Below, piece by piece: positions 1 to 64,000 of a stretch of DNA of 64,000 nucleotides. Under the pieces are notes generated by a model. That model did no database searches. It had not been told where the DNA came from and saw nothing but the letters and a program-made list of their open reading frames with translations. The first letter of the stretch is position 1; every line of letters begins with the position of its first letter. Where the stretch lies: NCBI RefSeq assembly GCF_020552705.1, contig NZ_JAJBZG010000004.1:62001-126000 (forward strand), given 5' to 3'. The position numbers were made by a program, and so were the translations under genes. The stretch is from Christiangramia sediminis (GTDB taxonomy: Bacteria > Bacteroidota > Bacteroidia > Flavobacteriales > Flavobacteriaceae).

Positions 1-179
1 ACTCTTATGCTTAATAGATCTCCTACCTGTATCCGGTAGGGTTTGCGCAATCGCTCAACCTGGATTATGCTGTCTGCCTCTTCTTCATATTCCTGAAGAT
101 AAGACATCTGCTTGGTAGATACGCAGGAGGTTAAGGCTAGTATTGCAGCGAATAAAAACAAAAAAGATTTAAATCGCAT
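1..179 (-). CDS. Polysaccharide export outer-membrane lipoprotein, N-terminal fragment
   Basis: The frame runs off the left edge, so only about 59 N-terminal codons are visible. A charged start and hydrophobic stretch end in the lipobox LTSC, giving a lipid-anchored Cys at residue 19, so the protein should be exported and lipidated. Near residue 50 the segment YRIQVGDLLSIRV matches the beginning of the Poly_export (Wza-like) domain of lipoproteins that pass capsule or exopolysaccharide through the outer membrane. The ATG is the only good start, because the next upstream ATG is followed at once by a stop. A polysaccharide locus probably continues to the left; that is inference. Confidence 0.8.
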   Translation of the reverse strand, partial: MRFKSFLFLFAAILALTSCVSTKQMSYLQEYEEEADSIIQVERLRKPYRIQVGDLLSIR

Positions 180-201
180 AAAGGGCTTCACATTGTTTTA
201 A

Positions 202-231
202 CAAATATAGTTTTTACAGGCAAATATCAAA
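202..231 (-). promoter_or_regulatory. Bacteroidota-type promoter of the export lipoprotein gene
   Basis: On the minus strand TTTG (228-231) is followed after 18 nt by TATATTTG (202-209), matching the -33 TTTG / -7 TAnnTTTG pattern of the Bacteroidota housekeeping sigma factor. The -7 box ends 22 nt before the start codon. No other gene is available for it to serve. Confidence 0.6.
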
Positions 232-253
232 ACTTTAGAAAGGAATTAAGTTA

Positions 254-330
254 TTGTCTGTTGTCTGTTGTCTGTTGTCTGTTGTCTGTTGTCTGTTGTC
301 TGTTGTCTGTTGTCTGTTGTCTGTTGTCTG
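254..330. repeat. Perfect heptamer tandem array, TTGTCTG x 11
   Basis: Eleven uninterrupted identical copies of the 7-mer TTGTCTG fill 77 bp between the lipoprotein gene promoter and a dispersed palindromic repeat. No coding function is apparent. It lies just upstream of the -33 box of the leftward promoter, so copy-number change would alter upstream spacing only. The units are directly abutting, with no spacers, so it is not a CRISPR. Perfect copies imply recent expansion by slippage. Confidence 0.97.
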
Positions 331-383
331 GTAAAGTTTATCAAAATTTCTTAACTCGTACTTTGTAATTCATTTTTTTTAAT

Positions 384-502
384 GTCATTTCGAACGAAGT
401 GCAGCGAAGTGAGAAATCTCATGCTAAAAATTCGAATAACGCTCAATAGAAGAACCAAATTCCGTTTAGTAAGAGACTCTTCGTTGCACTCAGAGTGACA
501 AT
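384..502. repeat. Dispersed palindromic repeat, outward pair
   Basis: The left half begins GTCATTTCGAACGAAGTG and ends GAGAAATCTC (384-420). The right half, ending near 502, reads in reverse complement as TGTCACTCTGAGTGCAACG followed by AAGAGTCTC. The two halves are related inverted copies separated by about 50 bp of non-repeated DNA. This is the same element family as at 557, 5647, 10315, 10444, 12023, 12751 and 13339. It has no coding capacity and resembles REP/MITE elements. Confidence 0.8.
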
Positions 503-556
503 TAACAACCAAACAAAGATCCAACATAGAGAATAGGGATCCAGATAACTTTTTAC

Positions 557-641
557 TGTCATTTCGAAGGAGCATAGCGACTGAGAAATCTCAATAATTT
601 GACTCACTCGAAAGAGATTTCTCCCTACGGTCGAAATGACA
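557..641. repeat. MITE-like element with perfect 11-bp terminal inverted repeats
   Basis: An 85-bp unit bounded by TGTCATTTCGA (557-567) and its exact reverse complement TCGAAATGACA (631-641). Inside lie a second inverted pair, GAGAAATCTC (583-592) and GAGATTTCTC (614-623). The whole can fold into a long hairpin. It is the best preserved complete copy in the window and defines the family ends. No target-site duplication is obvious. Confidence 0.85.
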
Positions 642-710
642 ACTCAGATATAAGAGGTGGGAGATTTTGAAATAAATGCAGGGTTATATTTTTTGTTCCA
701 TCTATTCCTC

Positions 711-737
711 CGTCATGCTGAACTTGTTTCAGCATCT
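711..737. repeat. Short hairpin repeat (CGTCATGCTGAAC type)
   Basis: CGTCATGCTGAAC is followed by TTGTTTCAGCATC, giving an imperfect hairpin with arms ATGCTGAA and TTCAGCAT. The sequence type is common as a dispersed short palindrome in Bacteroidota genomes (recollection, not tested here). It differs in sequence from the TGTCATTTCGA family and occurs once in this window. It directly precedes the heptad-phased DNA that leads into the ABC-F gene. Confidence 0.6.
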
Positions 738-855
738 TAACAGATAACCTATAACTGCTTATTGATCATTGTTTATTGATTATTACTAATTGATTAATCT
801 TACTTCGTACTTTTGAAACCAGAACGGAAAACATACAACCGAGAACATAGAACAT
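737..855 (+). repeat. Degenerate heptad-phased leader ending at the ABC-F start codon
   Basis: Cut into 7-mers from 737, this stretch shows families of related heptads in one phase: ATAACCT, ATAACTG; then CTTATTG, ATCATTG, TTTATTG, CTAATTG; then AGAACGG, AAAACAT, ACAACCG, AGAACAT, AGAACAT. The last unit ends on base 855, inside the ATG at 854-856. A -7-like box TACTTTTG (808-815) lies inside the array. The phasing is directly visible; that the region arose by heptamer expansion followed by decay is inference. Confidence 0.7.
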
Positions 856-2728
856 GAATTACCTCTCAGTAGAAAACATAGCTAAATCCTACGGCGAACG
901 CAGGCTTTTCGAAAATATCAGCTTCGGAATTAACAAAGACCAAAAAGTTGGCTTTGTAGCTAAGAATGGAACCGGTAAAACCAGCCTTTTAAATATTCTC
1001 GCAGGCACCGACTCCCCCGATGAAGGCCAGGTGATCTACCGTAACGATATTCGCGTAGCTTTCCTTTCCCAGGAACCCAACCTTGATCCCGAGCTTACCA
1101 TTGAACAAAGCATCTTTACCAGTGAAAACCCAACGCTTAAGGTAGTGGAACAATACGAAAAGGCCATGCTGAATCCGGAAGATGCCGATGCCCTTCAAAA
1201 AGCCATGGATGCTATGGAAGCAAATAACGCCTGGGATTTTGAGACCGAATTCAAACAGATTCTGTACAAGCTTAACCTGGAAGATCTTCAGGCGGTAGTA
1301 AAGAACCTTTCCGGCGGACAAAAAAAACGTCTCGCCCTGGCCAGAATGTTGTTGAAAAAACCGGATTTTATAATCCTGGATGAACCTACCAACCACCTTG
1401 ATCTGGATATGATAGAATGGCTGGAAGATTATTTTAAAAAGCAGGACTTCACCATTTTTATGGTCACTCACGACCGCTATTTCCTGGAAAGGGTCTGTAA
1501 TGAGATCATCGAACTGGAAGATGGCAAGCTTTATACTTATAAGGGAAACTACTCTTATTACCTCGATAAAAAGGAAGAAAGACATCAGCTGGAGGCTACA
1601 AATACCGATAAAGCCCAGCAGTTATATAAGAAAGAACTGGATTGGATGCGTCGCCAGCCCAAGGCCCGTACCACGAAATCCAAGTCACGTATCGAGGATT
1701 TTCATGAAATAAAGCATAGGGCAAGTCAGCGAAGACAGGATCATAAAGTTCAACTTGAACTTAATATGGAACGTCTGGGAAGTAAGATCGTGGAAATTCA
1801 TAATATCTCGAAAGAACTGGGTGGTAAGGAGCTAATAAATCATTTCAGCTATACTTTTCAAAAAGGTGAGCGCCTTGGGATCATAGGTAAGAACGGAACT
1901 GGAAAATCCACCTTTTTGAATATGCTTACCGGCAATATGAAACCAGACACGGGCAAAATAGTAATTGGCGAGACGGTCAAATTTGGTTATTATACCCAGA
2001 AAGGAATTAAAATAAAACCCGGCCAGAAAGTTATTGAAGTCATTAAAGAGTTTGGAGATTATATTCCGCTTAAAAAGGGCAGACAGATCTCAGCAGAGCA
2101 GCTTCTGGAAAGGTTTCTTTTCAGCAGAAAAAAACAATACGATTTTGTTGAAAAGCTCAGTGGTGGGGAAAAGAAAAGGCTTTACCTCTGTACAGTTTTA
2201 GTTCAGAATCCGAATTTTCTAATTCTGGATGAACCTACCAACGACCTGGATGTATTAACATTAAATGTCCTGGAGAACTTTTTACTCGACTTCCCCGGTT
2301 GCATCATCGTCGTTTCTCACGACCGTTATTTTATGGATAAGATCACAGATCACCTATTCGTATTTCAGGGGGAAGGTGAGATCACAGATTTTCCGGGAAA
2401 TTATACCGATTACAGGGAATACGAGGCTTCCAAGCCTAAGGCCGACAAATCGCCTTCGGAAGATACTCAGTCAAAAAAAGAGAAAAAGGAATATAAATCT
2501 AATAGCACAGGTCCTTCTTTAAGTTATAACGAGAAAAAGGAATATTCTAAGCTGGAAAAACAGATCGCCACGCTGGAAACTAAAAAAGAAGAAGTTCAGA
2601 AAAGATTCCTGCAGGAATTGGACGGAGATGAAGTAGCTGAGAATTCAATGAAGCTAAAAGAGATTGAAAATGAGATCGAAGCTAAAACTGAAAGATGGTT
2701 TGAGTTGATGGAGAAGCTTGAGCAGTGA
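854..2728 (+). CDS. uup: ABC-F family ATPase, Uup-like
   Basis: A soluble protein of 624 residues with two ABC cassettes and no membrane segment, as in ABC-F translation/ribosome-associated ATPases. Cassette 1 has Walker A KNGTGKT (about 37-43), signature LSGGQKKRLALARML and Walker B IILDEPTNHLD. A basic linker (KARTTKSKSRIEDF) joins it to cassette 2, with GKNGTGKS, LSGGEKKR and LILDEPTNDLD. The C-terminal 70 residues are charged and coiled-coil-like, the feature that separates Uup from EttA. The last codons and the stop lie inside a heptamer array, and the start codon closes another. Role inferred from family: ribosome rescue or assembly, possibly DNA-transaction effects as for E. coli Uup. 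Confidence 0.88.
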   Translation: MNYLSVENIAKSYGERRLFENISFGINKDQKVGFVAKNGTGKTSLLNILAGTDSPDEGQVIYRNDIRVAFLSQEPNLDPELTIEQSIFTSENPTLKVVEQYEKAMLNPEDADALQKAMDAMEANNAWDFETEFKQILYKLNLEDLQAVVKNLSGGQKKRLALARMLLKKPDFIILDEPTNHLDLDMIEWLEDYFKKQDFTIFMVTHDRYFLERVCNEIIELEDGKLYTYKGNYSYYLDKKEERHQLEATNTDKAQQLYKKELDWMRRQPKARTTKSKSRIEDFHEIKHRASQRRQDHKVQLELNMERLGSKIVEIHNISKELGGKELINHFSYTFQKGERLGIIGKNGTGKSTFLNMLTGNMKPDTGKIVIGETVKFGYYTQKGIKIKPGQKVIEVIKEFGDYIPLKKGRQISAEQLLERFLFSRKKQYDFVEKLSGGEKKRLYLCTVLVQNPNFLILDEPTNDLDVLTLNVLENFLLDFPGCIIVVSHDRYFMDKITDHLFVFQGEGEITDFPGNYTDYREYEASKPKADKSPSEDTQSKKEKKEYKSNSTGPSLSYNEKKEYSKLEKQIATLETKKEEVQKRFLQELDGDEVAENSMKLKEIENEIEAKTERWFELMEKLEQ

Positions 2729-2780
2729 GCAGTGAGCAGTGAGCAGTGAGCAGTGAGCAGTGAGCAGTGAGCAGTGAGCA
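2719..2780 (+). repeat. Heptamer tandem array TGAGCAG x 8.9 across a stop codon
   Basis: Nearly nine identical TGAGCAG units begin in the last sense codons (Leu-Glu-Gln) of the ABC-F gene and run 52 bp past it; the stop TGA is the first three bases of unit 2. Because 7 is not a multiple of 3, tandem TGAGCAG puts a stop in every frame. The array probably grew from the 3' end of the gene itself. Confidence 0.97.
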
Positions 2781-2880
2781 AAAATTAAAAAATCACTTTT
2801 ACTTCAATTTAATTATATCATAAGCTTTCAAAATTAAGCCTTCGAGAATATCGGCCTTTTGAAAATTTAATGTAAAACTT

Positions 2881-3175
2881 AAAAAGAAAGAACCTTGAAA
2901 TTTTAGGCTGTTTATTACTTTATAAAATAACTCTGAACTAGAAAAATAGGAATAATTAATATTCCAAAATATACAATTTTTAGTTTTATCTTTTTTGCAA
3001 GTGTAGTGCTTTCATGACGTTAAAAATTTTCGAAGCCCTGGAGAAAATTTAGTCATGGAAGTACGGTTTCAATTTGCGGTAGCAAAATTGAAAACACCTA
3101 CAAAAAAGTGTCCTTTTTTTGGTTCGTTTTTTTGGACAAGCAAAAAAATGAACAATCATGAAATTAGCATGATAA
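2881..3175. repeat. Dispersed non-coding repeat, copy A (diverged)
   Basis: This gene-free stretch shares two blocks with the copy at 4305: one ending AAATTTTAGGCTGTTT (near 2898-2914) and a TTTTTTTGGTTCGTTTTTT block followed by a GAAC-ended inverted arm (about 3114-3152). No start/stop pair with a plausible protein was found. The remaining part up to 3364 is AT-rich and contains only a weak inverted pair ACTTCT-N10-AGAAGT. The two copies bracket the methyltransferase gene. Confidence 0.55.
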
Positions 3176-3364
3176 CTATATTAAGTAAGATATAATGATC
3201 ATTCAAAGAAATCCGTCAATGTTACCCCACTTAAAGGCACGTACCATATTACTAGAACTTCTGAAAATGATTAGAAGTCTTCAATATTATTTGAAAAATA
3301 AAAAATCCGATTAAAATCATATTGTCCTCTTTCCACTTATTTGCAGAAAACTGATTATCGCTTA

Positions 3365-4201
3365 ATGCTCTTCCAATTAACCTCTTATTTAAAATTCTTA
3401 CTTAAAAGCCAAAACCAACATGGGCTCCACTCCCCTTTTGTATATGATCTGGTAACTAAATGTTTTTATGACAAAAGCTATCATGGAGGATATGAGCTTA
3501 TCAAAGATTATCGCAACGATCTTTTAAGGAATAAGAATTTGATTGAAGTTACCGATTTTGGGGCGGGCAGTCGGGTATTTAAATCTAATAGGCGACCTGT
3601 ATTTTCTATCGCTAAAAATGCCGGTATCACTTTACACCGCGCGAAATTAATACACCGACTTACAAAATATCTGAACATAAATAAGGCACTGGAATTAGGA
3701 ACTTCCCTCGGAATAGCCTCCTCGGCTATTGCTGCCAATAAAAAAACAAGTTTGATCACTATTGAGGGCTGCCCGGAAACATCAAAAGTTGTGAGGAAGC
3801 AGATCAAAAAATATGATCTCAATAATATTCAGCTAATGAATACCCGGTTTGAAACCGCTATTTCTCAGCTAAGCCCATATTTAAAGAACAAACAAGAGAC
3901 AACAGACAACGGACAACCTCCAAACTCCCAACCCCGAACCGACCAGAAATTCGACCTTATCTATTTTGACGGAAATCATCAGAAACAAGCAACTTTAAAT
4001 TATTTTAAAAAACTTCTTCCCACAGCTCATAACGATTCAGTGTTTATTTTTGATGACATCCACTGGTCACCTGAGATGGAAGAAGCCTGGGAAGAAATAA
4101 AAGCGAATCCCAAAGTCCAGGTAACCATAGACACCTACCAATGGGGCCTCGTATTTTTCAGAAAAGAACAGCAAAAACAGGATTTTACAATCAGAGTATA
4201 A
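3365..4201 (+). CDS. Class I SAM-dependent methyltransferase
   Basis: About 278 residues from the ATG; an upstream in-frame TTG would add eight. N-terminal HGLHSPFVYDLVTKCF is typical of a conserved Bacteroidota methyltransferase family. The nucleotide-binding region follows: ALELGTSLGIASSAIAA (motif I), ITIEGCPE (acidic end of strand 2), FDLIYFDGNH (motif near the active site) and FIFDDIHWS. Substrate unknown; the fold is like catechol O-methyltransferases. About residues 176-194 are a low-complexity Q/T/N/P insertion encoded by heptad-phased DNA, so this surface loop is probably a recent repeat insertion. The gene stands alone between two copies of a dispersed repeat. Confidence 0.8.
   Translation: MLFQLTSYLKFLLKSQNQHGLHSPFVYDLVTKCFYDKSYHGGYELIKDYRNDLLRNKNLIEVTDFGAGSRVFKSNRRPVFSIAKNAGITLHRAKLIHRLTKYLNINKALELGTSLGIASSAIAANKKTSLITIEGCPETSKVVRKQIKKYDLNNIQLMNTRFETAISQLSPYLKNKQETTDNGQPPNSQPRTDQKFDLIYFDGNHQKQATLNYFKKLLPTAHNDSVFIFDDIHWSPEMEEAWEEIKANPKVQVTIDTYQWGLVFFRKEQQKQDFTIRV
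3890..3945 (+). repeat. Heptad array inside a coding sequence
   Basis: Eight phased heptads: AAACAAG, AGACAAC, AGACAAC, GGACAAC, CTCCAAA, CTCCCAA, CCCCGAA, CCGACCA. They encode the low-complexity segment of the methyltransferase just before its FDLIYFDGNH motif. The style matches the degenerate arrays at 737, 5342 and 53093. Confidence 0.7.
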
Positions 4202-4304
4202 AACACTTATAATAGAGTTTATTATTTCAAGTATTAAATTTTGAATTCCTTTTATCCCGATAATTGGCGGCCTATCGAAAATTCAGCAAAGAATTTGAAG
4301 TGAA

Positions 4305-4440
4305 AGCACCGTAAAATTTTAGGCTGTTTGAGCAAAGCGAGTTCCTAAAATTTAGGTGCTAAACAATAAATTCAGCTCAATTTTCGTAAGCCTAGATTTT
4401 TTTGGTTCGTTTTTTCATCAATGGAAAAAATGAACTGAAA
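4305..4440. repeat. Dispersed non-coding repeat, copy B with two hairpins
   Basis: Contains an imperfect inverted pair GCACCGTAAAATTTTAGG / CCTAAAATTTAGGTGC separated by TGTTTGAGCAAAGCGAGTT-like DNA, then TTTTTTTGGTTCGTTTTTT with a partner arm ending AAAAAATGAAC. The same two blocks appear in copy A at 2881. It lies between the methyltransferase and the ABC ATPase genes and encodes nothing recognisable. Confidence 0.6.
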
Positions 4441-4508
4441 CACTCAATTACCAAATTTGTGTAACAAAAATCCTAATTTCACGTCATACAAGTGAAAATT
4501 CAGTCTTC

Positions 4509-5228
4509 ATGAGCAAAGTAATCGAGATTCGCAATATCACCAGGGATTTTCCTCTGGGACAGGAAGTGGTTAAAGTTTTAAAAGGCATAGACCTGGATAT
4601 AGATCGAGGAGAATATGTGGCAATTATGGGACCTTCAGGTTCTGGAAAATCTACTCTGATGAATCTTTTAGGTTGTCTGGATACTCCAACTTCAGGATCT
4701 TATATATTAAACGGAAAAGATGCCAGCCAGATGAGTGATGACGAACTTGCCGAGATCAGAAATAAGGAGATCGGTTTTGTTTTTCAAACCTTTAATCTTT
4801 TACCCAGAACAACTGCACTTGATAACGTCGCCTTACCCATGATCTATGCGGGGGCTTCAAAATCTGAAAGAGTTGAAAGGGCTCAGGATGTTTTAAGAAG
4901 TGTTGGCCTTGGAGACCGAATGGATCATAAACCAAATCAGCTATCTGGTGGACAAAGACAAAGGGTGGCCGTAGGAAGAGCTTTGGTTAATAAACCTTCT
5001 ATTATTCTTGCTGATGAACCTACCGGGAACCTGGATTCGAAAACTTCGGTAGAGATCATGAATCTTTTTGATGACATCCATGCCGCGGGAAATACAGTGA
5101 TTTTAGTAACCCACGAAGAAGATATTGCCAAACACGCCCACAGGGTCATTCGACTTATGGATGGTATGGTTGCAAGTGACGAAAGGAAAACAGTACTCAG
5201 TGAGCAGGGAGCAGACAGCAGAAGTTAA
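4509..5228 (+). CDS. ABC transporter ATP-binding protein, LolD/MacB type
   Basis: 239 residues, one ABC domain: Walker [10 protein letters not shown] (41-49), Q-loop [11 protein letters not shown], signature [16 protein letters not shown], Walker [13 protein letters not shown] and switch His in [21 protein letters not shown] and the LGCLD segment are typical of the MacB/LolD/FtsE group, which energises permeases of the FtsX-MacB_PCD type in lipoprotein release or extrusion. No permease gene is adjacent, so the partner must be elsewhere. The last ten residues ([10 protein letters not shown]) are encoded by degenerate heptads and have no family counterpart that I know. Confidence 0.85.
5195..5222 (+). 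repeat. Degenerate heptads forming a C-terminal tail
   Basis: Four phased units, ACTCAGT, GAGCAGG, GAGCAGA, CAGCAGA, end the ABC ATPase gene, with the TAA three bases later. GAGCAG is the same core as the perfect array after the ABC-F gene 2.4 kb upstream. Confidence 0.6.
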
Positions 5229-5280
5229 AAATTCAAATCATATTTTCATAGTCCCTCTTTAACCTATTACTTTTTCAGAA

Positions 5281-5318
5281 TCATTGCGAGCGAAGTAAAA
5301 CTAAGCGAAGCAATCCTT
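5281..5318. repeat. Palindromic-repeat relative (TCATTGCGAGCGAAGT type)
   Basis: TCATTGCGAGCGAAGT...AAGCGAAGCAATCC resembles the GTCATTNCGANCGAAGTG...GCGAAG left halves elsewhere in the window, in a variant with CAATCC instead of GAGAAATCTC. Non-coding, between the ABC ATPase and a small membrane-protein gene. Confidence 0.6.
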
Positions 5319-5341
5319 GATTTTGAAATTTTCGTTGCAAA

Positions 5342-5390
5342 GCCTGAACCCGGAACTATAAACTCCGAACTTCGTACTTTGAACTTCTAA
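5342..5390. repeat. Degenerate heptad array
   Basis: Seven phased units: GCCTGAA, CCCGGAA, CTATAAA, CTCCGAA, CTTCGTA, CTTTGAA, CTTCTAA. Six of seven begin with C and all end in A, with GAA at the end of four. It ends about 40 bp before the small gene at 5428. The 5596-5789 intergenic region has a shorter array of the same kind (ATTGTCA, ATTGCTC, ATTGAAA at 5625-5645). Confidence 0.65.
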
Positions 5391-5427
5391 AAAACTTTAT
5401 TACCTTGTATTTATTAAGATACTCACA

Positions 5428-5595
5428 ATGATTGATTTAGACCAGGAAACCTGGATTTATCTTGCTATAATAGCTGCTTTTTTAGCTTATTTTCTTTGGA
5501 ATTCACGCCGCAGTAAAAGGATCAAAAAAGAACGGAAGAACCGAAGTTTCCGAAAAAGATATTTAGCAAGAAAACGGGAAAGCGAAAGTCCATAA
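5428..5595 (+). CDS. Small single-span membrane protein, 55 residues
   Basis: An ATG-TAA frame of 55 codons. Residues 8-24 (TWIYLAIIAAFLAYFLW) form one membrane span, followed by a strongly basic tail of about 30 residues (RRSKRIKKERKNRSFRKRY). The positive-inside rule places the tail in the cytoplasm. Such short membrane proteins with basic tails are common and mostly unnamed in Flavobacteriia; function unknown. It stands alone between repeat-rich stretches. Confidence 0.55.
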   Translation: MIDLDQETWIYLAIIAAFLAYFLWNSRRSKRIKKERKNRSFRKRYLARKRESESP

Positions 5596-5646
5596 ATTCC
5601 CAAACGCACAACCAAAAACTGATTATTGTCAATTGCTCATTGAAAT

Positions 5647-5685
5647 TGTCATTTCGAGACGAAGCGAAGCGAAGTGAGAAATCTC
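5647..5685. repeat. Palindromic repeat, left half only
   Basis: TGTCATTTCGA followed by GACGAAGCGAAGCGAAGTG and GAGAAATCTC. It matches the left half of the family and lacks the right terminal repeat. The remaining sequence up to the adenosyltransferase start is C/A-rich with weak 7-bp periodicity. Confidence 0.75.
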
Positions 5686-5789
5686 ATCCTAACCTAAAAC
5701 TTTAAATCCAGAACCAAAACACACAACAGTCCTCAAACAACTACCCCCACCTGCCCGAAACTTTGTATTTTAGCCTAAAAGCTAAAAAC

Positions 5790-6362
5790 ATGAAAATTTA
5801 TACCAAAACCGGGGACAAAGGCACCACCTCATTATTTGGAGGCACCCGTGTTCCTAAACACCATATAAGAATTGAAAGCTACGGAACCGTTGATGAGCTA
5901 AACTCACACATAGGCTTATTACGAGATCAGAAGGTTGATAAAGAAACCTCAGAAATGCTGATCGAAATTCAGGATAGACTTTTTACCATCGGTTCCATTC
6001 TGGCCACCGATCCCGAAAAACAAAAACTAAAAAATGGCAAAGACCGGCTTAATATCCCTAAGATTTCCGATGAAGATATTGAGAAACTGGAGAAAGCCAT
6101 GGATAAAATGAACGAAGAACTTCCGGAGATGACACATTTCATCCTTCCCGGTGGTCATCAAAGCGTGTCATTCTGTCACATAGCCCGCTGTGTATGCCGC
6201 AGAGCTGAAAGACTTTCTACTGCTTTATATGACATCGAGACCTTTGATGAGAAGGTACTTATATATCTAAACCGACTATCCGACTACCTATTTGTGCTGG
6301 CACGGAAGTTGTCTAAAGAACTACATGCCGAAGAAATTCAATGGATCCCAAAAAAATCCTGA
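5790..6362 (+). CDS. pduO: Cob(I)alamin adenosyltransferase, PduO type
   Basis: 190 residues from the ATG that begins the conserved MKIYTKTGDKGTTSLFGG; an upstream in-frame start would add nine residues unlike the family. The enzyme moves the adenosyl group of ATP to reduced cobalamin, making coenzyme B12. The N-terminal KTGDKGTTSLFGG is the ATP-binding motif; RIESYGTVDELNSHIG and CRRAERL with YLNRLSDYLFVLAR near the C-terminus are the other hallmark segments. It lies alone, but B12-dependent IcmF, a MeaB-like chaperone and a BtuF-like protein are also in the window. Confidence 0.93.
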   Translation: MKIYTKTGDKGTTSLFGGTRVPKHHIRIESYGTVDELNSHIGLLRDQKVDKETSEMLIEIQDRLFTIGSILATDPEKQKLKNGKDRLNIPKISDEDIEKLEKAMDKMNEELPEMTHFILPGGHQSVSFCHIARCVCRRAERLSTALYDIETFDEKVLIYLNRLSDYLFVLARKLSKELHAEEIQWIPKKS

Positions 6363-6459
6363 TTCCTTCTAAATTTTGAAAAATCCTTTGCGAAAATTGC
6401 AAAGAATGGCAAAAATTATTATGTTCTTATCATTATTGTATAAATAATAGATTTTTTTC

Positions 6460-6491
6460 TTGGCTATTACGGCAAAAAAATTATTTTTGCC
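6460..6491 (+). promoter_or_regulatory. Promoter of the DUF2795 gene with an overlapping palindrome
   Basis: TTG (6460-6462), 19 nt, then TATTTTTG (6482-6489): a standard Bacteroidota promoter ending 25 nt before the ATG. The -7 box lies inside a perfect inverted repeat GGCAAAAA-N5-TTTTTGCC (6471-6491), an arrangement that would let a dimeric repressor block the polymerase. The operator role is inference. Confidence 0.55.
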
Positions 6492-6514
6492 AAAATTTAA
6501 AACCCGATTAATCA

Positions 6515-6736
6515 ATGTATTGGACATTAGAATTAGCATCTTATTTAAGCGATGCCCCCTGGCCGGCAACAAAAGACGAATTAATAGACTACGCAATTAG
6601 AACCGGGGCTCCGTTAGAGGTAGTTGAAAATTTGCAGGCAATTGAGGATGAGGGCGACTCATATGATTCTATTGAGGAGATCTGGCCGGATTATCCAACC
6701 GATGAAGATTACCTCTGGAATGAGGATGAATATTAA
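6515..6736 (+). CDS. DUF2795-type acidic small protein
   Basis: 73 residues, soluble, very acidic C-terminal half (DEGDSYDSIEEIWPDYPTDEDY). The N-terminal half, with LASYLSDAPWPATKDELIDYAIRTGAP, is typical of the short DUF2795 proteins found upstream of secA in Flavobacteriia (recollection). A molecular role is not known to me. It has its own promoter and is followed by a terminator-like hairpin, so it is probably transcribed separately from secA. Confidence 0.75.
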   Translation: MYWTLELASYLSDAPWPATKDELIDYAIRTGAPLEVVENLQAIEDEGDSYDSIEEIWPDYPTDEDYLWNEDEY

Positions 6737-6762
6737 ATTGACAACACGCAAAAAATAAGGAA

Positions 6763-6789
6763 AAGTCTCATTCACGAGGCTTTTTTTTT
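6763..6789 (+). terminator. Rho-independent terminator before secA
   Basis: Stem AAGTCTC / GAGGCTT (one G-U pair) with a 6-nt loop, overlapping a run of nine T. It separates the DUF2795 gene from secA. Just after it, TAAATTTG (6793-6800) is a good -7 box for secA, 26 nt before its ATG. Confidence 0.7.
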
Positions 6790-6825
6790 GCGTAAATTTG
6801 AACCCGTTTAAATAAAAAAACCAAC

Positions 6826-9800
6826 ATGAGTTTTTTAGATTCTGTATTAAAAGCTTTCGTAGGCGATAAGTCGAAGAAAGATGTTAAAGAAATACAACCC
6901 ATAGTAAATAAAATAAAGGCTCTGGAGTCTGAATTTGAGGCTCTCAGCCTTGATGAACTCAGAGCTAAAACTTCTGAATTCAAAGCGAAGATCACTGCCG
7001 CGACCAAAGAAGTAAAAGATAAGATTATAGCGCTGAATAAAGAAGCAGACGAAACTGATGATATTACCCGTAAGGAAGATATCTATGCTGAAGTTGATGC
7101 TCTAAAAGACAAATCTTATGAGATCTCTGAAGAAGTTCTGAATGAGATTCTGCCGGAAGCTTTCGCTATCGTAAAGGAAACCGCCAAGCGTTTCGTAAAT
7201 AATTCGCAGCTAAAAGTAAAGGCTTCTGCCTTTGACAGGGAGATCTCTGCAGAAAAAGAATATGTGACTTTAGAGGAAGATCACGCTATATGGAACAATT
7301 CCTGGGATGCGGCCGGTAAACCGGTGACCTGGGATATGGTGCATTATGATGTTCAGCTTATTGGTGGTGTGGCCATGCACCAGGGAAAGATCGCAGAGAT
7401 GCAGACTGGTGAAGGTAAAACACTTGTGGCAACCTTGCCTATGTACCTTAACGCGCTTACCGGAAACGGTGTTCACCTGGTAACAGTAAACGATTACCTG
7501 GCGAAACGTGATAGTGCGTGGATGGCTCCTATTTTTGAGTTCCATGGGATGAGTGTAGATTGTATAGATTATCACCGTCCTAATTCTGCCGCACGTAGAA
7601 AAGCCTATAATGCTGATATTACTTACGGAACAAATAATGAATTCGGTTTTGATTACCTGAGAGATAATATGTCTCATGCGCCGGATGATCTTGTACAGAG
7701 ACCGCATAACTATGCGATCGTGGATGAGGTGGATTCGGTATTAGTAGATGATGCCCGTACTCCCTTGATCATTTCTGGTCCTGTACCAAAAGGAGATACG
7801 CACGAATTCATGGAGCTGAAACCTGCAATTGCCAATATTGTGGAGGTGCAGCGTAAACATCTGGTTAAGGTCCTTGCTGAAGCCAAAAGACTTATCAAAG
7901 AAGGTGACACTAAAGAAGGTGGATTCCAGTTATTAAGGGTTTACCGTGGTCTGCCTAAAAATAAAGCACTTATTAAATTCCTGAGTGAAGAAGGTGTGAA
8001 GCAATTGCTTCAGAAAACCGAGAATCACTATATGCAGGATAATAATCGTGAAATGCCTAAGGTTGATGCCGAATTGTATTTCACTATTGAAGAAAAAAGC
8101 AATCAGATAGATCTTACCGATAAGGGAATTGAATTTCTTTCAGGAAAAGACGATCCCGATTTCTTCGTAATGCCGGAGATAGGAATGGAGATCGCCAAGA
8201 TCGAGAAAGAAGATCTTACCCCGGAAGAAGAAGCCGAAAGAAAAGAGGAACTTTTTAGAGAATATAGCGTTAAAAGTGAACGTATACATACGCTTCGCCA
8301 ATTATTGAAATCTTATACCCTTTTTGAAAAGGATACCGAATATGTGGTTATCGACAATAAAGTAAAGATTGTTGATGAGCAGACAGGTCGTATCATGGAG
8401 GGTCGTCGTTATAGTGACGGTTTACACCAGGCGATCGAGGCGAAGGAAAATGTGAAGATCGAGGATGCAACCCAAACTTTTGCAACGGTAACCCTTCAGA
8501 ATTATTTCAGGATGTACCGAAAACTGTCGGGTATGACGGGTACTGCAGTAACTGAAGCTGGTGAGTTATGGGAGATCTACAAACTGGATGTGGTGGAAAT
8601 TCCAACCAACCGTCCTATCGCCAGAAATGACAAAGAAGATTTGGTTTACAAGACCAAAAGAGAAAAATACAATGCGGTTATAGACCATGTAACCGATCTT
8701 TCCAATGCGGGGAGACCTGTGCTTATTGGTACAACTTCCGTAGAGATCTCAGAGCTCCTAAGCCGAATGCTAAAGCTTAGAAATGTACCCCATAACGTTC
8801 TGAATGCGAAACGCCACAAACAGGAAGCTGATATTGTTGCGGAAGCTGGTAAATCGGGGATCGTGACCATTGCTACCAACATGGCGGGTCGTGGTACCGA
8901 TATTAAGCTGAGCAAGGAAGTGAAAGAAGCCGGTGGTTTGGCCATAGTGGGTACAGAACGCCATGATTCGAGACGTGTGGACCGCCAGTTAAGAGGTCGT
9001 GCAGGTCGTCAGGGTGATCCGGGAAGCTCACAGTTCTATGTTTCCCTGGAAGACAACCTGATGCGTTTATTCGGTTCTGAAAGGATTGCCAAACTAATGG
9101 ACCGTATGGGACTTGAAGAAGGTGAGGTAATTCAGCATTCCATGATCTCTAAATCTATTGAAAGAGCTCAAAAGAAAGTTGAAGAGAATAACTTCGGCGT
9201 TCGTAAAAGATTGCTGGAATATGATGATGTGATGAATGCGCAGCGTGAAGTGATCTACAAGCGTCGTTATCATGCCTTATTCGGGGAAAGACTTAGAGTG
9301 GATCTTGCGAATATGATCTTTGATATTTCAGAATCTATTACTGAAACAAATAAAGCAGCAGAAGATTTCAAGAATTTTGAATTTGAGCTGATCAGGAATT
9401 TCTCTATGAGTTCCCCGGTTTCAGAAGAAGAGTTTAAGAAAATGAATGCTCAGAAGTTGGCCGGTGAAGTTTACAAAGCGGCCTATAAGCATTATGACGA
9501 AAAGATGTCTAATAATGCTGATCGGGCATTCCCGGTGATCAAGCAGGTACACGAGGACGAAAGAAATAATTTCGAAAGAATTTCAGTTCCTTTTACAGAC
9601 GGTACAAAAACACTTAGTGTTGTTACCAATCTGGAAAAAGCTTATGAATCTAAGGGTAAACAACTGATCAAAGATTTCGAGAAAAATATTACTCTTGCGA
9701 TTATTGATGATGCCTGGAAAACTCACCTGAGAAAAATGGATGAGTTGAAACAGAGTGTTCAGCTAGCCGTTCATGAGCAAAAAGATCCATTATTGATCTA

Positions 9801-10185
9801 TAAGTTTGAGGCTTTCGAACTTTTCAAAGTTATGCTTGAAAATGTGAACCGTGATGTAATGTCCTTCCTTTTCAAAGGAGAGATTCCATCTACCGGTGCG
9901 CCAAGCATACATGAAGCACGTCAGACCAGATCAAAAGAGCAGGTTGAAACCAAGAAGGAAGAAATTCCAAATATGGATGAAAGAGCCGCACAGAGCAGAG
10001 CTGCAGGAAATACGCAACGTCAGCAACCTGAGATAACCGAAACTATTGTTCGGGATCGTCCAAAAATTGGTAGAAATGATAAAGTTTCCATCAAGAATGT
10101 AATGAGCGGAGAAACTAAATCGATGAAATTCAAACAGGCTATCCCGCTTCTTGATAAGGGAGACTGGGTACTTGTAGACGAATAG
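6826..10185 (+). CDS. secA: Preprotein translocase ATPase SecA
   Basis: 1119 residues; the motor that drives preproteins through SecYEG at the inner membrane. Walker A MQTGEGKT lies at 192-199 and [20 protein letters not shown] carries the DEAD-box equivalent; GTDIKLS and [18 protein letters not shown] are helicase motifs V-VI. It is about 200 residues longer than E. coli SecA, with a charged N-terminal insertion near residues 55-105, as usual in Bacteroidota. It ends in [19 protein letters not shown] and lacks the C-terminal Cys-rich zinc domain, also normal for the phylum. The stop codon TAG is the first unit of a heptamer array. Confidence 0.98.
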
Positions 10186-10237
10186 ACGTTAGACGTTAGA
10201 CGTTAGACGTTAGACGTTAGACGTTAGACGTTAGACG
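10183..10237 (+). repeat. Heptamer tandem array TAGACGT x 7.9 starting at the secA stop codon
   Basis: Units TAGACGT begin exactly at the TAG stop of secA and continue for 55 bp. A pre-unit TAGACGA occurs eight bases earlier, inside the last codons (Val-Asp-Glu), suggesting the array grew from the gene end. Every unit contains TAG, so all three frames are closed. Confidence 0.97.
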
Positions 10238-10242
10238 AAATT

Positions 10243-10278
10243 AAAAATCCTGAAGTAAATTAACTTCAGGATTTTTTT
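10243..10278 (+). terminator. secA terminator
   Basis: A 12-bp perfect stem AAATCCTGAAGT / ACTTCAGGATTT with a 6-nt loop, flanked by A and T runs. It starts only 6 nt after the heptamer array, so the array is inside the secA transcript, between stop codon and terminator. Confidence 0.9.
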
Positions 10279-10314
10279 ATTTATTCTTAAATTCAAAATT
10301 ATTATATGCGATTT

Positions 10315-10342
10315 TGTCATTCCGACCGTAGGGAGGAATCTC
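10315..10342. repeat. Palindromic repeat, short form
   Basis: TGTCATTCCGACCGTAGG followed by GAGGAATCTC; a half-unit with CCGTAGG in place of CGAAGTG. The gene-free interval 10238-10552 holds this copy, the next one at 10444 and otherwise AT-rich DNA in which I see nothing. Confidence 0.75.
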
Positions 10343-10443
10343 TTCAAAGTCAGAATTTAAATAATATACTCAAAGCAAAAACAGATGCATAGGTTCAGAT
10401 TCCTTAGTCACTACATTCCTTAAAAAAATGGAAAAAAAGATTT

Positions 10444-10471
10444 GGTCATTTCGACCGTAGGGAGAAATCTC
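10444..10471. repeat. Palindromic repeat, short form, second copy
   Basis: GGTCATTTCGACCGTAGG followed by GAGAAATCTC, the same short form as the copy 130 bp upstream and in the same orientation. Confidence 0.75.
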
Positions 10472-10552
10472 AATATTATTAGGATCTCATTTTAATAAGA
10501 AATTGAAAATTGATCCTTCCTATTCTCAGAGAATATCCAGATATATAGTGCT

Positions 10553-10939
10553 TTACAATTGATACTCCCTATCCAAAAACCTTTTTAAAAATGGTATCTC
10601 CAAAAAGAATAAAGCAACAAAGCCAAAAGCGATCTGCATAGTTCTTGAAAGATCAATCTTGGGCATATCCATCAGATAAGGAAAATCAAAGTTCAAATAA
10701 TTAGAAAAAGAAACATCGGCATATAAAAATGATAACCCGCTCATGGAAATAAAAATTATAGCAGCAATACTTAGCCAACCTGTTTTTGAAATTAGCGGTT
10801 CATAAGGCCTGATCTTAGCATTCCTTGCCTCGACTGTCTTCATGACACGATTTTTAAAATCTGCTGAAGGTTTTTCAGGGCCTGCTTCATTTAGCAACCT
10901 CTTTATCAGCTCGTCTTCTCTGTTAAATTGCTTTTCCAT
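10553..10939 (-). CDS. Putative anti-sigma membrane protein
   Basis: 128 residues with two membrane spans (about 53-72 and 102-118) and a cytosolic N-terminal part (EDELIKRLLNEAGPEKPSADF) of the kind seen in short flavobacterial anti-sigma partners. It overlaps the end of the ECF sigma gene by 17 nt, so the two are co-translated. I see no zinc-binding HxxxCxxC motif. Its role as the sigma inhibitor is inferred from position and topology, not from a recognised domain. Confidence 0.6.
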   Translation of the reverse strand: MEKQFNREDELIKRLLNEAGPEKPSADFKNRVMKTVEARNAKIRPYEPLISKTGWLSIAAIIFISMSGLSFLYADVSFSNYLNFDFPYLMDMPKIDLSRTMQIAFGFVALFFLEIPFLKRFLDREYQL

Positions 10940-11510
10940 TCTTATTTGATATTTCCGGTTTAATGTAGCCTTGCAATAACGAAAATAGCTTTTTCCGGCT
11001 ACGATACAATTTAATCTTTATGTTGTCTTCCGTTAAATCGGTCACTTGCGCGATCTCTTTTACAGATTGCTCATCGAAATAATACAAACTAATGATCGCC
11101 GCCTCCTCTTCCGGTAATTGTGCAACACATTTTTGTATAATACTGCTTCTCTCTTCACTCAGCATAAACTCCAGTCCGTTCTCTATATGGTCCAGACTAT
11201 CCTCAGTGATTTCCTCATTTATTTCATAAGTCCTGTGTCTCCTGTTCAGTTTAATCCTATCCAGGCTTTTATGATAAACGATCCTGTAAAGCCAGGTTGA
11301 AAATTTAGATTCTCCACGAAAAGTGGATAATGAATCATAAGCTTTAATAAAACTATCCTGGGCAACTTCTTCAGCTTCTTCAGAAACTTTTAAAATTCTA
11401 ATAGCGATGGTGAACACAAAATTTTGATAACGATCTACCAGCTCCCCAAAGGCATTGGTATTGCCATTAAGGACCTTGTCAATCAAATATTGGTCAGTGT
11501 TCTTGATCAT
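10923..11510 (-). CDS. ECF-type RNA polymerase sigma factor
   Basis: 195 residues with sigma region 2 (FGELVDRYQNFVFTIAIRIL, then AEEVAQDSFIKAYDSLSTF and FSTWLYRIVYHKSLD) and region 4 (LPEEEAAIISLYYFDEQSVKEIAQVTDLTEDNIKIKLYRSRKKL). It recruits RNA polymerase to a dedicated promoter set, probably in envelope stress. Its own upstream region carries a TGTAACC-N16-CGTC motif shared with the divergent gene, indicating autoregulation. The next gene is a likely anti-sigma. Confidence 0.93.
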   Translation of the reverse strand: MIKNTDQYLIDKVLNGNTNAFGELVDRYQNFVFTIAIRILKVSEEAEEVAQDSFIKAYDSLSTFRGESKFSTWLYRIVYHKSLDRIKLNRRHRTYEINEEITEDSLDHIENGLEFMLSEERSSIIQKCVAQLPEEEAAIISLYYFDEQSVKEIAQVTDLTEDNIKIKLYRSRKKLFSLLQGYIKPEISNKNGKAI

Positions 11511-11516
11511 TATTAC

Positions 11517-11547
11517 TTAAGACGACCACTTTCAGGCATCGGTTACA
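11517..11547 (-). promoter_or_regulatory. ECF-type promoter of the sigma-factor gene
   Basis: Minus strand: TGTAACC (11541-11547), 16 nt, CGTCTTAA (11517-11524), directly before the start at 11510. The AAC core and CGTC -10 match the general ECF promoter pattern. A mirror copy drives the divergent gene. Confidence 0.65.
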
Positions 11548-11576
11548 AAAGATTCTAAAATAAATTTACGCTTTTT

Positions 11577-11607
11577 TGTAACCGGTTTAGAGATCATGAC
11601 GTCCTAA
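11577..11607 (+). promoter_or_regulatory. ECF-type promoter of the divergent DUF6249 gene
   Basis: TGTAACC (11577-11583), 16 nt, CGTCCTAA (11600-11607). The two divergent promoters face apart, so the -35 elements form an 11-bp inverted repeat CGGTTACAAAA / TTTTGTAACCG (11540-11550 and 11574-11584). Confidence 0.65.
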
Positions 11608-11648
11608 TAGCAAACGAACATTATTTTCAAATTAAAAACTAAGAAATC

Positions 11649-11999
11649 ATGGGATCAGAAGTTATTGTTTTACCAGTCATTTTCGGAACACTTTTCGGGA
11701 TATTTTATTTATACATCTCTGCCAGAAACCGGGAACGCCTCGCCCTTATTGATAAAGGAGCCGATGCCAGTATTTTTTACAGCAAAAAGAAACATGTAAC
11801 CCCGGTTTGGAAGGTCATTGTATTAAACCTGGCTTTACTACTGGCAGGCATAGGAGTTGGGATTTTTATCGCCAACTTCCTTAGCATCAACATGAACGTG
11901 GATGAAGAGGTGGCTTACCCGGGAACTATTTTCCTGTTAGCAGGAATTGGATTATTTGCGGGATTCTTTGCCACTAAAAAACTAAATAAAGACGCTTAA
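11649..11999 (+). CDS. DUF6249-type inner-membrane protein
   Basis: 116 residues with three predicted membrane spans (about 5-23, 56-76, 90-108). NRERLALIDKGAD after the first span is the signature of DUF6249 proteins, which often sit next to ECF sigma factors in Bacteroidota. It is transcribed away from the sigma gene from a matching ECF-type promoter, so it is a likely regulon member. Function unknown. Confidence 0.75.
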   Translation: MGSEVIVLPVIFGTLFGIFYLYISARNRERLALIDKGADASIFYSKKKHVTPVWKVIVLNLALLLAGIGVGIFIANFLSINMNVDEEVAYPGTIFLLAGIGLFAGFFATKKLNKDA

Positions 12000-12022
12000 G
12001 TTTTTGTCAAATTTCATCACAG

Positions 12023-12148
12023 GACTGTCTAAAAAGTTAATTCTGAAAGTCATTACGAACGAAGTGAAGTAATCTCTAATTAGATTACCAGTAATTTGGA
12101 GATCGCTTCGTACTTCGCAATGACAGATAAATTAACTTTTAGATGGTC
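12023..12148. repeat. Long imperfect palindrome, MITE-like
   Basis: A unit of about 126 bp. Outer arms GACTGTCTAAAAAGTTAATT and AATTAACTTTTAGATGGTC are near reverse complements; inner arms GTCATTACGAACGAAGTG and its partner ending CGCAATGAC belong to the window-wide palindrome family. It can fold into one long hairpin. It lies between two unrelated membrane-protein genes, with no coding content. Confidence 0.75.
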
Positions 12149-12217
12149 TTTTTTATTTGTAGTCATGACTAAAGGATTTTTACTAATTTTAACATTGATA
12201 ACCAATCAAACTAATCA

Positions 12218-12700
12218 ATGAAAAAATTCTCAATTGAAATCAAGTGGGGAATCATCTTTACAATCATTTCTTTATTATGGATGTTCCTGGAAAAAGGTCT
12301 GGGCTGGCATGATGAAAATATAGCGCAACATGCTATATATACCAATCTCTTTGCTATTGTGGCGATTGCCCTTTATGTGATCGCTTTGCTGGATAAACGA
12401 AAGAATTTCTACAACGGAAAAATGACCTGGAGCCAGGGATTTATTTCAGGAATTGTGATTAGTATAGTTGTCGCGATCTTATCTCCTTTAGCACAATATA
12501 TCACCCATGAATTTATTACGCCTGATTATTTTAATAATGTAATTGAATATTCCGTTGAAAACGGTGCGATGAGCAGAGCTGCTGCAGAAGAATATTTTAA
12601 TCTGACCTCCTACATCATACAGTCTTTCTTCTTTGCTTTAGTAGTGGGGGTAGTAACTTCTGCTATTGTAGCGTTTTTTGTGAAAACAAAAAAGGCTTAG
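12218..12700 (+). CDS. DUF4199 membrane protein
   Basis: 160 residues with four hydrophobic spans (about 10-25, 44-60, 82-100, 130-152). MTWSQGFISGIVISIVVAI matches the core of DUF4199, a Bacteroidota family of small integral membrane proteins without assigned function. Monocistronic, with a repeat-rich region on both sides. Confidence 0.75.
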   Translation: MKKFSIEIKWGIIFTIISLLWMFLEKGLGWHDENIAQHAIYTNLFAIVAIALYVIALLDKRKNFYNGKMTWSQGFISGIVISIVVAILSPLAQYITHEFITPDYFNNVIEYSVENGAMSRAAAEEYFNLTSYIIQSFFFALVVGVVTSAIVAFFVKTKKA

Positions 12701-12750
12701 CTCACTAATGAACAATAGATTTTTACTACTATGAAATGACGGTTAAATGC

Positions 12751-12834
12751 CACTCAGAGCGGAACGTAGTCAAGCGAAGAATCTTTTCAAGAGATATCTT
12801 TTAAACTGAAGATTCCTCTTTTCGCCGGAATGAC
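12751..12834. repeat. Palindromic repeat unit 1 of the GIY-YIG cluster
   Basis: Left half CACTCAGAGCGGAACGTAG...AAGCGAAGAATC, right half GAAGATTCCTC...CGCCGGAATGACA. Ends are related to the TGTCATTTCGA family, with a longer interior. First of three left of the nuclease gene, all in one orientation. Confidence 0.8.
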
Positions 12835-12860
12835 AAACCTCAGGAATTACAACCGTATTT

Positions 12861-12944
12861 CATTCAGAGCGAAACGTAGTGAAGCGAAGAATCTCTCTGA
12901 GGGAAATGCTTCAAACCAAAAACTCCTCCTTTCGTCGGAATGAC
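12861..12944. repeat. Palindromic repeat unit 2 of the GIY-YIG cluster
   Basis: CATTCAGAGCGAAACGTAG...GAAGCGAAGAATCTC and, 30 nt on, ACTCCTCCTTTCGTCGGAATGACA. Same length (84 bp) and orientation as unit 1, about 26 bp after it. Confidence 0.8.
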
Positions 12945-12960
12945 AATTCCCTCGAATGAA

Positions 12961-12989
12961 CAGAGCGCAACGTAGTGAAGTGAAGAAAT
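12961..12989. repeat. Palindromic repeat, left half only, abutting the nuclease gene
   Basis: CAGAGCGCAACGTAGTGAAG then TGAAGAAATC, a left half-unit that ends 30 nt before the start codon of the GIY-YIG gene. The right half is missing. Confidence 0.7.
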
Positions 12990-13018
12990 CGTATTCTATT
13001 TTTTCCTAATTTGGGATT

Positions 13019-13324
13019 ATGAAAACCTTCGGGACACATAATTATTATGTTTATATTTTAACGAATAAAAATAAAACTGTTCTTTATACTGGAGTTACCA
13101 ATAATTTAAAAGATCGGTTGTATCATCATAAAAATCCCGAAGCAAACACCAAAGCCTTTACTGCAAAGTATAGTTGCTATTATCTTGTATATTATGAACA
13201 TTTCTTTGAAATAGATACCGCTATCAATCGGGAGAAAGTAATAAAAGGTTGGTCTCGACAAAAGAAAGATAATCTCATTACAAACTTTAACCATACTTGG
13301 AAGTTCTTAAACGATAGTATATGA
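13019..13324 (+). CDS. Single-domain GIY-YIG endonuclease
   Basis: 101 residues that are almost all one GIY-YIG fold: YYVYILTN (9-16, the GIY strand), LYTGVTNN (22-29, the YIG strand), catalytic Arg33 in LKDRLYHH, and the metal-binding Glu72 in INREKVIKGW. All key residues are present, so it should be an active nicking or cleaving nuclease of the URI/YhbQ-like group. No DNA-binding domain is attached. The gene is embedded in a cluster of five palindromic repeat units, three before and two after, which suggests a functional link like that of RAYT proteins with REP elements (inference). Confidence 0.85.
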   Translation: MKTFGTHNYYVYILTNKNKTVLYTGVTNNLKDRLYHHKNPEANTKAFTAKYSCYYLVYYEHFFEIDTAINREKVIKGWSRQKKDNLITNFNHTWKFLNDSI

Positions 13325-13338
13325 AATTCTTCTTCGTT

Positions 13339-13425
13339 TGTCATTCAAAGCGCAACGCAGTGAAGCGAAGAATCTTTTCCAGACAAATCCTCTAAACTAA
13401 AGATTCCTCCTATCATCGGAATGAC
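13339..13425. repeat. Palindromic repeat unit 4 of the GIY-YIG cluster
   Basis: TGTCATTCAAAGCGCAACG...GAAGCGAAGAATC to AAGATTCCTCC...ATCATCGGAATGACG. It begins 15 nt after the nuclease stop codon and is in the same orientation as the upstream units. Confidence 0.8.
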
Positions 13426-13450
13426 GACACTCAGAAATGACAGGCGAATG

Positions 13451-13516
13451 TTATTCAGAGCGCAACGCAGTCGGAAATTCATCAAACAAAAGATTCCTCC
13501 TATCGTCGGAATGACA
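13451..13516. repeat. Palindromic repeat unit 5 of the GIY-YIG cluster, internally deleted
   Basis: TTATTCAGAGCGCAACGCAG joins, after a shortened interior, AAGATTCCTCC...ATCGTCGGAATGACA. It is about 20 bp shorter than the other units and ends just before the M23 peptidase gene. Confidence 0.75.
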
Positions 13517-13537
13517 ACCCAGAAACTTTTTTTGAAA

Positions 13538-14224
13538 TTATATCTTCAACAACAAATTAGGATCCGGGCAATTCTTTAAATACATGTCCAGGTCTTCTTT
13601 TTTGACCACTCCTGGATAATCGCCAATTTTATCATGCATTTCTTCCATCACTTGAAAATGCAGATGCGGGGCATAATCACCATTCTCATTAAAATCTCCT
13701 AACTCGGCAAGCCTATCACCTGCCTTTACCTCTGTCCCAATCTTTAAATTATCAAGGGATTTCCTGGAAAGATGACCGTAAAGGGTATAAAATTTTCTTC
13801 CATTTAGCTGATGCTCAAGAATAATGGTGGGTCCATAATCGCCGAAATTAGCATTATCCTGGTAACTGTGAATTTTCCCATCTAACGGACTAATAATTTC
13901 TGAAAAGGCAGGCACCCAGACATCCAGGCCAATATGAATATTACGGTTAGCTTCTGTATTATTGAAAAGCTGACTTCGGTTATATAAAGTCCTCAATTCA
14001 TTATAACCACCATAGGCTGCCTTGGATTCTCTATTCCTAAGATATTCATCTATGAAAATGGAAAATGCTTCCGAAGAAGCAACTTCAAGTTTTAGAAGAT
14101 CAGGATTATTTTCTGAAAGATCTATATACGCGTAATCCTCCTGTGTATAATTCCCTCCTATTACGGGAGTGAAACCGGAGGTTAATTCATTTAAAAAATC
14201 AGAAAAACTTTGCATCGCATTCAA
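13538..14224 (-). CDS. M23-family metallopeptidase (LytM-like)
   Basis: 228 residues. The C-terminal half carries the LytM zinc site: HIGLD (His97, Asp101), GHLS (His151) and HLHF (His187, His189), so a catalytically competent peptidoglycan-type endopeptidase. No signal peptide or membrane span is visible at the N-terminus, unusual for a cell-wall enzyme. The N-terminal half (about 1-90) is helical and unrecognised. It is separate from the DUF4097 gene upstream. Substrate is inferred from the family. Confidence 0.8.
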   Translation of the reverse strand: MNAMQSFSDFLNELTSGFTPVIGGNYTQEDYAYIDLSENNPDLLKLEVASSEAFSIFIDEYLRNRESKAAYGGYNELRTLYNRSQLFNNTEANRNIHIGLDVWVPAFSEIISPLDGKIHSYQDNANFGDYGPTIILEHQLNGRKFYTLYGHLSRKSLDNLKIGTEVKAGDRLAELGDFNENGDYAPHLHFQVMEEMHDKIGDYPGVVKKEDLDMYLKNCPDPNLLLKI

Positions 14225-14254
14225 CTTAAGAAAGCCAAATGTAACAGCTAAGTT

Positions 14255-15655
14255 TTAATTTATCAATACATCGCTAAAATTAGCTTTTATAGTGATATTG
14301 GAATTTCCTTCCCTCGATTTATTATATCCGTTAAGGATCTCATTATCATAAGATTTGGTAGACTTCAATTTCAAACCTGAAGGATGCTTTATGGAACTTT
14401 GCATCCCGTTAAAACTAAAATTGAAAGCTGTATCAGGTAAATTCAACTCAAGATCACTATTTTCAAGACTGATATTTAAAGTTTCAAAATCTGCCCCCAG
14501 ATTATTAATGTCAAGCTTTCCAAAAGAACCGGTTAATACCCCGGTCTTTTGAAGTTCATTGATCACCACATCACTGGAATTGGAATTCAGCTTAATGCTT
14601 ACCGCCTTATCTATATGGCAGTTCTTTACAAAGTCAGTAGAAAGAATCCCATAATCCCAGAAAGCCACCTTTACCGGGGTATAAGAGGCCTTTATATTGG
14701 TGTTTTTTCCGGATATTCGGTTAGCTGAAAGCCGACTGTGTGACAGATCGGCCTTCAGGTTTTTTATAGTACTTCCCAGTTTAAGCTCGCCGTGACGAAC
14801 ATTAAGTTCCAGTTTTGCATCTTTTGGGATCTTTAGTTTGATGGTTTTTTTGGATTTAATCCCTTTTCCATTTTCCATAATGAATACAGAATTTTCACCA
14901 CTTTCCATCTGGGCTTCGAATTGTTTTCCAAACTGTTCGCCCCAGGCTTCCATTTTTTTACCGAATTCTTCTCCCCATACTTCCATATCTTTTTCAAAAT
15001 CCTTGCCCCAGGCCTCCATTTTCACTTCATATTCTTTCTCCCATTTTTCAGAATTCTTCTCCATCTCTTTTGCCCATTTTTCCATTTTGACTTCGTATTC
15101 CTTTCCGAATTTCTTCTCAAAATCTGATTCCCATTTCTCAAGGTATTTGTCACCATCCTTTTTATAGGCTTCATAATCGAATTTCATCCCTTTCATATCT
15201 TCAGCAAAACCTGGCGGAAGTGGATTTTCAGCGATATTGTTCAGTATCGGTCCTACGAGATTTTCCATTAAAGGACCTAACATTTCGGGTAATTCAGATA
15301 AGGCGGGTTGTAATTGGGCCATCCCCAAATCCATGTCCATATCCATATTCCAGTTCACACTCCCGCCAGATTCAATGTTTATCTTTCCATTGGAAGCTGA
15401 AGTTTCAAGCTTCCAGGAATCCAGGAGTTTTTTTGTCATCTGTTTATCCCCTGTATCTCCTTCAAGATAAGCTTCAATCTGCACTTCGTTCCTGTCCCAG
15501 TTTTCGATGATGATGTTGGTATGGCGGGAATCGAGTTCTACATTCACATCGGGTGAAGTTTTATAGTTTTTGCTCAGCTTTTTTGTTTGAGCAAAACTTC
15601 CCGCTGTGATAAAAAACAGTGATAGCATCACATATTTAAGCCTGATAGTTCTCAT
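14255..15655 (-). CDS. Secreted DUF4097-type repeat protein with a Trp hendecad helix
   Basis: About 466 residues from the ATG that precedes a clean signal peptide (RLKYVMLSLFFITAGSFAQ); an upstream in-frame ATG is less likely. The second half is a repetitive beta-strand region as in DUF4097 (putative adhesin) proteins. Between them lies a long charged helix in which Trp recurs every 11 residues (W204, 215, 226, 237, 248 counted from the longer start). The start overlaps the end of the preceding membrane-protein gene by 20 nt, making it the third gene of a sigma operon. Role unknown; extracytoplasmic. Confidence 0.75.
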   Translation of the reverse strand: MRTIRLKYVMLSLFFITAGSFAQTKKLSKNYKTSPDVNVELDSRHTNIIIENWDRNEVQIEAYLEGDTGDKQMTKKLLDSWKLETSASNGKINIESGGSVNWNMDMDMDLGMAQLQPALSELPEMLGPLMENLVGPILNNIAENPLPPGFAEDMKGMKFDYEAYKKDGDKYLEKWESDFEKKFGKEYEVKMEKWAKEMEKNSEKWEKEYEVKMEAWGKDFEKDMEVWGEEFGKKMEAWGEQFGKQFEAQMESGENSVFIMENGKGIKSKKTIKLKIPKDAKLELNVRHGELKLGSTIKNLKADLSHSRLSANRISGKNTNIKASYTPVKVAFWDYGILSTDFVKNCHIDKAVSIKLNSNSSDVVINELQKTGVLTGSFGKLDINNLGADFETLNISLENSDLELNLPDTAFNFSFNGMQSSIKHPSGLKLKSTKSYDNEILNGYNKSREGNSNITIKANFSDVLIN

Positions 15656-16247
15656 ATCTGTTGTCTTTTGATTGTTTAATTTCATTTAATTTTGTTTTCA
15701 ATTTTTTAAGAAGATCCAGTCTCAGCTGTAAGTTCGCGATCATCGCTTCCACTGTTTCCTCATTTAAACCGGTTTCCTGAATTTCAGCATTCAACGCTAT
15801 ATATTCTTCATTCAGGGTTTCCAGTTTCTTCATAAATGCATCTATAAGTTCTTTGTTAGCCGGAGTCATTTCCAGCTTGGCCAGTTGAATATTCACACTC
15901 GCCATATAATAATCTTCTATTTTTTTGAATTCAGGTGAAACGTCACTCAACCTGTATTCGGTAGCTGGAACACTCTTATCTTCAACAGGTTCTTCTGCCG
16001 GTGTTTCCACAATTTGATGGTTATCCTGAACCGGGTTTTGATCATTATTGAATAAGAAGAAAGCACCTATTCCCAGGGCAACGACGATCACTGCAGCTAT
16101 CTGAAGAAAAGAACTGTAATTGCTCTTCTTCTCTGCGGGTAGTGCCTCTTCCAACCTGGCTTCAAATCTTTTTTGATGCCCCATGCTAAGCTTTTCCTTT
16201 CCTACCTGTTCCTCCTTGCGAAACATCTCTCTAATATCCTGTCCCAT
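15636..16247 (-). CDS. Putative anti-sigma / sigma-operon membrane protein
   Basis: 203 residues. An N-terminal charged cytoplasmic part (about 1-45), one membrane span near 47-65 (LQIAAVIVVALGIGAFFLF), then an extracytoplasmic helical domain. It overlaps the ECF sigma gene upstream by 17 nt and the DUF4097 gene downstream by 20 nt, so the three are tightly coupled. Topology and position suit an anti-sigma factor that senses periplasmic state; no named domain was recognised. Confidence 0.6.
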   Translation of the reverse strand: MGQDIREMFRKEEQVGKEKLSMGHQKRFEARLEEALPAEKKSNYSSFLQIAAVIVVALGIGAFFLFNNDQNPVQDNHQIVETPAEEPVEDKSVPATEYRLSDVSPEFKKIEDYYMASVNIQLAKLEMTPANKELIDAFMKKLETLNEEYIALNAEIQETGLNEETVEAMIANLQLRLDLLKKLKTKLNEIKQSKDNRYENYQA

Positions 16248-16776
16248 TGCTTAATGTTTTAAGTTCTTCCTGTAATTTCTTTTTCCCTCTATGCACCAGT
16301 GTTCTGGAGGCTACTTGTGTGATATTCAAAATTTCACTGATCTCTTCATGATCGTAACCTTCTACCAGAAACAGCATCAGGGGATATTTATATTTTTCGG
16401 GCAACTTCTGCATTTTCTTTTTTACTTCTTCCACACTCACTCCATCTTCCACCTCCCAGTTATCTTCATCTTCTACCGTTCCCAGGGTCTGCTCGTTTAT
16501 CGCGACTAATTCCAGTTTTTTTGCTTTCAGCTTGTCCAGACATTTATTGATAACGATTCGTTTAAGCCAGGCCCCAAATGTTACCTCTCCGTTAAACTGA
16601 TGTAATTTTGCAAAGGCTTTAATAAACCCTTCCTGCATTGCATCTTCTGCCTCCATGCTATCTTTCATAAATCGCAATGCCACATAATACATCCCGTCAC
16701 AATATTTGTTGTACAGCTGCAACTGAGCCCGCCGGTTGTTCTGTATACAAGCTTCTATTAGCTTATGCTGTATCAA
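16231..16776 (-). CDS. ECF-type RNA polymerase sigma factor (second)
   Basis: 181 residues. Region 2: LYNKYCDGMYYVALRFM, AEDAMQEGFIKAFAKLHQF, FGAWLKRIVINKCLDKLK. Region 4: LPEKYKYPLMLFLVEGYDHEEISEILNITQVASRTLVHRGKKKL. First gene of a three-gene operon with a membrane protein and a secreted repeat protein. Its promoter region carries TGCAAC-N16-CGTC, an ECF-like motif similar to that of the sigma gene at 10923, so autoregulation is likely. Confidence 0.93.
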   Translation of the reverse strand: MIQHKLIEACIQNNRRAQLQLYNKYCDGMYYVALRFMKDSMEAEDAMQEGFIKAFAKLHQFNGEVTFGAWLKRIVINKCLDKLKAKKLELVAINEQTLGTVEDEDNWEVEDGVSVEEVKKKMQKLPEKYKYPLMLFLVEGYDHEEISEILNITQVASRTLVHRGKKKLQEELKTLSNGTGY

Positions 16777-16811
16777 TTTAATTGGTTTTTGATGGGTTAG
16801 TTCACTTTAAA

Positions 16812-16837
16812 GACGATACTAAAAGTCTCGCGTTGCA
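16812..16837 (-). promoter_or_regulatory. ECF-type promoter of the second sigma operon
   Basis: Minus strand: TGCAAC (16832-16837), 16 nt, CGTC (16812-16815) followed by TTTAA. It lies 36-61 nt upstream of the sigma start codon. Compare TGTAACC-N16-CGTCTTAA of the first sigma gene. Confidence 0.55.
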
Positions 16838-16910
16838 AAAATTCCGAAAAAAATTTCAAATTCATTTGATATTCATACATTTAAAATTAAAATCTGCCTG
16901 GTTATCAATT

Positions 16911-17540
16911 ATGGCTGAATTTTTGAAAAGTCTTTTTTCTAAAAAAAATACGATGAGCAGAAATACTAAGCTTATACTTAAAATTGGAGGGATTGTTGTC
17001 TTTCTTGGGCTTATTATAGTTTTTATTTTAAGATATACCACCAAGGCCCATAGTCCTCAGGATACCATAATCTATGAGCAAGCTGATCTAAAACTTGAAG
17101 TTTTCTATAACAGGCCTTATAAGAAAGACAGGGAAATTTTCGGGAATCTTGTTCCGTATAATGAAGTATGGAGAACAGGAGCTAATGAAGCGACTACTTT
17201 TGAAACCAATACAGATATCCTGGTGGATGGTAGTTTGCTGGAAGCTGGAAAATATACTTTATGGACAATCCCCATGGAGAATAGCTGGAAGATTATCTTT
17301 AACTCAAAAATGTATCCCTGGGGAATAAACCTGGATAAAGAAGCCTACCGTGACTCTAAATTTGATTCGCTTGTTTTGGAAAGACCGGTGGAAGAACTGG
17401 ATTCTGTAATTGAGCAGTTCACCATTCTCTTCGAACAAAATGGAGAATTTGTGAATATGGTCCTGGCCTGGGATGAAACCAGTGTAAGTGTGCCTTTAAA
17501 AACAGAAGAGGCGCCAACAGGCACCTCTTATACTGAATAA
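16911..17540 (+). CDS. DUF2911 membrane-anchored protein
   Basis: About 209 residues from the ATG chosen because it precedes a basic stretch and one membrane span (LILKIGGIVVFLGLIIVFIL); another ATG 14 codons later is possible. The periplasmic part has NEVWRTGANEATTFETN and LEAGKYTLWTIP, hallmark segments of DUF2911, a Bacteroidota family of unknown function, here anchored instead of secreted. Divergent from the sigma operon and convergent with ohr. Confidence 0.8.
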   Translation: MAEFLKSLFSKKNTMSRNTKLILKIGGIVVFLGLIIVFILRYTTKAHSPQDTIIYEQADLKLEVFYNRPYKKDREIFGNLVPYNEVWRTGANEATTFETNTDILVDGSLLEAGKYTLWTIPMENSWKIIFNSKMYPWGINLDKEAYRDSKFDSLVLERPVEELDSVIEQFTILFEQNGEFVNMVLAWDETSVSVPLKTEEAPTGTSYTE

Positions 17541-17551
17541 TATTTAACTTT

Positions 17552-17977
17552 CTATTCGTCTAAAAGTAAATTAAGAGTAACATCTATATTGTCCCTGGTA
17601 GCTCTGGAATAAGGACAGATCTCATGAGCTTCATTTACCAGCTTTTCACCTGTCTCAACATCTACTCCCGGAATATAAGAATCCAGGGTTACTGAAAGCT
17701 GAAGGTTTCCAGACTCTGTTTGCCCTAATTTAACTACAGCAGTAACGCTATATTCGCCAAGGTCTACCTTATGCTTTTTAGCAACCACCTCTAAAGCGCT
17801 GCCATAACAGGATGAATATCCCGCCGCGAACAGTTGCTCAGGATTAGAATAGTCTCCGCCTTCGCCGCCCATTTCTTTGGGCATTTTAAGCTCCATATCT
17901 AGAATACCATCTTCACTGCGAGTATGTCCATTACGACCCCCATGAGTAGTAACTTTAGTTTTATACAAATTCTTCAT
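17552..17977 (-). CDS. ohr: Organic hydroperoxide resistance protein (Ohr)
   Basis: 141 residues from the ATG matching family N-termini; an extension of 62 codons upstream overlaps the meaB gene and is rejected. Ohr reduces organic peroxides with two active-site Cys: Cys57 in AGYSSCYGSAL and Cys121 in HEICPYSRATR. Both are present, and the length is usual for Ohr rather than OsmC, as is the GGRNGHTRSEDG segment with the catalytic Arg. Cytoplasmic. No ohrR-type regulator is adjacent; the divergent neighbour is a MeaB-like gene. Confidence 0.92.
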   Translation of the reverse strand: MKNLYKTKVTTHGGRNGHTRSEDGILDMELKMPKEMGGEGGDYSNPEQLFAAGYSSCYGSALEVVAKKHKVDLGEYSVTAVVKLGQTESGNLQLSVTLDSYIPGVDVETGEKLVNEAHEICPYSRATRDNIDVTLNLLLDE

Positions 17978-18080
17978 TGCGTAAAATAATTTAAGTAATT
18001 TAGTTTGCTTCAATATACCAAGCATTTGAGGATGCCTGAAACGAGAATTCATAATTTTGTCATAAATATTCAGCCCTATT

Positions 18081-19157
18081 TTGAGTAAAGAACAACAAAA
18101 ATCAGCTTTAAGCGAGTCTGGAAGTAAACCTGCTTCAGCAAATGTTAGTCCCGAATCTGCCAAAAAGATCAGGAATTTCAGGAAGAATAAATTTTCTGAA
18201 AAAGATCTTTTAAAAGATTTATTGGAGGGAAATAAAACTGCTTTGGGAAGAGGTATTACACTTATAGAAAGTAACCAGAAAACTCATCAAAAACAAGCTG
18301 AATTTCTTATTGAAGGAGCCTTACCTCATGCTCACCGGTCTATTAGAATTGGAATAACAGGAGTGCCTGGTGTGGGAAAAAGTACTTTTATTGAAAGCCT
18401 GGGTTCTTACCTGATAGATCAGGGGAAAAAGGTGGCTGTACTTGCTGTGGATCCAAGCAGCTCTGTCTCTCACGGAAGTATTCTTGGAGATAAGACCCGA
18501 ATGGAAAAACTGGTCACCAAATCCAATGCTTTTATAAGGCCTTCCCCCAGTGGTGATTCATTAGGAGGAGTTGCCAGAAAGACCCGAGAAAGCATCCTTC
18601 TTTGTGAAGCTGCTGGGTTCGACGTGATCCTGATCGAGACGGTGGGAGTTGGACAAAGCGAGACTACCGTTCACAGTATGACCGATTTCTTCTTATTATT
18701 AAAGCTCGCCGGTGCCGGGGATGAATTACAGGGAATTAAAAGAGGAATTGTAGAAATGGCCGATGCGATCGTGATCAATAAAGCAGATGGAGAAAATCAA
18801 AAACCAGCCAGGGAAGCCAAACTTGAATTTAACCGGGCGCTTCAACTTTATCCTGCTAAAGAAAGTGAATGGAAACCTGAAGTAAAACTTTGTAGTGCAT
18901 TATACAACGAAGGCGTTTCTGATATCTGGAATATGATCACTGAGTTTAAAGCCAAGGTAGATGAGAATGGATTTTTTCAGCATAATAGACTAGAACAGAA
19001 TAAGTTCTGGCTGTATCAAACTATTAATGATTACCTGAAAAGCAGGTTCTATGAAGACACCAAAATAAAGACTGCTTTAAAGGAACAATTAGAACTAATT
19101 GAAAAAAATCAGACCACAGCCTTTGCCGCAGCAAAACATCTGTTAAGCCTGGCCTAG
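18081..19157 (+). CDS. meaB: MeaB/ArgK-type G-protein chaperone of B12-dependent mutase
   Basis: 358 residues, with a TTG start: no in-frame ATG occurs before the GTPase domain. Walker A GVPGVGKS at 94-101, VDPSSS and GDKTRM (switch regions), IETVGVGQSE and NKADG specify the MeaB family, which loads and protects adenosylcobalamin in methylmalonyl-CoA mutase. IcmF in this window has its own fused G-domain, so this free protein probably serves a separate mutase encoded elsewhere. The end overlaps the PAP2 gene (convergent) by 15 nt. Confidence 0.9.
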   Translation: MSKEQQKSALSESGSKPASANVSPESAKKIRNFRKNKFSEKDLLKDLLEGNKTALGRGITLIESNQKTHQKQAEFLIEGALPHAHRSIRIGITGVPGVGKSTFIESLGSYLIDQGKKVAVLAVDPSSSVSHGSILGDKTRMEKLVTKSNAFIRPSPSGDSLGGVARKTRESILLCEAAGFDVILIETVGVGQSETTVHSMTDFFLLLKLAGAGDELQGIKRGIVEMADAIVINKADGENQKPAREAKLEFNRALQLYPAKESEWKPEVKLCSALYNEGVSDIWNMITEFKAKVDENGFFQHNRLEQNKFWLYQTINDYLKSRFYEDTKIKTALKEQLELIEKNQTTAFAAAKHLLSLA

Positions 19158-19724
19158 ATCTTTCTTTAAAATTTTTGCGATAAGGAATTTTCTAAGCAGA
19201 TGAAGGAGGTATCCGAATATTGCGCCTATCAACATTCCGGTAATTACATCGCCGGGATAATGAACTCCCAGGTAAATTCTACTATACGAAACTACTACCG
19301 CCCATATTAGCAGAAATACAAAGAGTTTAGGATAGTGCTTTTTAAATAGAAGACTTAAGAAAACCGCTACTCCGGTAGAATTCGCTGCATGTGCCGAAAA
19401 ATAACCAAATCTTCCACATCTTTCCGCGACAAACCTCGCATATTCCATCACTCCTTCCTGCCGGCAGGGTCTGGGTCTTTCAAAACCGTGTTTGAATAAA
19501 TTAGCCAGTTGATCTGTAGCCGTTATCAGTAATGTTATCACTACCATCGTGATCAAAGTAGGTTTCCAACCGAATTTTCTAAAGATCAGGTAAAGTAATA
19601 TGGCATATAGAGGAATCGCCATCCATTTATCGCTAATGGTAATCCAAAGCCAGTCCCAGGTCTCTGAACCAAGATTATTCAGAAATAAAAAAAGCTCCCG
19701 GTCTAATTCGGCTAATTTCTCCAT
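19143..19724 (-). CDS. PAP2-family membrane phosphatase
   Basis: 193 residues with about five membrane spans. The three phosphatase motifs are present: K-N6-RP in FKHGFERPRP, SAHAANSTG (variant of PSGH) and SRIYLGVHYPGDV with the catalytic His. Such enzymes dephosphorylate lipid phosphates such as undecaprenyl pyrophosphate or phosphatidate. It starts directly after the stop of the preceding small acidic gene, so they form a two-gene unit. Confidence 0.87.
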   Translation of the reverse strand: MEKLAELDRELFLFLNNLGSETWDWLWITISDKWMAIPLYAILLYLIFRKFGWKPTLITMVVITLLITATDQLANLFKHGFERPRPCRQEGVMEYARFVAERCGRFGYFSAHAANSTGVAVFLSLLFKKHYPKLFVFLLIWAVVVSYSRIYLGVHYPGDVITGMLIGAIFGYLLHLLRKFLIAKILKKDLGQA

Positions 19725-19955
19725 TTAACTGTCTTCGTATCTGTTCACTTCGCGATCGTAAAACTCATTTGCCTGAGTGATCAAGGATTCTGCCTCACTG
19801 GAAAGTTCTTTTTCATCATCCTTATCAAAATCTTCCAGCCACTCCACCTCATCATCTTTAAGGTCTATAATGAATCTTGGAAATTCGGTATGAATTACGA
19901 AAATTGATTCCGGAAGGTCGGTATTGTCACCTAGTATAAATTTTGGAAGTTCCAT
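19725..19955 (-). CDS. Small acidic protein, function unknown
   Basis: 76 residues, highly acidic, soluble (LPKFILGDNTDLPESIFVIH, then DDEVEWLEDFDKDDEKE). No known motif recognised. Its stop codon abuts the ATG of the PAP2 phosphatase gene, with no gap, so the two are translationally linked. It lies 10 nt after the MATE gene, suggesting a three-gene run on the minus strand. Confidence 0.7.
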   Translation of the reverse strand: MELPKFILGDNTDLPESIFVIHTEFPRFIIDLKDDEVEWLEDFDKDDEKELSSEAESLITQANEFYDREVNRYEDS

Positions 19956-19965
19956 ATATATTTTA

Positions 19966-21327
19966 TTATGCTATTAAAGTTTCTTTGGTTCGAATTAGTT
20001 TTCGGCTTAAGTAATTAAAGCGGAAATATAACAATATTGCCGAGGATGTCAATCCTGCAAGTAATCCAAGCCATATTCCCATGCTGCCTAACTGATCTGC
20101 CTGACCAAAATAAAAGCTTACCGGAAAGCCAATGATCCAATAAGAAATAAAACAGATCACCGTAGGGATTTTCACGTCCTGCAATCCTCTCAATGCTCCC
20201 AGGATCACTACCTGTATTCCATCACTTAGCTGAAATAAAGCTGCGATAATTAGCAATTGAGCGGCCAGAGAGATCACCTCCACATTATCTATGTAGAAGA
20301 CCGGCAAAATATCTTTCAGGAGAATAAAAAGAATGGCAAATACGGCCTCAATAAGAAAGACCAGGAGGAAAATAGAATATCCTATCCTTCTTAACTCACG
20401 GTATTTCTTTAAGCCAACCTGATTACCTACTCGAATAGTTGCAGTTACCCCGAGACCTACGGCAATCATAAAGGTCATAGAAGCAAGGTTGAGAGCAATT
20501 TGATTTGCTGCCTGGGGATTAGTTCCCAGGTTACCAGCTAAGAAAATAGTGCCTGTAAAGATGGCCACCTCAAAAAGCATCTGTAATGCCGTAGGAAATC
20601 CTAAAGAAAGAATTCTTTTAAAAATAGACCACTGCAACATTTCTTTTTTAGACCATTTGAAGTACTCAATAAACTTGGATTTTCGTCTTAATATTTCCCA
20701 GACGAACCAAAGCATAAAAAATCTGGAAATCAATGTTCCCCAGGCTGCTCCTTCCAGTTCCAGTCTTGGAAAAAACCAGACCCCATAGATAAGTAAATAA
20801 TTAAATACCACGTTCACAACATTGGCAAGAATGGTAGCGTACATGGCGTAGCGGGTTTGTGACAGCCCGTCTGCAAATTGCTTAAATGCCTGAAAAGCCA
20901 TCAATGGTAACATTGATAAGGCTACGATATTGAGATAAGGAATTGCCAGTTCTACCACTTCTTCCGGCTGATCTAAATAATAAAGAACAGGTTTTGCAAT
21001 TAAGAGAAGGATAAAAAGAAGCAACCCATTAATAGTGCTAAGAATAAGCCCGTGATGAAAATAACTTCTTCCGCCTTCGAGATCATCGGCTCCATCAGCT
21101 TCAGCAATCAAAGGCGTGATCGCAAAAGAAAAACCAATTCCCATGGACATGGCAATAAAAACCAGTGCATTTCCAAGAGAAACAGCGGCCAAAGGCGCGG
21201 CCCCCAACTGCCCTATCATCAGGTTATCTACCAGCCCCACCATAACATGACCCAGCTGTCCAAGCATAACAGGATATGCGATATGAAGGTTTTTACCGAA
21301 TTCTTTGGTGTAGGCTGAAAGCTGCAA
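19966..21327 (-). CDS. MATE-family multidrug efflux protein
   Basis: 453 residues, twelve predicted membrane spans, in two similar halves. N-terminal HIAYPVMLGQLGHVMVGLVDNLMIGQLG is the conserved MATE (NorM-type) start, and the second half repeats the pattern at RILSLGFPTALQMLFEV. These transporters export cationic drugs against Na+ or H+. The start codon is TTG; no ATG is nearby in frame. A -7 box TACCTTTG (minus, 21346-21353) lies 19 nt upstream. Confidence 0.9.
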   Translation of the reverse strand: MQLSAYTKEFGKNLHIAYPVMLGQLGHVMVGLVDNLMIGQLGAAPLAAVSLGNALVFIAMSMGIGFSFAITPLIAEADGADDLEGGRSYFHHGLILSTINGLLLFILLLIAKPVLYYLDQPEEVVELAIPYLNIVALSMLPLMAFQAFKQFADGLSQTRYAMYATILANVVNVVFNYLLIYGVWFFPRLELEGAAWGTLISRFFMLWFVWEILRRKSKFIEYFKWSKKEMLQWSIFKRILSLGFPTALQMLFEVAIFTGTIFLAGNLGTNPQAANQIALNLASMTFMIAVGLGVTATIRVGNQVGLKKYRELRRIGYSIFLLVFLIEAVFAILFILLKDILPVFYIDNVEVISLAAQLLIIAALFQLSDGIQVVILGALRGLQDVKIPTVICFISYWIIGFPVSFYFGQADQLGSMGIWLGLLAGLTSSAILLYFRFNYLSRKLIRTKETLIA

Positions 21328-21409
21328 AACTAAATTTTAGGTCTGCAAAGGTAGATGCTTTAAGTTTCTTTTAAAGCGATAATAATAAAATCTTTTAAGC
21401 CGATTGGAA

Positions 21410-22831
21410 CTAATCGGCTAGCTCAGAGGTTTCTTTATTTATATTATTAAAACCGTATTTGTCTACCAAAAAAACCAGGGAAGCCATGGTGGCGGCACCT
21501 AATTCAAGTTCTCTTTTATTCACTTTATCAAAGGTATCATTTGCGGCATGATGATAATCAAAATAACGCTGGGAATCGGGTCTTAGACCAGCCAGTACAA
21601 TCTTCTCATCCTTAAGCGGATTAATATCTGCACCCCCGCCGCCTCTTTCAAAATAGTGAATCAAATAGGGTTTGAATAATTTTTTCCAGGATAGGATTTT
21701 TTCAAATTGAGCATCTGTAGCAGTGATCCCAAAACCTCTGGGGGTAAATCCGCCGGCATCACTTTCCAGCGCAAAAACATGATCTTCAGACTTTGATTTT
21801 GCCACCTCAGCATATTTATTACCGCCACGTAAGCCGTTTTCTTCATTCATAAAAAGAACCACTCGTAAGGTTTTCTTCGGTTTATATCCAATTTCCTTGA
21901 ATAATCTAAGTACTTCCATAGACTGCACCACCCCGGCTCCATCATCATGAGAACCGTCACCAAGATCCCATGAATCCAGATGGCCGCCAACTACCATGAT
22001 CTCTTTAGGATTTTCAGATCCGGTAATCTCACCAATTACATTATAAGATTTCACATCTTCATGATTCTCACAATTCATCCTGAAATAAAGCTCCAGGTCC
22101 TTTTGAATTTTCAGAATTCCGCTTAAATATTTAGCATCGTTGGTGGAGATGGCAGCTGCCGGAATTCTTTTATTTTCAGGCGTATCGCCATAACTCATGG
22201 AGCCAGTATGAGGAAAATCGTCCATTCTTAAATTCATGGACCTTACGATCACCCCTACCGCGCCATATTTCGCAGCTTCCTCTGCCCCCGAATATCGCTG
22301 ATCTACACAGCCACCATAAGCATCGAAAGTTTGAATAAGATCGGCGCGCATGGGCCGGTTATAAAAAACGATCTTTCCTTCTATATTTTCCCTGCCGTAT
22401 TCTTTTAATTGTTCTAAACCCTGTACCTCAATCACCTTCGCTTTGGTTCCACCCGCCGGGGTAGCAATAGAACCACCAAGGGCTGTGATATTTACATTTC
22501 GGGTTACTCCAGGAGCCGTTTGAACATAAGCGAACTCTCTTTCGCCTCTGGTCCATTTTGGTACCATCACCGGTTGTAACCAGACCTTATCCAGTCCAAG
22601 TTTTTCAAGCTCTGCTTTGGTATATTCCACGGCCTGTTGCGCATTAAAAGAACCTGATAATCTACCTCCAATTTCATTAGATAAATGATCCAGCCAGTTA
22701 TAAGATTTCCCGTTAAGGAGGGACATGTCGTAAATTTTTCTAATATTGAGAGAATCTGCAGTATAATTGGTCTGTGCGGATACAGTTATTCCCGAAAGGA
22801 TCAGGATGAGAAAAAGACAGAATGATTTCAT
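21410..22831 (-). CDS. Secreted M28-family metallopeptidase
   Basis: About 473 residues from an ATG leading straight into a signal peptide (KSFCLFLILILSGITVSAQ); a start 11 codons upstream is weaker. A PA-type insert (about 150-230) is followed by the M28 two-zinc catalytic domain: GGHLDSWDLG (zinc His), DDGAGV (bridging Asp), NEENGLRGG (catalytic Glu and ligand), ESDAGG, and a late His in DYHHAANDT. Like carboxypeptidase Q / plasma glutamate carboxypeptidase. Acts in the periplasm or outside the cell. Confidence 0.9.
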   Translation of the reverse strand: MKSFCLFLILILSGITVSAQTNYTADSLNIRKIYDMSLLNGKSYNWLDHLSNEIGGRLSGSFNAQQAVEYTKAELEKLGLDKVWLQPVMVPKWTRGEREFAYVQTAPGVTRNVNITALGGSIATPAGGTKAKVIEVQGLEQLKEYGRENIEGKIVFYNRPMRADLIQTFDAYGGCVDQRYSGAEEAAKYGAVGVIVRSMNLRMDDFPHTGSMSYGDTPENKRIPAAAISTNDAKYLSGILKIQKDLELYFRMNCENHEDVKSYNVIGEITGSENPKEIMVVGGHLDSWDLGDGSHDDGAGVVQSMEVLRLFKEIGYKPKKTLRVVLFMNEENGLRGGNKYAEVAKSKSEDHVFALESDAGGFTPRGFGITATDAQFEKILSWKKLFKPYLIHYFERGGGGADINPLKDEKIVLAGLRPDSQRYFDYHHAANDTFDKVNKRELELGAATMASLVFLVDKYGFNNINKETSELAD

Positions 22832-22888
22832 TGGACTACTAATTTTGCCGCTAATTAACAGCATTTTTTTAATTTATGCGAAGTCTGA

Positions 22889-23773
22889 TTAATTCTTTTC
22901 ATGTTTTAATTGTGCCCGGTATTCATCAATATTCTTCTTAATTTCGGGAGCTAATTCAGGTTCCTTAACATCATCATACTTTTTAAGTTCTGAATAAAGA
23001 ATATTTGCTACTAAATACCTGGCGGTATCTTTATCATCAGCAGGAATTATATACCAGGGCGCTTTTTCAGTAGAAGTCCTATTGATCGCATCCTGGTAAC
23101 AATACTGATATTTATCCCATAACTCCCTTTCTTTTAGATCTCCGGGAGAGAATTTCCAGTTCTTATTAGGTTTATCAAGTCTTCTTAAAAGCCGCTGCCG
23201 TTGCTCCTCTTTGGAAAGATGAAGAAAAAATTTAAAAATGATAGTTCCATTTTCGGCAATATGGTTTTCAAATTCTTGGATCTGTTCAAATCTCTTATCC
23301 CAGAATTTCTCGGTTATATCATTTTTACTATTAATTCCGGGTAAATTTTCACTGAGAATATAGCCTGGATGAACCCTTGTCACCAAAACATTCTCATAAT
23401 GCGTTCGGTTAAAGACCCCAAACTTACCTCGTTCTGGCAAGGCTATATAATGCCTCCATAAATAATCATGTTTTAATTCCTTTTCTGAAGGCACCTTAAA
23501 ACTATGTACTACCACTCCCCGACTGTTGAAATCCTTAAAAACTTCTCTGATCAAACTGTCTTTCCCCGAAGTATCCATTCCCTGCAGACAAATAAGTACG
23601 GAGTATTTTTTATGGGCATAAAGTATATCCTGCCAGTCTCCAAGATCTTTCCTGATTTCCTTCATTTCATCCTTGATCTTATCTTCAGATGCATTAAGAT
23701 CAATTTTTGTCGCGGTCTTATGCAGATCTATATTTTTTACAACTTTAAATGCTGAATATTTTACTTCTTTCAT
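22889..23773 (-). CDS. ppk2: Polyphosphate kinase 2 family protein
   Basis: About 294 residues from the ATG giving MKEVKYSAFKV; ten upstream residues are excluded as atypical. PPK2 motifs: Walker A GMDTSGKDS, lid segment SFKVPSEKELKHDYLWR, and Walker B-like GVFNRTHYENVLVTRVHP. It transfers phosphate between polyphosphate and nucleotides; which nucleotide class cannot be read here. Cytosolic. It is divergent from the GNAT-like gene by about 80 bp. Confidence 0.9.
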   Translation of the reverse strand: MKEVKYSAFKVVKNIDLHKTATKIDLNASEDKIKDEMKEIRKDLGDWQDILYAHKKYSVLICLQGMDTSGKDSLIREVFKDFNSRGVVVHSFKVPSEKELKHDYLWRHYIALPERGKFGVFNRTHYENVLVTRVHPGYILSENLPGINSKNDITEKFWDKRFEQIQEFENHIAENGTIIFKFFLHLSKEEQRQRLLRRLDKPNKNWKFSPGDLKERELWDKYQYCYQDAINRTSTEKAPWYIIPADDKDTARYLVANILYSELKKYDDVKEPELAPEIKKNIDEYRAQLKHEKN

Positions 23774-23852
23774 ACCTAAATATATTCTCCCCTCAATATA
23801 CAATCTTTATAAGAGTTAATTTTTTTATCTTCGCAGGAAATAATTTTTCAGC

Positions 23853-24458
23853 TTGGACAAACTCGAAAGAAAAGATATAATACAAAAGGTTACCACACTT
23901 TTGAAAGAGATTCCATCTTCCATGGATATTGTAAAAAAAGATGGAAAGACCGATAAAAGATTTGAATATCTGGCTACACATATGGTAGACAAGGCTATTG
24001 AAAAAGATGCGCTTATCGTTTCTGAAAATCGCCAGGGAATTGCAATTCTTTTTAAAACCAGCAAGAAAGACGATAATATTTGGAAAGATCTATGGGCGCA
24101 ATTAAAACTTGTGGTGAATGTCACGGGTATTAAGAATGCACTGGATATTTTAAAAACACAAAAATATATTAAGAATCAACGCCCCCAGGAAGGAGAATAT
24201 TTATACTGCTGGTTTTGGGGAATTCTTAAAGACTCTCGTGGTGCAGACACCCAGGTTGGAAAAGACATGAAAGATATTTTTTTCAGGACCGCTCATGATA
24301 CCGGACTGGAGCTATATGCAGAAACCCGCGGAAGAACGAATGCTATCGTTTACCAACGGGTTGGTTTTGATCTTTTTCATGAATGGGATCACCCAAGTGG
24401 TGACACCATGTATTTTCTAAAATATAACCCAAAGAATCCTAGAAACAAGAGACCTTAG
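23853..24458 (+). CDS. GNAT-fold acetyltransferase-like protein
   Basis: 201 residues with a TTG start; the next in-frame ATG would remove 23 residues. The C-terminal third (ELYAETRGRTNAIVYQRVGFDLFHEW) matches the last strands of GNAT N-acetyltransferases, where a residue after the acetyl-CoA site is followed by Y-x-R-x-GF. The usual acetyl-CoA loop R/Q-x-x-G-x-G/A is not clear, so activity is uncertain. A TATCTTCG -7-like box lies at 23826-23833. It overlaps the response-regulator gene by 4 nt (convergent). Confidence 0.6.
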   Translation: MDKLERKDIIQKVTTLLKEIPSSMDIVKKDGKTDKRFEYLATHMVDKAIEKDALIVSENRQGIAILFKTSKKDDNIWKDLWAQLKLVVNVTGIKNALDILKTQKYIKNQRPQEGEYLYCWFWGILKDSRGADTQVGKDMKDIFFRTAHDTGLELYAETRGRTNAIVYQRVGFDLFHEWDHPSGDTMYFLKYNPKNPRNKRP

Positions 24459-25621
24459 AACCTGCTTCCAAAGAGTTTTACGTCTTCATCGCTAATCTCT
24501 TTGCCTCCGAGAATAAATAATCTCTCTACGACATTTCTAAGTTCACGCACATTTCCGCGCCATTCGCTTTCTTTTAGCACCTTTATAGCATCTGCCGTAA
24601 ATTCTTTTTTATTAGTTCCCTGCTCCTGGGCGATCTTTTCACTAAAATAATCAACCAGTAGCGGGATATCGTCTTTTCTATCTTTCAAGGCCGGTACTTC
24701 AATGAGGATCACCGCCAGCCTGTGATAAAGATCTTCTCTAAAATTATTCTCTTCGATCTCCTTTTTAAGATCTTTATTAGTCGCGGCAACTACTCTAACA
24801 TCTACCTTGATATCCTTATCACTACCTACTCTTGAAATCCTGTTTTCCTGAAGTGCTCTAAGGACTTTTGCCTGAGCTGAAAGACTCATATCTCCAATCT
24901 CATCAAGAAATATGGTTCCTTTATTTGCTGCTTCAAACTTCCCCGCCCTATCTTTATTGGCCGAGGTAAAAGCTCCCTTTACGTGACCAAAAAGTTCACT
25001 CTCGATCAATTCTGAAGGGATGGCCGCACAATTCACTTCTATCATGGGTCCTTTAGAACGATCACTTTTTTGATGCAGCCAGTGTGCAACCAGTTCTTTC
25101 CCCGTACCATTTGGCCCGGTAATTAAAACACGGGCATCGGTATGGGCCACCTTTTCAATCATATCCTTAATATTATGAATCGCATCAGATTCACCAATCA
25201 TCTCATAATTTTTGCTCACCTTCTTCTTTAGTCTTGTATTTTCAACTACAAGTTCTTTTCGGTCTAAAGCGTTTCTAACTGTATTGAGGAGACGGTTAAG
25301 ATCTGGTGGTTTCGAGATATAATCAAATGCTCCGATCTTCATGGTATTTACAGCGGTATCAAGATCACCATGACCTGAGATCATGACTACAGGAATTTCC
25401 GGCTTTATCTTTTTTACTGCTTCCAATACCTCAACACCATCCATTTTTGGCATTTTAATATCGCACAGGATAAGATCAAAATCTTCATTCTTAACCAGTT
25501 CCATTCCTTCCAGTCCATCTTCAGCTTCTGTCACTTCATAATCCTTACTTTCTTCGGTTAGGATCTTATTAAGAACCCTTCTTATCGATGCTTCGTCCTC
25601 TATTAATAGAATTTTTGCCAT
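24455..25621 (-). CDS. Sigma-54-type response regulator lacking the DNA-binding domain
   Basis: 388 residues: receiver domain 1-120 with phospho-acceptor Asp54 (LILCDIKMP) and conserved Lys104, then an AAA+ domain with Walker A GPNGTGKE (169-176), Walker B GTIFLDEIGD and the arginine-finger region EWRGNVRELRN. The sigma-54 contact loop reads GAFTSA (216-221) instead of GAFTGA. The protein stops right after the AAA+ helical lid, with no Fis-type helix-turn-helix, so it cannot bind enhancer DNA the usual way. Last of a five-gene operon with an ABC exporter and MscS channel; starts 1 nt overlapped by the DUF6268 gene. Confidence 0.9.
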   Translation of the reverse strand: MAKILLIEDEASIRRVLNKILTEESKDYEVTEAEDGLEGMELVKNEDFDLILCDIKMPKMDGVEVLEAVKKIKPEIPVVMISGHGDLDTAVNTMKIGAFDYISKPPDLNRLLNTVRNALDRKELVVENTRLKKKVSKNYEMIGESDAIHNIKDMIEKVAHTDARVLITGPNGTGKELVAHWLHQKSDRSKGPMIEVNCAAIPSELIESELFGHVKGAFTSANKDRAGKFEAANKGTIFLDEIGDMSLSAQAKVLRALQENRISRVGSDKDIKVDVRVVAATNKDLKKEIEENNFREDLYHRLAVILIEVPALKDRKDDIPLLVDYFSEKIAQEQGTNKKEFTADAIKVLKESEWRGNVRELRNVVERLFILGGKEISDEDVKLFGSRF

Positions 25622-26520
25622 TATAATATTGTAAATTTTAATCCGCTTCTAGCGTAAAATGTGTTTGTTTCGTTGATGGTATAAATATTATTCCTGTCTG
25701 CGTCCCTGAATCTTATATCATTTATTAAAGTATGCCCTCCATAGACATAAAACTTTAGATGATCTGTAAAACTAAATTCATATCCCAGTCCGCTTAAAAG
25801 AATGGTCATAGACATACTTTCTGCAATGGGATCATTTGTATTATTTCCAGGAGTGGTATCAAAATTATTCTGAATATTAGAGAAAAAACCATCCAGGGTT
25901 AGAAATAACTGAACTTCCTGCCTGCCATTAAAATAATACTTTAAATTGGATTTTGGAATCCCAAGCATATAAGACCATTTCTCATCCCATCTTTTATAGT
26001 AATTCACAATGGGCAATGGAAAAGGAAAGCCGGTGGTGGTAGAATACTGTAGCCCGAGAATAAGTCTCCACGGCTCATAATATCTCTCGTCTTCTTTTAT
26101 TTTAATAAAATATACTGCACCGGTATAAATAAGATCATCCTGTAAAATATCAGACTGCGCGAAGTTAGAGGCCAGCTTTACGCCTCCTTCAGCCCCAAAC
26201 CTCCATAAATCGTTCATTTTAAAGGTGTAACCCAGAGAAGCCGTAAAGCTCTGAAATCTATCCAGGTCCCGGGTATCAAACACTTCAGGATCTTCATATT
26301 TAAACTGAACATTACGATATTCCAGACCTGGGATCAAATAGGAGCCCTCTTTTTTTAAAGCAATAGGAAAGGCCACCTGCGCCCGCATTCTGCGGAAGGA
26401 ATTATCAGAATTTTTCTGAGGGAAATAGGTATACTCCAGTCGTGCCAGATCTGTCGACTGACAAAAAGCGCTCAGGCTAAATAATAAAAAGAATAATAAT
26501 GACAGTTTTTTATACATCAT
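25621..26520 (-). CDS. DUF6268-type outer-membrane beta-barrel protein
   Basis: 299 residues with a signal peptide (KLSLLFFLLFSLSAFCQ) and alternating hydrophobic/aromatic strands throughout, ending in an aromatic-rich strand (FYARSGLKFTIL) as usual for outer-membrane barrels. It resembles the DUF6268 family. Function unknown. The gene overlaps mscS by 11 nt upstream and the response regulator by 1 nt downstream. Confidence 0.7.
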   Translation of the reverse strand: MMYKKLSLLFFLLFSLSAFCQSTDLARLEYTYFPQKNSDNSFRRMRAQVAFPIALKKEGSYLIPGLEYRNVQFKYEDPEVFDTRDLDRFQSFTASLGYTFKMNDLWRFGAEGGVKLASNFAQSDILQDDLIYTGAVYFIKIKEDERYYEPWRLILGLQYSTTTGFPFPLPIVNYYKRWDEKWSYMLGIPKSNLKYYFNGRQEVQLFLTLDGFFSNIQNNFDTTPGNNTNDPIAESMSMTILLSGLGYEFSFTDHLKFYVYGGHTLINDIRFRDADRNNIYTINETNTFYARSGLKFTIL

Positions 26521-27436
26521 CGCTCAATTCATCAGTGTTCTCTCTCCCTCTTGGATAGAACATATGTACATCTCTTTGCGGGAACGGAATGGTGATATTG
26601 TTCAATCTAAACTTGTTATTGATCTTAAATCTCAATTCACTCTTCACTTTAGGATCCACAAAACTATCTGATATGTAAAAGTGCAGACCGAACAGTAAAG
26701 CGGAATCTCCAAAATCTTCAAAAAGCACAAATGGTTCAGGTTTTTTCAAAATCCCCTTTTGCTCCCGGGCACATTCCAGTAAAACTTCTCTTACTTTCTC
26801 AACATCACTTCCGTAGGCAACACCTACTTTAACCACTTCTCTCGTGGTCTTATGATTTTGAGTGTAATTATAAACGGTATCACTTATGAATTTATGATTG
26901 GGAATGATCATTACCTTGTCATCCCTGGTAAGCGCCCTGGTAGTTCTGAGCTTGATCTCAAAAACCCTGGCTACCCTGCCTTCGAGTTCAATTACATCTC
27001 CAACGAGCAAAGACTTATCCAGGATTATAAAAATACCTCCAATTACATCCTGAAACAATTCCTGAAGTGCAAGACCAAGACCCACGAATAAGGCCGCAGA
27101 AGCTGTTAAAAGTATGGTAACATCAACACCCGTGGAACTTAAGGTGATGAGTATGACCACTACATACACAAAGTATTTAATGAACTTAAATACACTTATG
27201 AATTTCATTTTATCTTCCTCCATCAATTTGGAGGTGATAAAAGATCTAATAACCCTAAGAACTATACTGGTAATCAGGAAGGTTGATACTATAAGAACAA
27301 TTAATCCTACAGTTATTTTTATTTCTTCACTACCAATATTGTAACTGAAACCGGCATTCCAGAAATCTTTTATAAGACCCCAAATGTCCTGTTCAATTAC
27401 TTCCGTAACTTTTTCTGTAGCTGATTGATCCTGCAT
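26510..27436 (-). CDS. MscS-family mechanosensitive channel
   Basis: 308 residues. Three N-terminal membrane spans (about 40-60, 85-103, 108-130); the last is the pore helix LTASAALFVGLGLALQE with the Gly/Ala zipper. The beta domain follows (DKSLLVGDVIELEGRVARV, then VMIIPNHKFISDTVYNY), and the C-terminal alpha/beta domain. Releases solutes on hypo-osmotic shock. Third gene of the operon that starts with the ABC ATPase, 2 nt after the permease stop. Confidence 0.92.
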   Translation of the reverse strand: MQDQSATEKVTEVIEQDIWGLIKDFWNAGFSYNIGSEEIKITVGLIVLIVSTFLITSIVLRVIRSFITSKLMEEDKMKFISVFKFIKYFVYVVVILITLSSTGVDVTILLTASAALFVGLGLALQELFQDVIGGIFIILDKSLLVGDVIELEGRVARVFEIKLRTTRALTRDDKVMIIPNHKFISDTVYNYTQNHKTTREVVKVGVAYGSDVEKVREVLLECAREQKGILKKPEPFVLFEDFGDSALLFGLHFYISDSFVDPKVKSELRFKINNKFRLNNITIPFPQRDVHMFYPRGRENTDELSDDV

Positions 27437-27438
27437 AC

Positions 27439-28737
27439 TTAATATTTAAGCCATTTATACAGTTCTTTATAGCTAGGCTTTTTCCCATACATCAATATTC
27501 CCACGCGATATATTTTTGCTGATAACCATAATATACCAAAATTAGTGGCTATTAAAACGATTATAGATGCAGTAATTTCCCACCATGGTACGCCAAATGG
27601 AATTCTCATTAACATTACAATTGGTGACGTAAAGGGAATTATTGAGAATATAGTTGAAACCGTCCCGTGAGGATTTTCCACTACCGAAAAGAAGCCTACA
27701 TATATCCCAAGAATGAGAGGTAAAATTATAGGAAACATAAATTGCTGGGTATCTGTTTCGCTATCTACAGCTGCACCAATGGCCGCGTAGATTGCACTGT
27801 ATAGGAAATATCCTCCCAGAAAATAGATCACAAAGAAGACCAGTAAACTTGCATAGGGAAGTTTAAGGATGTCTATAACCAGTTGGTTTATCTCAGGCCT
27901 TGCCGCACTTTCGATGGCTGCTGAAGCCGGTGATTGTGCAGCATAAGGATCTATCCCCAGAAAAGATGAAATACCCCATAGCAATACGGTTCCCAGAATA
28001 ACCCAAACACTAAATTGCGTCATCCCCGCTAGTGAAGTACCCAATATTTTTCCCAGTAATAATTGAAAAGGTTTTACTGATGAAACTATGATCTCAATGA
28101 TCCGGTTGGTCTTTTCTTCAATCACACTCCGCATCACCATATTCCCGTAGATAATAATAAACATCATCAATAAATAACCGGCCGCTCCCCCAAAAAACAT
28201 TTTGATGTAATTGGACATTTTTGAGCTTCGTTCACCAGAAAAATTCTGGATCTGTACATTTACATCTGCCCTTGCCTTATCAATTTCCGAAACATCTATT
28301 CCTTTGGCGATAAGCTGCTCCCGGGTTAATTTATCTGAAATTGTTTTTTCTATATTTTCAATGGTTCCAAAGCCCGGGGTATCTTTTCCGAAAAATTCGA
28401 TATCTGCTGGTTTTCCTAAGCCCGGCTCTATATCTGAGATATGGATAAGTCCATAATATTCATTATCCAGAACTTCCTGTCGTGCCTTTTCCAAAGGTTT
28501 TTTTGAAAAATCTAAATACTGCACCTGTTCTCCATCCTTAAATTCGGTGGCGAACATTCCGCTTTCATCATATATCCCAATGATCTTTTGCTCTGTGCTA
28601 TTTAACATGCTCAGATAAGCGATAAGCAATATCATCCCCACAAAGATCAACGGACTCAGAAAAGTCATCACAATGAAGGTCTTATTTTTAACCCGCGCCA
28701 GGTATTCCCGGTTTATGATAAGTCTTAAATTACGCAT
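27439..28737 (-). CDS. ABC-2 type permease, NatB-like
   Basis: 432 residues: an N-terminal span, a large periplasmic domain of about 150 residues, then a cluster of five spans near the C-terminus, with YLLMMFIIIYGNMVMRSVIEEKTNRIIEIIVSSVKP (shortened here to its core MRSVIEEKTNRIIEI) typical of the Na+-exporter NatB / ABC2_membrane_3 group. It pairs with the ATPase gene, overlapping it by 8 nt. Substrate unknown; sodium is only the family prototype. Confidence 0.85.
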   Translation of the reverse strand: MRNLRLIINREYLARVKNKTFIVMTFLSPLIFVGMILLIAYLSMLNSTEQKIIGIYDESGMFATEFKDGEQVQYLDFSKKPLEKARQEVLDNEYYGLIHISDIEPGLGKPADIEFFGKDTPGFGTIENIEKTISDKLTREQLIAKGIDVSEIDKARADVNVQIQNFSGERSSKMSNYIKMFFGGAAGYLLMMFIIIYGNMVMRSVIEEKTNRIIEIIVSSVKPFQLLLGKILGTSLAGMTQFSVWVILGTVLLWGISSFLGIDPYAAQSPASAAIESAARPEINQLVIDILKLPYASLLVFFVIYFLGGYFLYSAIYAAIGAAVDSETDTQQFMFPIILPLILGIYVGFFSVVENPHGTVSTIFSIIPFTSPIVMLMRIPFGVPWWEITASIIVLIATNFGILWLSAKIYRVGILMYGKKPSYKELYKWLKY

Positions 28738-29659
28738 TTTGAGTCACGGTTTTAATGAAAATATCGTTCACTGAAGGAATTACTTCTACAAAATGATTGA
28801 TACGAGCCCGGGTAAGTAAGAACTGGATTAAATCATTGGAAGATTCATTATCCTTTAATTTAATAGTTAATTTCAGATCATTCTGAATACTTTTATAATT
28901 CGCCGATCCTACCTGAAAGCGGTCTTCCAGCTCACGTTTTAAGGTAGGTTCATCTACAGCGTCCAGCCCTACCTCAAAAGTATTGGATTTATAGGCTTTT
29001 TTTATATCTGAAACTTTCCCATCCAGTAATTTATTGGATTTATGAATGAGGGCGATATATTCACACAGTTCTTCTACGCTTTCCATACGATGAGTGGAGA
29101 ATAAAATCGTGGCTCCCTCTTCTTTCAGCTGCAGAATCTCGTCTTTAATAAGGTTCGCATTCACGGGATCAAATCCACTAAAAGGTTCATCAAAAATGAG
29201 CAATTTAGGGCGATGTAGCACAGTAATGACAAATTGTACCTTTTGAGCCATTCCTTTAGAAAGTTCCTGTATCTTTTTATCCCACCAGCCTTCAATTTCC
29301 AGTCTTTTGAACCAGAATTGCAGTCTTTCTTTAGCTTCAGCCCGGGTTAAGCCTTTCAGCCTGGCCAGATAAAGCGCCTGTTCACCCACTTTCATAGATT
29401 TGTAAAGCCCTCTTTCTTCCGGCAGGTATCCAATATGAGCGATATCATCTGGATGTAACGGCCTGCCGCCTAGATAGACCTTACCTTCATCGGGCATGGT
29501 GATTTGATTAATAATACGCAGTAAAGTGGTCTTCCCGGCCCCGTTGGGTCCCAGAAGTCCAAAAATACTTTCCTGAGGGATATTTATTGAAACATTGTTG
29601 AGTGCAGTAAAATTTCCGAAGCGTTTATAGATATTCTCCGCAACCAAAAGATTTTCCAT
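28730..29659 (-). CDS. ABC transporter ATP-binding protein, NatA-like
   Basis: 309 residues. Walker A GPNGAGKTT (37-45), Q-loop YLPEERGLYKSM, signature LSKGMAQKVQFVITV (LSKG variant of LSGG, usual in this subfamily), Walker B LLIFDEPFSGFDPVN, switch STHRM. The C-terminal 80 residues form a DUF4162-type domain. First gene of a five-gene run (ATPase, permease, MscS, DUF6268, response regulator), all overlapping or within 2 nt. Confidence 0.9.
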   Translation of the reverse strand: MENLLVAENIYKRFGNFTALNNVSINIPQESIFGLLGPNGAGKTTLLRIINQITMPDEGKVYLGGRPLHPDDIAHIGYLPEERGLYKSMKVGEQALYLARLKGLTRAEAKERLQFWFKRLEIEGWWDKKIQELSKGMAQKVQFVITVLHRPKLLIFDEPFSGFDPVNANLIKDEILQLKEEGATILFSTHRMESVEELCEYIALIHKSNKLLDGKVSDIKKAYKSNTFEVGLDAVDEPTLKRELEDRFQVGSANYKSIQNDLKLTIKLKDNESSNDLIQFLLTRARINHFVEVIPSVNDIFIKTVTQNA

Positions 29660-29757
29660 ATAGTGTATTGTAGAAGTTTTAAAGATATAGAAATAGAAAG
29701 AGAGTATAAGTCTATTAAGAGGATTTTATAATTTTCAAAACCTCTCTAAAAACAAAA

Positions 29758-29783
29758 CCCACCCTTAATAAATTAAGGATGGG
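29758..29783 (-). terminator. Terminator after dnaJ
   Basis: Inverted pair CCCACCCTTAAT / ATTAAGGATGGG (one mismatch, 2-nt centre). Read on the minus strand it is followed by GGGTTTTGTTTTT, suiting termination of the grpE-dnaJ transcript. Confidence 0.7.
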
Positions 29784-29867
29784 AAAAAAATTGCTATGAA
29801 AAAGAAAAATTATCACTAAAAGACTTAGTGATTCTCAAATATATAAATTTTTTCTTAAAATTTCCTT

Positions 29868-30986
29868 TTAAGAAAACATATCTTTAACTTTTTCAAAAAA
29901 TGACTTGTCATTTTTCTCAGGATTTGGCTGGAAGTTCTCATCATCAGCCATTCTTTCAAAAAATTCTTTTTGTTCTCTGGAAAGGGTTTTTGGCGTCCAC
30001 ACATTCACATGTACCAGAAGATCACCTTTTCCGTAGCCATTAATACTACTAATTCCTTTTCCTCTAAGTCTAAGTATCTTGCCAGATTGCACCCCTTCTT
30101 CAATCTTGATACGAACTTTGCCAGTAACAGCATCAATTTCCCTGGAAGTTCCCAGAGCTGCTTCAGAATAACTTATATAAAGGTCATAATGTAGGTTATC
30201 GCCTTCTCTTTGCAGGCTAGGATGTGCTTTTTCCTCAATGGCCACCAAAAGATCCCCCGGAATTCCATTTCCTGGAGCATCGTTTCCTTTTCCTGAAACC
30301 TTCAATTGCATTCCATCTTCAACCCCCGCCGGAATCTTAATGGAAACCGTTTCTTCCTGAATTATAAGACCCTGTGCATCTGCGCCTTCAGGTTTCTTAT
30401 CTATCATTTGCCCGCTTCCGCCACAAGTAGTACAGGGAGATGCGGTTTGCATTCTTCCTAAAATAGTATTGGTTACACGGGTTACCTGCCCTGTACCATT
30501 ACAGGTACTACAGGTTTTATAAGTAGTTCCCGAGGCCTGTATTTTACGCTTTACTTTTATCTTTTTCTCGCATCCGTTGGCGATCTCTTCAAGATTAAGA
30601 CTTACGCGAATTCTTAAGTTACTACCTTTCGCACGGCGCTGGCCTCCACCAAAACCTCCGAATCCTGAAAATCCTCCACCGCCAAAGCCGCCGCCGAAGA
30701 TATCACCGAACTGGCTGAAAATGTCGTCCATATTCATACCTCCTCCGCCGCCAAAGCCGCCACCGTCAAATGCCTGGTGACCAAAACGATCGTATTTTGC
30801 TCTTTTCTCTTGATTTCCTAAAACTTCATAAGCTTCAGCCGATTTCTTAAACATATCTTCTGCTTCAGTGTCGCCCGGATTTTTATCTGGATGATACTTT
30901 AAAGCTTTTTTTCTATATGCTTTCTTTATCTCGGCAGCTGAAGCATCTTTACTTAAGCCTAATATTTCGTAATAATCTTCTTTCAT
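29868..30986 (-). CDS. dnaJ: Chaperone DnaJ with a reduced zinc-finger domain
   Basis: 372 residues: J-domain 1-68 with HPD (32-34), Gly/Phe-rich linker 74-116, then the substrate domains. A canonical DnaJ has four CxxCxGxG motifs; here only two are visible, CSTCNGTG (Cys159/162) and CTTCGGSG (Cys185/188). By comparison with E. coli these are motifs 2 and 3, forming zinc centre II, while motifs 1 and 4 (centre I) are replaced by other sequence. This appears to be a flavobacterial norm. It works with DnaK, which is not in the window, and GrpE just upstream (33 nt). Confidence 0.95.
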
Positions 30987-31019
30987 GTTGGGTTTTTACA
31001 AATTTTGTAAAAGCGATTC

Positions 31020-31613
31020 TTATTTTCCGGTTATAACCTTAGGGTATCTAATAATTCTTTCCCCAAGCTTATATCCGGGCTCTACTACATCAACAATCTT
31101 GCCTTTAAGATCATCTGATGGCGCAGGGATTTGCGTAATTGCTTCGTGAACTTCTGAATCAAAGTCTGAGCCATGCTCTACTTCCATTCGTTCTAATCCT
31201 TTCGCTTTAAGCGTTTCCTTTAATTTATTATGGATCAATTCAATTCCTTTTAGAAGATTTTCATCCCCAGATTTCTTTAACTCATTTAAAGCTCTGTCAA
31301 AATCGTCCATTATTGGTAACATGGCAGTCATGACTTCCTGATTGGCAGTCTTGAATAAATCCAGTCTTTCTTTGGAAGTACGTCTTTTATAATTCTCAAA
31401 TTCAGCAAAAAGTCGTAGGAACTTATCCTTTTCTTTTTGAACATCTTCCTTCAAACGCTCTTCCTCAGTAAGTTCATCCTCTTTTAATTGTGGTTCTTTA
31501 TCATTATTCTCGTCATTTTCATCCACTTCATCAATAGCATTATCTATAGCTTCTTCAACCTGGTCTTTCACCTCTTTGTTATCGTCTTTTATTTTATCTT
31601 CTTTTCGACTCAT
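31020..31613 (-). CDS. grpE: Nucleotide exchange factor GrpE
   Basis: 197 residues. A highly acidic N-terminal region (about 1-60) is followed by the long dimerising helix (EKDKFLRLFAEFENYKRRTSKER) and the C-terminal beta domain, with the motif EHGSDFDSEVHEAI and PGYKLGERIIRYPKVIT. It releases ADP from DnaK. First gene of a grpE-dnaJ operon; no CIRCE-type operator (TTAGCACTC inverted repeat) is visible upstream. Confidence 0.96.
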   Translation of the reverse strand: MSRKEDKIKDDNKEVKDQVEEAIDNAIDEVDENDENNDKEPQLKEDELTEEERLKEDVQKEKDKFLRLFAEFENYKRRTSKERLDLFKTANQEVMTAMLPIMDDFDRALNELKKSGDENLLKGIELIHNKLKETLKAKGLERMEVEHGSDFDSEVHEAITQIPAPSDDLKGKIVDVVEPGYKLGERIIRYPKVITGK

Positions 31614-31767
31614 TTTCTATAATTTTCTTTCACGCAGTTCAAGTCAAAATCATTGCCAATTCAAACTAAATGTCAAAATGTCACAAGATATATTTAATAA
31701 AATTTTATGATGTCCCGATTGTTATTCGATTTACTTTTGCGCCGAACTTTTAAAATCATTAAACCTA

Positions 31768-32436
31768 ATGAAAAGATTATTTTTAAATGCGTTCGTAATC
31801 GCAGGTCTTGGACTGGCCGTTACCGGATGTAAAGACAACAATAAAGAAGCTGATGTTGCAGAAGCAAAAGAAGCTGCTACTGCTGAAGCTGAATCTATGA
31901 AATTTACAGTTGATACTGCTTCTTCTGTAATTGAATGGAAAGGTGAAAAACCAACAGGAACTCATACTGGTACTATTAAGGTAGCGAATGGTTCTTTTAT
32001 GGCCAACGATAGCGTTGTTGAAAGCGGAACTTTCGTGATAGACATGGAGTCTATTGAAGTTACAGATCTTGAAGGAGAGGAGAAATCTAATCTTGAAGCT
32101 CACTTAAAAGGAACTGTTGAAGGTAAAGAAGGTGATTTCTTTAATGTAACTGAATTTCCAGAAGCTACCTTCGAAGTAACAGGTATTACTGAAGAAGAAG
32201 GTGAGTCTATGCTACAGGGTAACCTTACTATAAAGGAAGAAACTAAAAACATTGCTTTCCCGGTAAATATTTCTAATAATGGGGAGAACATTGAAATTAC
32301 AAGTGAAGAATTCACTATAGATCGTACAAAATGGAATGTGAACTATGGTTCTAAATCTGTTTTTGATGGTTTAGGTGATAAGTTCATTAATGACGAGGTT
32401 ACATTAAAAATCAACCTTAAAGCTACTAAAGCTTAA
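31768..32436 (+). CDS. YceI-family lipoprotein
   Basis: 222 residues. Signal peptide ending in the lipobox AVTGC, lipidation at Cys21. After an Ala/Glu-rich linker (25-45) comes the YceI domain, a lipocalin-like barrel binding polyisoprenoid or similar lipids: DTASSVIEWKGEKPTGTHTG, VESGTFVIDMESIEV and the late TIDRTKWNVNYGSKS-like segment. A -7 box TACTTTTG lies 28 nt before the start. Monocistronic, ending in a bidirectional terminator. Confidence 0.88.
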   Translation: MKRLFLNAFVIAGLGLAVTGCKDNNKEADVAEAKEAATAEAESMKFTVDTASSVIEWKGEKPTGTHTGTIKVANGSFMANDSVVESGTFVIDMESIEVTDLEGEEKSNLEAHLKGTVEGKEGDFFNVTEFPEATFEVTGITEEEGESMLQGNLTIKEETKNIAFPVNISNNGENIEITSEEFTIDRTKWNVNYGSKSVFDGLGDKFINDEVTLKINLKATKA

Positions 32437-32455
32437 TTCATTGTTCATATGAATT

Positions 32456-32486
32456 AAAAAGGCTGCCAAAACTGGCAGCCTTTTTT
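32456..32486. terminator. Bidirectional terminator
   Basis: Perfect 8-bp stem GGCTGCCA / TGGCAGCC with a 4-nt loop, flanked by a run of A on the left and T on the right, between two convergent genes. It can serve both. Confidence 0.92.
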
Positions 32487-32489
32487 GTT

Positions 32490-33392
32490 TTAAGTAAGAT
32501 CTGCCAATGCCCGGGAAAAATTGGTATAATTGAAATTATACCCCGCGCTCTCAATTTTTTCACTACTGACTAACTGACTGGATAACACAATTTGGGACAT
32601 TTCACCAAGTAAAGCTTTTAAAGCAAAAGGAGGTACATTGGGCAACCAAACTGATTTTCCCATGATGCTCGCTAGTTCTTTGGTAAGTTCTTTATTCGTA
32701 ACCGGGTTTGGTGCAACAGCATTATAGATTCCTGTAAGTTGATTTTTGATCGCAAAAAGAAATATTCCTGCCAAATCATCAATATGAATCCAGGATTGCC
32801 ATTGTTTACCACTTCCTAAAGCCGCTCCCATATTAAGTGAAATTGGCTTCTTTATTTTTTCCAGCATCCCACCATCTTTTGCAAGTACAAGTCCTACCCT
32901 TATCTTAGCTACATCCAGACCTAGGCTTTCAAAATTATCTGCTGCTGCTTCCCATTTTTCAACTACTTCCCCCACGAAATTATCTGCAACAACTTTATCA
33001 TCTTCAAAATATAATTTTTCAAGAGAGCTTGGGTAAACTCCTATAGCACTGGCAGAGATGAAATTTTCCACCTGATGGGAATTTTCGCTTAAAGTTTTAT
33101 GAAGTAAGGCTGCGGTTTGGGTCCGGCTTTTAATAATGGTCTTTTTATAAGAATCAGACCAGGGTTCTGCAATACTTGCACCCGCAAGATGAACTATAGT
33201 ATGAACATCTTTTAGACATCCACCTTCTATCACCTCGTTTTTAGGATCCCAGTAAAATCCCTGATAATCATCATAATTTTTGATTTTTGATTTACTGGTA
33301 GTCAGGTAGTTGACTTTTATTCCTTCTTCACGGCATAAAGTACTCAGTTTAGAGCCGATCAATCCCGTGGCACCTGTAATTAATATCCGCAT
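32490..33392 (-). CDS. TIGR01777-type NAD-dependent epimerase/dehydratase
   Basis: 300 residues from the ATG that gives MRILITGATGLIGSKL, the glycine-rich NAD-binding turn of extended SDR enzymes; eight upstream residues are excluded. The family signature (YQGFYWDPKNEVIEGG, VHLAGASIAEPWSD, and a C-terminal DUF1731 domain with VPPFALKALLGEMS) identifies the YfcH/TIGR01777 group, whose substrate is unknown. The active-site Tyr-x3-Lys is replaced, as usual in this group. Confidence 0.88.
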   Translation of the reverse strand: MRILITGATGLIGSKLSTLCREEGIKVNYLTTSKSKIKNYDDYQGFYWDPKNEVIEGGCLKDVHTIVHLAGASIAEPWSDSYKKTIIKSRTQTAALLHKTLSENSHQVENFISASAIGVYPSSLEKLYFEDDKVVADNFVGEVVEKWEAAADNFESLGLDVAKIRVGLVLAKDGGMLEKIKKPISLNMGAALGSGKQWQSWIHIDDLAGIFLFAIKNQLTGIYNAVAPNPVTNKELTKELASIMGKSVWLPNVPPFALKALLGEMSQIVLSSQLVSSEKIESAGYNFNYTNFSRALADLT

Positions 33393-33464
33393 TTTTTTTC
33401 TTGTTAAGATACACAAGACAAATTGAGCATGCTTTATTTTATTAGAGGTTTAACGGCATTCTGG

Positions 33465-34139
33465 TTAATTTTTAACAGCTCTTAACATCTCTCGTTTTCC
33501 CGGAGGACCTGGAAGTTTTTGAACCTGAAATCCGCTAGCGATCATCGCTCTTCTAACACTACCCTTTGCAGCGTAAGTTACCAGGACACCATTTTGCTTT
33601 AGTGCTTTGAACATAATATCAAATATTTCTTCAGTCCAAAGTTCTGGCTGGACTCTTGCTCCAAAGGCATCAAAATAAATAAGATCATAAAGACTATTCT
33701 CATTGATCTCATGAAATTTCATCTCCATTTTCATGAGGGAGAAGTGATCTGAAATTGATGATGATTTTCCCCATTCAATGTCATGTAGCTTTAAAAAAAG
33801 GTCCGTCTTTTCCTCGGCCTGTGAAGCCTCAGGATAATTTAATAATTTCACCTCTTCCGGGGGAACCGGATAAGCTTCTACGGCAGTATAATTTATTTGA
33901 ATATTAAGTCTTTCAGATTCCAGCAGTGTGAGAAATGCATTGAGACCTGTACCAAATCCTATCTCAAGAATAGAGACTACTTTTGAATTATTTGTTTCCA
34001 AAAAATGATGCAATCCCATTTTTAAAAACACATGTCTGGCTTCCTGAACTGCGCCATGCTTAGAATGATACTGTTCATTCCACTCAGGTAAATGTATGGT
34101 TACAGAACCATCATCGGTCTTTATAATCTTTCTTTCCAA
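33465..34139 (-). CDS. mnmD: tRNA (mnm5s2U34) methyltransferase, stand-alone MnmD
   Basis: 224 residues of one Rossmann domain: ILEIGFGTGLNAFLTLLE (SAM motif I), YTAVEAYPV, and DLIYFDAFGARVQPELWT, which is characteristic of the MnmC methyltransferase half (DUF752). The FAD-dependent oxidase half of MnmC is absent, as in Bacteroidota and others. It performs the last methylation of the U34 modification started by MnmE-MnmG. One base separates its ATG from the end of the DUF4920 gene. Confidence 0.88.
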   Translation of the reverse strand: MERKIIKTDDGSVTIHLPEWNEQYHSKHGAVQEARHVFLKMGLHHFLETNNSKVVSILEIGFGTGLNAFLTLLESERLNIQINYTAVEAYPVPPEEVKLLNYPEASQAEEKTDLFLKLHDIEWGKSSSISDHFSLMKMEMKFHEINENSLYDLIYFDAFGARVQPELWTEEIFDIMFKALKQNGVLVTYAAKGSVRRAMIASGFQVQKLPGPPGKREMLRAVKN

Positions 34140-34140
34140 T

Positions 34141-34653
34141 TTATTCTTTTAGAAGTACTCCATGCGCAAGAAATCCGGGAGATTTTTTTATCTCTGTTAT
34201 TTCACCAATTTCTTCTTCACTTCTACCAGCATCTTTCGCCAAGTGCTTCTGGTCGTCTACGGAGGTTTCTTCAATAAACGCTATACCTTCTACGATTACC
34301 TCTTTACCTTCGATATCTTTGGGCACAAAAAAAGCATAGTCCTTAAATTTCACCATGGGATCTTCTTCTGCCTCGGGCAGATCCAGAGTCATCCAGCAGC
34401 CCTTCATTTTACATACACTGTTCACAGTGGTTTTAAATTTGGCGGTGATCGTATCTCCTGGTTTTAAGTTCTCAAATTTTACTTTCATTTCTTCCGCGCT
34501 AAGACTGTTTTCCGCGGAAATTTTATCTCCAAAGCTTTTATAATCTTCCTGTATTTGCTGTACTTCAGCGAGATCTTCGGTACTGTTTGTTTCCGAGTTT
34601 TTACAGGAAATAAATCCAATAAAAATTACTATAAATAAGATGCTATTTTTCAT
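34141..34653 (-). CDS. DUF4920 lipoprotein
   Basis: 170 residues. Short signal peptide with lipobox FISC (Cys17). The rest matches DUF4920: FGDKISAENSLSAEEM, then SVCKMKGCWMTLDLP with two Cys, and a C-terminal EEIGEITEIKKSPGFLAHGVLL. The family folds like a small OB-type barrel and has no assigned function (recollection). Immediately upstream of mnmD in the same direction and probably co-transcribed. Confidence 0.8.
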   Translation of the reverse strand: MKNSILFIVIFIGFISCKNSETNSTEDLAEVQQIQEDYKSFGDKISAENSLSAEEMKVKFENLKPGDTITAKFKTTVNSVCKMKGCWMTLDLPEAEEDPMVKFKDYAFFVPKDIEGKEVIVEGIAFIEETSVDDQKHLAKDAGRSEEEIGEITEIKKSPGFLAHGVLLKE

Positions 34654-34705
34654 ATTTCATATGTATTATAAGGTCTAAAGATTCAAATTTACCAAAACTT
34701 TAGAT

Positions 34706-34735
34706 TTTGATTCTGATTTTAATTGGGTAAATTTG
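34706..34735 (+). promoter_or_regulatory. ilvE promoter
   Basis: TTTG (34706-34709), 18 nt, TAAATTTG (34728-34735): a consensus Bacteroidota promoter ending 18 nt before the ATG, implying a very short leader without a leucine-type attenuator. Confidence 0.7.
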
Positions 34736-34753
34736 TAGACTTATTATTAAACC

Positions 34754-35821
34754 ATGAAAAATCCAACCTCCATGATAGATATACAAAGAGCTCCCCAATC
34801 TAAAATAAGTGAAACTAATTTTGACAATCTGGTTTTCGGGCAGGTCTTTTCAGATCATATGATGGAGTGTGATTATAAGAATGGAGAATGGCAAGCCCCC
34901 GTTATTAAACCCTACGGTCCACTAACGCTGGAACCATCTGCCCGTGTTTTTCACTACGGTCAGGCGGTGTTCGAAGGGATGAAAGCCTATAAAGATAATG
35001 AGGATAAGATCTGGCTTTTTAGACCAGATCAAAATTTTGAAAGAATAAACAGGTCTAGCAAACGTCTGGCAATTCCTGAATTTCCAAAAGAATATTTTTT
35101 CAATGCGTTGGAAGAGTTATTAAAAATAGATAAAGACTGGATCAAAAAAGGATTTGGGAATAGTCTTTATTTAAGACCCTTTGTGATCGCTACAGAAGCC
35201 GGAGTATCGGCATCGGCAGCAAAAGAATATAAATTTATGATCATTTGCTCTCCCGCCCAGGCCTATTATAGCGGTGAGGTGAGGGTTAAATTTTCTGAAA
35301 AATATAGCCGTGCAGCAGATGGCGGAGTTGGTTTTGCCAAAGCAGCAGGAAATTACGGGGCTCAATTTTATCCTACAAACCTTGCTAAAGAAGAAGGTTT
35401 TCAGCAAATTATATGGACAGATGCTAATACCCACGATTATCTTGAGGAAGCCGGGACTATGAACATCTTTTTCAGAATAGGAGATAAACTAGTAACTGCA
35501 CCAACCAATGATAGAATTCTGGATGGGGTAACCAGAAAATCTGTATTAACGCTGGCCGAAGAGTTTGATATCGAAACCGAAGTTAGGAGAGTGAGCGTTC
35601 AGGAAATTATTGACGCTGCTGAAAAAGGTGAGCTAAAAGAAATGTTTGGTTCAGGAACCGCAACCGTTATAAACCCGATTGCTGGTTTTGGATATAAAGA
35701 TCAAAAATTTGAACTTCCAAAAATGGAAGATTCGTATGCCAGATTCTTTAAGGATAAACTAATGAAGATCCAGTATAACGAAGCGGAAGATAAGTTTGGC
35801 TGGAGATATGAGGTGAAATAA
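34754..35821 (+). CDS. ilvE: Branched-chain amino acid aminotransferase
   Basis: 355 residues, fold-type IV PLP enzyme of the longer (class II/BCAT) branch. The Schiff-base Lys196 lies in GFAKAAGNYGAQFYP; FHYGQAVFEGMKAY and LEEAGTMNIFFRIGD, TDRILDGVTRKS-type (here TNDRILDGVTRKS) segments are hallmarks. It interconverts Val, Leu and Ile with their keto acids. Monocistronic with its own promoter and terminator; other ilv/leu genes are not in the window. Confidence 0.95.
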   Translation: MKNPTSMIDIQRAPQSKISETNFDNLVFGQVFSDHMMECDYKNGEWQAPVIKPYGPLTLEPSARVFHYGQAVFEGMKAYKDNEDKIWLFRPDQNFERINRSSKRLAIPEFPKEYFFNALEELLKIDKDWIKKGFGNSLYLRPFVIATEAGVSASAAKEYKFMIICSPAQAYYSGEVRVKFSEKYSRAADGGVGFAKAAGNYGAQFYPTNLAKEEGFQQIIWTDANTHDYLEEAGTMNIFFRIGDKLVTAPTNDRILDGVTRKSVLTLAEEFDIETEVRRVSVQEIIDAAEKGELKEMFGSGTATVINPIAGFGYKDQKFELPKMEDSYARFFKDKLMKIQYNEAEDKFGWRYEVK

Positions 35822-35843
35822 ATCCAGCTCTATAAATGTAAAG

Positions 35844-35871
35844 ATCCCGGCTTGAAACCGGGATTTTTTTA
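35844..35871 (+). terminator. ilvE terminator
   Basis: Stem ATCCCGG / CCGGGAT with a 7-nt loop followed by a run of seven T. It also lies between convergent genes. Confidence 0.9.
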
Positions 35872-35896
35872 TTTTAACTGGAGAAATCAAATAAGA

Positions 35897-36283
35897 TTAT
35901 TTTTTCAGCACTTTCGCAATATCGGGTTTAAAATAATTTGGCCCTTTCAGGACTTTTCCATCTTCCCTATAGATAGGTTGCCCATCTGGTCCCAGCTTAC
36001 TCATATTACTGGATTGGATCTCTTCAAAAACTTCTTCAATTTTGTGTTGCATCCCATGCTCGATAATTGTTCCGCATAGAATATATAACATATCTCCAAG
36101 AGCATCCGCAACTTCAGTGAGGTCATTATTATTGGCTGCTTCCAGATACTCTTCATTCTCCTCTTTCATTAAATTAAACCGAAGCAGGTTCTTTTTTTCT
36201 CCAAGGTCGGCTACCGGTTTCTCTTCTATTCCCAATCCAAATGCCGAATGAAATTCTTTTACGGCAGCAATTCTTTTCTTCAT
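35897..36283 (-). CDS. MazG-like NTP pyrophosphohydrolase
   Basis: 128 residues, all-helical. The metal site EExxE...ExxD typical of the all-alpha NTP pyrophosphatase superfamily appears as EENEEYLEAANNNDLTEVAD followed by ALGDML. The C-terminal GPDGQPIYREDGKVLKGPNYF is shared with phage and bacterial relatives annotated as nucleoside triphosphate pyrophosphohydrolases. It may remove non-canonical nucleotides. Convergent to ilvE. Confidence 0.82.
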   Translation of the reverse strand: MKKRIAAVKEFHSAFGLGIEEKPVADLGEKKNLLRFNLMKEENEEYLEAANNNDLTEVADALGDMLYILCGTIIEHGMQHKIEEVFEEIQSSNMSKLGPDGQPIYREDGKVLKGPNYFKPDIAKVLKK

Positions 36284-36284
36284 A

Positions 36285-36314
36285 TTGATTCAAGCTTTAA
36301 AAAGTTAACTTTGC
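36285..36314 (+). promoter_or_regulatory. Promoter of the 62-residue membrane protein gene
   Basis: TTG (36285-36287), 19 nt, TAACTTTG (36307-36314), 15 nt before the ATG. It fits the Bacteroidota consensus. Confidence 0.6.
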
Positions 36315-36329
36315 ATAAAAATAACCAAA

Positions 36330-36518
36330 ATGTTTTCTACAGGACAACTCATTTTCGCAGGGCTTTTTCTAATTGCTTTTATAATTGTAATGATCTTTAG
36401 TTACAGAAAAGATACCAGACTACATAACAAATACTATAAGGGAAGTTTTTTTGTTCTCATTGGCTTTATAATTTTTATACTCTTGCTTTTTTTCATTAAA
36501 ACCAAGCTTAATCATTAG
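36330..36518 (+). CDS. Small two-span membrane protein
   Basis: 62 residues with two membrane spans (about 6-24 and 39-57) joined by a basic loop (YRKDTRLHNKYYKG). No domain recognised; proteins of this size and layout are common and conserved in Flavobacteriia. It has its own promoter with a short leader. Function unknown. Confidence 0.65.
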   Translation: MFSTGQLIFAGLFLIAFIIVMIFSYRKDTRLHNKYYKGSFFVLIGFIIFILLLFFIKTKLNH

Positions 36519-36587
36519 TTCCATAGGAATTAACTTACGCCCAATTTGTTAATTTAATTATATTAGCACTACCTAATCATACCAAAC

Positions 36588-37643
36588 ATGAAAATCTTTA
36601 AGTACTTATTATTCTTAACTCTCATTTTTATAATTGGAGCCTCGATATACATCGCCACCAAAGACGGAAAATTTCAGGTGGAGAAAAGACTTATGATGGA
36701 AGCGCCACAGGAAGTTGTTTTTAATGAAGTAAACGATTTTACTACATGGAAAGATTGGGAACCATGGTCTCAGGAAGCTGATGATATGATCATTGAATAC
36801 GGCGAGAAAACAAGCGGAGAAGGTGCTTCCTACTCGTGGCAAAGCGAAGAAATGGGTGAAGGTGAAATGATTACAAAAAAAGCTAATCCGCATAGTAGCC
36901 TGGAACAGGAGATCACCTTTATTACCCCTTTTGGGGAATCTACCAGCGAAGTCTACTGGAAATTTGAACCGCAGGGTGACAGCACCCTTGTAACCTGGGG
37001 AATGATTGGCGAACAAAGTTTTATGGAAAAAGCAGCATTTATTTTTCAGGAGCAAAGCCTTGCTGAAATGATGCAGCCAATGTTTACAAAAGGACTCAAT
37101 AACCTACAGGAAGAGATTCGCCTAAAAATGGATAGCTATTCTATTAATATAGACGGGGTCACTCAGCATGGTGGCGGTTACTATATGTATATTACCTCAG
37201 CGAGCAAGATAAGCCAGGTTAACAATAGAATGGAAAAAATGATCACTGAAGTAGGAAATTTCATGACCTCAAATAATATCGAACAGATTGGCAAACCTTT
37301 TATTCTTTATAATGAATGGAATGAAGAGCAGGGAACTGCGATTTATTCTGCCGCTTATTTCACCCCCAGCGAGGTGGTTACTACAGCAGAAAGCAGCGTA
37401 CTTAATGGGTTTATGCCAAATCAGAGGACTTTAAAGACCACTCTAAAAGGTGATTATGAAAACCTTAAAGAAGCATGGGATTCTTCTTATGCCTATCTTC
37501 AGAAAAACGGCTTAAAGGCTGATGAAAATGCAAAAGCCTTTGAAGTTTATTTAACCGGGCCAAATGATAATGCTAATCCAGCGGAATGGATCACCCAAAT
37601 TTATATACCTCTGGAGCAGGTAAAAGCAGAAAACAATGATTAA
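36588..37643 (+). CDS. SRPBCC / GyrI-like two-domain protein, membrane-anchored
   Basis: 351 residues. An N-terminal membrane span (about 5-23) is followed by a START/SRPBCC lipid-binding-like domain (EKRLMMEAPQEVVFNEVNDFTTWKDWEPW) and a C-terminal domain like the effector-binding GyrI/AraC type (about 185-350). The combination occurs in Bacteroidota without assigned role; a ligand pocket is likely in each domain. It overlaps crcB by 8 nt, so the two are co-translated. Confidence 0.75.
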   Translation: MKIFKYLLFLTLIFIIGASIYIATKDGKFQVEKRLMMEAPQEVVFNEVNDFTTWKDWEPWSQEADDMIIEYGEKTSGEGASYSWQSEEMGEGEMITKKANPHSSLEQEITFITPFGESTSEVYWKFEPQGDSTLVTWGMIGEQSFMEKAAFIFQEQSLAEMMQPMFTKGLNNLQEEIRLKMDSYSINIDGVTQHGGGYYMYITSASKISQVNNRMEKMITEVGNFMTSNNIEQIGKPFILYNEWNEEQGTAIYSAAYFTPSEVVTTAESSVLNGFMPNQRTLKTTLKGDYENLKEAWDSSYAYLQKNGLKADENAKAFEVYLTGPNDNANPAEWITQIYIPLEQVKAENND

Positions 37644-38007
37644 AAATCTTCTTCTTGTATTTATTGGAGGTGGATTGGGCAGTAGTTTAAGATATTTAAT
37701 AAGTAAACATTTAAATGCTACTTCAATGATTCCCTATGGAACATTTCTGGTAAATATTCTTGGAAGTTTCTTGTTGGGTATCATTCTGGGCTGGGCCATG
37801 AAATCTAACTTGCTTAACAGTCCCGTCAATCTTTTGCTGGGAATAGGTTTTTGTGGAGGTTTTACAACCTTTTCTACCTTTTCTTTTGAAAATTACTCCC
37901 TTATTAAATCTGGAGACTATCTGAGCTTCTCCATATACTTTTTCGGAAGTATTATTCTGGGAATTCTGGCTGTCCTTGTCGGAATTTTAATCTCAAAGTT
38001 CTTCTAG
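37636..38007 (+). CDS. crcB: Fluoride channel CrcB/FluC
   Basis: 123 residues, four membrane spans. Family motifs: GGGLGSSLRYLIS (first span), GTFLVNILGSFLLGI with the conserved Asn, and GFCGGFTTFSTFSFE with the Phe box and Thr/Ser that line the pore. It exports fluoride as a dual-topology dimer. No fluoride riboswitch (GGNGAUGG-type) is visible; translation seems to depend on the overlapping upstream gene. Confidence 0.95.
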   Translation: MIKNLLLVFIGGGLGSSLRYLISKHLNATSMIPYGTFLVNILGSFLLGIILGWAMKSNLLNSPVNLLLGIGFCGGFTTFSTFSFENYSLIKSGDYLSFSIYFFGSIILGILAVLVGILISKFF

Positions 38008-38052
38008 TTAACAATTTACAATATAGAATTCCCAAAAATTTAAATTATAAAT

Positions 38053-38086
38053 AAACACCCCTAAAATAATAGGGGTGTTTTATTTT
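38053..38086 (+). terminator. crcB terminator
   Basis: Perfect 11-bp stem AAACACCCCTA / TAGGGGTGTTT, 6-nt loop, followed by T-rich TATTTTTA. Separates crcB from the nitrogen block. Confidence 0.92.
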
Positions 38087-38109
38087 TATATCGTAAAAGT
38101 TACACATCA

Positions 38110-38128
38110 ACCCTATTTTTTTAAGGGT
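38110..38128 (+). promoter_or_regulatory. Candidate nitrogen-regulator operator (P-II/amtB)
   Basis: ACCCT-N9-AGGGT, a 19-bp palindrome centred 144 bp upstream of the P-II start codon. The same 19-bp architecture occurs twice upstream of glnN (59471 and 59524). Shared only by the nitrogen genes among the intergenic regions I examined. Confidence 0.6.
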
Positions 38129-38262
38129 ACACCCATCTATTTTTATAAATTTAACCAATTATTAATATTTAATATGAAATGAGCTGTCATTAATTTTAAG
38201 ACCAAATAAAATTATTAGTGCTCATTTCCTCTGACAGATTAATACCAAATAAATACAAACAG

Positions 38263-38601
38263 ATGAAAAAAATTGAAGCAATCATTCGAAAATCAGAGTT
38301 TGATGAAACTAAGAAAGCACTTCATACTATTGGGGTGACCTTCTTTAGTTACTGGGACGTGACCGGAGTTGGTAACGAAAAGGAAGGTCATGTTTACAGG
38401 GGTGTTAGCTATAGCACCGCAGATATTCAAAGAAGATATCTGTCTATAGTAGTAACCGATTCGTTCATGGAGAAAACTGTGGACACTCTTTTAAAGACTG
38501 CTTACACAGGCAAAGTGGGTGACGGGAAGATCTTCGTCTCTACGATAGACGAAGCCTACCGAATTAGGACCAAAGAAAAAGGCAGCGAATCCCTTAAATA
38601 A
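38263..38601 (+). CDS. glnK: P-II family nitrogen regulatory protein
   Basis: 112 residues from the ATG giving MKKIEAIIRKS; 15 upstream residues do not fit the family. P-II signals nitrogen and energy status, here probably by plugging AmtB. The T-loop YRGVSY keeps the Tyr equivalent to the modified Tyr51, but it is one residue shorter upstream, and Gln39, which coordinates Mg-2-oxoglutarate in canonical P-II, appears as Glu. The C-terminal KVGDGKIFVSTIDEA is well conserved. It is 31 nt ahead of amtB, the standard pairing. Confidence 0.92.
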   Translation: MKKIEAIIRKSEFDETKKALHTIGVTFFSYWDVTGVGNEKEGHVYRGVSYSTADIQRRYLSIVVTDSFMEKTVDTLLKTAYTGKVGDGKIFVSTIDEAYRIRTKEKGSESLK

Positions 38602-38632
38602 ATTATTAAAGCATATTAACTATTAAGAAATT

Positions 38633-39859
38633 ATGGAAGGACTATTAACTATAAATAATGTATGGATGATGATCTGTACCGGCCTGGTGTTTTTCATGCA
38701 CCTTGGTTTCGCATTATTAGAAATAGGATTAACAAGACAAAAGAACACTATCAATATACTATTCAAGAATATCTTTATTATTACGATGGGACTTCTGCTC
38801 TACTGCCTGCTAGGCTTCAATTTGATGTATCCCGGTGAGTTTAACGGGTTTATAGGCTTTGCGGGATTTGGATTAAGTAGTCCCCTGGTAGACGGCAGCC
38901 TGGACCTCGCCTATAGCGAAGGTTACACGTACTGGACAGACTTTCTATTCCAGGGAATGTTTGCCGCGACCGCAGCAACTATTGTATCGGGGGCTGTTGC
39001 AGAAAGAATAAAACTGCACAGTTTTATGATTTTTGTGATCTTATATATTGGCCTCGTGTATCCCATTGCCGGTTCCTGGAAATGGGGTGGCGGATTCCTG
39101 GATGAAATGGGATTCTATGATTTTGCAGGATCAACCCTGGTACATTCAGTAGGTGGATGGGCGGCCCTGGTTGCGATATGGCTGCTGGGAGCAAGAATTG
39201 GAAAATTCAAGGATGGAAAAATAGGAGCTTTCCCCGGACACAGCATGCCTTTTGCAACTGCAGGTGTGATCATACTATGGTTAGGATGGTTTGGATTTAA
39301 CGGAGGCTCGGTACTTTCTGCAGATCCTGAATTAACATCACTTACACTGGTAACAACCTGTCTTGCTGCCGCAGCGGGTGGAGTAGCTTCATTTATCTTC
39401 TCCTCCGTCCTCTACAAAAATTATGATATTACCATGTTCTTAAATGGAATTCTGGGCGGACTGGTAGGCATAACTGCCGGGGCTGACCAGATGTCTCCAA
39501 CAGACGCCATCTTAATTGGTGCCATTGCCGGTGTGATCATCGTACTTGGAGTTGCCTTAATAGACAAATTAAAACTGGATGATCCGGTTGGAGCTGTGGC
39601 CGTTCACCTCATCTGCGGGATCTGGGGCACCCTGGCCGTAGGGATCTTCGGAAAACTTGCCGGTTTTGATCAGTTTATCAATCAGCTCATAGGAGTAGCA
39701 TGTTATGCCGCTATTTGCATTATTGGTTCGTTCATCATTTTCTACCTGCTTAAAGTTACCATAGGCATTCGAGTATCTGCCAAAGAAGAAACCGAAGGCC
39801 TCGATATTCACGAACATGGAATGGATGCTTACCCCGATTTCGGAATAAAGCAACATTAA
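38633..39859 (+). CDS. amtB: Ammonium transporter AmtB
   Basis: 408 residues, about eleven membrane spans. Hallmarks include AERIKLHSFMIF, DFAGSTLVHSVGGWAALV with the first pore His, and DDPVGAVAVHLICGIWG with the second pore His; FQGMFAATAATIVSGAVAER forms part of the Phe-gated vestibule. It moves ammonium across the inner membrane. Forms a unit with the P-II gene and probably the porin gene downstream. Confidence 0.97.
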   Translation: MEGLLTINNVWMMICTGLVFFMHLGFALLEIGLTRQKNTINILFKNIFIITMGLLLYCLLGFNLMYPGEFNGFIGFAGFGLSSPLVDGSLDLAYSEGYTYWTDFLFQGMFAATAATIVSGAVAERIKLHSFMIFVILYIGLVYPIAGSWKWGGGFLDEMGFYDFAGSTLVHSVGGWAALVAIWLLGARIGKFKDGKIGAFPGHSMPFATAGVIILWLGWFGFNGGSVLSADPELTSLTLVTTCLAAAAGGVASFIFSSVLYKNYDITMFLNGILGGLVGITAGADQMSPTDAILIGAIAGVIIVLGVALIDKLKLDDPVGAVAVHLICGIWGTLAVGIFGKLAGFDQFINQLIGVACYAAICIIGSFIIFYLLKVTIGIRVSAKEETEGLDIHEHGMDAYPDFGIKQH

Positions 39860-39883
39860 AAATTAAGGCTGTTTAAACAAAAA

Positions 39884-39909
39884 ACGGAGCGTTTTGCAGA
39901 ACGCTCCGT
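39884..39909. other. Strong hairpin between amtB and the porin gene
   Basis: Perfect 10-bp stem ACGGAGCGTT / AACGCTCCGT with a 6-nt loop, but no T run after it. It could protect the glnK-amtB mRNA end or attenuate the porin gene; not a classical terminator. Confidence 0.6.
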
Positions 39910-39999
39910 ATAACATAACCGCTTATAATTCATGATCAATTTAAGATCAACCAGAGTCGCTAAACAATAAGTTAAACCAAATTATTAATCAATATCATT

Positions 40000-41088
40000 A
40001 TGAAAACAATTACGTCTTCAAAATTAGTAAAATTTCTCTTTTTACTGCCGGTAGCCTTAACAACTTCTACAATGATCGCCCAGGAAGAAGAGGAAGCAGC
40101 AAAATTCACCATTAATGGTAGTATAGATGCCTATTTTAGAACTAATTTCAACGGATTAAATAAATCCCAGGAAATTGTAGGAGGAGATGAAGCCTCATTT
40201 ATACCAGCCGCTCCTGCTACTTCATTTGCCAATGATCCAGGCTTCGCCATTGGCATGGCCAATATTATTCTTGGATATGAAAACGATAAAATAGGCTTTG
40301 TAGCCGATCTTGTATTTGGCCCACGTGGGGAAGATGCAGTATTTCTTTCAGAACCTTCTACAAATATTGTCAATCAACTCTACGCTTATTATAAGATAAA
40401 TGATGCCTTGAAATTTACTTTAGGAAACTGGAATACTTTTTTAGGATATGAAGTGATCTCCCCGGCGGCAAATTTCAATTACTCCACTTCATATATGTTT
40501 TCCTACGGACCGTTCTCCCATACAGGAATAAAAGCTGATTTTAGTTTTGATGATAACTGGACCGGGATGCTTGCAGTTATGAATCCAACAGATTATACTG
40601 AATTTAACCCCATTGGAAAATACACTTTTGGAGGTCTGCTTGGATATTCTAATGCTTCCGGTAGCGCCTTTCTTAATTTGATATATGGAGAACAGTCACT
40701 TTCTGACGATGCCCTTTTTCAAATTGATCTGACTACAGGCTGGGATCTCACGGAAACATTTTATTTAGGTTTTAATACAACCTACCAGGATACCGAAGGT
40801 GTTGGCTTTTATGGCGCAGCTCTTTATCCCCAGATAGCTTTATCAGATAGTTTTGGGCTCGGCCTAAGAGCGGAATACTTCAAAGAATTGGAAGATGGCG
40901 GACCGGTATATGGAGCCGATGTAAGATCTCTAGATTTCACACTTACCGGTAGCTATGCAGTTGGTGGTTTGATCATAAAGCCGGAACTTCGTCTTGATAG
41001 TATTTCTGAAGATGTTTTCCTGGATCAGGATCTTCAGGCTACAGATAATTTATCATCCTTTGTGCTGGCTGCTATTTACGCATTTTGA
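40000..41088 (+). CDS. Outer-membrane porin (BBP2/OmpL-like)
   Basis: 362 residues with signal peptide (KFLFLLPVALTTSTMIAQ). The mature part is a beta-barrel of alternating strands, ending in FVLAAIYAF with C-terminal Phe, the outer-membrane sorting signal. GSIDAYFRTNFNG, LGNWNTFLGYEVISP and YSTSYMFSYGPFSHTGIKA resemble the putative beta-barrel porin-2 family. Its place after P-II and amtB suggests it admits ammonium or other small nitrogen solutes (inference). Confidence 0.82.
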   Translation: MKTITSSKLVKFLFLLPVALTTSTMIAQEEEEAAKFTINGSIDAYFRTNFNGLNKSQEIVGGDEASFIPAAPATSFANDPGFAIGMANIILGYENDKIGFVADLVFGPRGEDAVFLSEPSTNIVNQLYAYYKINDALKFTLGNWNTFLGYEVISPAANFNYSTSYMFSYGPFSHTGIKADFSFDDNWTGMLAVMNPTDYTEFNPIGKYTFGGLLGYSNASGSAFLNLIYGEQSLSDDALFQIDLTTGWDLTETFYLGFNTTYQDTEGVGFYGAALYPQIALSDSFGLGLRAEYFKELEDGGPVYGADVRSLDFTLTGSYAVGGLIIKPELRLDSISEDVFLDQDLQATDNLSSFVLAAIYAF

Positions 41089-41094
41089 TCAGCT

Positions 41095-41709
41095 TCATTT
41101 AAATGCTTTTACTCCGGCAAATATTTCTATCTCCAGATCATTCTCTTTAGGCGGAATGGGACAGGAATATTTGCCGCTATAGGCACAGTAAGGATTATAG
41201 GCTTTATTAAAGTCAAGGATCACCTCTTTCGATTCTGGAATCCTGAAATCTATATATCTTCCCCCTCCATACGTGCTTTTTCCATTTGTAAGATCTGTAA
41301 AAGGCAAGAACAGGTAATCAAAATATTCAGGATCCTGGACTAACTCCTGATTCTGATATAAGTTAAGCTTAAGGTCTTTTCCCTGTAACGTGAAATATAA
41401 CTCACCATATTTCACATATACTGGCAGCCGGTCTGTACTGGTGGGCATGGTAAAAGGAGCTTCTGCAGGGGTCCTTACAAATTCAGCCTTCACAATAAAA
41501 TTTGGATCTATCTCAAAGAAATCAAGACCTTTAAACTCCTTAAGATCTTTCTTTTCTAAAGGAGTTTCTTCAGGATTGGCATATTCCTTATCCAGTTCTT
41601 GCTGAAATTCTTTTGCGCTGGCAATGTGATCAGTTTTTTGAGCTATTGCTGTATTTACAATAAACAGTAATATAAAAAGATTAAAACTTATATTTTTTGC
41701 AGTCCGCAT
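41095..41709 (-). CDS. DUF1684 exported protein
   Basis: 204 residues with an N-terminal signal peptide (about 1-23, INTAIAQ). The body matches DUF1684: FEIDPNFIVKAEFVRTPAEAPFTM, LPVYVKYGELYFTLQGKDLKLNLYQ, FTDLTNGKSTYGGGRYIDF and FNKAYNPYCAYSGKYSCPIPP. The family is widespread with unknown function. It ends 6 nt from the end of the porin gene (convergent). Confidence 0.85.
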   Translation of the reverse strand: MRTAKNISFNLFILLFIVNTAIAQKTDHIASAKEFQQELDKEYANPEETPLEKKDLKEFKGLDFFEIDPNFIVKAEFVRTPAEAPFTMPTSTDRLPVYVKYGELYFTLQGKDLKLNLYQNQELVQDPEYFDYLFLPFTDLTNGKSTYGGGRYIDFRIPESKEVILDFNKAYNPYCAYSGKYSCPIPPKENDLEIEIFAGVKAFK

Positions 41710-41788
41710 TAAGGTGTTTTTGAAGCAATTAAAATTAATAATTAAAAGCCTGAAAATTTAATTTAATTTTGGAAGCTTAACGCCAAAT

Positions 41789-42994
41789 ATGGGGAAATTA
41801 TTTAGATCTTATTTTGAATCCTTTGGAGGCTTAAGAAAAGAAATCTGGCTTTTATCGCTTATTACGCTCATTAACAGGGCAGGCACCATGGTCATTCCTT
41901 TTCTTTCTCTTTATCTAACCAGGAACAGAGGTTTTAGCCTGGAAGAAGTTGGCTGGATCCTTACTTTCTTTGGGCTTGGCTCGGTAACCGGTTCATGGCT
42001 TGGTGGTAAGCTAACAGATAAAATAGGACATTATAAAACTATGGCGTTAAGCCTTATTTTATCCTCAATATTATTCGTTTTACTCCAGTTCCCTTCTACT
42101 TTCTGGTCTATATGTATTGGGATCTACCTGGTAATGACCGTGGCAGATATTTTTAGACCGGCAGTTTTTGTGGCTATAAATGCCTATAGCAAACCCGAAA
42201 ATCGAACCAGATCTGTAACTCTTATTAGGCTTGCCATAAACCTGGGATTTTCAGCAGGACCGGCTGTGGGCGGATTTATAATTGCCACCGCAGGTTACAA
42301 CGGACTTTTTTGGGTAGACGGTCTTACCTGTCTAGCGGCGGGGATCTTACTTCTCAAACTTTTACATCCTAAACGAGCTAGGGTAGAGCCTGAAGATATT
42401 ATTGTTCAGGCGAAATCTGCCATGCAGGATAAACTCTATTTAATTTTCATCCTGGCCATGATGATCTTTGGATTTATCTTTATCCAGTATTTTTCCACTA
42501 TGCCGTTATTCTATGCAGATCATCACGCCCTTACTGAATTTGAGATCGGGCTCTTATTAGGACTTAACGGACTCACAATTTTTCTCTTTGAAATGCCGCT
42601 CATAAAGTTTATGGAAAACAGAAAACATTCTGTCACGGGCTATGTGATCTTCGGAACTATCCTCACTGGATTGAGCTTTTTAGTGATCAACTTAACCGAC
42701 TGGGTGGGAGTTCTCATTGTGGGAATGTTATTAGTCACCATCGGGGAAATGATCGCATTCCCATTTTCCAATAGTTTTGCTTTGAAACGATCTGATGGTA
42801 AAAAAAGAGGATCCTATATGGCTCTTTACAGCATCGCTTTTTCCGTAAGTCATATTTTTGGACATAACTCCGGGATGCAGCTTATAGATAATTTTGGTTT
42901 TAAATTCACCTGGTATACCATGCTCGCATTCGCTATTGTTGCATGTATATTATTATTGATTTTGAAAGGATTGCTGAAAAAAGAAACAGTTTAA
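41789..42994 (+). CDS. Major facilitator superfamily transporter
   Basis: 401 residues with twelve predicted spans. The loop 2-3 motif of MFS, GKLTDKIGHYKTM, is present, as is a weaker copy in the second half. Substrate cannot be read from the sequence; the family includes drug exporters. -7 box TAATTTTG (41764-41771) lies 17 nt before the ATG. It overlaps the next gene by 4 nt at the stop codons. Confidence 0.87.
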   Translation: MGKLFRSYFESFGGLRKEIWLLSLITLINRAGTMVIPFLSLYLTRNRGFSLEEVGWILTFFGLGSVTGSWLGGKLTDKIGHYKTMALSLILSSILFVLLQFPSTFWSICIGIYLVMTVADIFRPAVFVAINAYSKPENRTRSVTLIRLAINLGFSAGPAVGGFIIATAGYNGLFWVDGLTCLAAGILLLKLLHPKRARVEPEDIIVQAKSAMQDKLYLIFILAMMIFGFIFIQYFSTMPLFYADHHALTEFEIGLLLGLNGLTIFLFEMPLIKFMENRKHSVTGYVIFGTILTGLSFLVINLTDWVGVLIVGMLLVTIGEMIAFPFSNSFALKRSDGKKRGSYMALYSIAFSVSHIFGHNSGMQLIDNFGFKFTWYTMLAFAIVACILLLILKGLLKKETV

Positions 42995-44415
42995 TTTTCT
43001 TCAGCATTTTCACTAAAGAACTTAGATTCTCCCAGATATTTCTTTATGATCTGATTATATTCTTCTGAAAATTGTAAATCTAAAGCCCCCTCAATATTAT
43101 AAAGGGATTCCATATCATCATATCCGGTTTTTAGAAGATCTTCCAGGTAAAGCAGGGCAGTTTCATAATCGCCATCACTTCCGGCAAGCGAGATAATTTT
43201 TAGATAAGCTTCAGGATCATTTTTACTGATCGCTGTTCTAAGCACGCTCATAAATATTTTAGTATCTATTGAGGCATTAGATTTAATAATGCTATCAAAC
43301 TCACGTTTAGTAAGAAAATCCAGATAACCCAAAAGGCGATAGGCCATATTTGATTTGGCATCGTTTGAACCCTTCTGAAGTTTTTCCAGTTCATCAACCT
43401 GGTATGCCCACCAACCTATATTCTGAAAATTGGCTGTCATGATATCATCAATCAGCAAATATTCATATTCTGCCTGTTGTTCTTTTTCAAAAGCTACAGC
43501 TTGATTAAAATCCCTTCTTTGAGATTTGAAACCGTCAGTTTTCTTTACGGCTTTTTTCCGATCTTCAATTTCATCTTCAAACCCAAGATCTTTATACTTT
43601 TCTTCCATTCTTTCAAGCTTTTCGAATGCCGCATAGTAATTTCTGGTTCTTCTCAAGGTCTCTGTATAGGCAACCTCATCTTCATAAAGTTTCTGGATAA
43701 ATTCCTGATCTTTTGGACGTGCACCATTCTTGATCGCCTCCAGAGTAAAACCAGACATCGCATTAGAAATAACCGAAGTATTAGGCCATTCGTCCTCTTT
43801 TCCATCGAAATAATAAACCTCAGTAGGAAAATTAAGGTTATCGTAGAATCTCAAATAACTTTCCATCTCGTAGACCATATAATCTTTATTCCCGGCTAAG
43901 CCTATAAACATATAAGGATTGTTCCTATCTAAATACTTAGGATTTACAAAAGAATTACCAATAGCCATCACCCCCGCCATTTGTTTATAGATTAATGGCA
44001 GTGCAGACCCTACCTGGGCACCTTCTCCAAGCCCGGCGGTGTAAACCATTTCAGGATCAACGGGGAATGAATTTAATACTCCATTCATCATGGCTGTTGC
44101 TGTCTTTATGATACTGTCTATTGGTTTAGATTTGAGATCGATATTAGAAGAAGCAATCAAATATTTCTGATCTTCAGCAGCCCCTCTGAATAAATTTGCC
44201 GTAGTAGCACCCCGACCCTTTGGATCAAAGACAAAAATTACCGGCCACTCCTGCCCGGGATTGTAATTTGAAGGTGTATAAAGAGCATAAGTATCTGAAC
44301 CTCCCGTGGGAATAGGAAGTGAATCTGTAACACCACCTTTAACTATTCTATATTCCTGTGCAGTTAAACTGCTCAAACTAAATACAGCAAAAACTGCCAG
44401 TAGTAATGTTCTCAT
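42991..44415 (-). CDS. Secreted esterase-like protein without catalytic Ser, TPR-like C-terminus
   Basis: 474 residues with signal peptide (LLLAVFAVFSLSSLTAQ). Residues 40-240 look like an alpha/beta hydrolase: YALYTPSNYNPGQEWPVIFVFDPKGRG and the nucleophile elbow near 128-132, which reads GLGEG where active esterases have GxSxG. The nucleophile Ser is thus missing. The C-terminal half is helical and looks like TPR-type repeats. Probably a non-enzymatic binding protein; substrate unknown. Confidence 0.65.
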   Translation of the reverse strand: MRTLLLAVFAVFSLSSLTAQEYRIVKGGVTDSLPIPTGGSDTYALYTPSNYNPGQEWPVIFVFDPKGRGATTANLFRGAAEDQKYLIASSNIDLKSKPIDSIIKTATAMMNGVLNSFPVDPEMVYTAGLGEGAQVGSALPLIYKQMAGVMAIGNSFVNPKYLDRNNPYMFIGLAGNKDYMVYEMESYLRFYDNLNFPTEVYYFDGKEDEWPNTSVISNAMSGFTLEAIKNGARPKDQEFIQKLYEDEVAYTETLRRTRNYYAAFEKLERMEEKYKDLGFEDEIEDRKKAVKKTDGFKSQRRDFNQAVAFEKEQQAEYEYLLIDDIMTANFQNIGWWAYQVDELEKLQKGSNDAKSNMAYRLLGYLDFLTKREFDSIIKSNASIDTKIFMSVLRTAISKNDPEAYLKIISLAGSDGDYETALLYLEDLLKTGYDDMESLYNIEGALDLQFSEEYNQIIKKYLGESKFFSENAEEN

Positions 44416-44462
44416 AATTTAGATAATAGGCTTAAATATATGAATTGCATCATTAATTATTC

Positions 44463-44498
44463 CATAAAAAAAACCCGTTGCGGAAACAACGGGTCTTT
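44463..44498 (-). terminator. Terminator of the DUF1328-like gene
   Basis: Stem ACCCGTTG / CAACGGGT, 6-nt loop; on the minus strand it is followed by a run of eight T. It lies just after the stop codon of the small membrane protein gene. Confidence 0.88.
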
Positions 44499-44520
44499 TG
44501 AATAAGATTCTTCTTTATTT

Positions 44521-44718
44521 TTATTTATTTACCGGCTGATATTTCAATTTTGGCTTATCTGGAAAAAACAGTTTAGCCATTAATGAAATTACAAGTAAAT
44601 CTGCAAAAATCAGGAACATTACTCGTATCACCTCTATACCGTCAAATGACAATCCGGTAAATCCAACAACTCCTGTAATCAATGCGAGTATTAAAAATAA
44701 TAATGCTTTGCTTTTCAT
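44521..44718 (-). CDS. DUF1328-like small membrane protein
   Basis: 65 residues with two membrane spans (about 5-22 and 29-50): ALLFLILALITGVVGFTGL and VMFLIFADLLVISLMAKLFF. The layout and ALLFLxxALIxGVxGF pattern resemble DUF1328/YtjA proteins, often stress-induced. Function unknown. The 215-nt interval upstream up to the Lrp gene shows no other gene. Confidence 0.65.
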   Translation of the reverse strand: MKSKALLFLILALITGVVGFTGLSFDGIEVIRVMFLIFADLLVISLMAKLFFPDKPKLKYQPVNK

Positions 44719-44933
44719 AACTTGCTCTTTTTCTTTTTCTTGCTTTCTTCTGAAACAAATTTAATTAGATATTAGACGCGTTATTCATAACAAAATTACA
44801 ATTGGATTCATTTTAACTAAAAAAAAATCACCTGATAAGTAGATGTTAATTTATGGCTCTGAAAATAAATATTTTAACAGTTAATGAACCTTTTCAGATT
44901 TAAATATTTCAGGAATATTAGGAATTTTTGAGT

Positions 44934-45386
44934 TTAGAATTCTCCCATACGTTGTTTAATGGGAGCATCTTCAATAACATTGGAAAGTATAATATGGGTT
45001 CTGGTCTCTCCGTAGGTAATTAATCTGTCTATAAGCTTCTCCAAATGCACCTGATCATGTAGAACGACTTCCATAATTATATTTTCATTCCCGGTTATTC
45101 GATAACAGTTAATCACTTCCTTAAAGCTTTTTACCGTTTCCAGAAAAGCTTTTAATCTTCCGGTAAATGCCCTTAATGTTATTACCGCTCGTAATTGATA
45201 ACCGGTTTTTTGATGCGACAGGTTTACCTTATAAGAACTTATTACCCCCGAGTCTTCCATTTTCTTAACCCGCTCTGCTACCGCAGGGGAAGTTAAACCC
45301 ACTTTTCTTCCTATTTCAGAAAAAGAGGCCCTGGCGTTTTTCTGTAATTCTTCAAGGATGGCCCAGTTTAATTTATCCAGATTCAT
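44934..45386 (-). CDS. Lrp/AsnC-family transcriptional regulator
   Basis: 150 residues: winged helix-turn-helix in 1-55 (LDKLNWAILEELQKNARASF, then IGRKVGLTSPAVAERVKKME) and the RAM ligand-binding domain in 70-150. Lrp-like proteins sense amino acids and often regulate the divergent gene and themselves. A 16-bp perfect palindrome lies in the divergent region, 46 bp before the start. Ligand unknown. Confidence 0.93.
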   Translation of the reverse strand: MNLDKLNWAILEELQKNARASFSEIGRKVGLTSPAVAERVKKMEDSGVISSYKVNLSHQKTGYQLRAVITLRAFTGRLKAFLETVKSFKEVINCYRITGNENIIMEVVLHDQVHLEKLIDRLITYGETRTHIILSNVIEDAPIKQRMGEF

Positions 45387-45431
45387 TTAAAGTATATTAG
45401 TGTAATTTATTTTAAATTTAAACATAAATAT

Positions 45432-45447
45432 ATTATTAGCTAATAAT
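45432..45447. promoter_or_regulatory. Palindromic operator candidate for the Lrp-type regulator
   Basis: ATTATTAGCTAATAAT, a perfect 16-bp palindrome in an AT-rich divergent region between the lrp-like gene and a gene of unknown function. AT-rich palindromes of about 15 bp are the usual Lrp sites. Confidence 0.55.
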
Positions 45448-45499
45448 TTTAAAGTCAAGTATGCTGACTGAATAGTAATTTAGAGAAAAATTCAGCTAA

Positions 45500-45898
45500 A
45501 TGTCTTATTTTTCAGGAAGCTCCGATAATCCCCGTCAGGCCTTATATCTTAAGGCTCGCGAGATCATGCAAATATCCCGGCATATTTCTGATTATTTGAT
45601 ACCTGATCTTGCGGTTCTGAATGAAAACGGCAATGAAGATAAACATGTATATTTTACAGGTGATATTATAAGGCATTCTAACTCACTCATTCCTAATATC
45701 ATAAAAGCTGAAAATGAATTCTTTCAGGATTCCAGAGCACAATATATAAATGCTATTGGAAAATTAACTGATCGGCTTTCCAGAAATTGTGAAAGACTGG
45801 AGTTTACTAACAGCAATGGTCGTGAGTTTGTATGGCTCCTGAAAAAAGAAATTCAAAAGTTCAAAAAGCTTCAACGTGTCTGGAAACTAACATTATAA
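45500..45898 (+). CDS. Protein of unknown function, possible Lrp target
   Basis: 132 residues, soluble and predicted mostly helical. LKAREIMQISRHISDYLIPD near the start and KLTDRLSRNCERLEFT in the second half suggest a helical bundle. I recognise no family. It is divergent from the Lrp-type regulator and shares the palindromic site with it, which makes it a candidate target. The start is the first ATG after the palindrome. Confidence 0.6.
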   Translation: MSYFSGSSDNPRQALYLKAREIMQISRHISDYLIPDLAVLNENGNEDKHVYFTGDIIRHSNSLIPNIIKAENEFFQDSRAQYINAIGKLTDRLSRNCERLEFTNSNGREFVWLLKKEIQKFKKLQRVWKLTL

Positions 45899-46053
45899 AC
45901 AGACTATTTATTCCTTTTTATTTGCCTAATTATATTTTCTTTCCTCCTGGTAATATCTGCATAAGCACTGATACTGAGGGATTTTTAATTAGCTTTGTAC
46001 TTATCTTTTAGTAGATCCAATTTAAACTGAAGTTGTATTTTAATTGATGAAGA

Positions 46054-46527
46054 ATGAGTGATCATTGGAAGCGACATCCGGAGTTCGAGGATTTAGAGAT
46101 CAAGGCAGACGGCTCTGAATTGAAATTTAATGGAAAACTCCTAAATATTAAAGATCGTAAAGGAAAAACCGGAAAAATTCTGAAGACAGTCTATTTCAAA
46201 AAATCTTACTATTCAGTACCCAAGTTAATACTCGAAACTTATAGCGGGAAAATGCCCGAAGGTCGGCATTATGCTACTTATAAGGATAGCAACATAGAAA
46301 ATTTACATCCAAACAATCTATACTGGAGCAAAACCCACCACATCACAAAAGAAAGAAAATTTGAAAATGACCTCAAGCTGAGTAAGCTAACTAAAGATCA
46401 AACTTATTCTGCTTTAGTAAGTCATTCTAAAGGTATTCCAATTTCAAATATCGCAAAGAATTATAAAGTTTCAGACATGACTGTTTACCGGGCAATTCAA
46501 CGACTTAAGAGAAAACTTCAAAAATAG
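46054..46527 (+). CDS. HNH-derived protein with C-terminal helix-turn-helix
   Basis: 157 residues. VPKLILETYSGKMPEGRHYA, then DSNIENLHPNNLYW, aligns with homing HNH endonucleases of the phage type, where the same stretch reads V-x-x-L-V-x-x-x-F-x-G...CHxDGNxxNNxxxNLxW. The metal-binding His of that motif (CH-D) is replaced (YATYKD), so cleavage is unlikely. The C-terminal part (PISNIAKNYKVSDMTVYRAIQRLKR) is a helix-turn-helix. Probably a DNA-binding protein derived from a mobile nuclease. -7 box TAGCTTTG at 45990-45997. Confidence 0.6.
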   Translation: MSDHWKRHPEFEDLEIKADGSELKFNGKLLNIKDRKGKTGKILKTVYFKKSYYSVPKLILETYSGKMPEGRHYATYKDSNIENLHPNNLYWSKTHHITKERKFENDLKLSKLTKDQTYSALVSHSKGIPISNIAKNYKVSDMTVYRAIQRLKRKLQK

Positions 46528-46582
46528 ATTTTTTTAATGGTCCTTCTTGCCAAGGATCTTGCATTACACCTTCTTTAAAGTA

Positions 46583-46620
46583 AAACCTCCCGGATTATAA
46601 AAAATGGGAGGTTTAGTTTT
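46583..46620 (+). terminator. Terminator after the HNH-derived gene
   Basis: Stem AAACCTCCC / GGGAGGTTT, 14-nt loop, followed by TAGTTTT. The next interval holds the short direct repeats described separately. Confidence 0.75.
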
Positions 46621-46648
46621 ATAAAGATCATGCTTTCACTTTGCTCAG

Positions 46649-46758
46649 CGGGATAAGCGATCCACACATCTTTTACCAAAAAAAGTTCATTTAAAGAGAA
46701 GATCCCGCTCATCGGGATAAGCGATTCACACACTTTTCCAGCATCAGCTGGAAAAGTG
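46649..46758. repeat. Direct repeat pair and hairpin downstream of icmF
   Basis: CGGGATAAGCGATYCACACA occurs twice (46649 and 46713), 64 bp apart, each followed by a T run. The second copy runs into a perfect 12-bp hairpin, CACTTTTCCAGC / GCTGGAAAAGTG with a 4-nt loop (46731-46758), 9 bp from the icmF stop codon. No gene is present. The hairpin lacks a T tail on the icmF side. Confidence 0.75.
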
Positions 46759-46767
46759 GCTCTCTGC

Positions 46768-49700
46768 TTACATATTTCGTCGATACTGTCCTCCTACTTC
46801 AAATAAGGCATAAGTGATCTGTCCCAGCGAACAAACTTTGGTGGCTTCCATAAGCTCTTCAAAAAGATTCTCATTATTCACCGCGGCTTTCTGGATTTTT
46901 TCGAGGGTCGCCTCAGCTTTGGATTCTTTGGCTTTATGAAGGGTCTCCAAGGTTTTGATCTGAGCTTCTTTTTCCTCTTCAGTTGCTCTAATAACTTCTC
47001 CCGGAGTTACCGTTGGAGAACCTGTTGAGCTTAAGAAAGTATTTACCCCAATAATTGGATAATCTCCGTTATGTTTTAAAGTTTCGTAATAAAGACTTTC
47101 TTCCTGGATCTTCCCACGCTGATACATGGTTTCCATTGCGCCTAACACGCCTCCTCTTTCCGTAATTCTGTCAAATTCAGTGAGAACTGCTTCTTCTACC
47201 AGGTCTGTAAGCTCTTCAATAATAAAAGATCCCTGAATAGGATTCTCATTCTTGGTAAGACCTAATTCTTTATTAATGATGAGCTGAATTGCCATTGCTC
47301 TTCTTACCGAAGCTTCTGTAGGTGTGGTAATCGCTTCATCATAGGCATTTGTGTGCAATGAATTACAGTTATCATAGATCGCATACAATGCTTGCAGCGT
47401 CGTTCTAATATCATTAAAATCGATCTCCTGTGCGTGTAGGGATCTACCTGAAGTCTGTATATGATATTTCAGCATTTGAGCACGAGAGTTTGCACCGTAT
47501 TTATGCTTTAATGCTTTAGACCAGATCCTCCTGGCTACACGACCAATCACGGCATATTCAGGATCTACCCCATTGGAAAAGAAGAAAGATAAATTCGGTC
47601 CGAATTTATTGATATCCATTCCACGGCTTAGATAATATTCCACGTAAGTGAAGCCATTCGCCAAAGTAAAAGCCAGCTGTGTAATTGGGTTTGCACCTGC
47701 TTCCGCAATATGATATCCTGAAATTGATACGGAATAAAAATTCCTTACTTTTTCTTCTATGAAATATTCCTGAACATCTCCCATTAACCTAAGCGCAAAT
47801 TCAGTAGAGAAAATACAGGTATTCTGCGCCTGATCTTCTTTTAAAATATCTGCCTGAACAGTTCCACGAACCACGCTGATAGTTTCAGCTTTTATCTTTT
47901 CGTAAACATCTTTCGGCAAGATCTGATCTCCGGTCAAACCTAAAAGCATCAATCCAAGTCCATTATTTCCTTCCGGAAGCTCTCCTTTATAAGATGGCCG
48001 GTCTATATCATTATCATCATAAAGCTCTTTCAGCTTTGCTTCCACCTTATCTTCAAGTCCGTTTTCCTTGATATATTTTTCACAATTCTGGTCTATGGCA
48101 GCATTCATAAAAAATCCAAGTAACATCGGCGCAGGACCATTGATGGTCATACTTACCGAAGTCATTGCATCGGCAAGATCAAATCCTGAGTACAATTTCT
48201 TGGCATCATCCAAACAGCAAATTGAAACACCTGAATTCCCGATTTTACCGTAAATGTCCGGACGATGATCCGGGTCGTTACCGTAAAGAGTAACCGAATC
48301 AAAAGCTGTGGAAAGTCTTTTTGCTGGAAGTCCCGCACTTACATAATGAAAACGCCTGTTGGTTCTTTCCGGGCCACCTTCCCCGGCAAACATCCTGGTT
48401 GGATCTTCACCTGTTCTTTTGAAAGGATACAATCCAGCAGTGTAAGGAAACTCTCCAGGTACATTCTCCTGAAGACACCATAAAAGGATATCTCCCCAGG
48501 CTTTATATTTTGGCAAGGCCACTTTCGGAATCTGCGTATGAGAAAGTGATTCGGTATGTGTATCTATTTTGATCTCTTTATCACGAACCTTAAAACTATA
48601 AACAGGCTCTCTATATTTCGTAACCTTTTCATTCCAGGCAATGATCATCTCCCAGTTATAAGGATCAAGATCCATTTTGGTCTTATCAAATTCAGCAAAA
48701 AGTAATTTTAGAAAATCAGATTGAGAATCCTCTGCTATTTCATAAATCTCGTCCTGATCTATTCCATTTTTACCTAAATATTTATGCTGATCTTCTCCGA
48801 ATTCAGTCTTGATTCCGGCAACAGTTTCTATGGTCTTATAGATCCCATAAAGTCTTTGCGCCACATCAACCTGAGCATTAGCTTTTTCATCATAACCTCT
48901 GTTATTTTCAGCTATTTCAGAAAGATAACGTGTACGTTTTGGCGGGATCACAAAGATCTTTTCGCTCATCTCTTTCGAAATTTCAAAAGTAGATGAAAGT
49001 CCGGATTTGGTCTTTTCTTCAACCTCGTCCATAATGCTTTTATACAGAGTATTCATCCCCGGATCGTTGAACTGGGATGCGATGGTTCCAAAAACAGGAA
49101 GTGTTTCCGCATCTGAATGCCATAATTGGTGATTTCGCTGGTATTGTTTTTTCACATCTCTCAATGCATCCTGAGCTCCTCGTTTATCAAATTTGTTGAT
49201 GGCAACCAGGTCGGCAAAATCAAGCATATCGATCTTTTCAAGCTGAGTTGCAGCACCAAATTCAGGAGTCATTACATAAAGTGAAACATCTGAATGGTCT
49301 AAGATTTCTGTATCACTCTGACCAATTCCCGACGTTTCCAGAATTATAAGATCAAAACCTGAAGCTTTCAATACATCAACCGCTTCCGCAACATATTTGG
49401 AAAGCGCAAGGTTTGCCTGTCTCGTCGCCAGAGATCGCATATAAACCCGCTCATGGTTGATAGAATTCATACGGATTCTATCTCCCAATAAGGCACCACC
49501 GGTTTTCTTTTTTGAAGGATCTACGGAAACAATCCCGATGTGTTTATCTGGAAAATCCATTAAGAATCTCCTTACCAACTCATCCACCAAACTAGATTTC
49601 CCGGAACCACCCGTACCGGTAATTCCTAAAACTGGTGTTTTTTCTGTATCGTAATTTTCTTTATTGAAATATTTTTTAAACTCCTCATGCCTATTTTCTG

Positions 49701-50223
49701 CGAGAGAAATAAGCCTAGCGATGGTTGTTACTTCTTTCTTCTTTAAGTTCTCCTCAACTTTTTCAGTTTCCTGCAATTCTGGAACCTCATTATCCACTCT
49801 CTTGATCATGTCATTGATCATTCCCTGCAGTCCCATCTCTCTACCATCATCTGGAGCGTAGATCCTATCGATCCCATAATCCATCAATTCCTTGATCTCT
49901 TCCGGAAGGATTACTCCACCTCCACCTCCAAAGATCTTGATATGACCTGCTCCTTTTTCATTTAGCAAGTCATACATATATTTAAAATACTCTGTATGGC
50001 CACCCTGATACGAAGTCATGGCTATGGCCTGAGCATCCTCCTGAATTGCACAATTTACCACTTCTTCCACACTACGATCGTGCCCAAGATGTATTACCTC
50101 AACACCGGTAGCCTGAATAATACGACGCATGATATTGATCGCTGCATCGTGACCATCAAAAAGTGAAGCGGCAGTTACAATTCTTATTTTATTTTTAGGT
50201 TTATAGGGACTTTGTTGTTCCAT
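46768..50223 (-). CDS. icmF: Fused isobutyryl-CoA mutase / GTPase (IcmF)
   Basis: 1151 residues with the four-part IcmF order: B12-binding domain (DGHDAA at 23-28, His25 as the lower cobalt ligand; later SYQGGH), a MeaB-like G-domain ([43 protein letters not shown]), a linker, and the acyl-CoA mutase barrel with [20 protein letters not shown] and [17 protein letters not shown]. It interconverts isobutyryl-CoA and n-butyryl-CoA, and related acyl-CoA, with adenosylcobalamin. The attached G-domain makes a separate MeaB unnecessary. Cytosolic, monocistronic. Confidence 0.95.
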
Positions 50224-50448
50224 ATTTAATAGAGTCTGAATTTTGGAGCAGCAATTTACGAAAATCGCAACGAAAAAGAGATTTTAAACTCTTATAGTAA
50301 ACAAAAATCATTTTATTGAAAAATCATGTTTACCAATCCCAAATGCAAAAACTTAATTTCATAGTCTAGATCAATGTTTTAGTATTATTATAACTATTGA
50401 AAATCCAGACGTAGCACTATAGAAATTATATTTGACAAAACTACTTCT

Positions 50449-51153
50449 ATGAAAAAGATCATCGCTCTTGCCGGCATTTTTATACTTACTTCTTGCGCTG
50501 AATTACAGCAAATTGCCACTCAACTTCCACAGGAATATGGCATAAGTGATGCTGAAATAAGTTTGGGTTTAAAACAGGCACTTCAATTCGGAATTGATAA
50601 AGAGGTAACCAGTCTGGCTAAAGAAGATGGCTTTTTCAACAATGAATTGGTGAGGATAGGACTACCACCAGAACTTCAGAAGGTTGATAAAACATTACGT
50701 GATGTGGGCCTTGATGCCCTGGCCGATGAAGGTCTTAAAGTATTGAACCGGGCAGCGGAAGATGCTGTAAGTGAAGCCATACCGGTGTTTGCAAATGCGG
50801 TTACAGAAATAAGCTTTGCTGATGCCCGTAATATCTTATTAGGTTCAGAAGATGCTGCGACCCAATATCTATCTGGCAGAACACAACAGGAGCTTTATAC
50901 CAGGTTTAATCCTATTATTAGTAATTCTCTGGACAAAGTTGGGGCTACCCAGGTCTGGACGAATATAATTCAGAAATATAATTCGCTGCCCATCACTTCA
51001 AATATAAATCCTGATCTTCCGGATTATGTAACAAACGAAGCTTTAGACGGAGTTTTTCTCATGATCGCGAAAGAAGAAAAAGAAATTAGAAGCAGCCTAT
51101 CTGCCAGAACAACAGATCTTTTACGAAAAGTATTTGCACTTCAGGATAAATAG
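50449..51153 (+). CDS. DUF4197 lipoprotein
   Basis: 234 residues with lipobox LTSC (Cys16). The rest is helical: ISLGLKQALQFGIDKEVTSLA, DGFFNNELVRIGLPPEL, and AAEDAVSEAIPVFANAVTEISFADARNIL, matching DUF4197, a periplasmic family of unknown role. -7 box TATATTTG at 50427-50434, 15 nt before the ATG. Divergent from icmF. Confidence 0.88.
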   Translation: MKKIIALAGIFILTSCAELQQIATQLPQEYGISDAEISLGLKQALQFGIDKEVTSLAKEDGFFNNELVRIGLPPELQKVDKTLRDVGLDALADEGLKVLNRAAEDAVSEAIPVFANAVTEISFADARNILLGSEDAATQYLSGRTQQELYTRFNPIISNSLDKVGATQVWTNIIQKYNSLPITSNINPDLPDYVTNEALDGVFLMIAKEEKEIRSSLSARTTDLLRKVFALQDK

Positions 51154-51290
51154 GTATTTACCTACATTCTATAATTTTTTAACAGTTTCCCCCTATTTTT
51201 CCCACTAATTTAGAACAAACTTAACTACATGTTATTAAAATATAAAGCAGTGTCTGTTTAGCTTTGTTCCTGTGAAATGATTGATGTTGA

Positions 51291-51509
51291 ATGAACAGAT
51301 TAAAAATTGCCATGTTTAGAATTTTTGAAAATAAAACCAGGGAAGAACGGCTTTGTGAAAAGTATTCAAGGCTTATGCACCGGGCTTATAAAATTGCTCT
51401 TATAGATAAAGATAAAAGCGATCGGCTAAACTATAGAGCCAGAAAAATTATGGCTGAATTAAGAAGAATGAATTGCAGCCTGGTTGAAGTTAGGAGTGAA
51501 ACTGCTTAA
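51291..51509 (+). CDS. Lacal_2735-type small protein
   Basis: 72 residues, basic and helical. REERLCEKYSRLMHRAYKIALIDKDKSD followed by RKIMAEL is typical of short Bacteroidota proteins called the Lacal_2735 family (recollection); function unknown. -7 box TAGCTTTG at 51259-51266. Its last 20 nt overlap the convergent BtuF-like gene. Confidence 0.6.
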   Translation: MNRLKIAMFRIFENKTREERLCEKYSRLMHRAYKIALIDKDKSDRLNYRARKIMAELRRMNCSLVEVRSETA

Positions 51510-52263
51510 AATAATCCATAGCTTCTAAAAGCCGACTACCATACCAGCTAAAATACTCCCCATCTACAATTTGCACAGTTTCAGCAAACTCTAAAAATTT
51601 TGTTTTATGTTCCTCCTTAAACGGAAAGGGCTCCGAAGAAAGAAGAATTTTATCTATATTTTTTCTCTTTAATTCATCTAAATTAGTTTCAGGATATCTG
51701 TCCTCAGAAAAAACATTCTCAAACTTGTTAAGCTTAAGCATTTCATTTATAAAGGTCCCGTTTCCCACCACCATTAGCGGATCATTCCATATAAAATAAG
51801 CTACTTTCCTGTCACTTGAATTAACTACAAGTTCTTTCAGGCTTTCAGTTTTTTTCTGAATTGAACTAACCATTGTAGATGCCAATTCTTTACAATTAAA
51901 GATCTCTCCATACTCTTGCATCAAGTTGTAAGCATCTTCCAGGGTAGCAACATCAGAAACATGCACCGGTGCAATTTTCTCCAACTCTTCAACCATCTTC
52001 TTAGTATTCTCTTCTTTATTACAAAGAATAATATCTGGATTGAGCTCTTTAACCTTGCGCAGATTTACTTTTTTAGTACCGCCCACACTGGTCTTTATTT
52101 GTTTTAAGAATTCTGGATGAACACAATAATGGGTAATTCCAACAATAGAAGTTTCTAAGCCAAGATCTACTAGAAGTTCTGTTTGACTGGGTACCAGGGA
52201 AATTATTCTGTTCGGAGTCTTTTTCAGTTCAATTTTTCTACCTAACTGATCCTGAATCTGCAT
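51490..52263 (-). CDS. BtuF-like substrate-binding protein without a signal peptide
   Basis: 257 residues of the helical-backbone metal receptor fold (TroA/BtuF superfamily): RIISLVPSQTELLVDLGL, VGGTKKVNLRKVKELNPDIIL, and DKILLSSEPFPFKEEHK match vitamin B12 or iron-complex binders. The chain begins directly with the domain (MQIQDQLGRKIELKKTPN), with no signal peptide or lipobox, and no membrane or ATPase component is adjacent. Either the protein is cytosolic, perhaps a cofactor scavenger, or the export signal is unusual. It lies 10 nt after pyrF, so probably in one transcript. Confidence 0.8.
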   Translation of the reverse strand: MQIQDQLGRKIELKKTPNRIISLVPSQTELLVDLGLETSIVGITHYCVHPEFLKQIKTSVGGTKKVNLRKVKELNPDIILCNKEENTKKMVEELEKIAPVHVSDVATLEDAYNLMQEYGEIFNCKELASTMVSSIQKKTESLKELVVNSSDRKVAYFIWNDPLMVVGNGTFINEMLKLNKFENVFSEDRYPETNLDELKRKNIDKILLSSEPFPFKEEHKTKFLEFAETVQIVDGEYFSWYGSRLLEAMDYFKQFHS

Positions 52264-52273
52264 AAATATTAGA

Positions 52274-53092
52274 TTATAGTTTCTCTAATTCCGTTGCCAT
52301 TTGTCTTTGCATGGCTTCAGCTTTTGCTCCAGCGATTTCAGCAAAATTTGAAGAATCGGAGGCATAAATGATCTTTCGGGAAGAGTTTACTAATAGCCCC
52401 ACATTTTTTGTCATTCCATATTTACAAACTTCTTCCAGGTTTCCTCCCTGGGCTCCAACACCCGGAACCAGTAAAAAGTTTTCAGGAATGATCTTTCTTA
52501 TTTCAGCAAGATATTCCGCTTTGGTGGCCCCTACCACATACATAAGATTTTCGGAATTATTCCACTTCTGCGAAGTTTTGATCACCTTCTTATAAAGTTC
52601 TTCATCGTCCGTTTTTAGCGTCTGAAAATCAAAAGCACCTTCGTTGGAAGTCAGCGCCAGTAAGATCGTATGCTTATTGGTAAATTCCAGAAATGGCTCT
52701 ACAGAATCCTTACCCATATAAGGCGCCACAGTAATAGAATCGAAACCAAGATCCTCAAAAAATGCTTTTGCATACATTCTTGAAGTATTCCCGATATCTC
52801 CACGTTTGGCATCGGCAATGGTATAAATCTCCGGATATTCGTGATGGAGATATTCTATAGTCTTTTTTAATGCCTTCCAGCCATCAACCCCCAGGGCTTC
52901 ATAGAAAGCAATATTAGGTTTATAGGCCACACAGAATTCATGAGTGGCATCTATAATTGCCTTATTAAAACTGAATACAGGATTTTTTTCTGAAAGCAAA
53001 TAGGTGGGCATCTTATCCAGATCTGCATCCAGACCTACACATAAGAAGGATTTCTTTTTAAATATCTGCTCAGTTAGTTCCTGTGTTGTCAT
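52274..53092 (-). CDS. pyrF: Orotidine 5'-phosphate decarboxylase, type 2
   Basis: 272 residues. The catalytic Lys-Asp set appears in [14 protein letters not shown], the hallmark of orotidine decarboxylase, and the longer length with [14 protein letters not shown] at the start marks the type 2 branch. It makes UMP from OMP. Its ATG is directly preceded by three TGATAAC heptamers, so no recognisable ribosome-binding site stands between the array and the start. Confidence 0.95.
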
Positions 53093-53183
53093 GTTATCAG
53101 TTATCAGTTATCAGAAAATAAAAATTTCATCCTTCAGTAGAAAGTATTGTTTACAACTTCTCACTTCACTTTCCACTGAGTTA
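53093..53183 (-). repeat. Heptad-phased intergenic array between prfA and pyrF
   Basis: From the prfA stop codon to the base before the pyrF ATG there are 91 bp, 13 heptads exactly. On the minus strand the last three are identical, TGATAAC x 3, and earlier in the same phase are GTGGAAA, GTGAAGT, GAGAAGT. The first unit is TAACTCA, whose TAA is the prfA stop. The middle units are not recognisably related. Each TGATAAC carries a stop codon. Confidence 0.7.
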
Positions 53184-54257
53184 AAGGACATCTGAATTCT
53201 CTTTAAGTTTTGCGGTATTTTCAGCAAGCTGTAACTCATCAATGATCTTCTGAATATCACCATTAATGATATTAGAGAGGTCATAAAGCGTAAGATTAAT
53301 TCTGTGATCGGTTACACGACTTTGCGCATAATTATAAGTCCTGATCTTCGCACTACGGTCACCACTGGAAACCATAGAGTTTCTCTTAGCCGCATCGGCC
53401 TCCATTTTTTTGGCAAGCTCCATTTCGTACAATCTAGAACGAAGTACCCGGAAAGCTTTTTCCTTATTCTTGTGCTGAGATTTTTGATCCTGACACTGCG
53501 CCACTAACCCGGTTGGTTCGTGAGTTAATCTTACAGCGGAATAGGTAGTATTCACCGACTGCCCCCCAGGACCAGATGAACAGAAGTAATCTATTCGAAC
53601 ATCTTTCGGATCTATTTGCACATCAAATTCCTCAGCTTCAGGCAAAACCATAACGGTTGCTGCTGAAGTATGAACTCTTCCCTGAGTTTCTGTTTGAGGA
53701 ACACGCTGAACACGGTGTACACCGGCTTCAAATTTCATTGTTCCATATACATCTTCTCCAGAAACTTCAAAGATCATTTCTTTGAAACCTCCACTGGTTC
53801 CTTCACTAAAATCTACAATATTATGGCTCCAGCCCCGGCTTTCCACATATTTAGTGTACATACGGTAAAGATCTCCCGCAAAGATACTCGCTTCATCCCC
53901 GCCGGTACCGGCACGAATTTCCATAACGATATTCTTGGCATCTTCAGGATCTTTAGGAATAAGCATCATGCGTATCTTTTCCTCTAGCTCGGGAAGCTGG
54001 CCTTTGGCTTCGTCTAATTGAAGCTTGGCCATATCAGTCATTTCCGGATCGCTCCCGTCTGAAATGATTTCTTCAGCTTCCTGGATATTATCGGTAAGAC
54101 TGATATATTTCTCACGTTCGTCCATTAAGGCACGAAGGTCTTTGTACTCTTTATTTAATTCAATATATCGCTTCTGGTCTGAAATTACATCCGGCTGAAT
54201 AATCAAATCGTTCACCTCATCAAACCGCTGTTTTACGATATTAAGTCTCTCAATCAT
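53181..54257 (-). CDS. prfA: Peptide chain release factor 1
   Basis: 358 residues. The peptidyl-tRNA hydrolysis motif GGQ lies at 231-233 ([15 protein letters not shown]), and the decoding motif P-x-T appears as PQT near 187-189, marking RF1 (UAA/UAG) rather than RF2. RVHTSAATV and [11 protein letters not shown] are typical as well. Cytosolic; recognises stop codons on the ribosome. Followed by the heptad array and pyrF. Confidence 0.96.
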
Positions 54258-54319
54258 ATATTACTACTGAATTTAGGATAGCAAATTTACGATAATTTGC
54301 CTGAATTTCAGAGAAAGCT

Positions 54320-55018
54320 TTAAAGGCTTTCTAATTCTACCACCGGCTCGTGGCTTCTGGAAAAAGAAGCAAATTTCACCAGTCCGGCAATTCCAAAAAT
54401 ATAGAAAAATCTGTCGGGAAAATAAAATTCAGAGAATTCCAGGTAATAGGCAATAAAAGAAGTAATATCTGAAAAGACGAGACACAGTGTAGCTGCTGTA
54501 AAAAAGAAGGAAATCCTATCAGAATAACGGTTACTATAAGAAATTGCCGCGATCACCATCATGATCATGGAGATCCCATACGCATAGAAAAGCAAATTTA
54601 AACCGGGATATACAAACTGCCCCGGCACCATATCTACCAGCATATATAACATCCCGAGGTTTAGAATAAAAACAACGATGAAAATAAATTTCTGAAAAAG
54701 ATTGGTCTTAAGATTTTTAAGCTCAGGCACTACTACAAAAACAAGCAGAGTATAAGCAGAAATTCTCGTAAGGAAAGTAGCTGCATTTACAATTGAATAC
54801 TCATAATAGAATAATAATAGATCAGAAATTAAGAAAAGGAAAAATACGCTCAACATTCTTTTACTATATGTTTTTTGCCAAAGTAAAATGAGGAGAAATA
54901 TTCCCGTACTAATTAAGCGTGCCCATCGACTTAATTCCTGATCGTATTCAAAAATGATATAGCAATTTGCAACTAAAAGTACCAGCACAATAGCTGATAA
55001 TAAGAACCTGGATGACAT
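54320..55018 (-). CDS. YhhN-like multi-span membrane protein, copy 1
   Basis: 232 residues with about eight hydrophobic spans and short loops. LFLISDLLLFYYEYS and VFSDITSFIAYYLEFSEF (an acidic pair in the last third) resemble the YhhN/TMEM86 lysoplasmalogenase family, but the match is weak. An adjacent gene, 55099-55796, encodes a paralogue with the same layout; the pair looks like a tandem duplication. Function unknown. Confidence 0.55.
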   Translation of the reverse strand: MSSRFLLSAIVLVLLVANCYIIFEYDQELSRWARLISTGIFLLILLWQKTYSKRMLSVFFLFLISDLLLFYYEYSIVNAATFLTRISAYTLLVFVVVPELKNLKTNLFQKFIFIVVFILNLGMLYMLVDMVPGQFVYPGLNLLFYAYGISMIMMVIAAISYSNRYSDRISFFFTAATLCLVFSDITSFIAYYLEFSEFYFPDRFFYIFGIAGLVKFASFSRSHEPVVELESL

Positions 55019-55098
55019 TATTATTTGATTGGTTGTAAAATATCTACGAAATTAACATACCTCTGGTTTTGAAAGTTATAAAATTCGGAGCTAAAAGA

Positions 55099-55796
55099 TT
55101 ACGAATTAGCTGAATCTGTAATAACTGGTTTTTGATAAGCACAAAACGCTAAAAGAAAAGCAATTCCAACAATGTTAACCAGTCTATCTAGATAGTAGAA
55201 TTCTTCAAAGTCCAGATAGTATGCATTATAAAAGAAAATATCAGAAAGCACGAACCCGAAGCGATCATTAGAAAAAAAGCCTTTCTATCTGCATACCTGT
55301 TAAGATACGAAAGACTGGTAGCTACAAGAGCAAGGGAGATCATTCCCAGGAAATAGAATAGAAAAAGAAATACAGGACTTTGATCAATCTCTGGTAAAGA
55401 TTCCGCCATTTCATGGATTAAATAAATATCTATAGAAATTATAAAAGCAGATATGGCAATTGTAAAAAAATTTAATTTTAAACTGGATAGCGAAGGCACT
55501 ACAAATAAGATCAAATTTAAATAAGCAATTATCCTAACGGTGTATATTATTTTTTTCAGAAAAGGAATTTCATAATATACTAGCAGGCCATCAACAATTG
55601 CAAACAATAAAAATATTATTAGAAGACGATATTTCGAGAAGTATTTAAATAAATAGAGAAGCAGGAAAATAATGGTTGTTCCAAACCTAAACCACCTGTC
55701 TGTTGTATGATCTAAATAATAGATCGCCAGAAAATTAGCGATAATTAGAAAAATCATCAACGGGCTTAGCCAGAATTTCATTCTTTCAATTTTCAA
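55099..55796 (-). pseudogene. YhhN-like membrane protein, copy 2, broken by a 1-nt frameshift
   Basis: The first frame encodes 202 residues and stops at 55188. Around 55250 the similarity to copy 1 jumps to the -1 frame, where FVLSDIFFYNAYYLDFEEFY corresponds to LVFSDITSFIAYYLEFSEFY of copy 1, and continues to a TAA at 55099-55101. Restoring one base gives 232 residues, the exact length of copy 1. So one base has been lost near 55250, or the sequence has an error there. Two ORFs remain, probably non-functional or truncated by 30 residues. Confidence 0.8.
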
Positions 55797-55840
55797 AAAG
55801 ACAATTTATTGTAATTTACCTTCAAGGTATATAATTCGAT

Positions 55841-57022
55841 CTAATTATATTCAAAAGTCCCGTAAGTACTCTTGATAGTAAGCTTTTTACTTTTGGAAGC
55901 TTCTACCCTACCAATTATTTTTGCATCCACATTAAACGACTTAGAAATTTCAATAATTTCTGCAGCCGTATTTTCATCTACATATAGCTCCATACGGTGT
56001 CCCATATTAAACACTTGATACATTTCTTTCCAGTCAGTTTTACTTTCTTCTTGTATCAGTTTAAAAAGAGGAGGAGTTTCAAAAAGATCATCTTTGATAA
56101 TATGATTCTCATCTATGAAATGGAGGATCTTCGTTTGTGCTCCACCACTGCAATGCACCATTCCGTTAATCTTATCATTTCCAATATCTTTCAGGATCTT
56201 TTTTATAACGGGAGCATAGGTTCTGGTTGGAGAAAGCACTAATTTCCCCGCATCCAACGGACTATCTTTTACGGAATCGGTAAGTTTTTTGGTGCCAGAA
56301 TACACCAGGTCTTCAGGAATAGCATTATCGAAACTTTCAGGGAATTTTTCAACAAGAATTTTTGAAAATACATCGTGACGGGCAGATGTCAATCCGTTAC
56401 TTCCCATACCGCCGTTATATTCCTTTTCATAAGAAGCCTGTCCCGAAGATGATAGACCTACGATCACATTCCCCGGTTTGATACTTGCATTATCAATAAC
56501 CTTATTTTTAGGCATCCTGGCCGTAACTGTTGAATCTACAATGATCGTTCTCACAAGATCACCAACATCGGCAGTTTCTCCACCCGTAGAATGGATCTCC
56601 ACCCCAAAATCTTTAAGTTCAGAGATCAGTTCTTCTGTTCCATTGATTATCGCTGAAATAACTTCACCGGGAATCAAATTCTTATTCCTGCCAATGGTGG
56701 AAGAAAGCAAAATATTATCTGTCGCACCCACGCAAAGCAGATCATCGATGTTCATTATTAAAGCATCCTGGGCAATCCCCTTCCAGACGGAAATATCACC
56801 GGTCTCTTTCCAGTACATATATGCTAGCGAAGATTTGGTTCCCGCACCATCGGCATGCATGATGAGGCAATGATCATCACTACCTGTTAAATAATCTGGC
56901 ACGATCTTGCAAAAAGCCTTCGGAAAAAGACCTTTATCTACATTTTTAATAGCATTGTGTACATCTTCTTTTCCCGCGGAAACACCTCTTCCTGAATATC
57001 GCTTACTTACTTCTTTACTCAT
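55841..57022 (-). CDS. purM: AIR synthase (phosphoribosylformylglycinamidine cyclo-ligase)
   Basis: 393 residues, longer than E. coli PurM (about 345), as in Bacteroidota. RYSGRGVSAGKEDVHNAI at the start, IMHADGAGTKSSLAYMYW, HSTGGETADVGDLVRT (metal/ATP binding) and PGNVIVGLSSSGQ follow the AIR-synthase/PurM superfamily order; VHCSGGAQTKIL near residue 295 belongs to the C-terminal domain. It makes aminoimidazole ribonucleotide in purine synthesis. Monocistronic between the terminator of glnN and the YhhN-like genes. Confidence 0.88.
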   Translation of the reverse strand: MSKEVSKRYSGRGVSAGKEDVHNAIKNVDKGLFPKAFCKIVPDYLTGSDDHCLIMHADGAGTKSSLAYMYWKETGDISVWKGIAQDALIMNIDDLLCVGATDNILLSSTIGRNKNLIPGEVISAIINGTEELISELKDFGVEIHSTGGETADVGDLVRTIIVDSTVTARMPKNKVIDNASIKPGNVIVGLSSSGQASYEKEYNGGMGSNGLTSARHDVFSKILVEKFPESFDNAIPEDLVYSGTKKLTDSVKDSPLDAGKLVLSPTRTYAPVIKKILKDIGNDKINGMVHCSGGAQTKILHFIDENHIIKDDLFETPPLFKLIQEESKTDWKEMYQVFNMGHRMELYVDENTAAEIIEISKSFNVDAKIIGRVEASKSKKLTIKSTYGTFEYN

Positions 57023-57094
57023 GACTTCTTGTTAAAGGCTTCAAAGATAATTAGTTTAAACAGTTCTGGTAAATATTCAGGTATTTTTAAATAA

Positions 57095-57123
57095 AAAAGC
57101 CACGCTTTTTGAGCGTGGCTTTT
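57095..57123 (-). terminator. glnN terminator
   Basis: A 12-bp perfect stem AAAAGCCACGCT / AGCGTGGCTTTT with a 5-nt loop; T-rich on the minus strand. It lies 24 nt after the glnN stop. Confidence 0.93.
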
Positions 57124-57146
57124 AGAAATATTCAGTATAACAGAAA

Positions 57147-59333
57147 TTATCTAGTAAACAATAACTCTCTGTATTTTGTTAGTGGCCAAAGTTCATCGTC
57201 CACTAACAACTCCAGTTTATCACAATGATATCTTATTTCTTCAAAATAAGGTTTAATGTCATCACAATAAGCAAAAGCTTTTTTCTCTACATCTTCTATC
57301 TTATTAGCAACTTTTCTGGCTTCTATCATCGCATTCACATTAGAGTTAATGCTGGCAATATGTGCAGAAATACTTTCTATGATCTCTAATTGTTCTTTAG
57401 CATGTCTGGTATACTCATCTCCATAGATCGCTTTCAATCCGGTGACGTTCTTGATAAGAATATTCTGGTAACGAATTGCTGTTGGAATCACATGATTCCT
57501 GGCGATATCTCCAAGAATACGTCCTTCTATCTGGATTCTCATGGCATATTCCTCAAGTTCGATCTCATGACGAGCTTCGACCTCGGTTTTATTCATTACC
57601 TCCAGCTCTTTATATAAAGAAATCGTCTTCTTACTAACTTGAGCTTTTAATGCTTGCGGAGTGGTTCTGTTATTACTTAAGCCACGTTTTTTAGCTTCTT
57701 TTTCCCAGGCTTCTCCATAACCGTCACCTTCAAATCTAATCTTTTTGGATTTTTTGATGTATTCTCTAAGAACATTAAAGATAGCATCATCCTTCTTCAT
57801 CTTCTTATCCTTGATAAGCTTATCTACCTCAACCTTAAAGTCCTTAAGTTGCTTGGCCACGATACTATTAAGTACCGTCATTGCATTTGCACAGTTAGCA
57901 AGCGAACCTACGGCACGGAATTCAAATTTATTCCCGGTAAAGGCAAAAGAAGAAGTACGGTTTCTATCGGTATTATCACGAAGAATTTCCGGTATCTTAC
58001 CTACTACGTTTAACTTAAGATCTGTTTTCTCCTGCGGAGAAAGCTTTCCGTCAGTAACTTTTTCGAGTTCATCCAAGACCTTGGTTAATTGTGAACCAAT
58101 AAATACCGAAATAATTGCAGGCGGAGCTTCATTTGCACCTAAACGATGGTCGTTAGAAGCACTGGCGATACATGCTCTCAATAATTCCTCATTATCATAA
58201 ACTGCCTTGATGGTGTTGATAAAAAAGGTTAAAAACTGAAGGTTCTTCATTGGAGTTGAACCTGGAGAAAGCAGATTTGTACCCGTATCTGTTGCCAGAG
58301 ACCAGTTATTATGTTTACCACTACCGTTAATTCCGGCAAATGGTTTCTCATGCATTAATACAGAAAGATTATGTCTCTCCCCAACTTTCTTCATAACATC
58401 CATAATAAGGGAGTTATGATCTACCGCAAGGTTTGCCTCTTCAAAGATCGGAGCCAGCTCAAACTGATTAGGGGCCACCTCGTTGTGACGTGTCTTAACT
58501 GGAATACCCAGTTTCATACATTCAATCTCAAGATCCATCATAAATGAAATTGCTCTTGATGGGATTGAACCAAAATAGTGATCATCTAACTGCTGACCCT
58601 TTGCCGGGGAATGCCCAAGCAGCGTTCTTCCGGTAAGAGTAATATCTGGTCTAGATGCAACCAGTGCCGAATCTATAAGAAAATATTCCTGCTCCCAACC
58701 TAAAGTAGCATTGACTTTCTTTACATTTTTATCAAAATATTTTACAACATTAGTAGCTGCATTATCAACTGCCTGAAGTGCTCTTAATAATGGAGTCTTA
58801 TTATCCAGCGCTTCTCCTGTATAGGAAACAAAGATTGTTGGAATACAAAGCGTAGTTCCCCATATAAATGCTGGCGAAGTTGGATCCCATGCAGTATAAC
58901 CACGCGCTTCAAAAGTATTTCTAATTCCGCCACTAGGAAAACTGGAAGCATCAGGCTCCTGCTGTACCAGCTGGCTACCCCCAAATTTTTCAATCGCAAG
59001 GCCTTCTGATAAAGGTTCAAAGAAAGAATCATGCTTTTCTGCGGTAGTTCCGGTTAGTGGTTGAAACCAGTGAGTATAATGAGTCACTCCTTTAGAAATT
59101 GCCCATTCTTTCATCCCTGTAGAGATATGATCGGCTACGTTACGGTCAATTTTCTTTCCCGTACGCATAGCTTCAGTCACATTTTCAAAAGCTTCTTTCG
59201 TTAGAAACTGTCTCATAACAGTTTCATTAAATACATTACTGGAGAATATCTCTGATCTTCTTGCAGGCTCAGTAATTTTAAGAGGCTTACGGTTTAAAGT
59301 TTCTTTTAAAGCTTGAAATCTTAAAGTTGACAT
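57147..59333 (-). CDS. glnN: Glutamine synthetase type III (GlnN)
   Basis: 728 residues, the size of GSIII (about 700-730), not of GSI (470) or GSII (350). N-terminal GSIII-specific part with VFNETVMRQFLTKEAFENV, then catalytic motifs HEKPFAGINGSGKHNNWSL (ATP/ammonium region), NEVAPNQFELAP and the late FEFRAVGSLAN. It condenses ammonium and glutamate, taking in ammonium imported by AmtB. The 389-nt region upstream holds two ACCCY-N9-AGGGT palindromes shared with the P-II gene and a -7-like TATATTCG (minus, 59403-59410). Confidence 0.97.
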   Translation of the reverse strand: MSTLRFQALKETLNRKPLKITEPARRSEIFSSNVFNETVMRQFLTKEAFENVTEAMRTGKKIDRNVADHISTGMKEWAISKGVTHYTHWFQPLTGTTAEKHDSFFEPLSEGLAIEKFGGSQLVQQEPDASSFPSGGIRNTFEARGYTAWDPTSPAFIWGTTLCIPTIFVSYTGEALDNKTPLLRALQAVDNAATNVVKYFDKNVKKVNATLGWEQEYFLIDSALVASRPDITLTGRTLLGHSPAKGQQLDDHYFGSIPSRAISFMMDLEIECMKLGIPVKTRHNEVAPNQFELAPIFEEANLAVDHNSLIMDVMKKVGERHNLSVLMHEKPFAGINGSGKHNNWSLATDTGTNLLSPGSTPMKNLQFLTFFINTIKAVYDNEELLRACIASASNDHRLGANEAPPAIISVFIGSQLTKVLDELEKVTDGKLSPQEKTDLKLNVVGKIPEILRDNTDRNRTSSFAFTGNKFEFRAVGSLANCANAMTVLNSIVAKQLKDFKVEVDKLIKDKKMKKDDAIFNVLREYIKKSKKIRFEGDGYGEAWEKEAKKRGLSNNRTTPQALKAQVSKKTISLYKELEVMNKTEVEARHEIELEEYAMRIQIEGRILGDIARNHVIPTAIRYQNILIKNVTGLKAIYGDEYTRHAKEQLEIIESISAHIASINSNVNAMIEARKVANKIEDVEKKAFAYCDDIKPYFEEIRYHCDKLELLVDDELWPLTKYRELLFTR

Positions 59334-59470
59334 ATAAAATATTTAAGTTGCGTTTCTAATTGTAAAAACCGGTTAATCATAAGATTAGATCGATTGAAGT
59401 TGCGAATATAGGATTTATGCATCAAAAAAATAAAGATTTAATCCTTAAAAAATGATAAAATTTAATTTTT

Positions 59471-59489
59471 ACCCCAAAAAAAGAAGGGT
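59471..59489 (-). promoter_or_regulatory. Candidate nitrogen operator 1 of glnN
   Basis: ACCCC-N9-AGGGT, centred 147 bp upstream of the glnN start, almost the same distance as in front of the P-II gene (144). A-tract in the spacer. Confidence 0.55.
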
Positions 59490-59523
59490 ATCAATTAAAA
59501 TTAACATGTTTTTAATTTTTGGT

Positions 59524-59542
59524 ACCCTACAATTAATAGGGT
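59524..59542 (-). promoter_or_regulatory. Candidate nitrogen operator 2 of glnN
   Basis: ACCCT-N9-AGGGT, 53 bp upstream of operator 1, about five helical turns, so bound dimers would face the same side. Arms extend to ACCCTA / TAGGGT. The remaining part of the 59334-59722 gene-free interval is AT-rich with nothing else recognised. Confidence 0.6.
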
Positions 59543-59722
59543 TTAAGATTAAATTAATATTTTAAGTCGATTAATCTCGATTTGGACATACTTATCTAAT
59601 AGAATAAATATCAGTATTTCTTCATTCCGACTTTATGAAGTTGAAGAGATTAAAAAAAGTTAAATGCTAACCAGATTTATAAATATTTAACCTGATTAGC
59701 TCACACACAAAAAAATCTTTTT

Positions 59723-60667
59723 TTAAGCCAGGGTAAGTACTATAAACGTGGAATAAGCTACCAGTAAAATAAATCCTTCTTTTCTACCCATTTCAGATCT
59801 CTTCGGAATTAAGAGCAGGGGCAACAGAATAAAAGCGATTCCCAGCATCCAGAACATATCATTGGTAAGAATTGCTGAGGATTGAATCGCGATAGGTTTT
59901 ATAAGAGCAGTCAATCCCAAGACAGAGGCGATATTGAAAATATTGGAACCTATTAAATTTCCTAACGAAATTGCCTTCTCTTTTTTTATAGCTGCGATCA
60001 GGGAAGCCGCAAGCTCAGGAACGCTGGTACCCACCGCAATCACAGTTACTGAGACTACCCGCTCACTTATTCCCAGTTGAGTGGCTAGATCTACCGCTCC
60101 TTTTACTAATAATTCTGAACCTCCCCAAAGAGCCAGGATCCCGATTATTAGCCAGATAGTCATTTTAAAACCTCTAACATCTCGTAAGGATTCATCGACC
60201 TCTTCCACCACCACTTTATCCTTTTTCCGGGATCGTTTTATAAGTATGAATAAATAAACGATCAATCCCACCAACAAAGCTCCTCCTTCTATTCTTGACA
60301 ATTCATTATTGCTCATAAGTAGGAAATACAGCACGATAGAAAAAATCATCATTACCGGCCAGTTCAAACGGTAAAAATCACGGTCTACCATCAATGGCGA
60401 CACCATTGCTGTTAAGCCCAAAACCATCCCAATATTTGCGATATTAGAACCTATAACATTTCCCAGAGAGATATCAGAGAAACCGTCAATTGCCGCTTGA
60501 AGACTCACTAAAAGTTCTGGAGCAGAAGTAGCAAATGAAACTACTGTAAGCCCAATGACCATTCGGGATATATTTAGTTTAAGGGAAAGCGCTACAGAAG
60601 ACCTTACCAGGAATTCCCCTCCTATTACCAATAATACAAAACCGATTAGTAGAAATACAATACTCAT
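59723..60667 (-). CDS. Na+/Ca2+ antiporter family protein (YrbG/CaxA-like)
   Basis: 314 residues, ten spans in two inverted halves. Each half has the alpha-repeat: VSFATSAPELLVSLQAAIDG with SLGNVIGSNIANIGMVLGL, and VIAVGTSVPELAASLIAAIKK with SLGNLIGSNIFNIASVLGL. These hold the conserved Glu of the ion sites. It exchanges Ca2+ for Na+ or H+ across the inner membrane. A -7 box is not obvious. Confidence 0.93.
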   Translation of the reverse strand: MSIVFLLIGFVLLVIGGEFLVRSSVALSLKLNISRMVIGLTVVSFATSAPELLVSLQAAIDGFSDISLGNVIGSNIANIGMVLGLTAMVSPLMVDRDFYRLNWPVMMIFSIVLYFLLMSNNELSRIEGGALLVGLIVYLFILIKRSRKKDKVVVEEVDESLRDVRGFKMTIWLIIGILALWGGSELLVKGAVDLATQLGISERVVSVTVIAVGTSVPELAASLIAAIKKEKAISLGNLIGSNIFNIASVLGLTALIKPIAIQSSAILTNDMFWMLGIAFILLPLLLIPKRSEMGRKEGFILLVAYSTFIVLTLA

Positions 60668-60732
60668 AAAACAACTTTTTGCGAAGATAAGATTAAACTT
60701 AGTTCTTCCGAATAGGAAAGCAAATTTGAATT

Positions 60733-60748
60733 AACTATAATTGTAGTT
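60733..60748 (+). promoter_or_regulatory. Possible BlaI-type operator before the CarboxypepD-like gene
   Basis: AACTATAATTGTAGTT: inverted arms AACTA / TAGTT around a near-symmetric centre, with ACTATA / TGTAGT close to the TACA/TGTA dyads of BlaI/MecI operators. It lies 15 nt before the start codon. Assignment to the blaI gene 1.1 kb downstream is inference. Confidence 0.35.
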
Positions 60749-60762
60749 ATAGAATATTCATT

Positions 60763-61779
60763 ATGCTTATAAGAATAAAATTTATAGTTTTTACAGGACT
60801 GATCTGCCTATCATCTATCTCTTCGTTCTCCCAGGTGAAAATTTCAGGCAGGGTCTTTAATGCAAAAGATTCATCAGCAATTTACGGGGCATCCATTTAT
60901 CTAGATGGCACCAGTATTGGAACTGCGACAAACAATTCAGGGAAGTTTGACCTAAACATGAATAAAGACTTTCAGGCAACCATGATCATAAGCTCTATGG
61001 GTTATGAACAGATAAAACTCACCGATCCATCTAAGTTTAGTGGAAAACTTTTGAAGGTTTATCTTCGAGAAAAACAGGAAAGTTTAGAGACGGTATTTTT
61101 AGAAGCTGACCCATGGTCCCGGGAAAAAAAATTAAAAATTTTTAAAGAACAGTTTATTGGAATGGGAAAGACTGCTAAAAACTGCAAAATATTAAATGAA
61201 GATGAAATAATTTTACGCTACAGCCCTTCAAAAAATACGCTTCTTGCTTCCTCAGAAAATAAATTGGTAATAGAGAACAACAACCTGGGCTATAAAATAA
61301 ACTATACTTTAGTTGATTTCAATGTACAGTTTAAACCAGATGAAAATGAAAGTTCATCGCCTGTCTCCATTTATTATTCGGGTACTAGTTATTTTGAAAA
61401 TCTAACTGATAAAATTCCTAAAAGAATTTTAAGAAAACGTAAGCAGGCTTACTTGGGATCTTCCTTACATTTTATGCGTTCTATAAATAAGAAATCTTTA
61501 GACAAGCAAAAATTCGATTTATATAAAGGCCATAATACTGTTTCCCAGGAAAATATTTTACGTTTAGATGTTTTAAAAAATTATACTCACGCTAAACCCC
61601 TGGTAAAATCCATTAGAATTAGATATGATCAAAATCATTGGAGTACCATGAATTTTGAAGATGATTTTATCATAGATACTTACGGAAATTTCTCTCCCCC
61701 AAATTCCATTACGTTTAGTGGCGAAATGTCTCAATCTAGAATATCGCAAATGGTACCCTTAAATTATCAGCTTAAATAA
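60763..61779 (+). CDS. Secreted CarboxypepD_reg-like domain protein
   Basis: 338 residues with signal peptide (FIVFTGLICLSSISSFSQ). Residues 24-110 are a carboxypeptidase-regulatory-like (CNA_B-type) domain: VKISGRVFNAKDSSAIYGASIYLDGTSIG, GKFDL, ISSMGYEQIKL, as in SusC N-terminal extensions but without a TonB-dependent barrel. The C-terminal 220 residues are unrecognised; family DUF-type flavobacterial. Placed before blaI/blaR1-like genes and possibly coregulated. Confidence 0.75.
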   Translation: MLIRIKFIVFTGLICLSSISSFSQVKISGRVFNAKDSSAIYGASIYLDGTSIGTATNNSGKFDLNMNKDFQATMIISSMGYEQIKLTDPSKFSGKLLKVYLREKQESLETVFLEADPWSREKKLKIFKEQFIGMGKTAKNCKILNEDEIILRYSPSKNTLLASSENKLVIENNNLGYKINYTLVDFNVQFKPDENESSSPVSIYYSGTSYFENLTDKIPKRILRKRKQAYLGSSLHFMRSINKKSLDKQKFDLYKGHNTVSQENILRLDVLKNYTHAKPLVKSIRIRYDQNHWSTMNFEDDFIIDTYGNFSPPNSITFSGEMSQSRISQMVPLNYQLK

Positions 61780-61792
61780 TAAACTAGTATTT

Positions 61793-61824
61793 TAGTTTTG
61801 TAACTATTTTTTTCGTTATATTTG
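61793..61824 (+). promoter_or_regulatory. blaI promoter with overlapping inverted repeat
   Basis: TTTG (61797-61800), 16 nt, TATATTTG (61817-61824), 27 nt before the ATG. The -33 region lies inside the inverted repeat TAGTT-N4-AACTA (61793-61806), a candidate autoregulatory site. The spacer is shorter than in other promoters here, so confidence is moderate. Confidence 0.5.
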
Positions 61825-61851
61825 AAGAAATAAGAAATACACCGAAATTCA

Positions 61852-62214
61852 ATGGAGAAATTAACTAATAAAGAGGAAGAGATCATGAGAGTTCTCTGGG
61901 ATCTTGAAAAAGCATTTGTTAAAGAGGTTCTGCCAGAATTAAAAGATCAGAAACTTCATTACAATACGGTATCTACCATTATAAGAAACCTGGAAGAAAA
62001 AGGCTATGTTTCTCATAAAGCTTATGGAAAAACACATCAATATTTTCCGGTGATTTCCAAGGAGAAATACCGAAAGCAGTTTATGAATATGGCCACTAAG
62101 CGCTTTTTTGACAACTCTTTTAAAAATGTGGTTTCCTATTTTGCAAAAGAAGAAAAGATTAGCGCAGAAGAATTACGGGAGATCCTGGATATTATTGAAA
62201 ATAAAAAGAAATAA
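61852..62214 (+). CDS. blaI: BlaI/MecI/CopY-family repressor
   Basis: 120 residues, winged helix-turn-helix of the penicillinase-repressor family: LTNKEEEIMRVLWDLEKAFVKEVLPEL and HYNTVSTIIRNLEEKGYVSHKAYGKTHQYFP. The C-terminal dimerisation helix (VVSYFAKEEKISAEELREIL) holds the usual cleavage region by the BlaR1 partner. Its TAA overlaps the ATG of the M56 peptidase gene by 1 nt (TAATG), the standard sensor-repressor pairing. Confidence 0.92.
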   Translation: MEKLTNKEEEIMRVLWDLEKAFVKEVLPELKDQKLHYNTVSTIIRNLEEKGYVSHKAYGKTHQYFPVISKEKYRKQFMNMATKRFFDNSFKNVVSYFAKEEKISAEELREILDIIENKKK

Positions 62215-64000
62215 TGGAAAGTTTTATAATATATCTTCTCAAAGCCTCTGCCCTGTTGGGAATTTTCTATCTAAGTTATTTTCTCCTCCTTAAAAAGGAA
62301 ACCTCTTTTAATCTTAATAGAAAATATTTGCTTCTCGGGATAATCACGGCGGGAATATTTCCGGCAATCTATTTTACCAAAAAAGTATATGTAGAAGCCA
62401 GTTCTCAACCTTACAGTTTTACTGTAAATAGCTCAGAAATATCTTCAGTTCCAGTTGAAACACCTATTGACTGGTGGCAAATTGCAGGCATAGTTTATTT
62501 AATCCTAACCGGTTTTTTTCTGCTTAGGTTTAGCCTTCAGTTAATCTCTGTTTTCAGGATTCTGTATTCATATAAAACTCAGAATATCTCAGGTTTGAAA
62601 TATTTGAAAACTGAAAATGATCATTTACCCTTTTCCTTTTTTAATTATATAGTTTATAACCCAAAAATACATTCTGAAAAAGATCTGGAGCTTATTCTAG
62701 AACACGAAAAAATACATGCGAGACAGTTGCATTCAGCAGATATCCTCCTGGTAAATCTGGTGAGCTGTATTTTATGGTTCAATCCTTTCGCATGGCTTTA
62801 TAAAAAATCTGTAGAACAGAACCTGGAATTTATAGCAGATCGGGAAACTGTAAGTACAAATGCAGAAATTAAAGAATACCAGCGCGCACTGGTAAAAGTT
62901 TCCATCGCCGATCATAGACCGGCACTTACTAATCATTTTTATCAATCATTTATCAAAAAACGAATTCTTATGTTAAACAAAAAATCATCCACCCATAGCC
63001 CCGCTTGGAAATTAAGCCTATTAATGCCTGTGCTGCTAGCTTTTATGCTCCTATTTAATGTGAAGACTGAAGCTCAGGAAATTCCACAAAAAGAATCAGA
63101 GGCTGAGGTTAAAAATGAAGAGAAATCTGAACAGGGATATAAAGTCGTAGAAGTTACCAATGATGAGGAACCGCAGGAAGTTCATGTTGTTAAGGCTAAA
63201 AAGAAAAATGCGCAGGATATTATAGGTAATAATCCTTTATATGTGGTTAATGGCAAGGAGTACAAATCTTCCCGACTGGAAAAGAAATTTATAGCAATAA
63301 ATTCTGGAGTAGATTTTATGTCTCCTGCTGAAGCCACGCAAAAGTACGGCAGCAAAGGAGAGAATGGTGTAGTTATTATCCCTAATGGGGTTATTTTCAA
63401 GAATTTTAATAAGAGGCTGAATGAGGTTCAAAAGCTTTCTACAGAATTCAAGGGAAGATATCTTACTGTAGGTGAAAATGGTAAACCCCGCACGATTGAA
63501 ATAAGATCAGGTATAGACTCTAATGAAGCAATTATCCATCCACGCTATTTGGTAACTAGAAAAATTAAAGGTGAAGGTTTCAGGAAAAAGAGCGATCATG
63601 AAATTATAAAAGCTCAACCTCGCAATGTTAAAGTAAAAGTTACAGGAACTGGATATTCTACAGATGATCCTGAAGAACTTAAGAATTTAACTAGTGACCA
63701 CACAGTTGCTTTTCAGTCAGTTAAAATAAATTCTAATCATACGGGAAGTTTATCTAATTCCAATAATACTATAGAGGGTGATCAAATGTTTATACAACAA
63801 TCCAATCCTTTATACGTCTTAAATGGAGAGGTTCAGAAGAGCGATTTCAAGAAGGACAAAATCGATCCTAAAAGCATCAAAAAAATTAATGTCCTAAAAG
63901 GAACATCTGCAACCGATAAATACGGAGAAGCTGCTTCTGATGGTGTGATAGAAATTTATACTAAAAAATTTGAAGGTGACACTGCTCATCCTGTTAAAAC
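62214..64000 (+). CDS. BlaR1/M56-type sensor peptidase with TonB-plug-like repeats, partial
   Basis: The frame is open from the ATG to the right edge (595 codons visible). N-terminal spans at about 5-22, 36-52 and 87-107 are followed by the cytosolic zinc peptidase site HEKIH (164-168) and a fourth span near 267-282. The part after about residue 285 is exported. In place of a penicillin-sensing domain it carries tandem modules: NPLYVVNGKEY...YGSKGENGVVII (341 on) and NPLYVLNGEVQ...KYGEAASDGVIEIYTKK (532 on), which resemble the plug of TonB-dependent receptors. The sensed signal is therefore unlikely to be a beta-lactam. Confidence 0.85.
   Translation, partial: MESFIIYLLKASALLGIFYLSYFLLLKKETSFNLNRKYLLLGIITAGIFPAIYFTKKVYVEASSQPYSFTVNSSEISSVPVETPIDWWQIAGIVYLILTGFFLLRFSLQLISVFRILYSYKTQNISGLKYLKTENDHLPFSFFNYIVYNPKIHSEKDLELILEHEKIHARQLHSADILLVNLVSCILWFNPFAWLYKKSVEQNLEFIADRETVSTNAEIKEYQRALVKVSIADHRPALTNHFYQSFIKKRILMLNKKSSTHSPAWKLSLLMPVLLAFMLLFNVKTEAQEIPQKESEAEVKNEEKSEQGYKVVEVTNDEEPQEVHVVKAKKKNAQDIIGNNPLYVVNGKEYKSSRLEKKFIAINSGVDFMSPAEATQKYGSKGENGVVIIPNGVIFKNFNKRLNEVQKLSTEFKGRYLTVGENGKPRTIEIRSGIDSNEAIIHPRYLVTRKIKGEGFRKKSDHEIIKAQPRNVKVKVTGTGYSTDDPEELKNLTSDHTVAFQSVKINSNHTGSLSNSNNTIEGDQMFIQQSNPLYVLNGEVQKSDFKKDKIDPKSIKKINVLKGTSATDKYGEAASDGVIEIYTKKFEGDTAHPVK

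Follow-up and report, generated by a model that had tools for sequence, protein, structure and literature searches.

The P-II/amtB operon and the glnN gene of Christiangramia sediminis, which encode a P-II signalling protein with an ammonium transporter and a type III glutamine synthetase (GSIII), respectively, share a short palindrome upstream of their start codons. This raises the question of whether the palindrome is the operator of one regulator of ammonium metabolism. A first-pass annotation of the 64,000-nucleotide stretch of DNA analysed here (the window) had described it as a 19-bp site, ACCCY-N9-AGGGT, present once before P-II/amtB and twice before glnN. A pattern scan of the window returned these three sites, all as exact matches (Table 1), and none of 100 shuffled windows (mean, 0.16 matches) reached that count. 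The double occurrence at glnN thus stood, whereas the single occurrence at P-II/amtB did not, because a second, distal dyad was found there as a one-mismatch match.

Table 1. Operator dyads, predicted promoter elements and target genes at the two loci, numbered from the first base of the window
Feature	Position	Strand	Basis or remark
Distal dyad ACCCCT-N8-AGGGGT, P-II/amtB promoter	38057..38076	+	Scan, one mismatch
Proximal dyad, P-II/amtB promoter	38110..38128	+	Exact match; distal dyad 52.5 bp upstream
Predicted sigma-A -7 box TAAATTTA, one base off TANNTTTG	38146..38153	+	18 bp after proximal GGG
P-II signalling protein gene, target	38263..38601	+	Pfam PF00543 (P-II, E 7e-22)
amtB ammonium transporter, target operon	38633..39859	+	Pfam PF00909 (E 9e-116)
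OmpL-like outer-membrane porin (BBP2) after amtB	40000..41088	+	Pfam PF07642
glnN, type III glutamine synthetase (GSIII), target	57147..59333	-	Pfam PF12437/PF00120 (GSIII_N E 8e-79)
Predicted -7 box TATATTCG, glnN promoter	59403..59410	-	61 bp after proximal GGG
Proximal dyad, glnN promoter	59471..59489	-	Exact match; 53 bp from distal dyad
Distal dyad, glnN promoter	59524..59542	-	Exact match

Taken singly, the 19-bp motif is not specific. The 3.25-Mb genome contains nine matches, compared with five for the reversed pattern; among the six outside the window, three are GC-rich hairpins directly after the end of a gene, two fall within long open frames and the last is an intergenic AT-rich hairpin. 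No regulator gene was recognised by eye among the open frames beside these six sites; a frame resembling a winged-helix protein is present at a distance of 1.8 kb from one site (L014). The genome scan for single sites that had been suggested as a check therefore gives a nearly random outcome. A random distribution, which had been named as grounds for abandoning the proposal, is approximated by the single site but not by the pair of sites described below, to which alone specificity belongs and which is located at ammonium genes.

The relevant unit is a pair of CCC-N11-GGG dyads separated by 52–54 bp. Promoters were gathered by protein homology alone, independently of the motif, using AmtB and GSIII in one set of 30 related genomes, GSIII at 80 loci from named genomes, and P-II in 30 genomes without a strict pair. 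This yielded 136 distinct upstream regions (103 of glnN, 18 of P-II, and 15 of P-II from the genomes without a strict pair). CCC-N11-GGG was present in 89 of them and the inverted form, GGG-N11-CCC, in one, while mononucleotide shuffles gave 0.25. The core of the dyad is not razor-sharp, since CCC-N10-GGG (65/136) and CCC-N12-GGG (71/136) were also common, partly as a result of C or G runs longer than three. Among these promoters, all 16 glnN dyad pairs and all 13 P-II dyad pairs showed the 52–54-bp spacing, and no other dyad spacing was observed within 300 bp in the glnN and P-II promoters. Four of the 15 P-II regions from genomes without a strict pair contained a full dyad, and the one pair among them was spaced by 156 bp; several P-II genes of such genomes, judged by eye, sit behind another gene. 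Where a promoter had fewer than two full dyads, the distances between GGG runs peaked at 52–53 bp (38 cases), and no distance outside 51–54 bp in the 20–120-bp range had more than three cases. The logo of 65 pairs reads ACCC-N11-GGG with an A/T-rich centre, and the linker between the dyads carries an A-tract (73–80% A at four columns), perhaps for alpha-subunit contact or as a bend.

The genes behind the pair are nearly all concerned with ammonium. Among 30 pair loci returned by the search tool, 28 were at P-II-amtB, porin-amtB, amtB, glnN or ald, the exceptions being L156 and L157; ald was identified by Pfam as alanine dehydrogenase in L155, L164 and L165. A further 40 loci were hand-picked among the family matches listed, with five GC-rich matches dropped by eye (G149:C7, G106:C3, G195:C31, G127:C10 and G109:C1:861530) and with G199, G150, G113, G040 and G146 also left out; all 40 were at ammonium genes (39, plus one gltB). 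Since this second sample is not unbiased, target specificity rests on the tool-chosen 28/30. In the gltB locus the gene starts 225 bp behind the pair, which makes gltB an additional target, and in 13 of the 40 selected loci gltB starts across the porin or P-II pair and reads away from it. When 14 genomes of the genus were searched with up to two mismatches, 59 places matched, compared with 22 for the reversed pattern, and the 14 zero-mismatch pairs, from ten genomes, were all located at glnN or an amtB operon. The genome of C. sediminis has two exact pairs, both in the window, and one two-mismatch match elsewhere, so that by this criterion its regulon consists of two operons. A second, diverged amtB with its own 53-bp pair was noted in another member of the genus (G002:C1:2800894, L118), where the protein match begins 429 and 376 bp after the two dyads.

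Within the genus, 14 of 18 genomes conserve the strict pair at glnN and 13 of 17 conserve it at P-II, and seven of the remaining eight promoters retain one full dyad. Loss of the motif in close relatives, which had been put forward as a way in which the proposal could fail, is therefore not what was found. In the family (f1, inferred to be Flavobacteriaceae), sampled at one genome per genus, 89 of 199 genomes carried the pair, compared with eight for the reversed pattern; the strict pair was absent from 110, several of which, on inspection, had near-pairs or half-sites. A phylum-wide sample gave a match in 38 of 296 genomes, eight of them of family f1. Outside that family, 30 genomes with the pair stood against 23 with the reversed pattern (counted from the table of matches), which is near chance level. 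Examples of a pair, of a near-pair or of isolated dyads occurred in related families of the order (G026, G019 and the Chryseobacterium glnN loci L067 and L068), whereas none of four Flavobacterium glnN loci (L042–L045) had a dyad. The glnN promoters of 26 genomes from other orders, viewed by eye, mostly showed nothing, with hints only in L263, L273 and L279. The closest glnN among the named loci was that of Aequorivita (80%). At a threshold of E 1e-15, 16 of 30 genomes lacking a strict pair had no P-II of the type found in the window, and this type was likewise missing from four of the five genomes in genus g140 (probably Flavobacterium) and from all three in family f5 (probably the Chryseobacterium family). 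At one locus of another family of the order (L113), CCCCCCTATTTTTTA is directly repeated upstream of amtB, with two copies spaced by about 52 bp and a third located about 72 bp beyond them, as counted by eye; these repeats may represent a half-site version of the paired operator.

The pair also has a regular position relative to the core promoter. For this comparison, 96 pair promoters were used, the selection being restricted to those with a known target gene in the next 350 bp downstream; among the matches listed, the first gene after the pair was the porin in 26 of the 96. In 38 of these promoters the strict sigma-A -7 box, TANNTTTG, begins 16–18 bp downstream of the proximal GGG, and six such boxes occur elsewhere in the first 60 bp; the reversed sequence contained seven boxes, none in the 16–18-bp slot. 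At least 52 of the 96 lack a strict TANNTTTG in the first 60 bp, a number that we count against the reading of the pair as operators. At P-II, porin and ald promoters having a box, the 16–18-bp offset was found in 43 of 46. With TA of the Flavobacterium psychrophilum consensus TAnnTTTG placed at -12 (the consensus spans -12 to -5; PMC9723704), the proximal dyad is centred at about -38 and the distal dyad at about -91. Transcription would then be predicted to start near 38158 at P-II and near 59398 at glnN.

At glnN, the distance between dyad and box tends to change in steps of about 11 bp, with exceptions. In 63 glnN promoters having both a dyad and a box (the first box where there were several), the offset was 16–17 bp in four, 26–30 bp in 17, 38–39 bp in two, 50–53 bp in seven and 60–61 bp in 14. 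The last step is almost confined to the focal genus, which supplied 13 of its 14 cases; it was found in 13 of the 14 pair promoters of the genus, and the fourteenth (L136) has no box. Nine of the 63 offsets were shorter than 10 bp, and values of 43, 46, 48, 58, 64, 70, 86 and 99 bp fell off the ladder. Outside the genus (n = 37, offsets shorter than 10 bp excluded), the periodicity gave R = 0.58 at a period of 11 bp and 0.68 at 11.5 bp, Rayleigh values that treat related species as independent. The -33 position reads WWGG in the 65 pairs, not TTTG. A sigma-54 promoter of the form TGGYM-N6-TTGS was found in none of the 96 pair promoters, and GG-N10-GC occurred in three, at no common place.

The distance to the start codon behaves differently. 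The first-pass annotation had given weight to the similar offsets of 144 and 147 bp between motif and start at the two loci, and this agreement is a coincidence, because the P-II leader of C. sediminis is about 90 bases longer than usual in the genus. Among the matches listed, ten of the 13 genomes of the genus that have a strict pair at P-II place the proximal GGG 47–49 bp before the P-II start. The extra sequence (window positions 38175–38262, between promoter and start) begins with ATGAAATGAGC, is also present in G017 (L096) and G004 (L106), and is absent from the other ten. It differs among the three genomes after GAGC, and in C. sediminis the leader folds as a strong hairpin, GAAAUGAGC/GCUCAUUUC (z = -3.4); it may be a small leader RNA, a leader peptide or a mini-insertion. 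The conserved quantity is the distance from the dyad to the -7 box, not to the start codon. On the other side of the promoter, a terminator-like hairpin on both strands (window positions 38053–38080) coincides with the distal P-II dyad, behind a gene at 37636–38007 that, recognised by eye, is presumably crcB, encoding a fluoride channel.

Conservation, target specificity and promoter geometry together strongly support the earlier view that one shared site serves the main ammonium genes. We interpret the dyads as paired operators for one putative sequence-specific DNA-binding protein, probably an activator, that would control ammonium uptake and assimilation in Flavobacteriaceae, and we assign this reading a probability of roughly three in four. 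Each operator would be a 17–20-bp dyad, CCC-N11-GGG, with an A/T-rich centre, and the two would lie 53 bp, or five helix turns, apart with the A-tract between them, so that two dimers could bind on one side of the helix. The proximal dimer would adjoin RNA polymerase at about -38 or, in the case of glnN, lie farther upstream by one to four turns, and the dimers would bring the sigma-A enzyme to promoters with a -7 box but no recognisable -33 element. Activation is favoured because the distance to the -7 box is fixed or stepped and a recognisable -33 element is lacking, and the regulator would most likely act under nitrogen limitation.

The pair could instead be the operator of a repressor, whose dimers, 53 bp apart, would co-operate or form a loop, blocking the -33 region in ammonium excess and releasing it in nitrogen limitation. 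The proximal dyad does cover the -33 region at the P-II and porin promoters, a repressor overlapping that region would likewise require the proximal site, and spacing by whole helix turns also fits looping. However, in the majority of glnN promoters the -7 box is found 26 to 61 bp downstream of the proximal dyad, usually at helical intervals, and in the genus of the window the dyad is too distant for polymerase to be blocked directly; a core promoter without a recognisable -33 element is, moreover, what dependence on an activator would lead one to expect. Repression is possible at P-II and strained at glnN, and we regard it as unlikely overall. Changing the spacing by 5 or 10 bp would separate activation from repression.

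Candidates for the protein that reads the pair were sought among clusters of open frames present in at least three loci, recognised by eye in the 40 selected loci and the 80 glnN loci. The only regulators recognised repeatedly near the target genes of these loci were Lrp-type proteins in three (one of which was checked with Pfam) and BlaI-type proteins in nine. Lrp-type proteins elsewhere control gltBD and ald, and the window contains an Lrp/AsnC gene at 44934–45386, 7 kb from the P-II promoter. This gene could encode the reader: an ortholog was found in 37 of 43 motif-bearing genomes (the copy in G177 being only 44% identical, with stops), lying about 5–10 kb from the P-II pair in eight of a set of ten motif-bearing genomes outside the genus that have it. 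At E <1e-30 there was none in 17 comparison genomes (five of g140, three of f5 and nine of other orders), where the best match had an E value of 6.7e-27. Against this, the gene was missing, at E 1e-20, from six of the 43 motif-bearing genomes (G043, G054, G111, G148, G166 and G200), three of them single-contig assemblies of 99–100% completeness and one, G111, 89% complete, which argues that it is not the sole reader. Furthermore, a close ortholog (58–78% identical) was present in 44 of 60 family genomes without a strict pair, hand-chosen from the 110, which indicates that the gene mostly tracks the family, and its own promoter has no dyad at up to one mismatch. We therefore consider it improbable that the Lrp/AsnC protein is the reader. 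The BlaI-type repressor gene of the window (61852–62214) is about 2.5 kb from glnN, and such genes are within the 3-kb flank in nine of the 80 glnN loci. The BlaI-type protein was rejected as the reader: orthologs (64–68% identical) occur in all five g140 genomes, which have no pair, and none was detected at E 1e-20 in the motif-bearing G019 and G166.

It is very unlikely that the dyads act as terminators of transcription or as RNA hairpins rather than as protein sites, although the distal P-II dyad with its flanks folds into a hairpin (z = -3.5) that a terminator scan classed as terminator-like, behind the putative crcB, and the three GC-rich single matches elsewhere directly follow gene ends, because the 53-bp spacing is fixed, the fixed distance to the predicted downstream -7 box would leave the sites outside the transcript made from it, and the glnN dyads, inspected by eye, have no T-run directly downstream; an Rfam search of the window gave no match.

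Returning to paired operators for a probable activator, the protein that binds them may be new, as the first-pass annotation had proposed on the ground that circuits based on NtrC, GlnR or NtcA are not generally described in Bacteroidota. The chances appear about even that it belongs to a family not yet tied to nitrogen control and forms a private switch of two to four operons in many Flavobacteriaceae, with class III-like activation of the sigma-A enzyme by two co-operating dimers five turns apart, possibly gated by P-II. Such gating is suggested by the absence of this P-II type from 16 of 30 genomes without a strict pair. In the literature searched on nitrogen regulation in Bacteroidetes and Flavobacteria, mostly outside subscription journals, we found neither such a site or regulator nor a description of the way in which Bacteroidota adjust ammonium assimilation. 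As far as we know, the novelty lies in the sequence of the operator, the fixed pairing at 53 bp and the lineage. The paired site is a ready bait for the reader protein and a sharp consensus for finding its regulon. Flavobacteriaceae are marine polysaccharide degraders that live on a diet of high C:N ratio, and a nitrogen switch in this family would therefore bear on the turnover of carbon in the ocean.

Nitrogen-control regulons are well known as a kind, and the shared site described here is likewise concentrated at genes for ammonium uptake and assimilation. The NtrC dyad has the consensus TGCACC-N5-GGTGCA, which differs from the ACCC-N11-GGG logo of the 65 pairs. The pair resembles the NtrC enhancers of sigma-54 promoters in that paired dyads lie upstream of nitrogen genes. 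In F. psychrophilum, the genes with sigma-54-type promoters are reported to concern envelope stress, protein quality control and gliding (PMC9723704). Unlike NtrC targets, the pair promoters have no -24/-12 element but a sigma-A -7 box, TANNTTTG, at a fixed place. The cyanobacterial NtcA box is GTA-N8-TAC, centred at -41.5; class II-like activation of glnA, amt and glnB in nitrogen limitation would be common to both systems, whereas the sequence, the distance of the half-sites and the paired layout are not.

In layout, the pair is close to class III CRP-type promoters of E. coli, which have sites near -41.5 and -93.5. In both, about 52 bp separate two sites that share a face of the helix, the proximal site being beside polymerase, with fixed phasing to the -10 or -7 box (at glnN in steps of about 11 bp, with exceptions). 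The pair differs in that its proximal centre is at about -38 rather than -41.5, its half-sites are further from the axis, and these are CCC rather than the TGTGA, TTGAT or GTA of the CRP/FNR type, the dyad not being TGTGA-N6-TCACA. In dyad geometry, it resembles Crp, Fis-type or Lrp sites less closely than the TnrA/GlnR boxes of Firmicutes (MerR family), TGTNA-N7-TNACA. Like these boxes, the site is a 17-bp dyad with three outer bases 6–8 bp from the axis, an 11-bp core and an A/T-rich centre, and the TnrA/GlnR targets amtB-glnK, glnA and gltB are genes of the same kinds as those behind the pair. Unlike TnrA/GlnR boxes, the flavobacterial operators have CCC/GGG as outer bases, are paired at a fixed 53 bp and serve GSIII instead of GSI.
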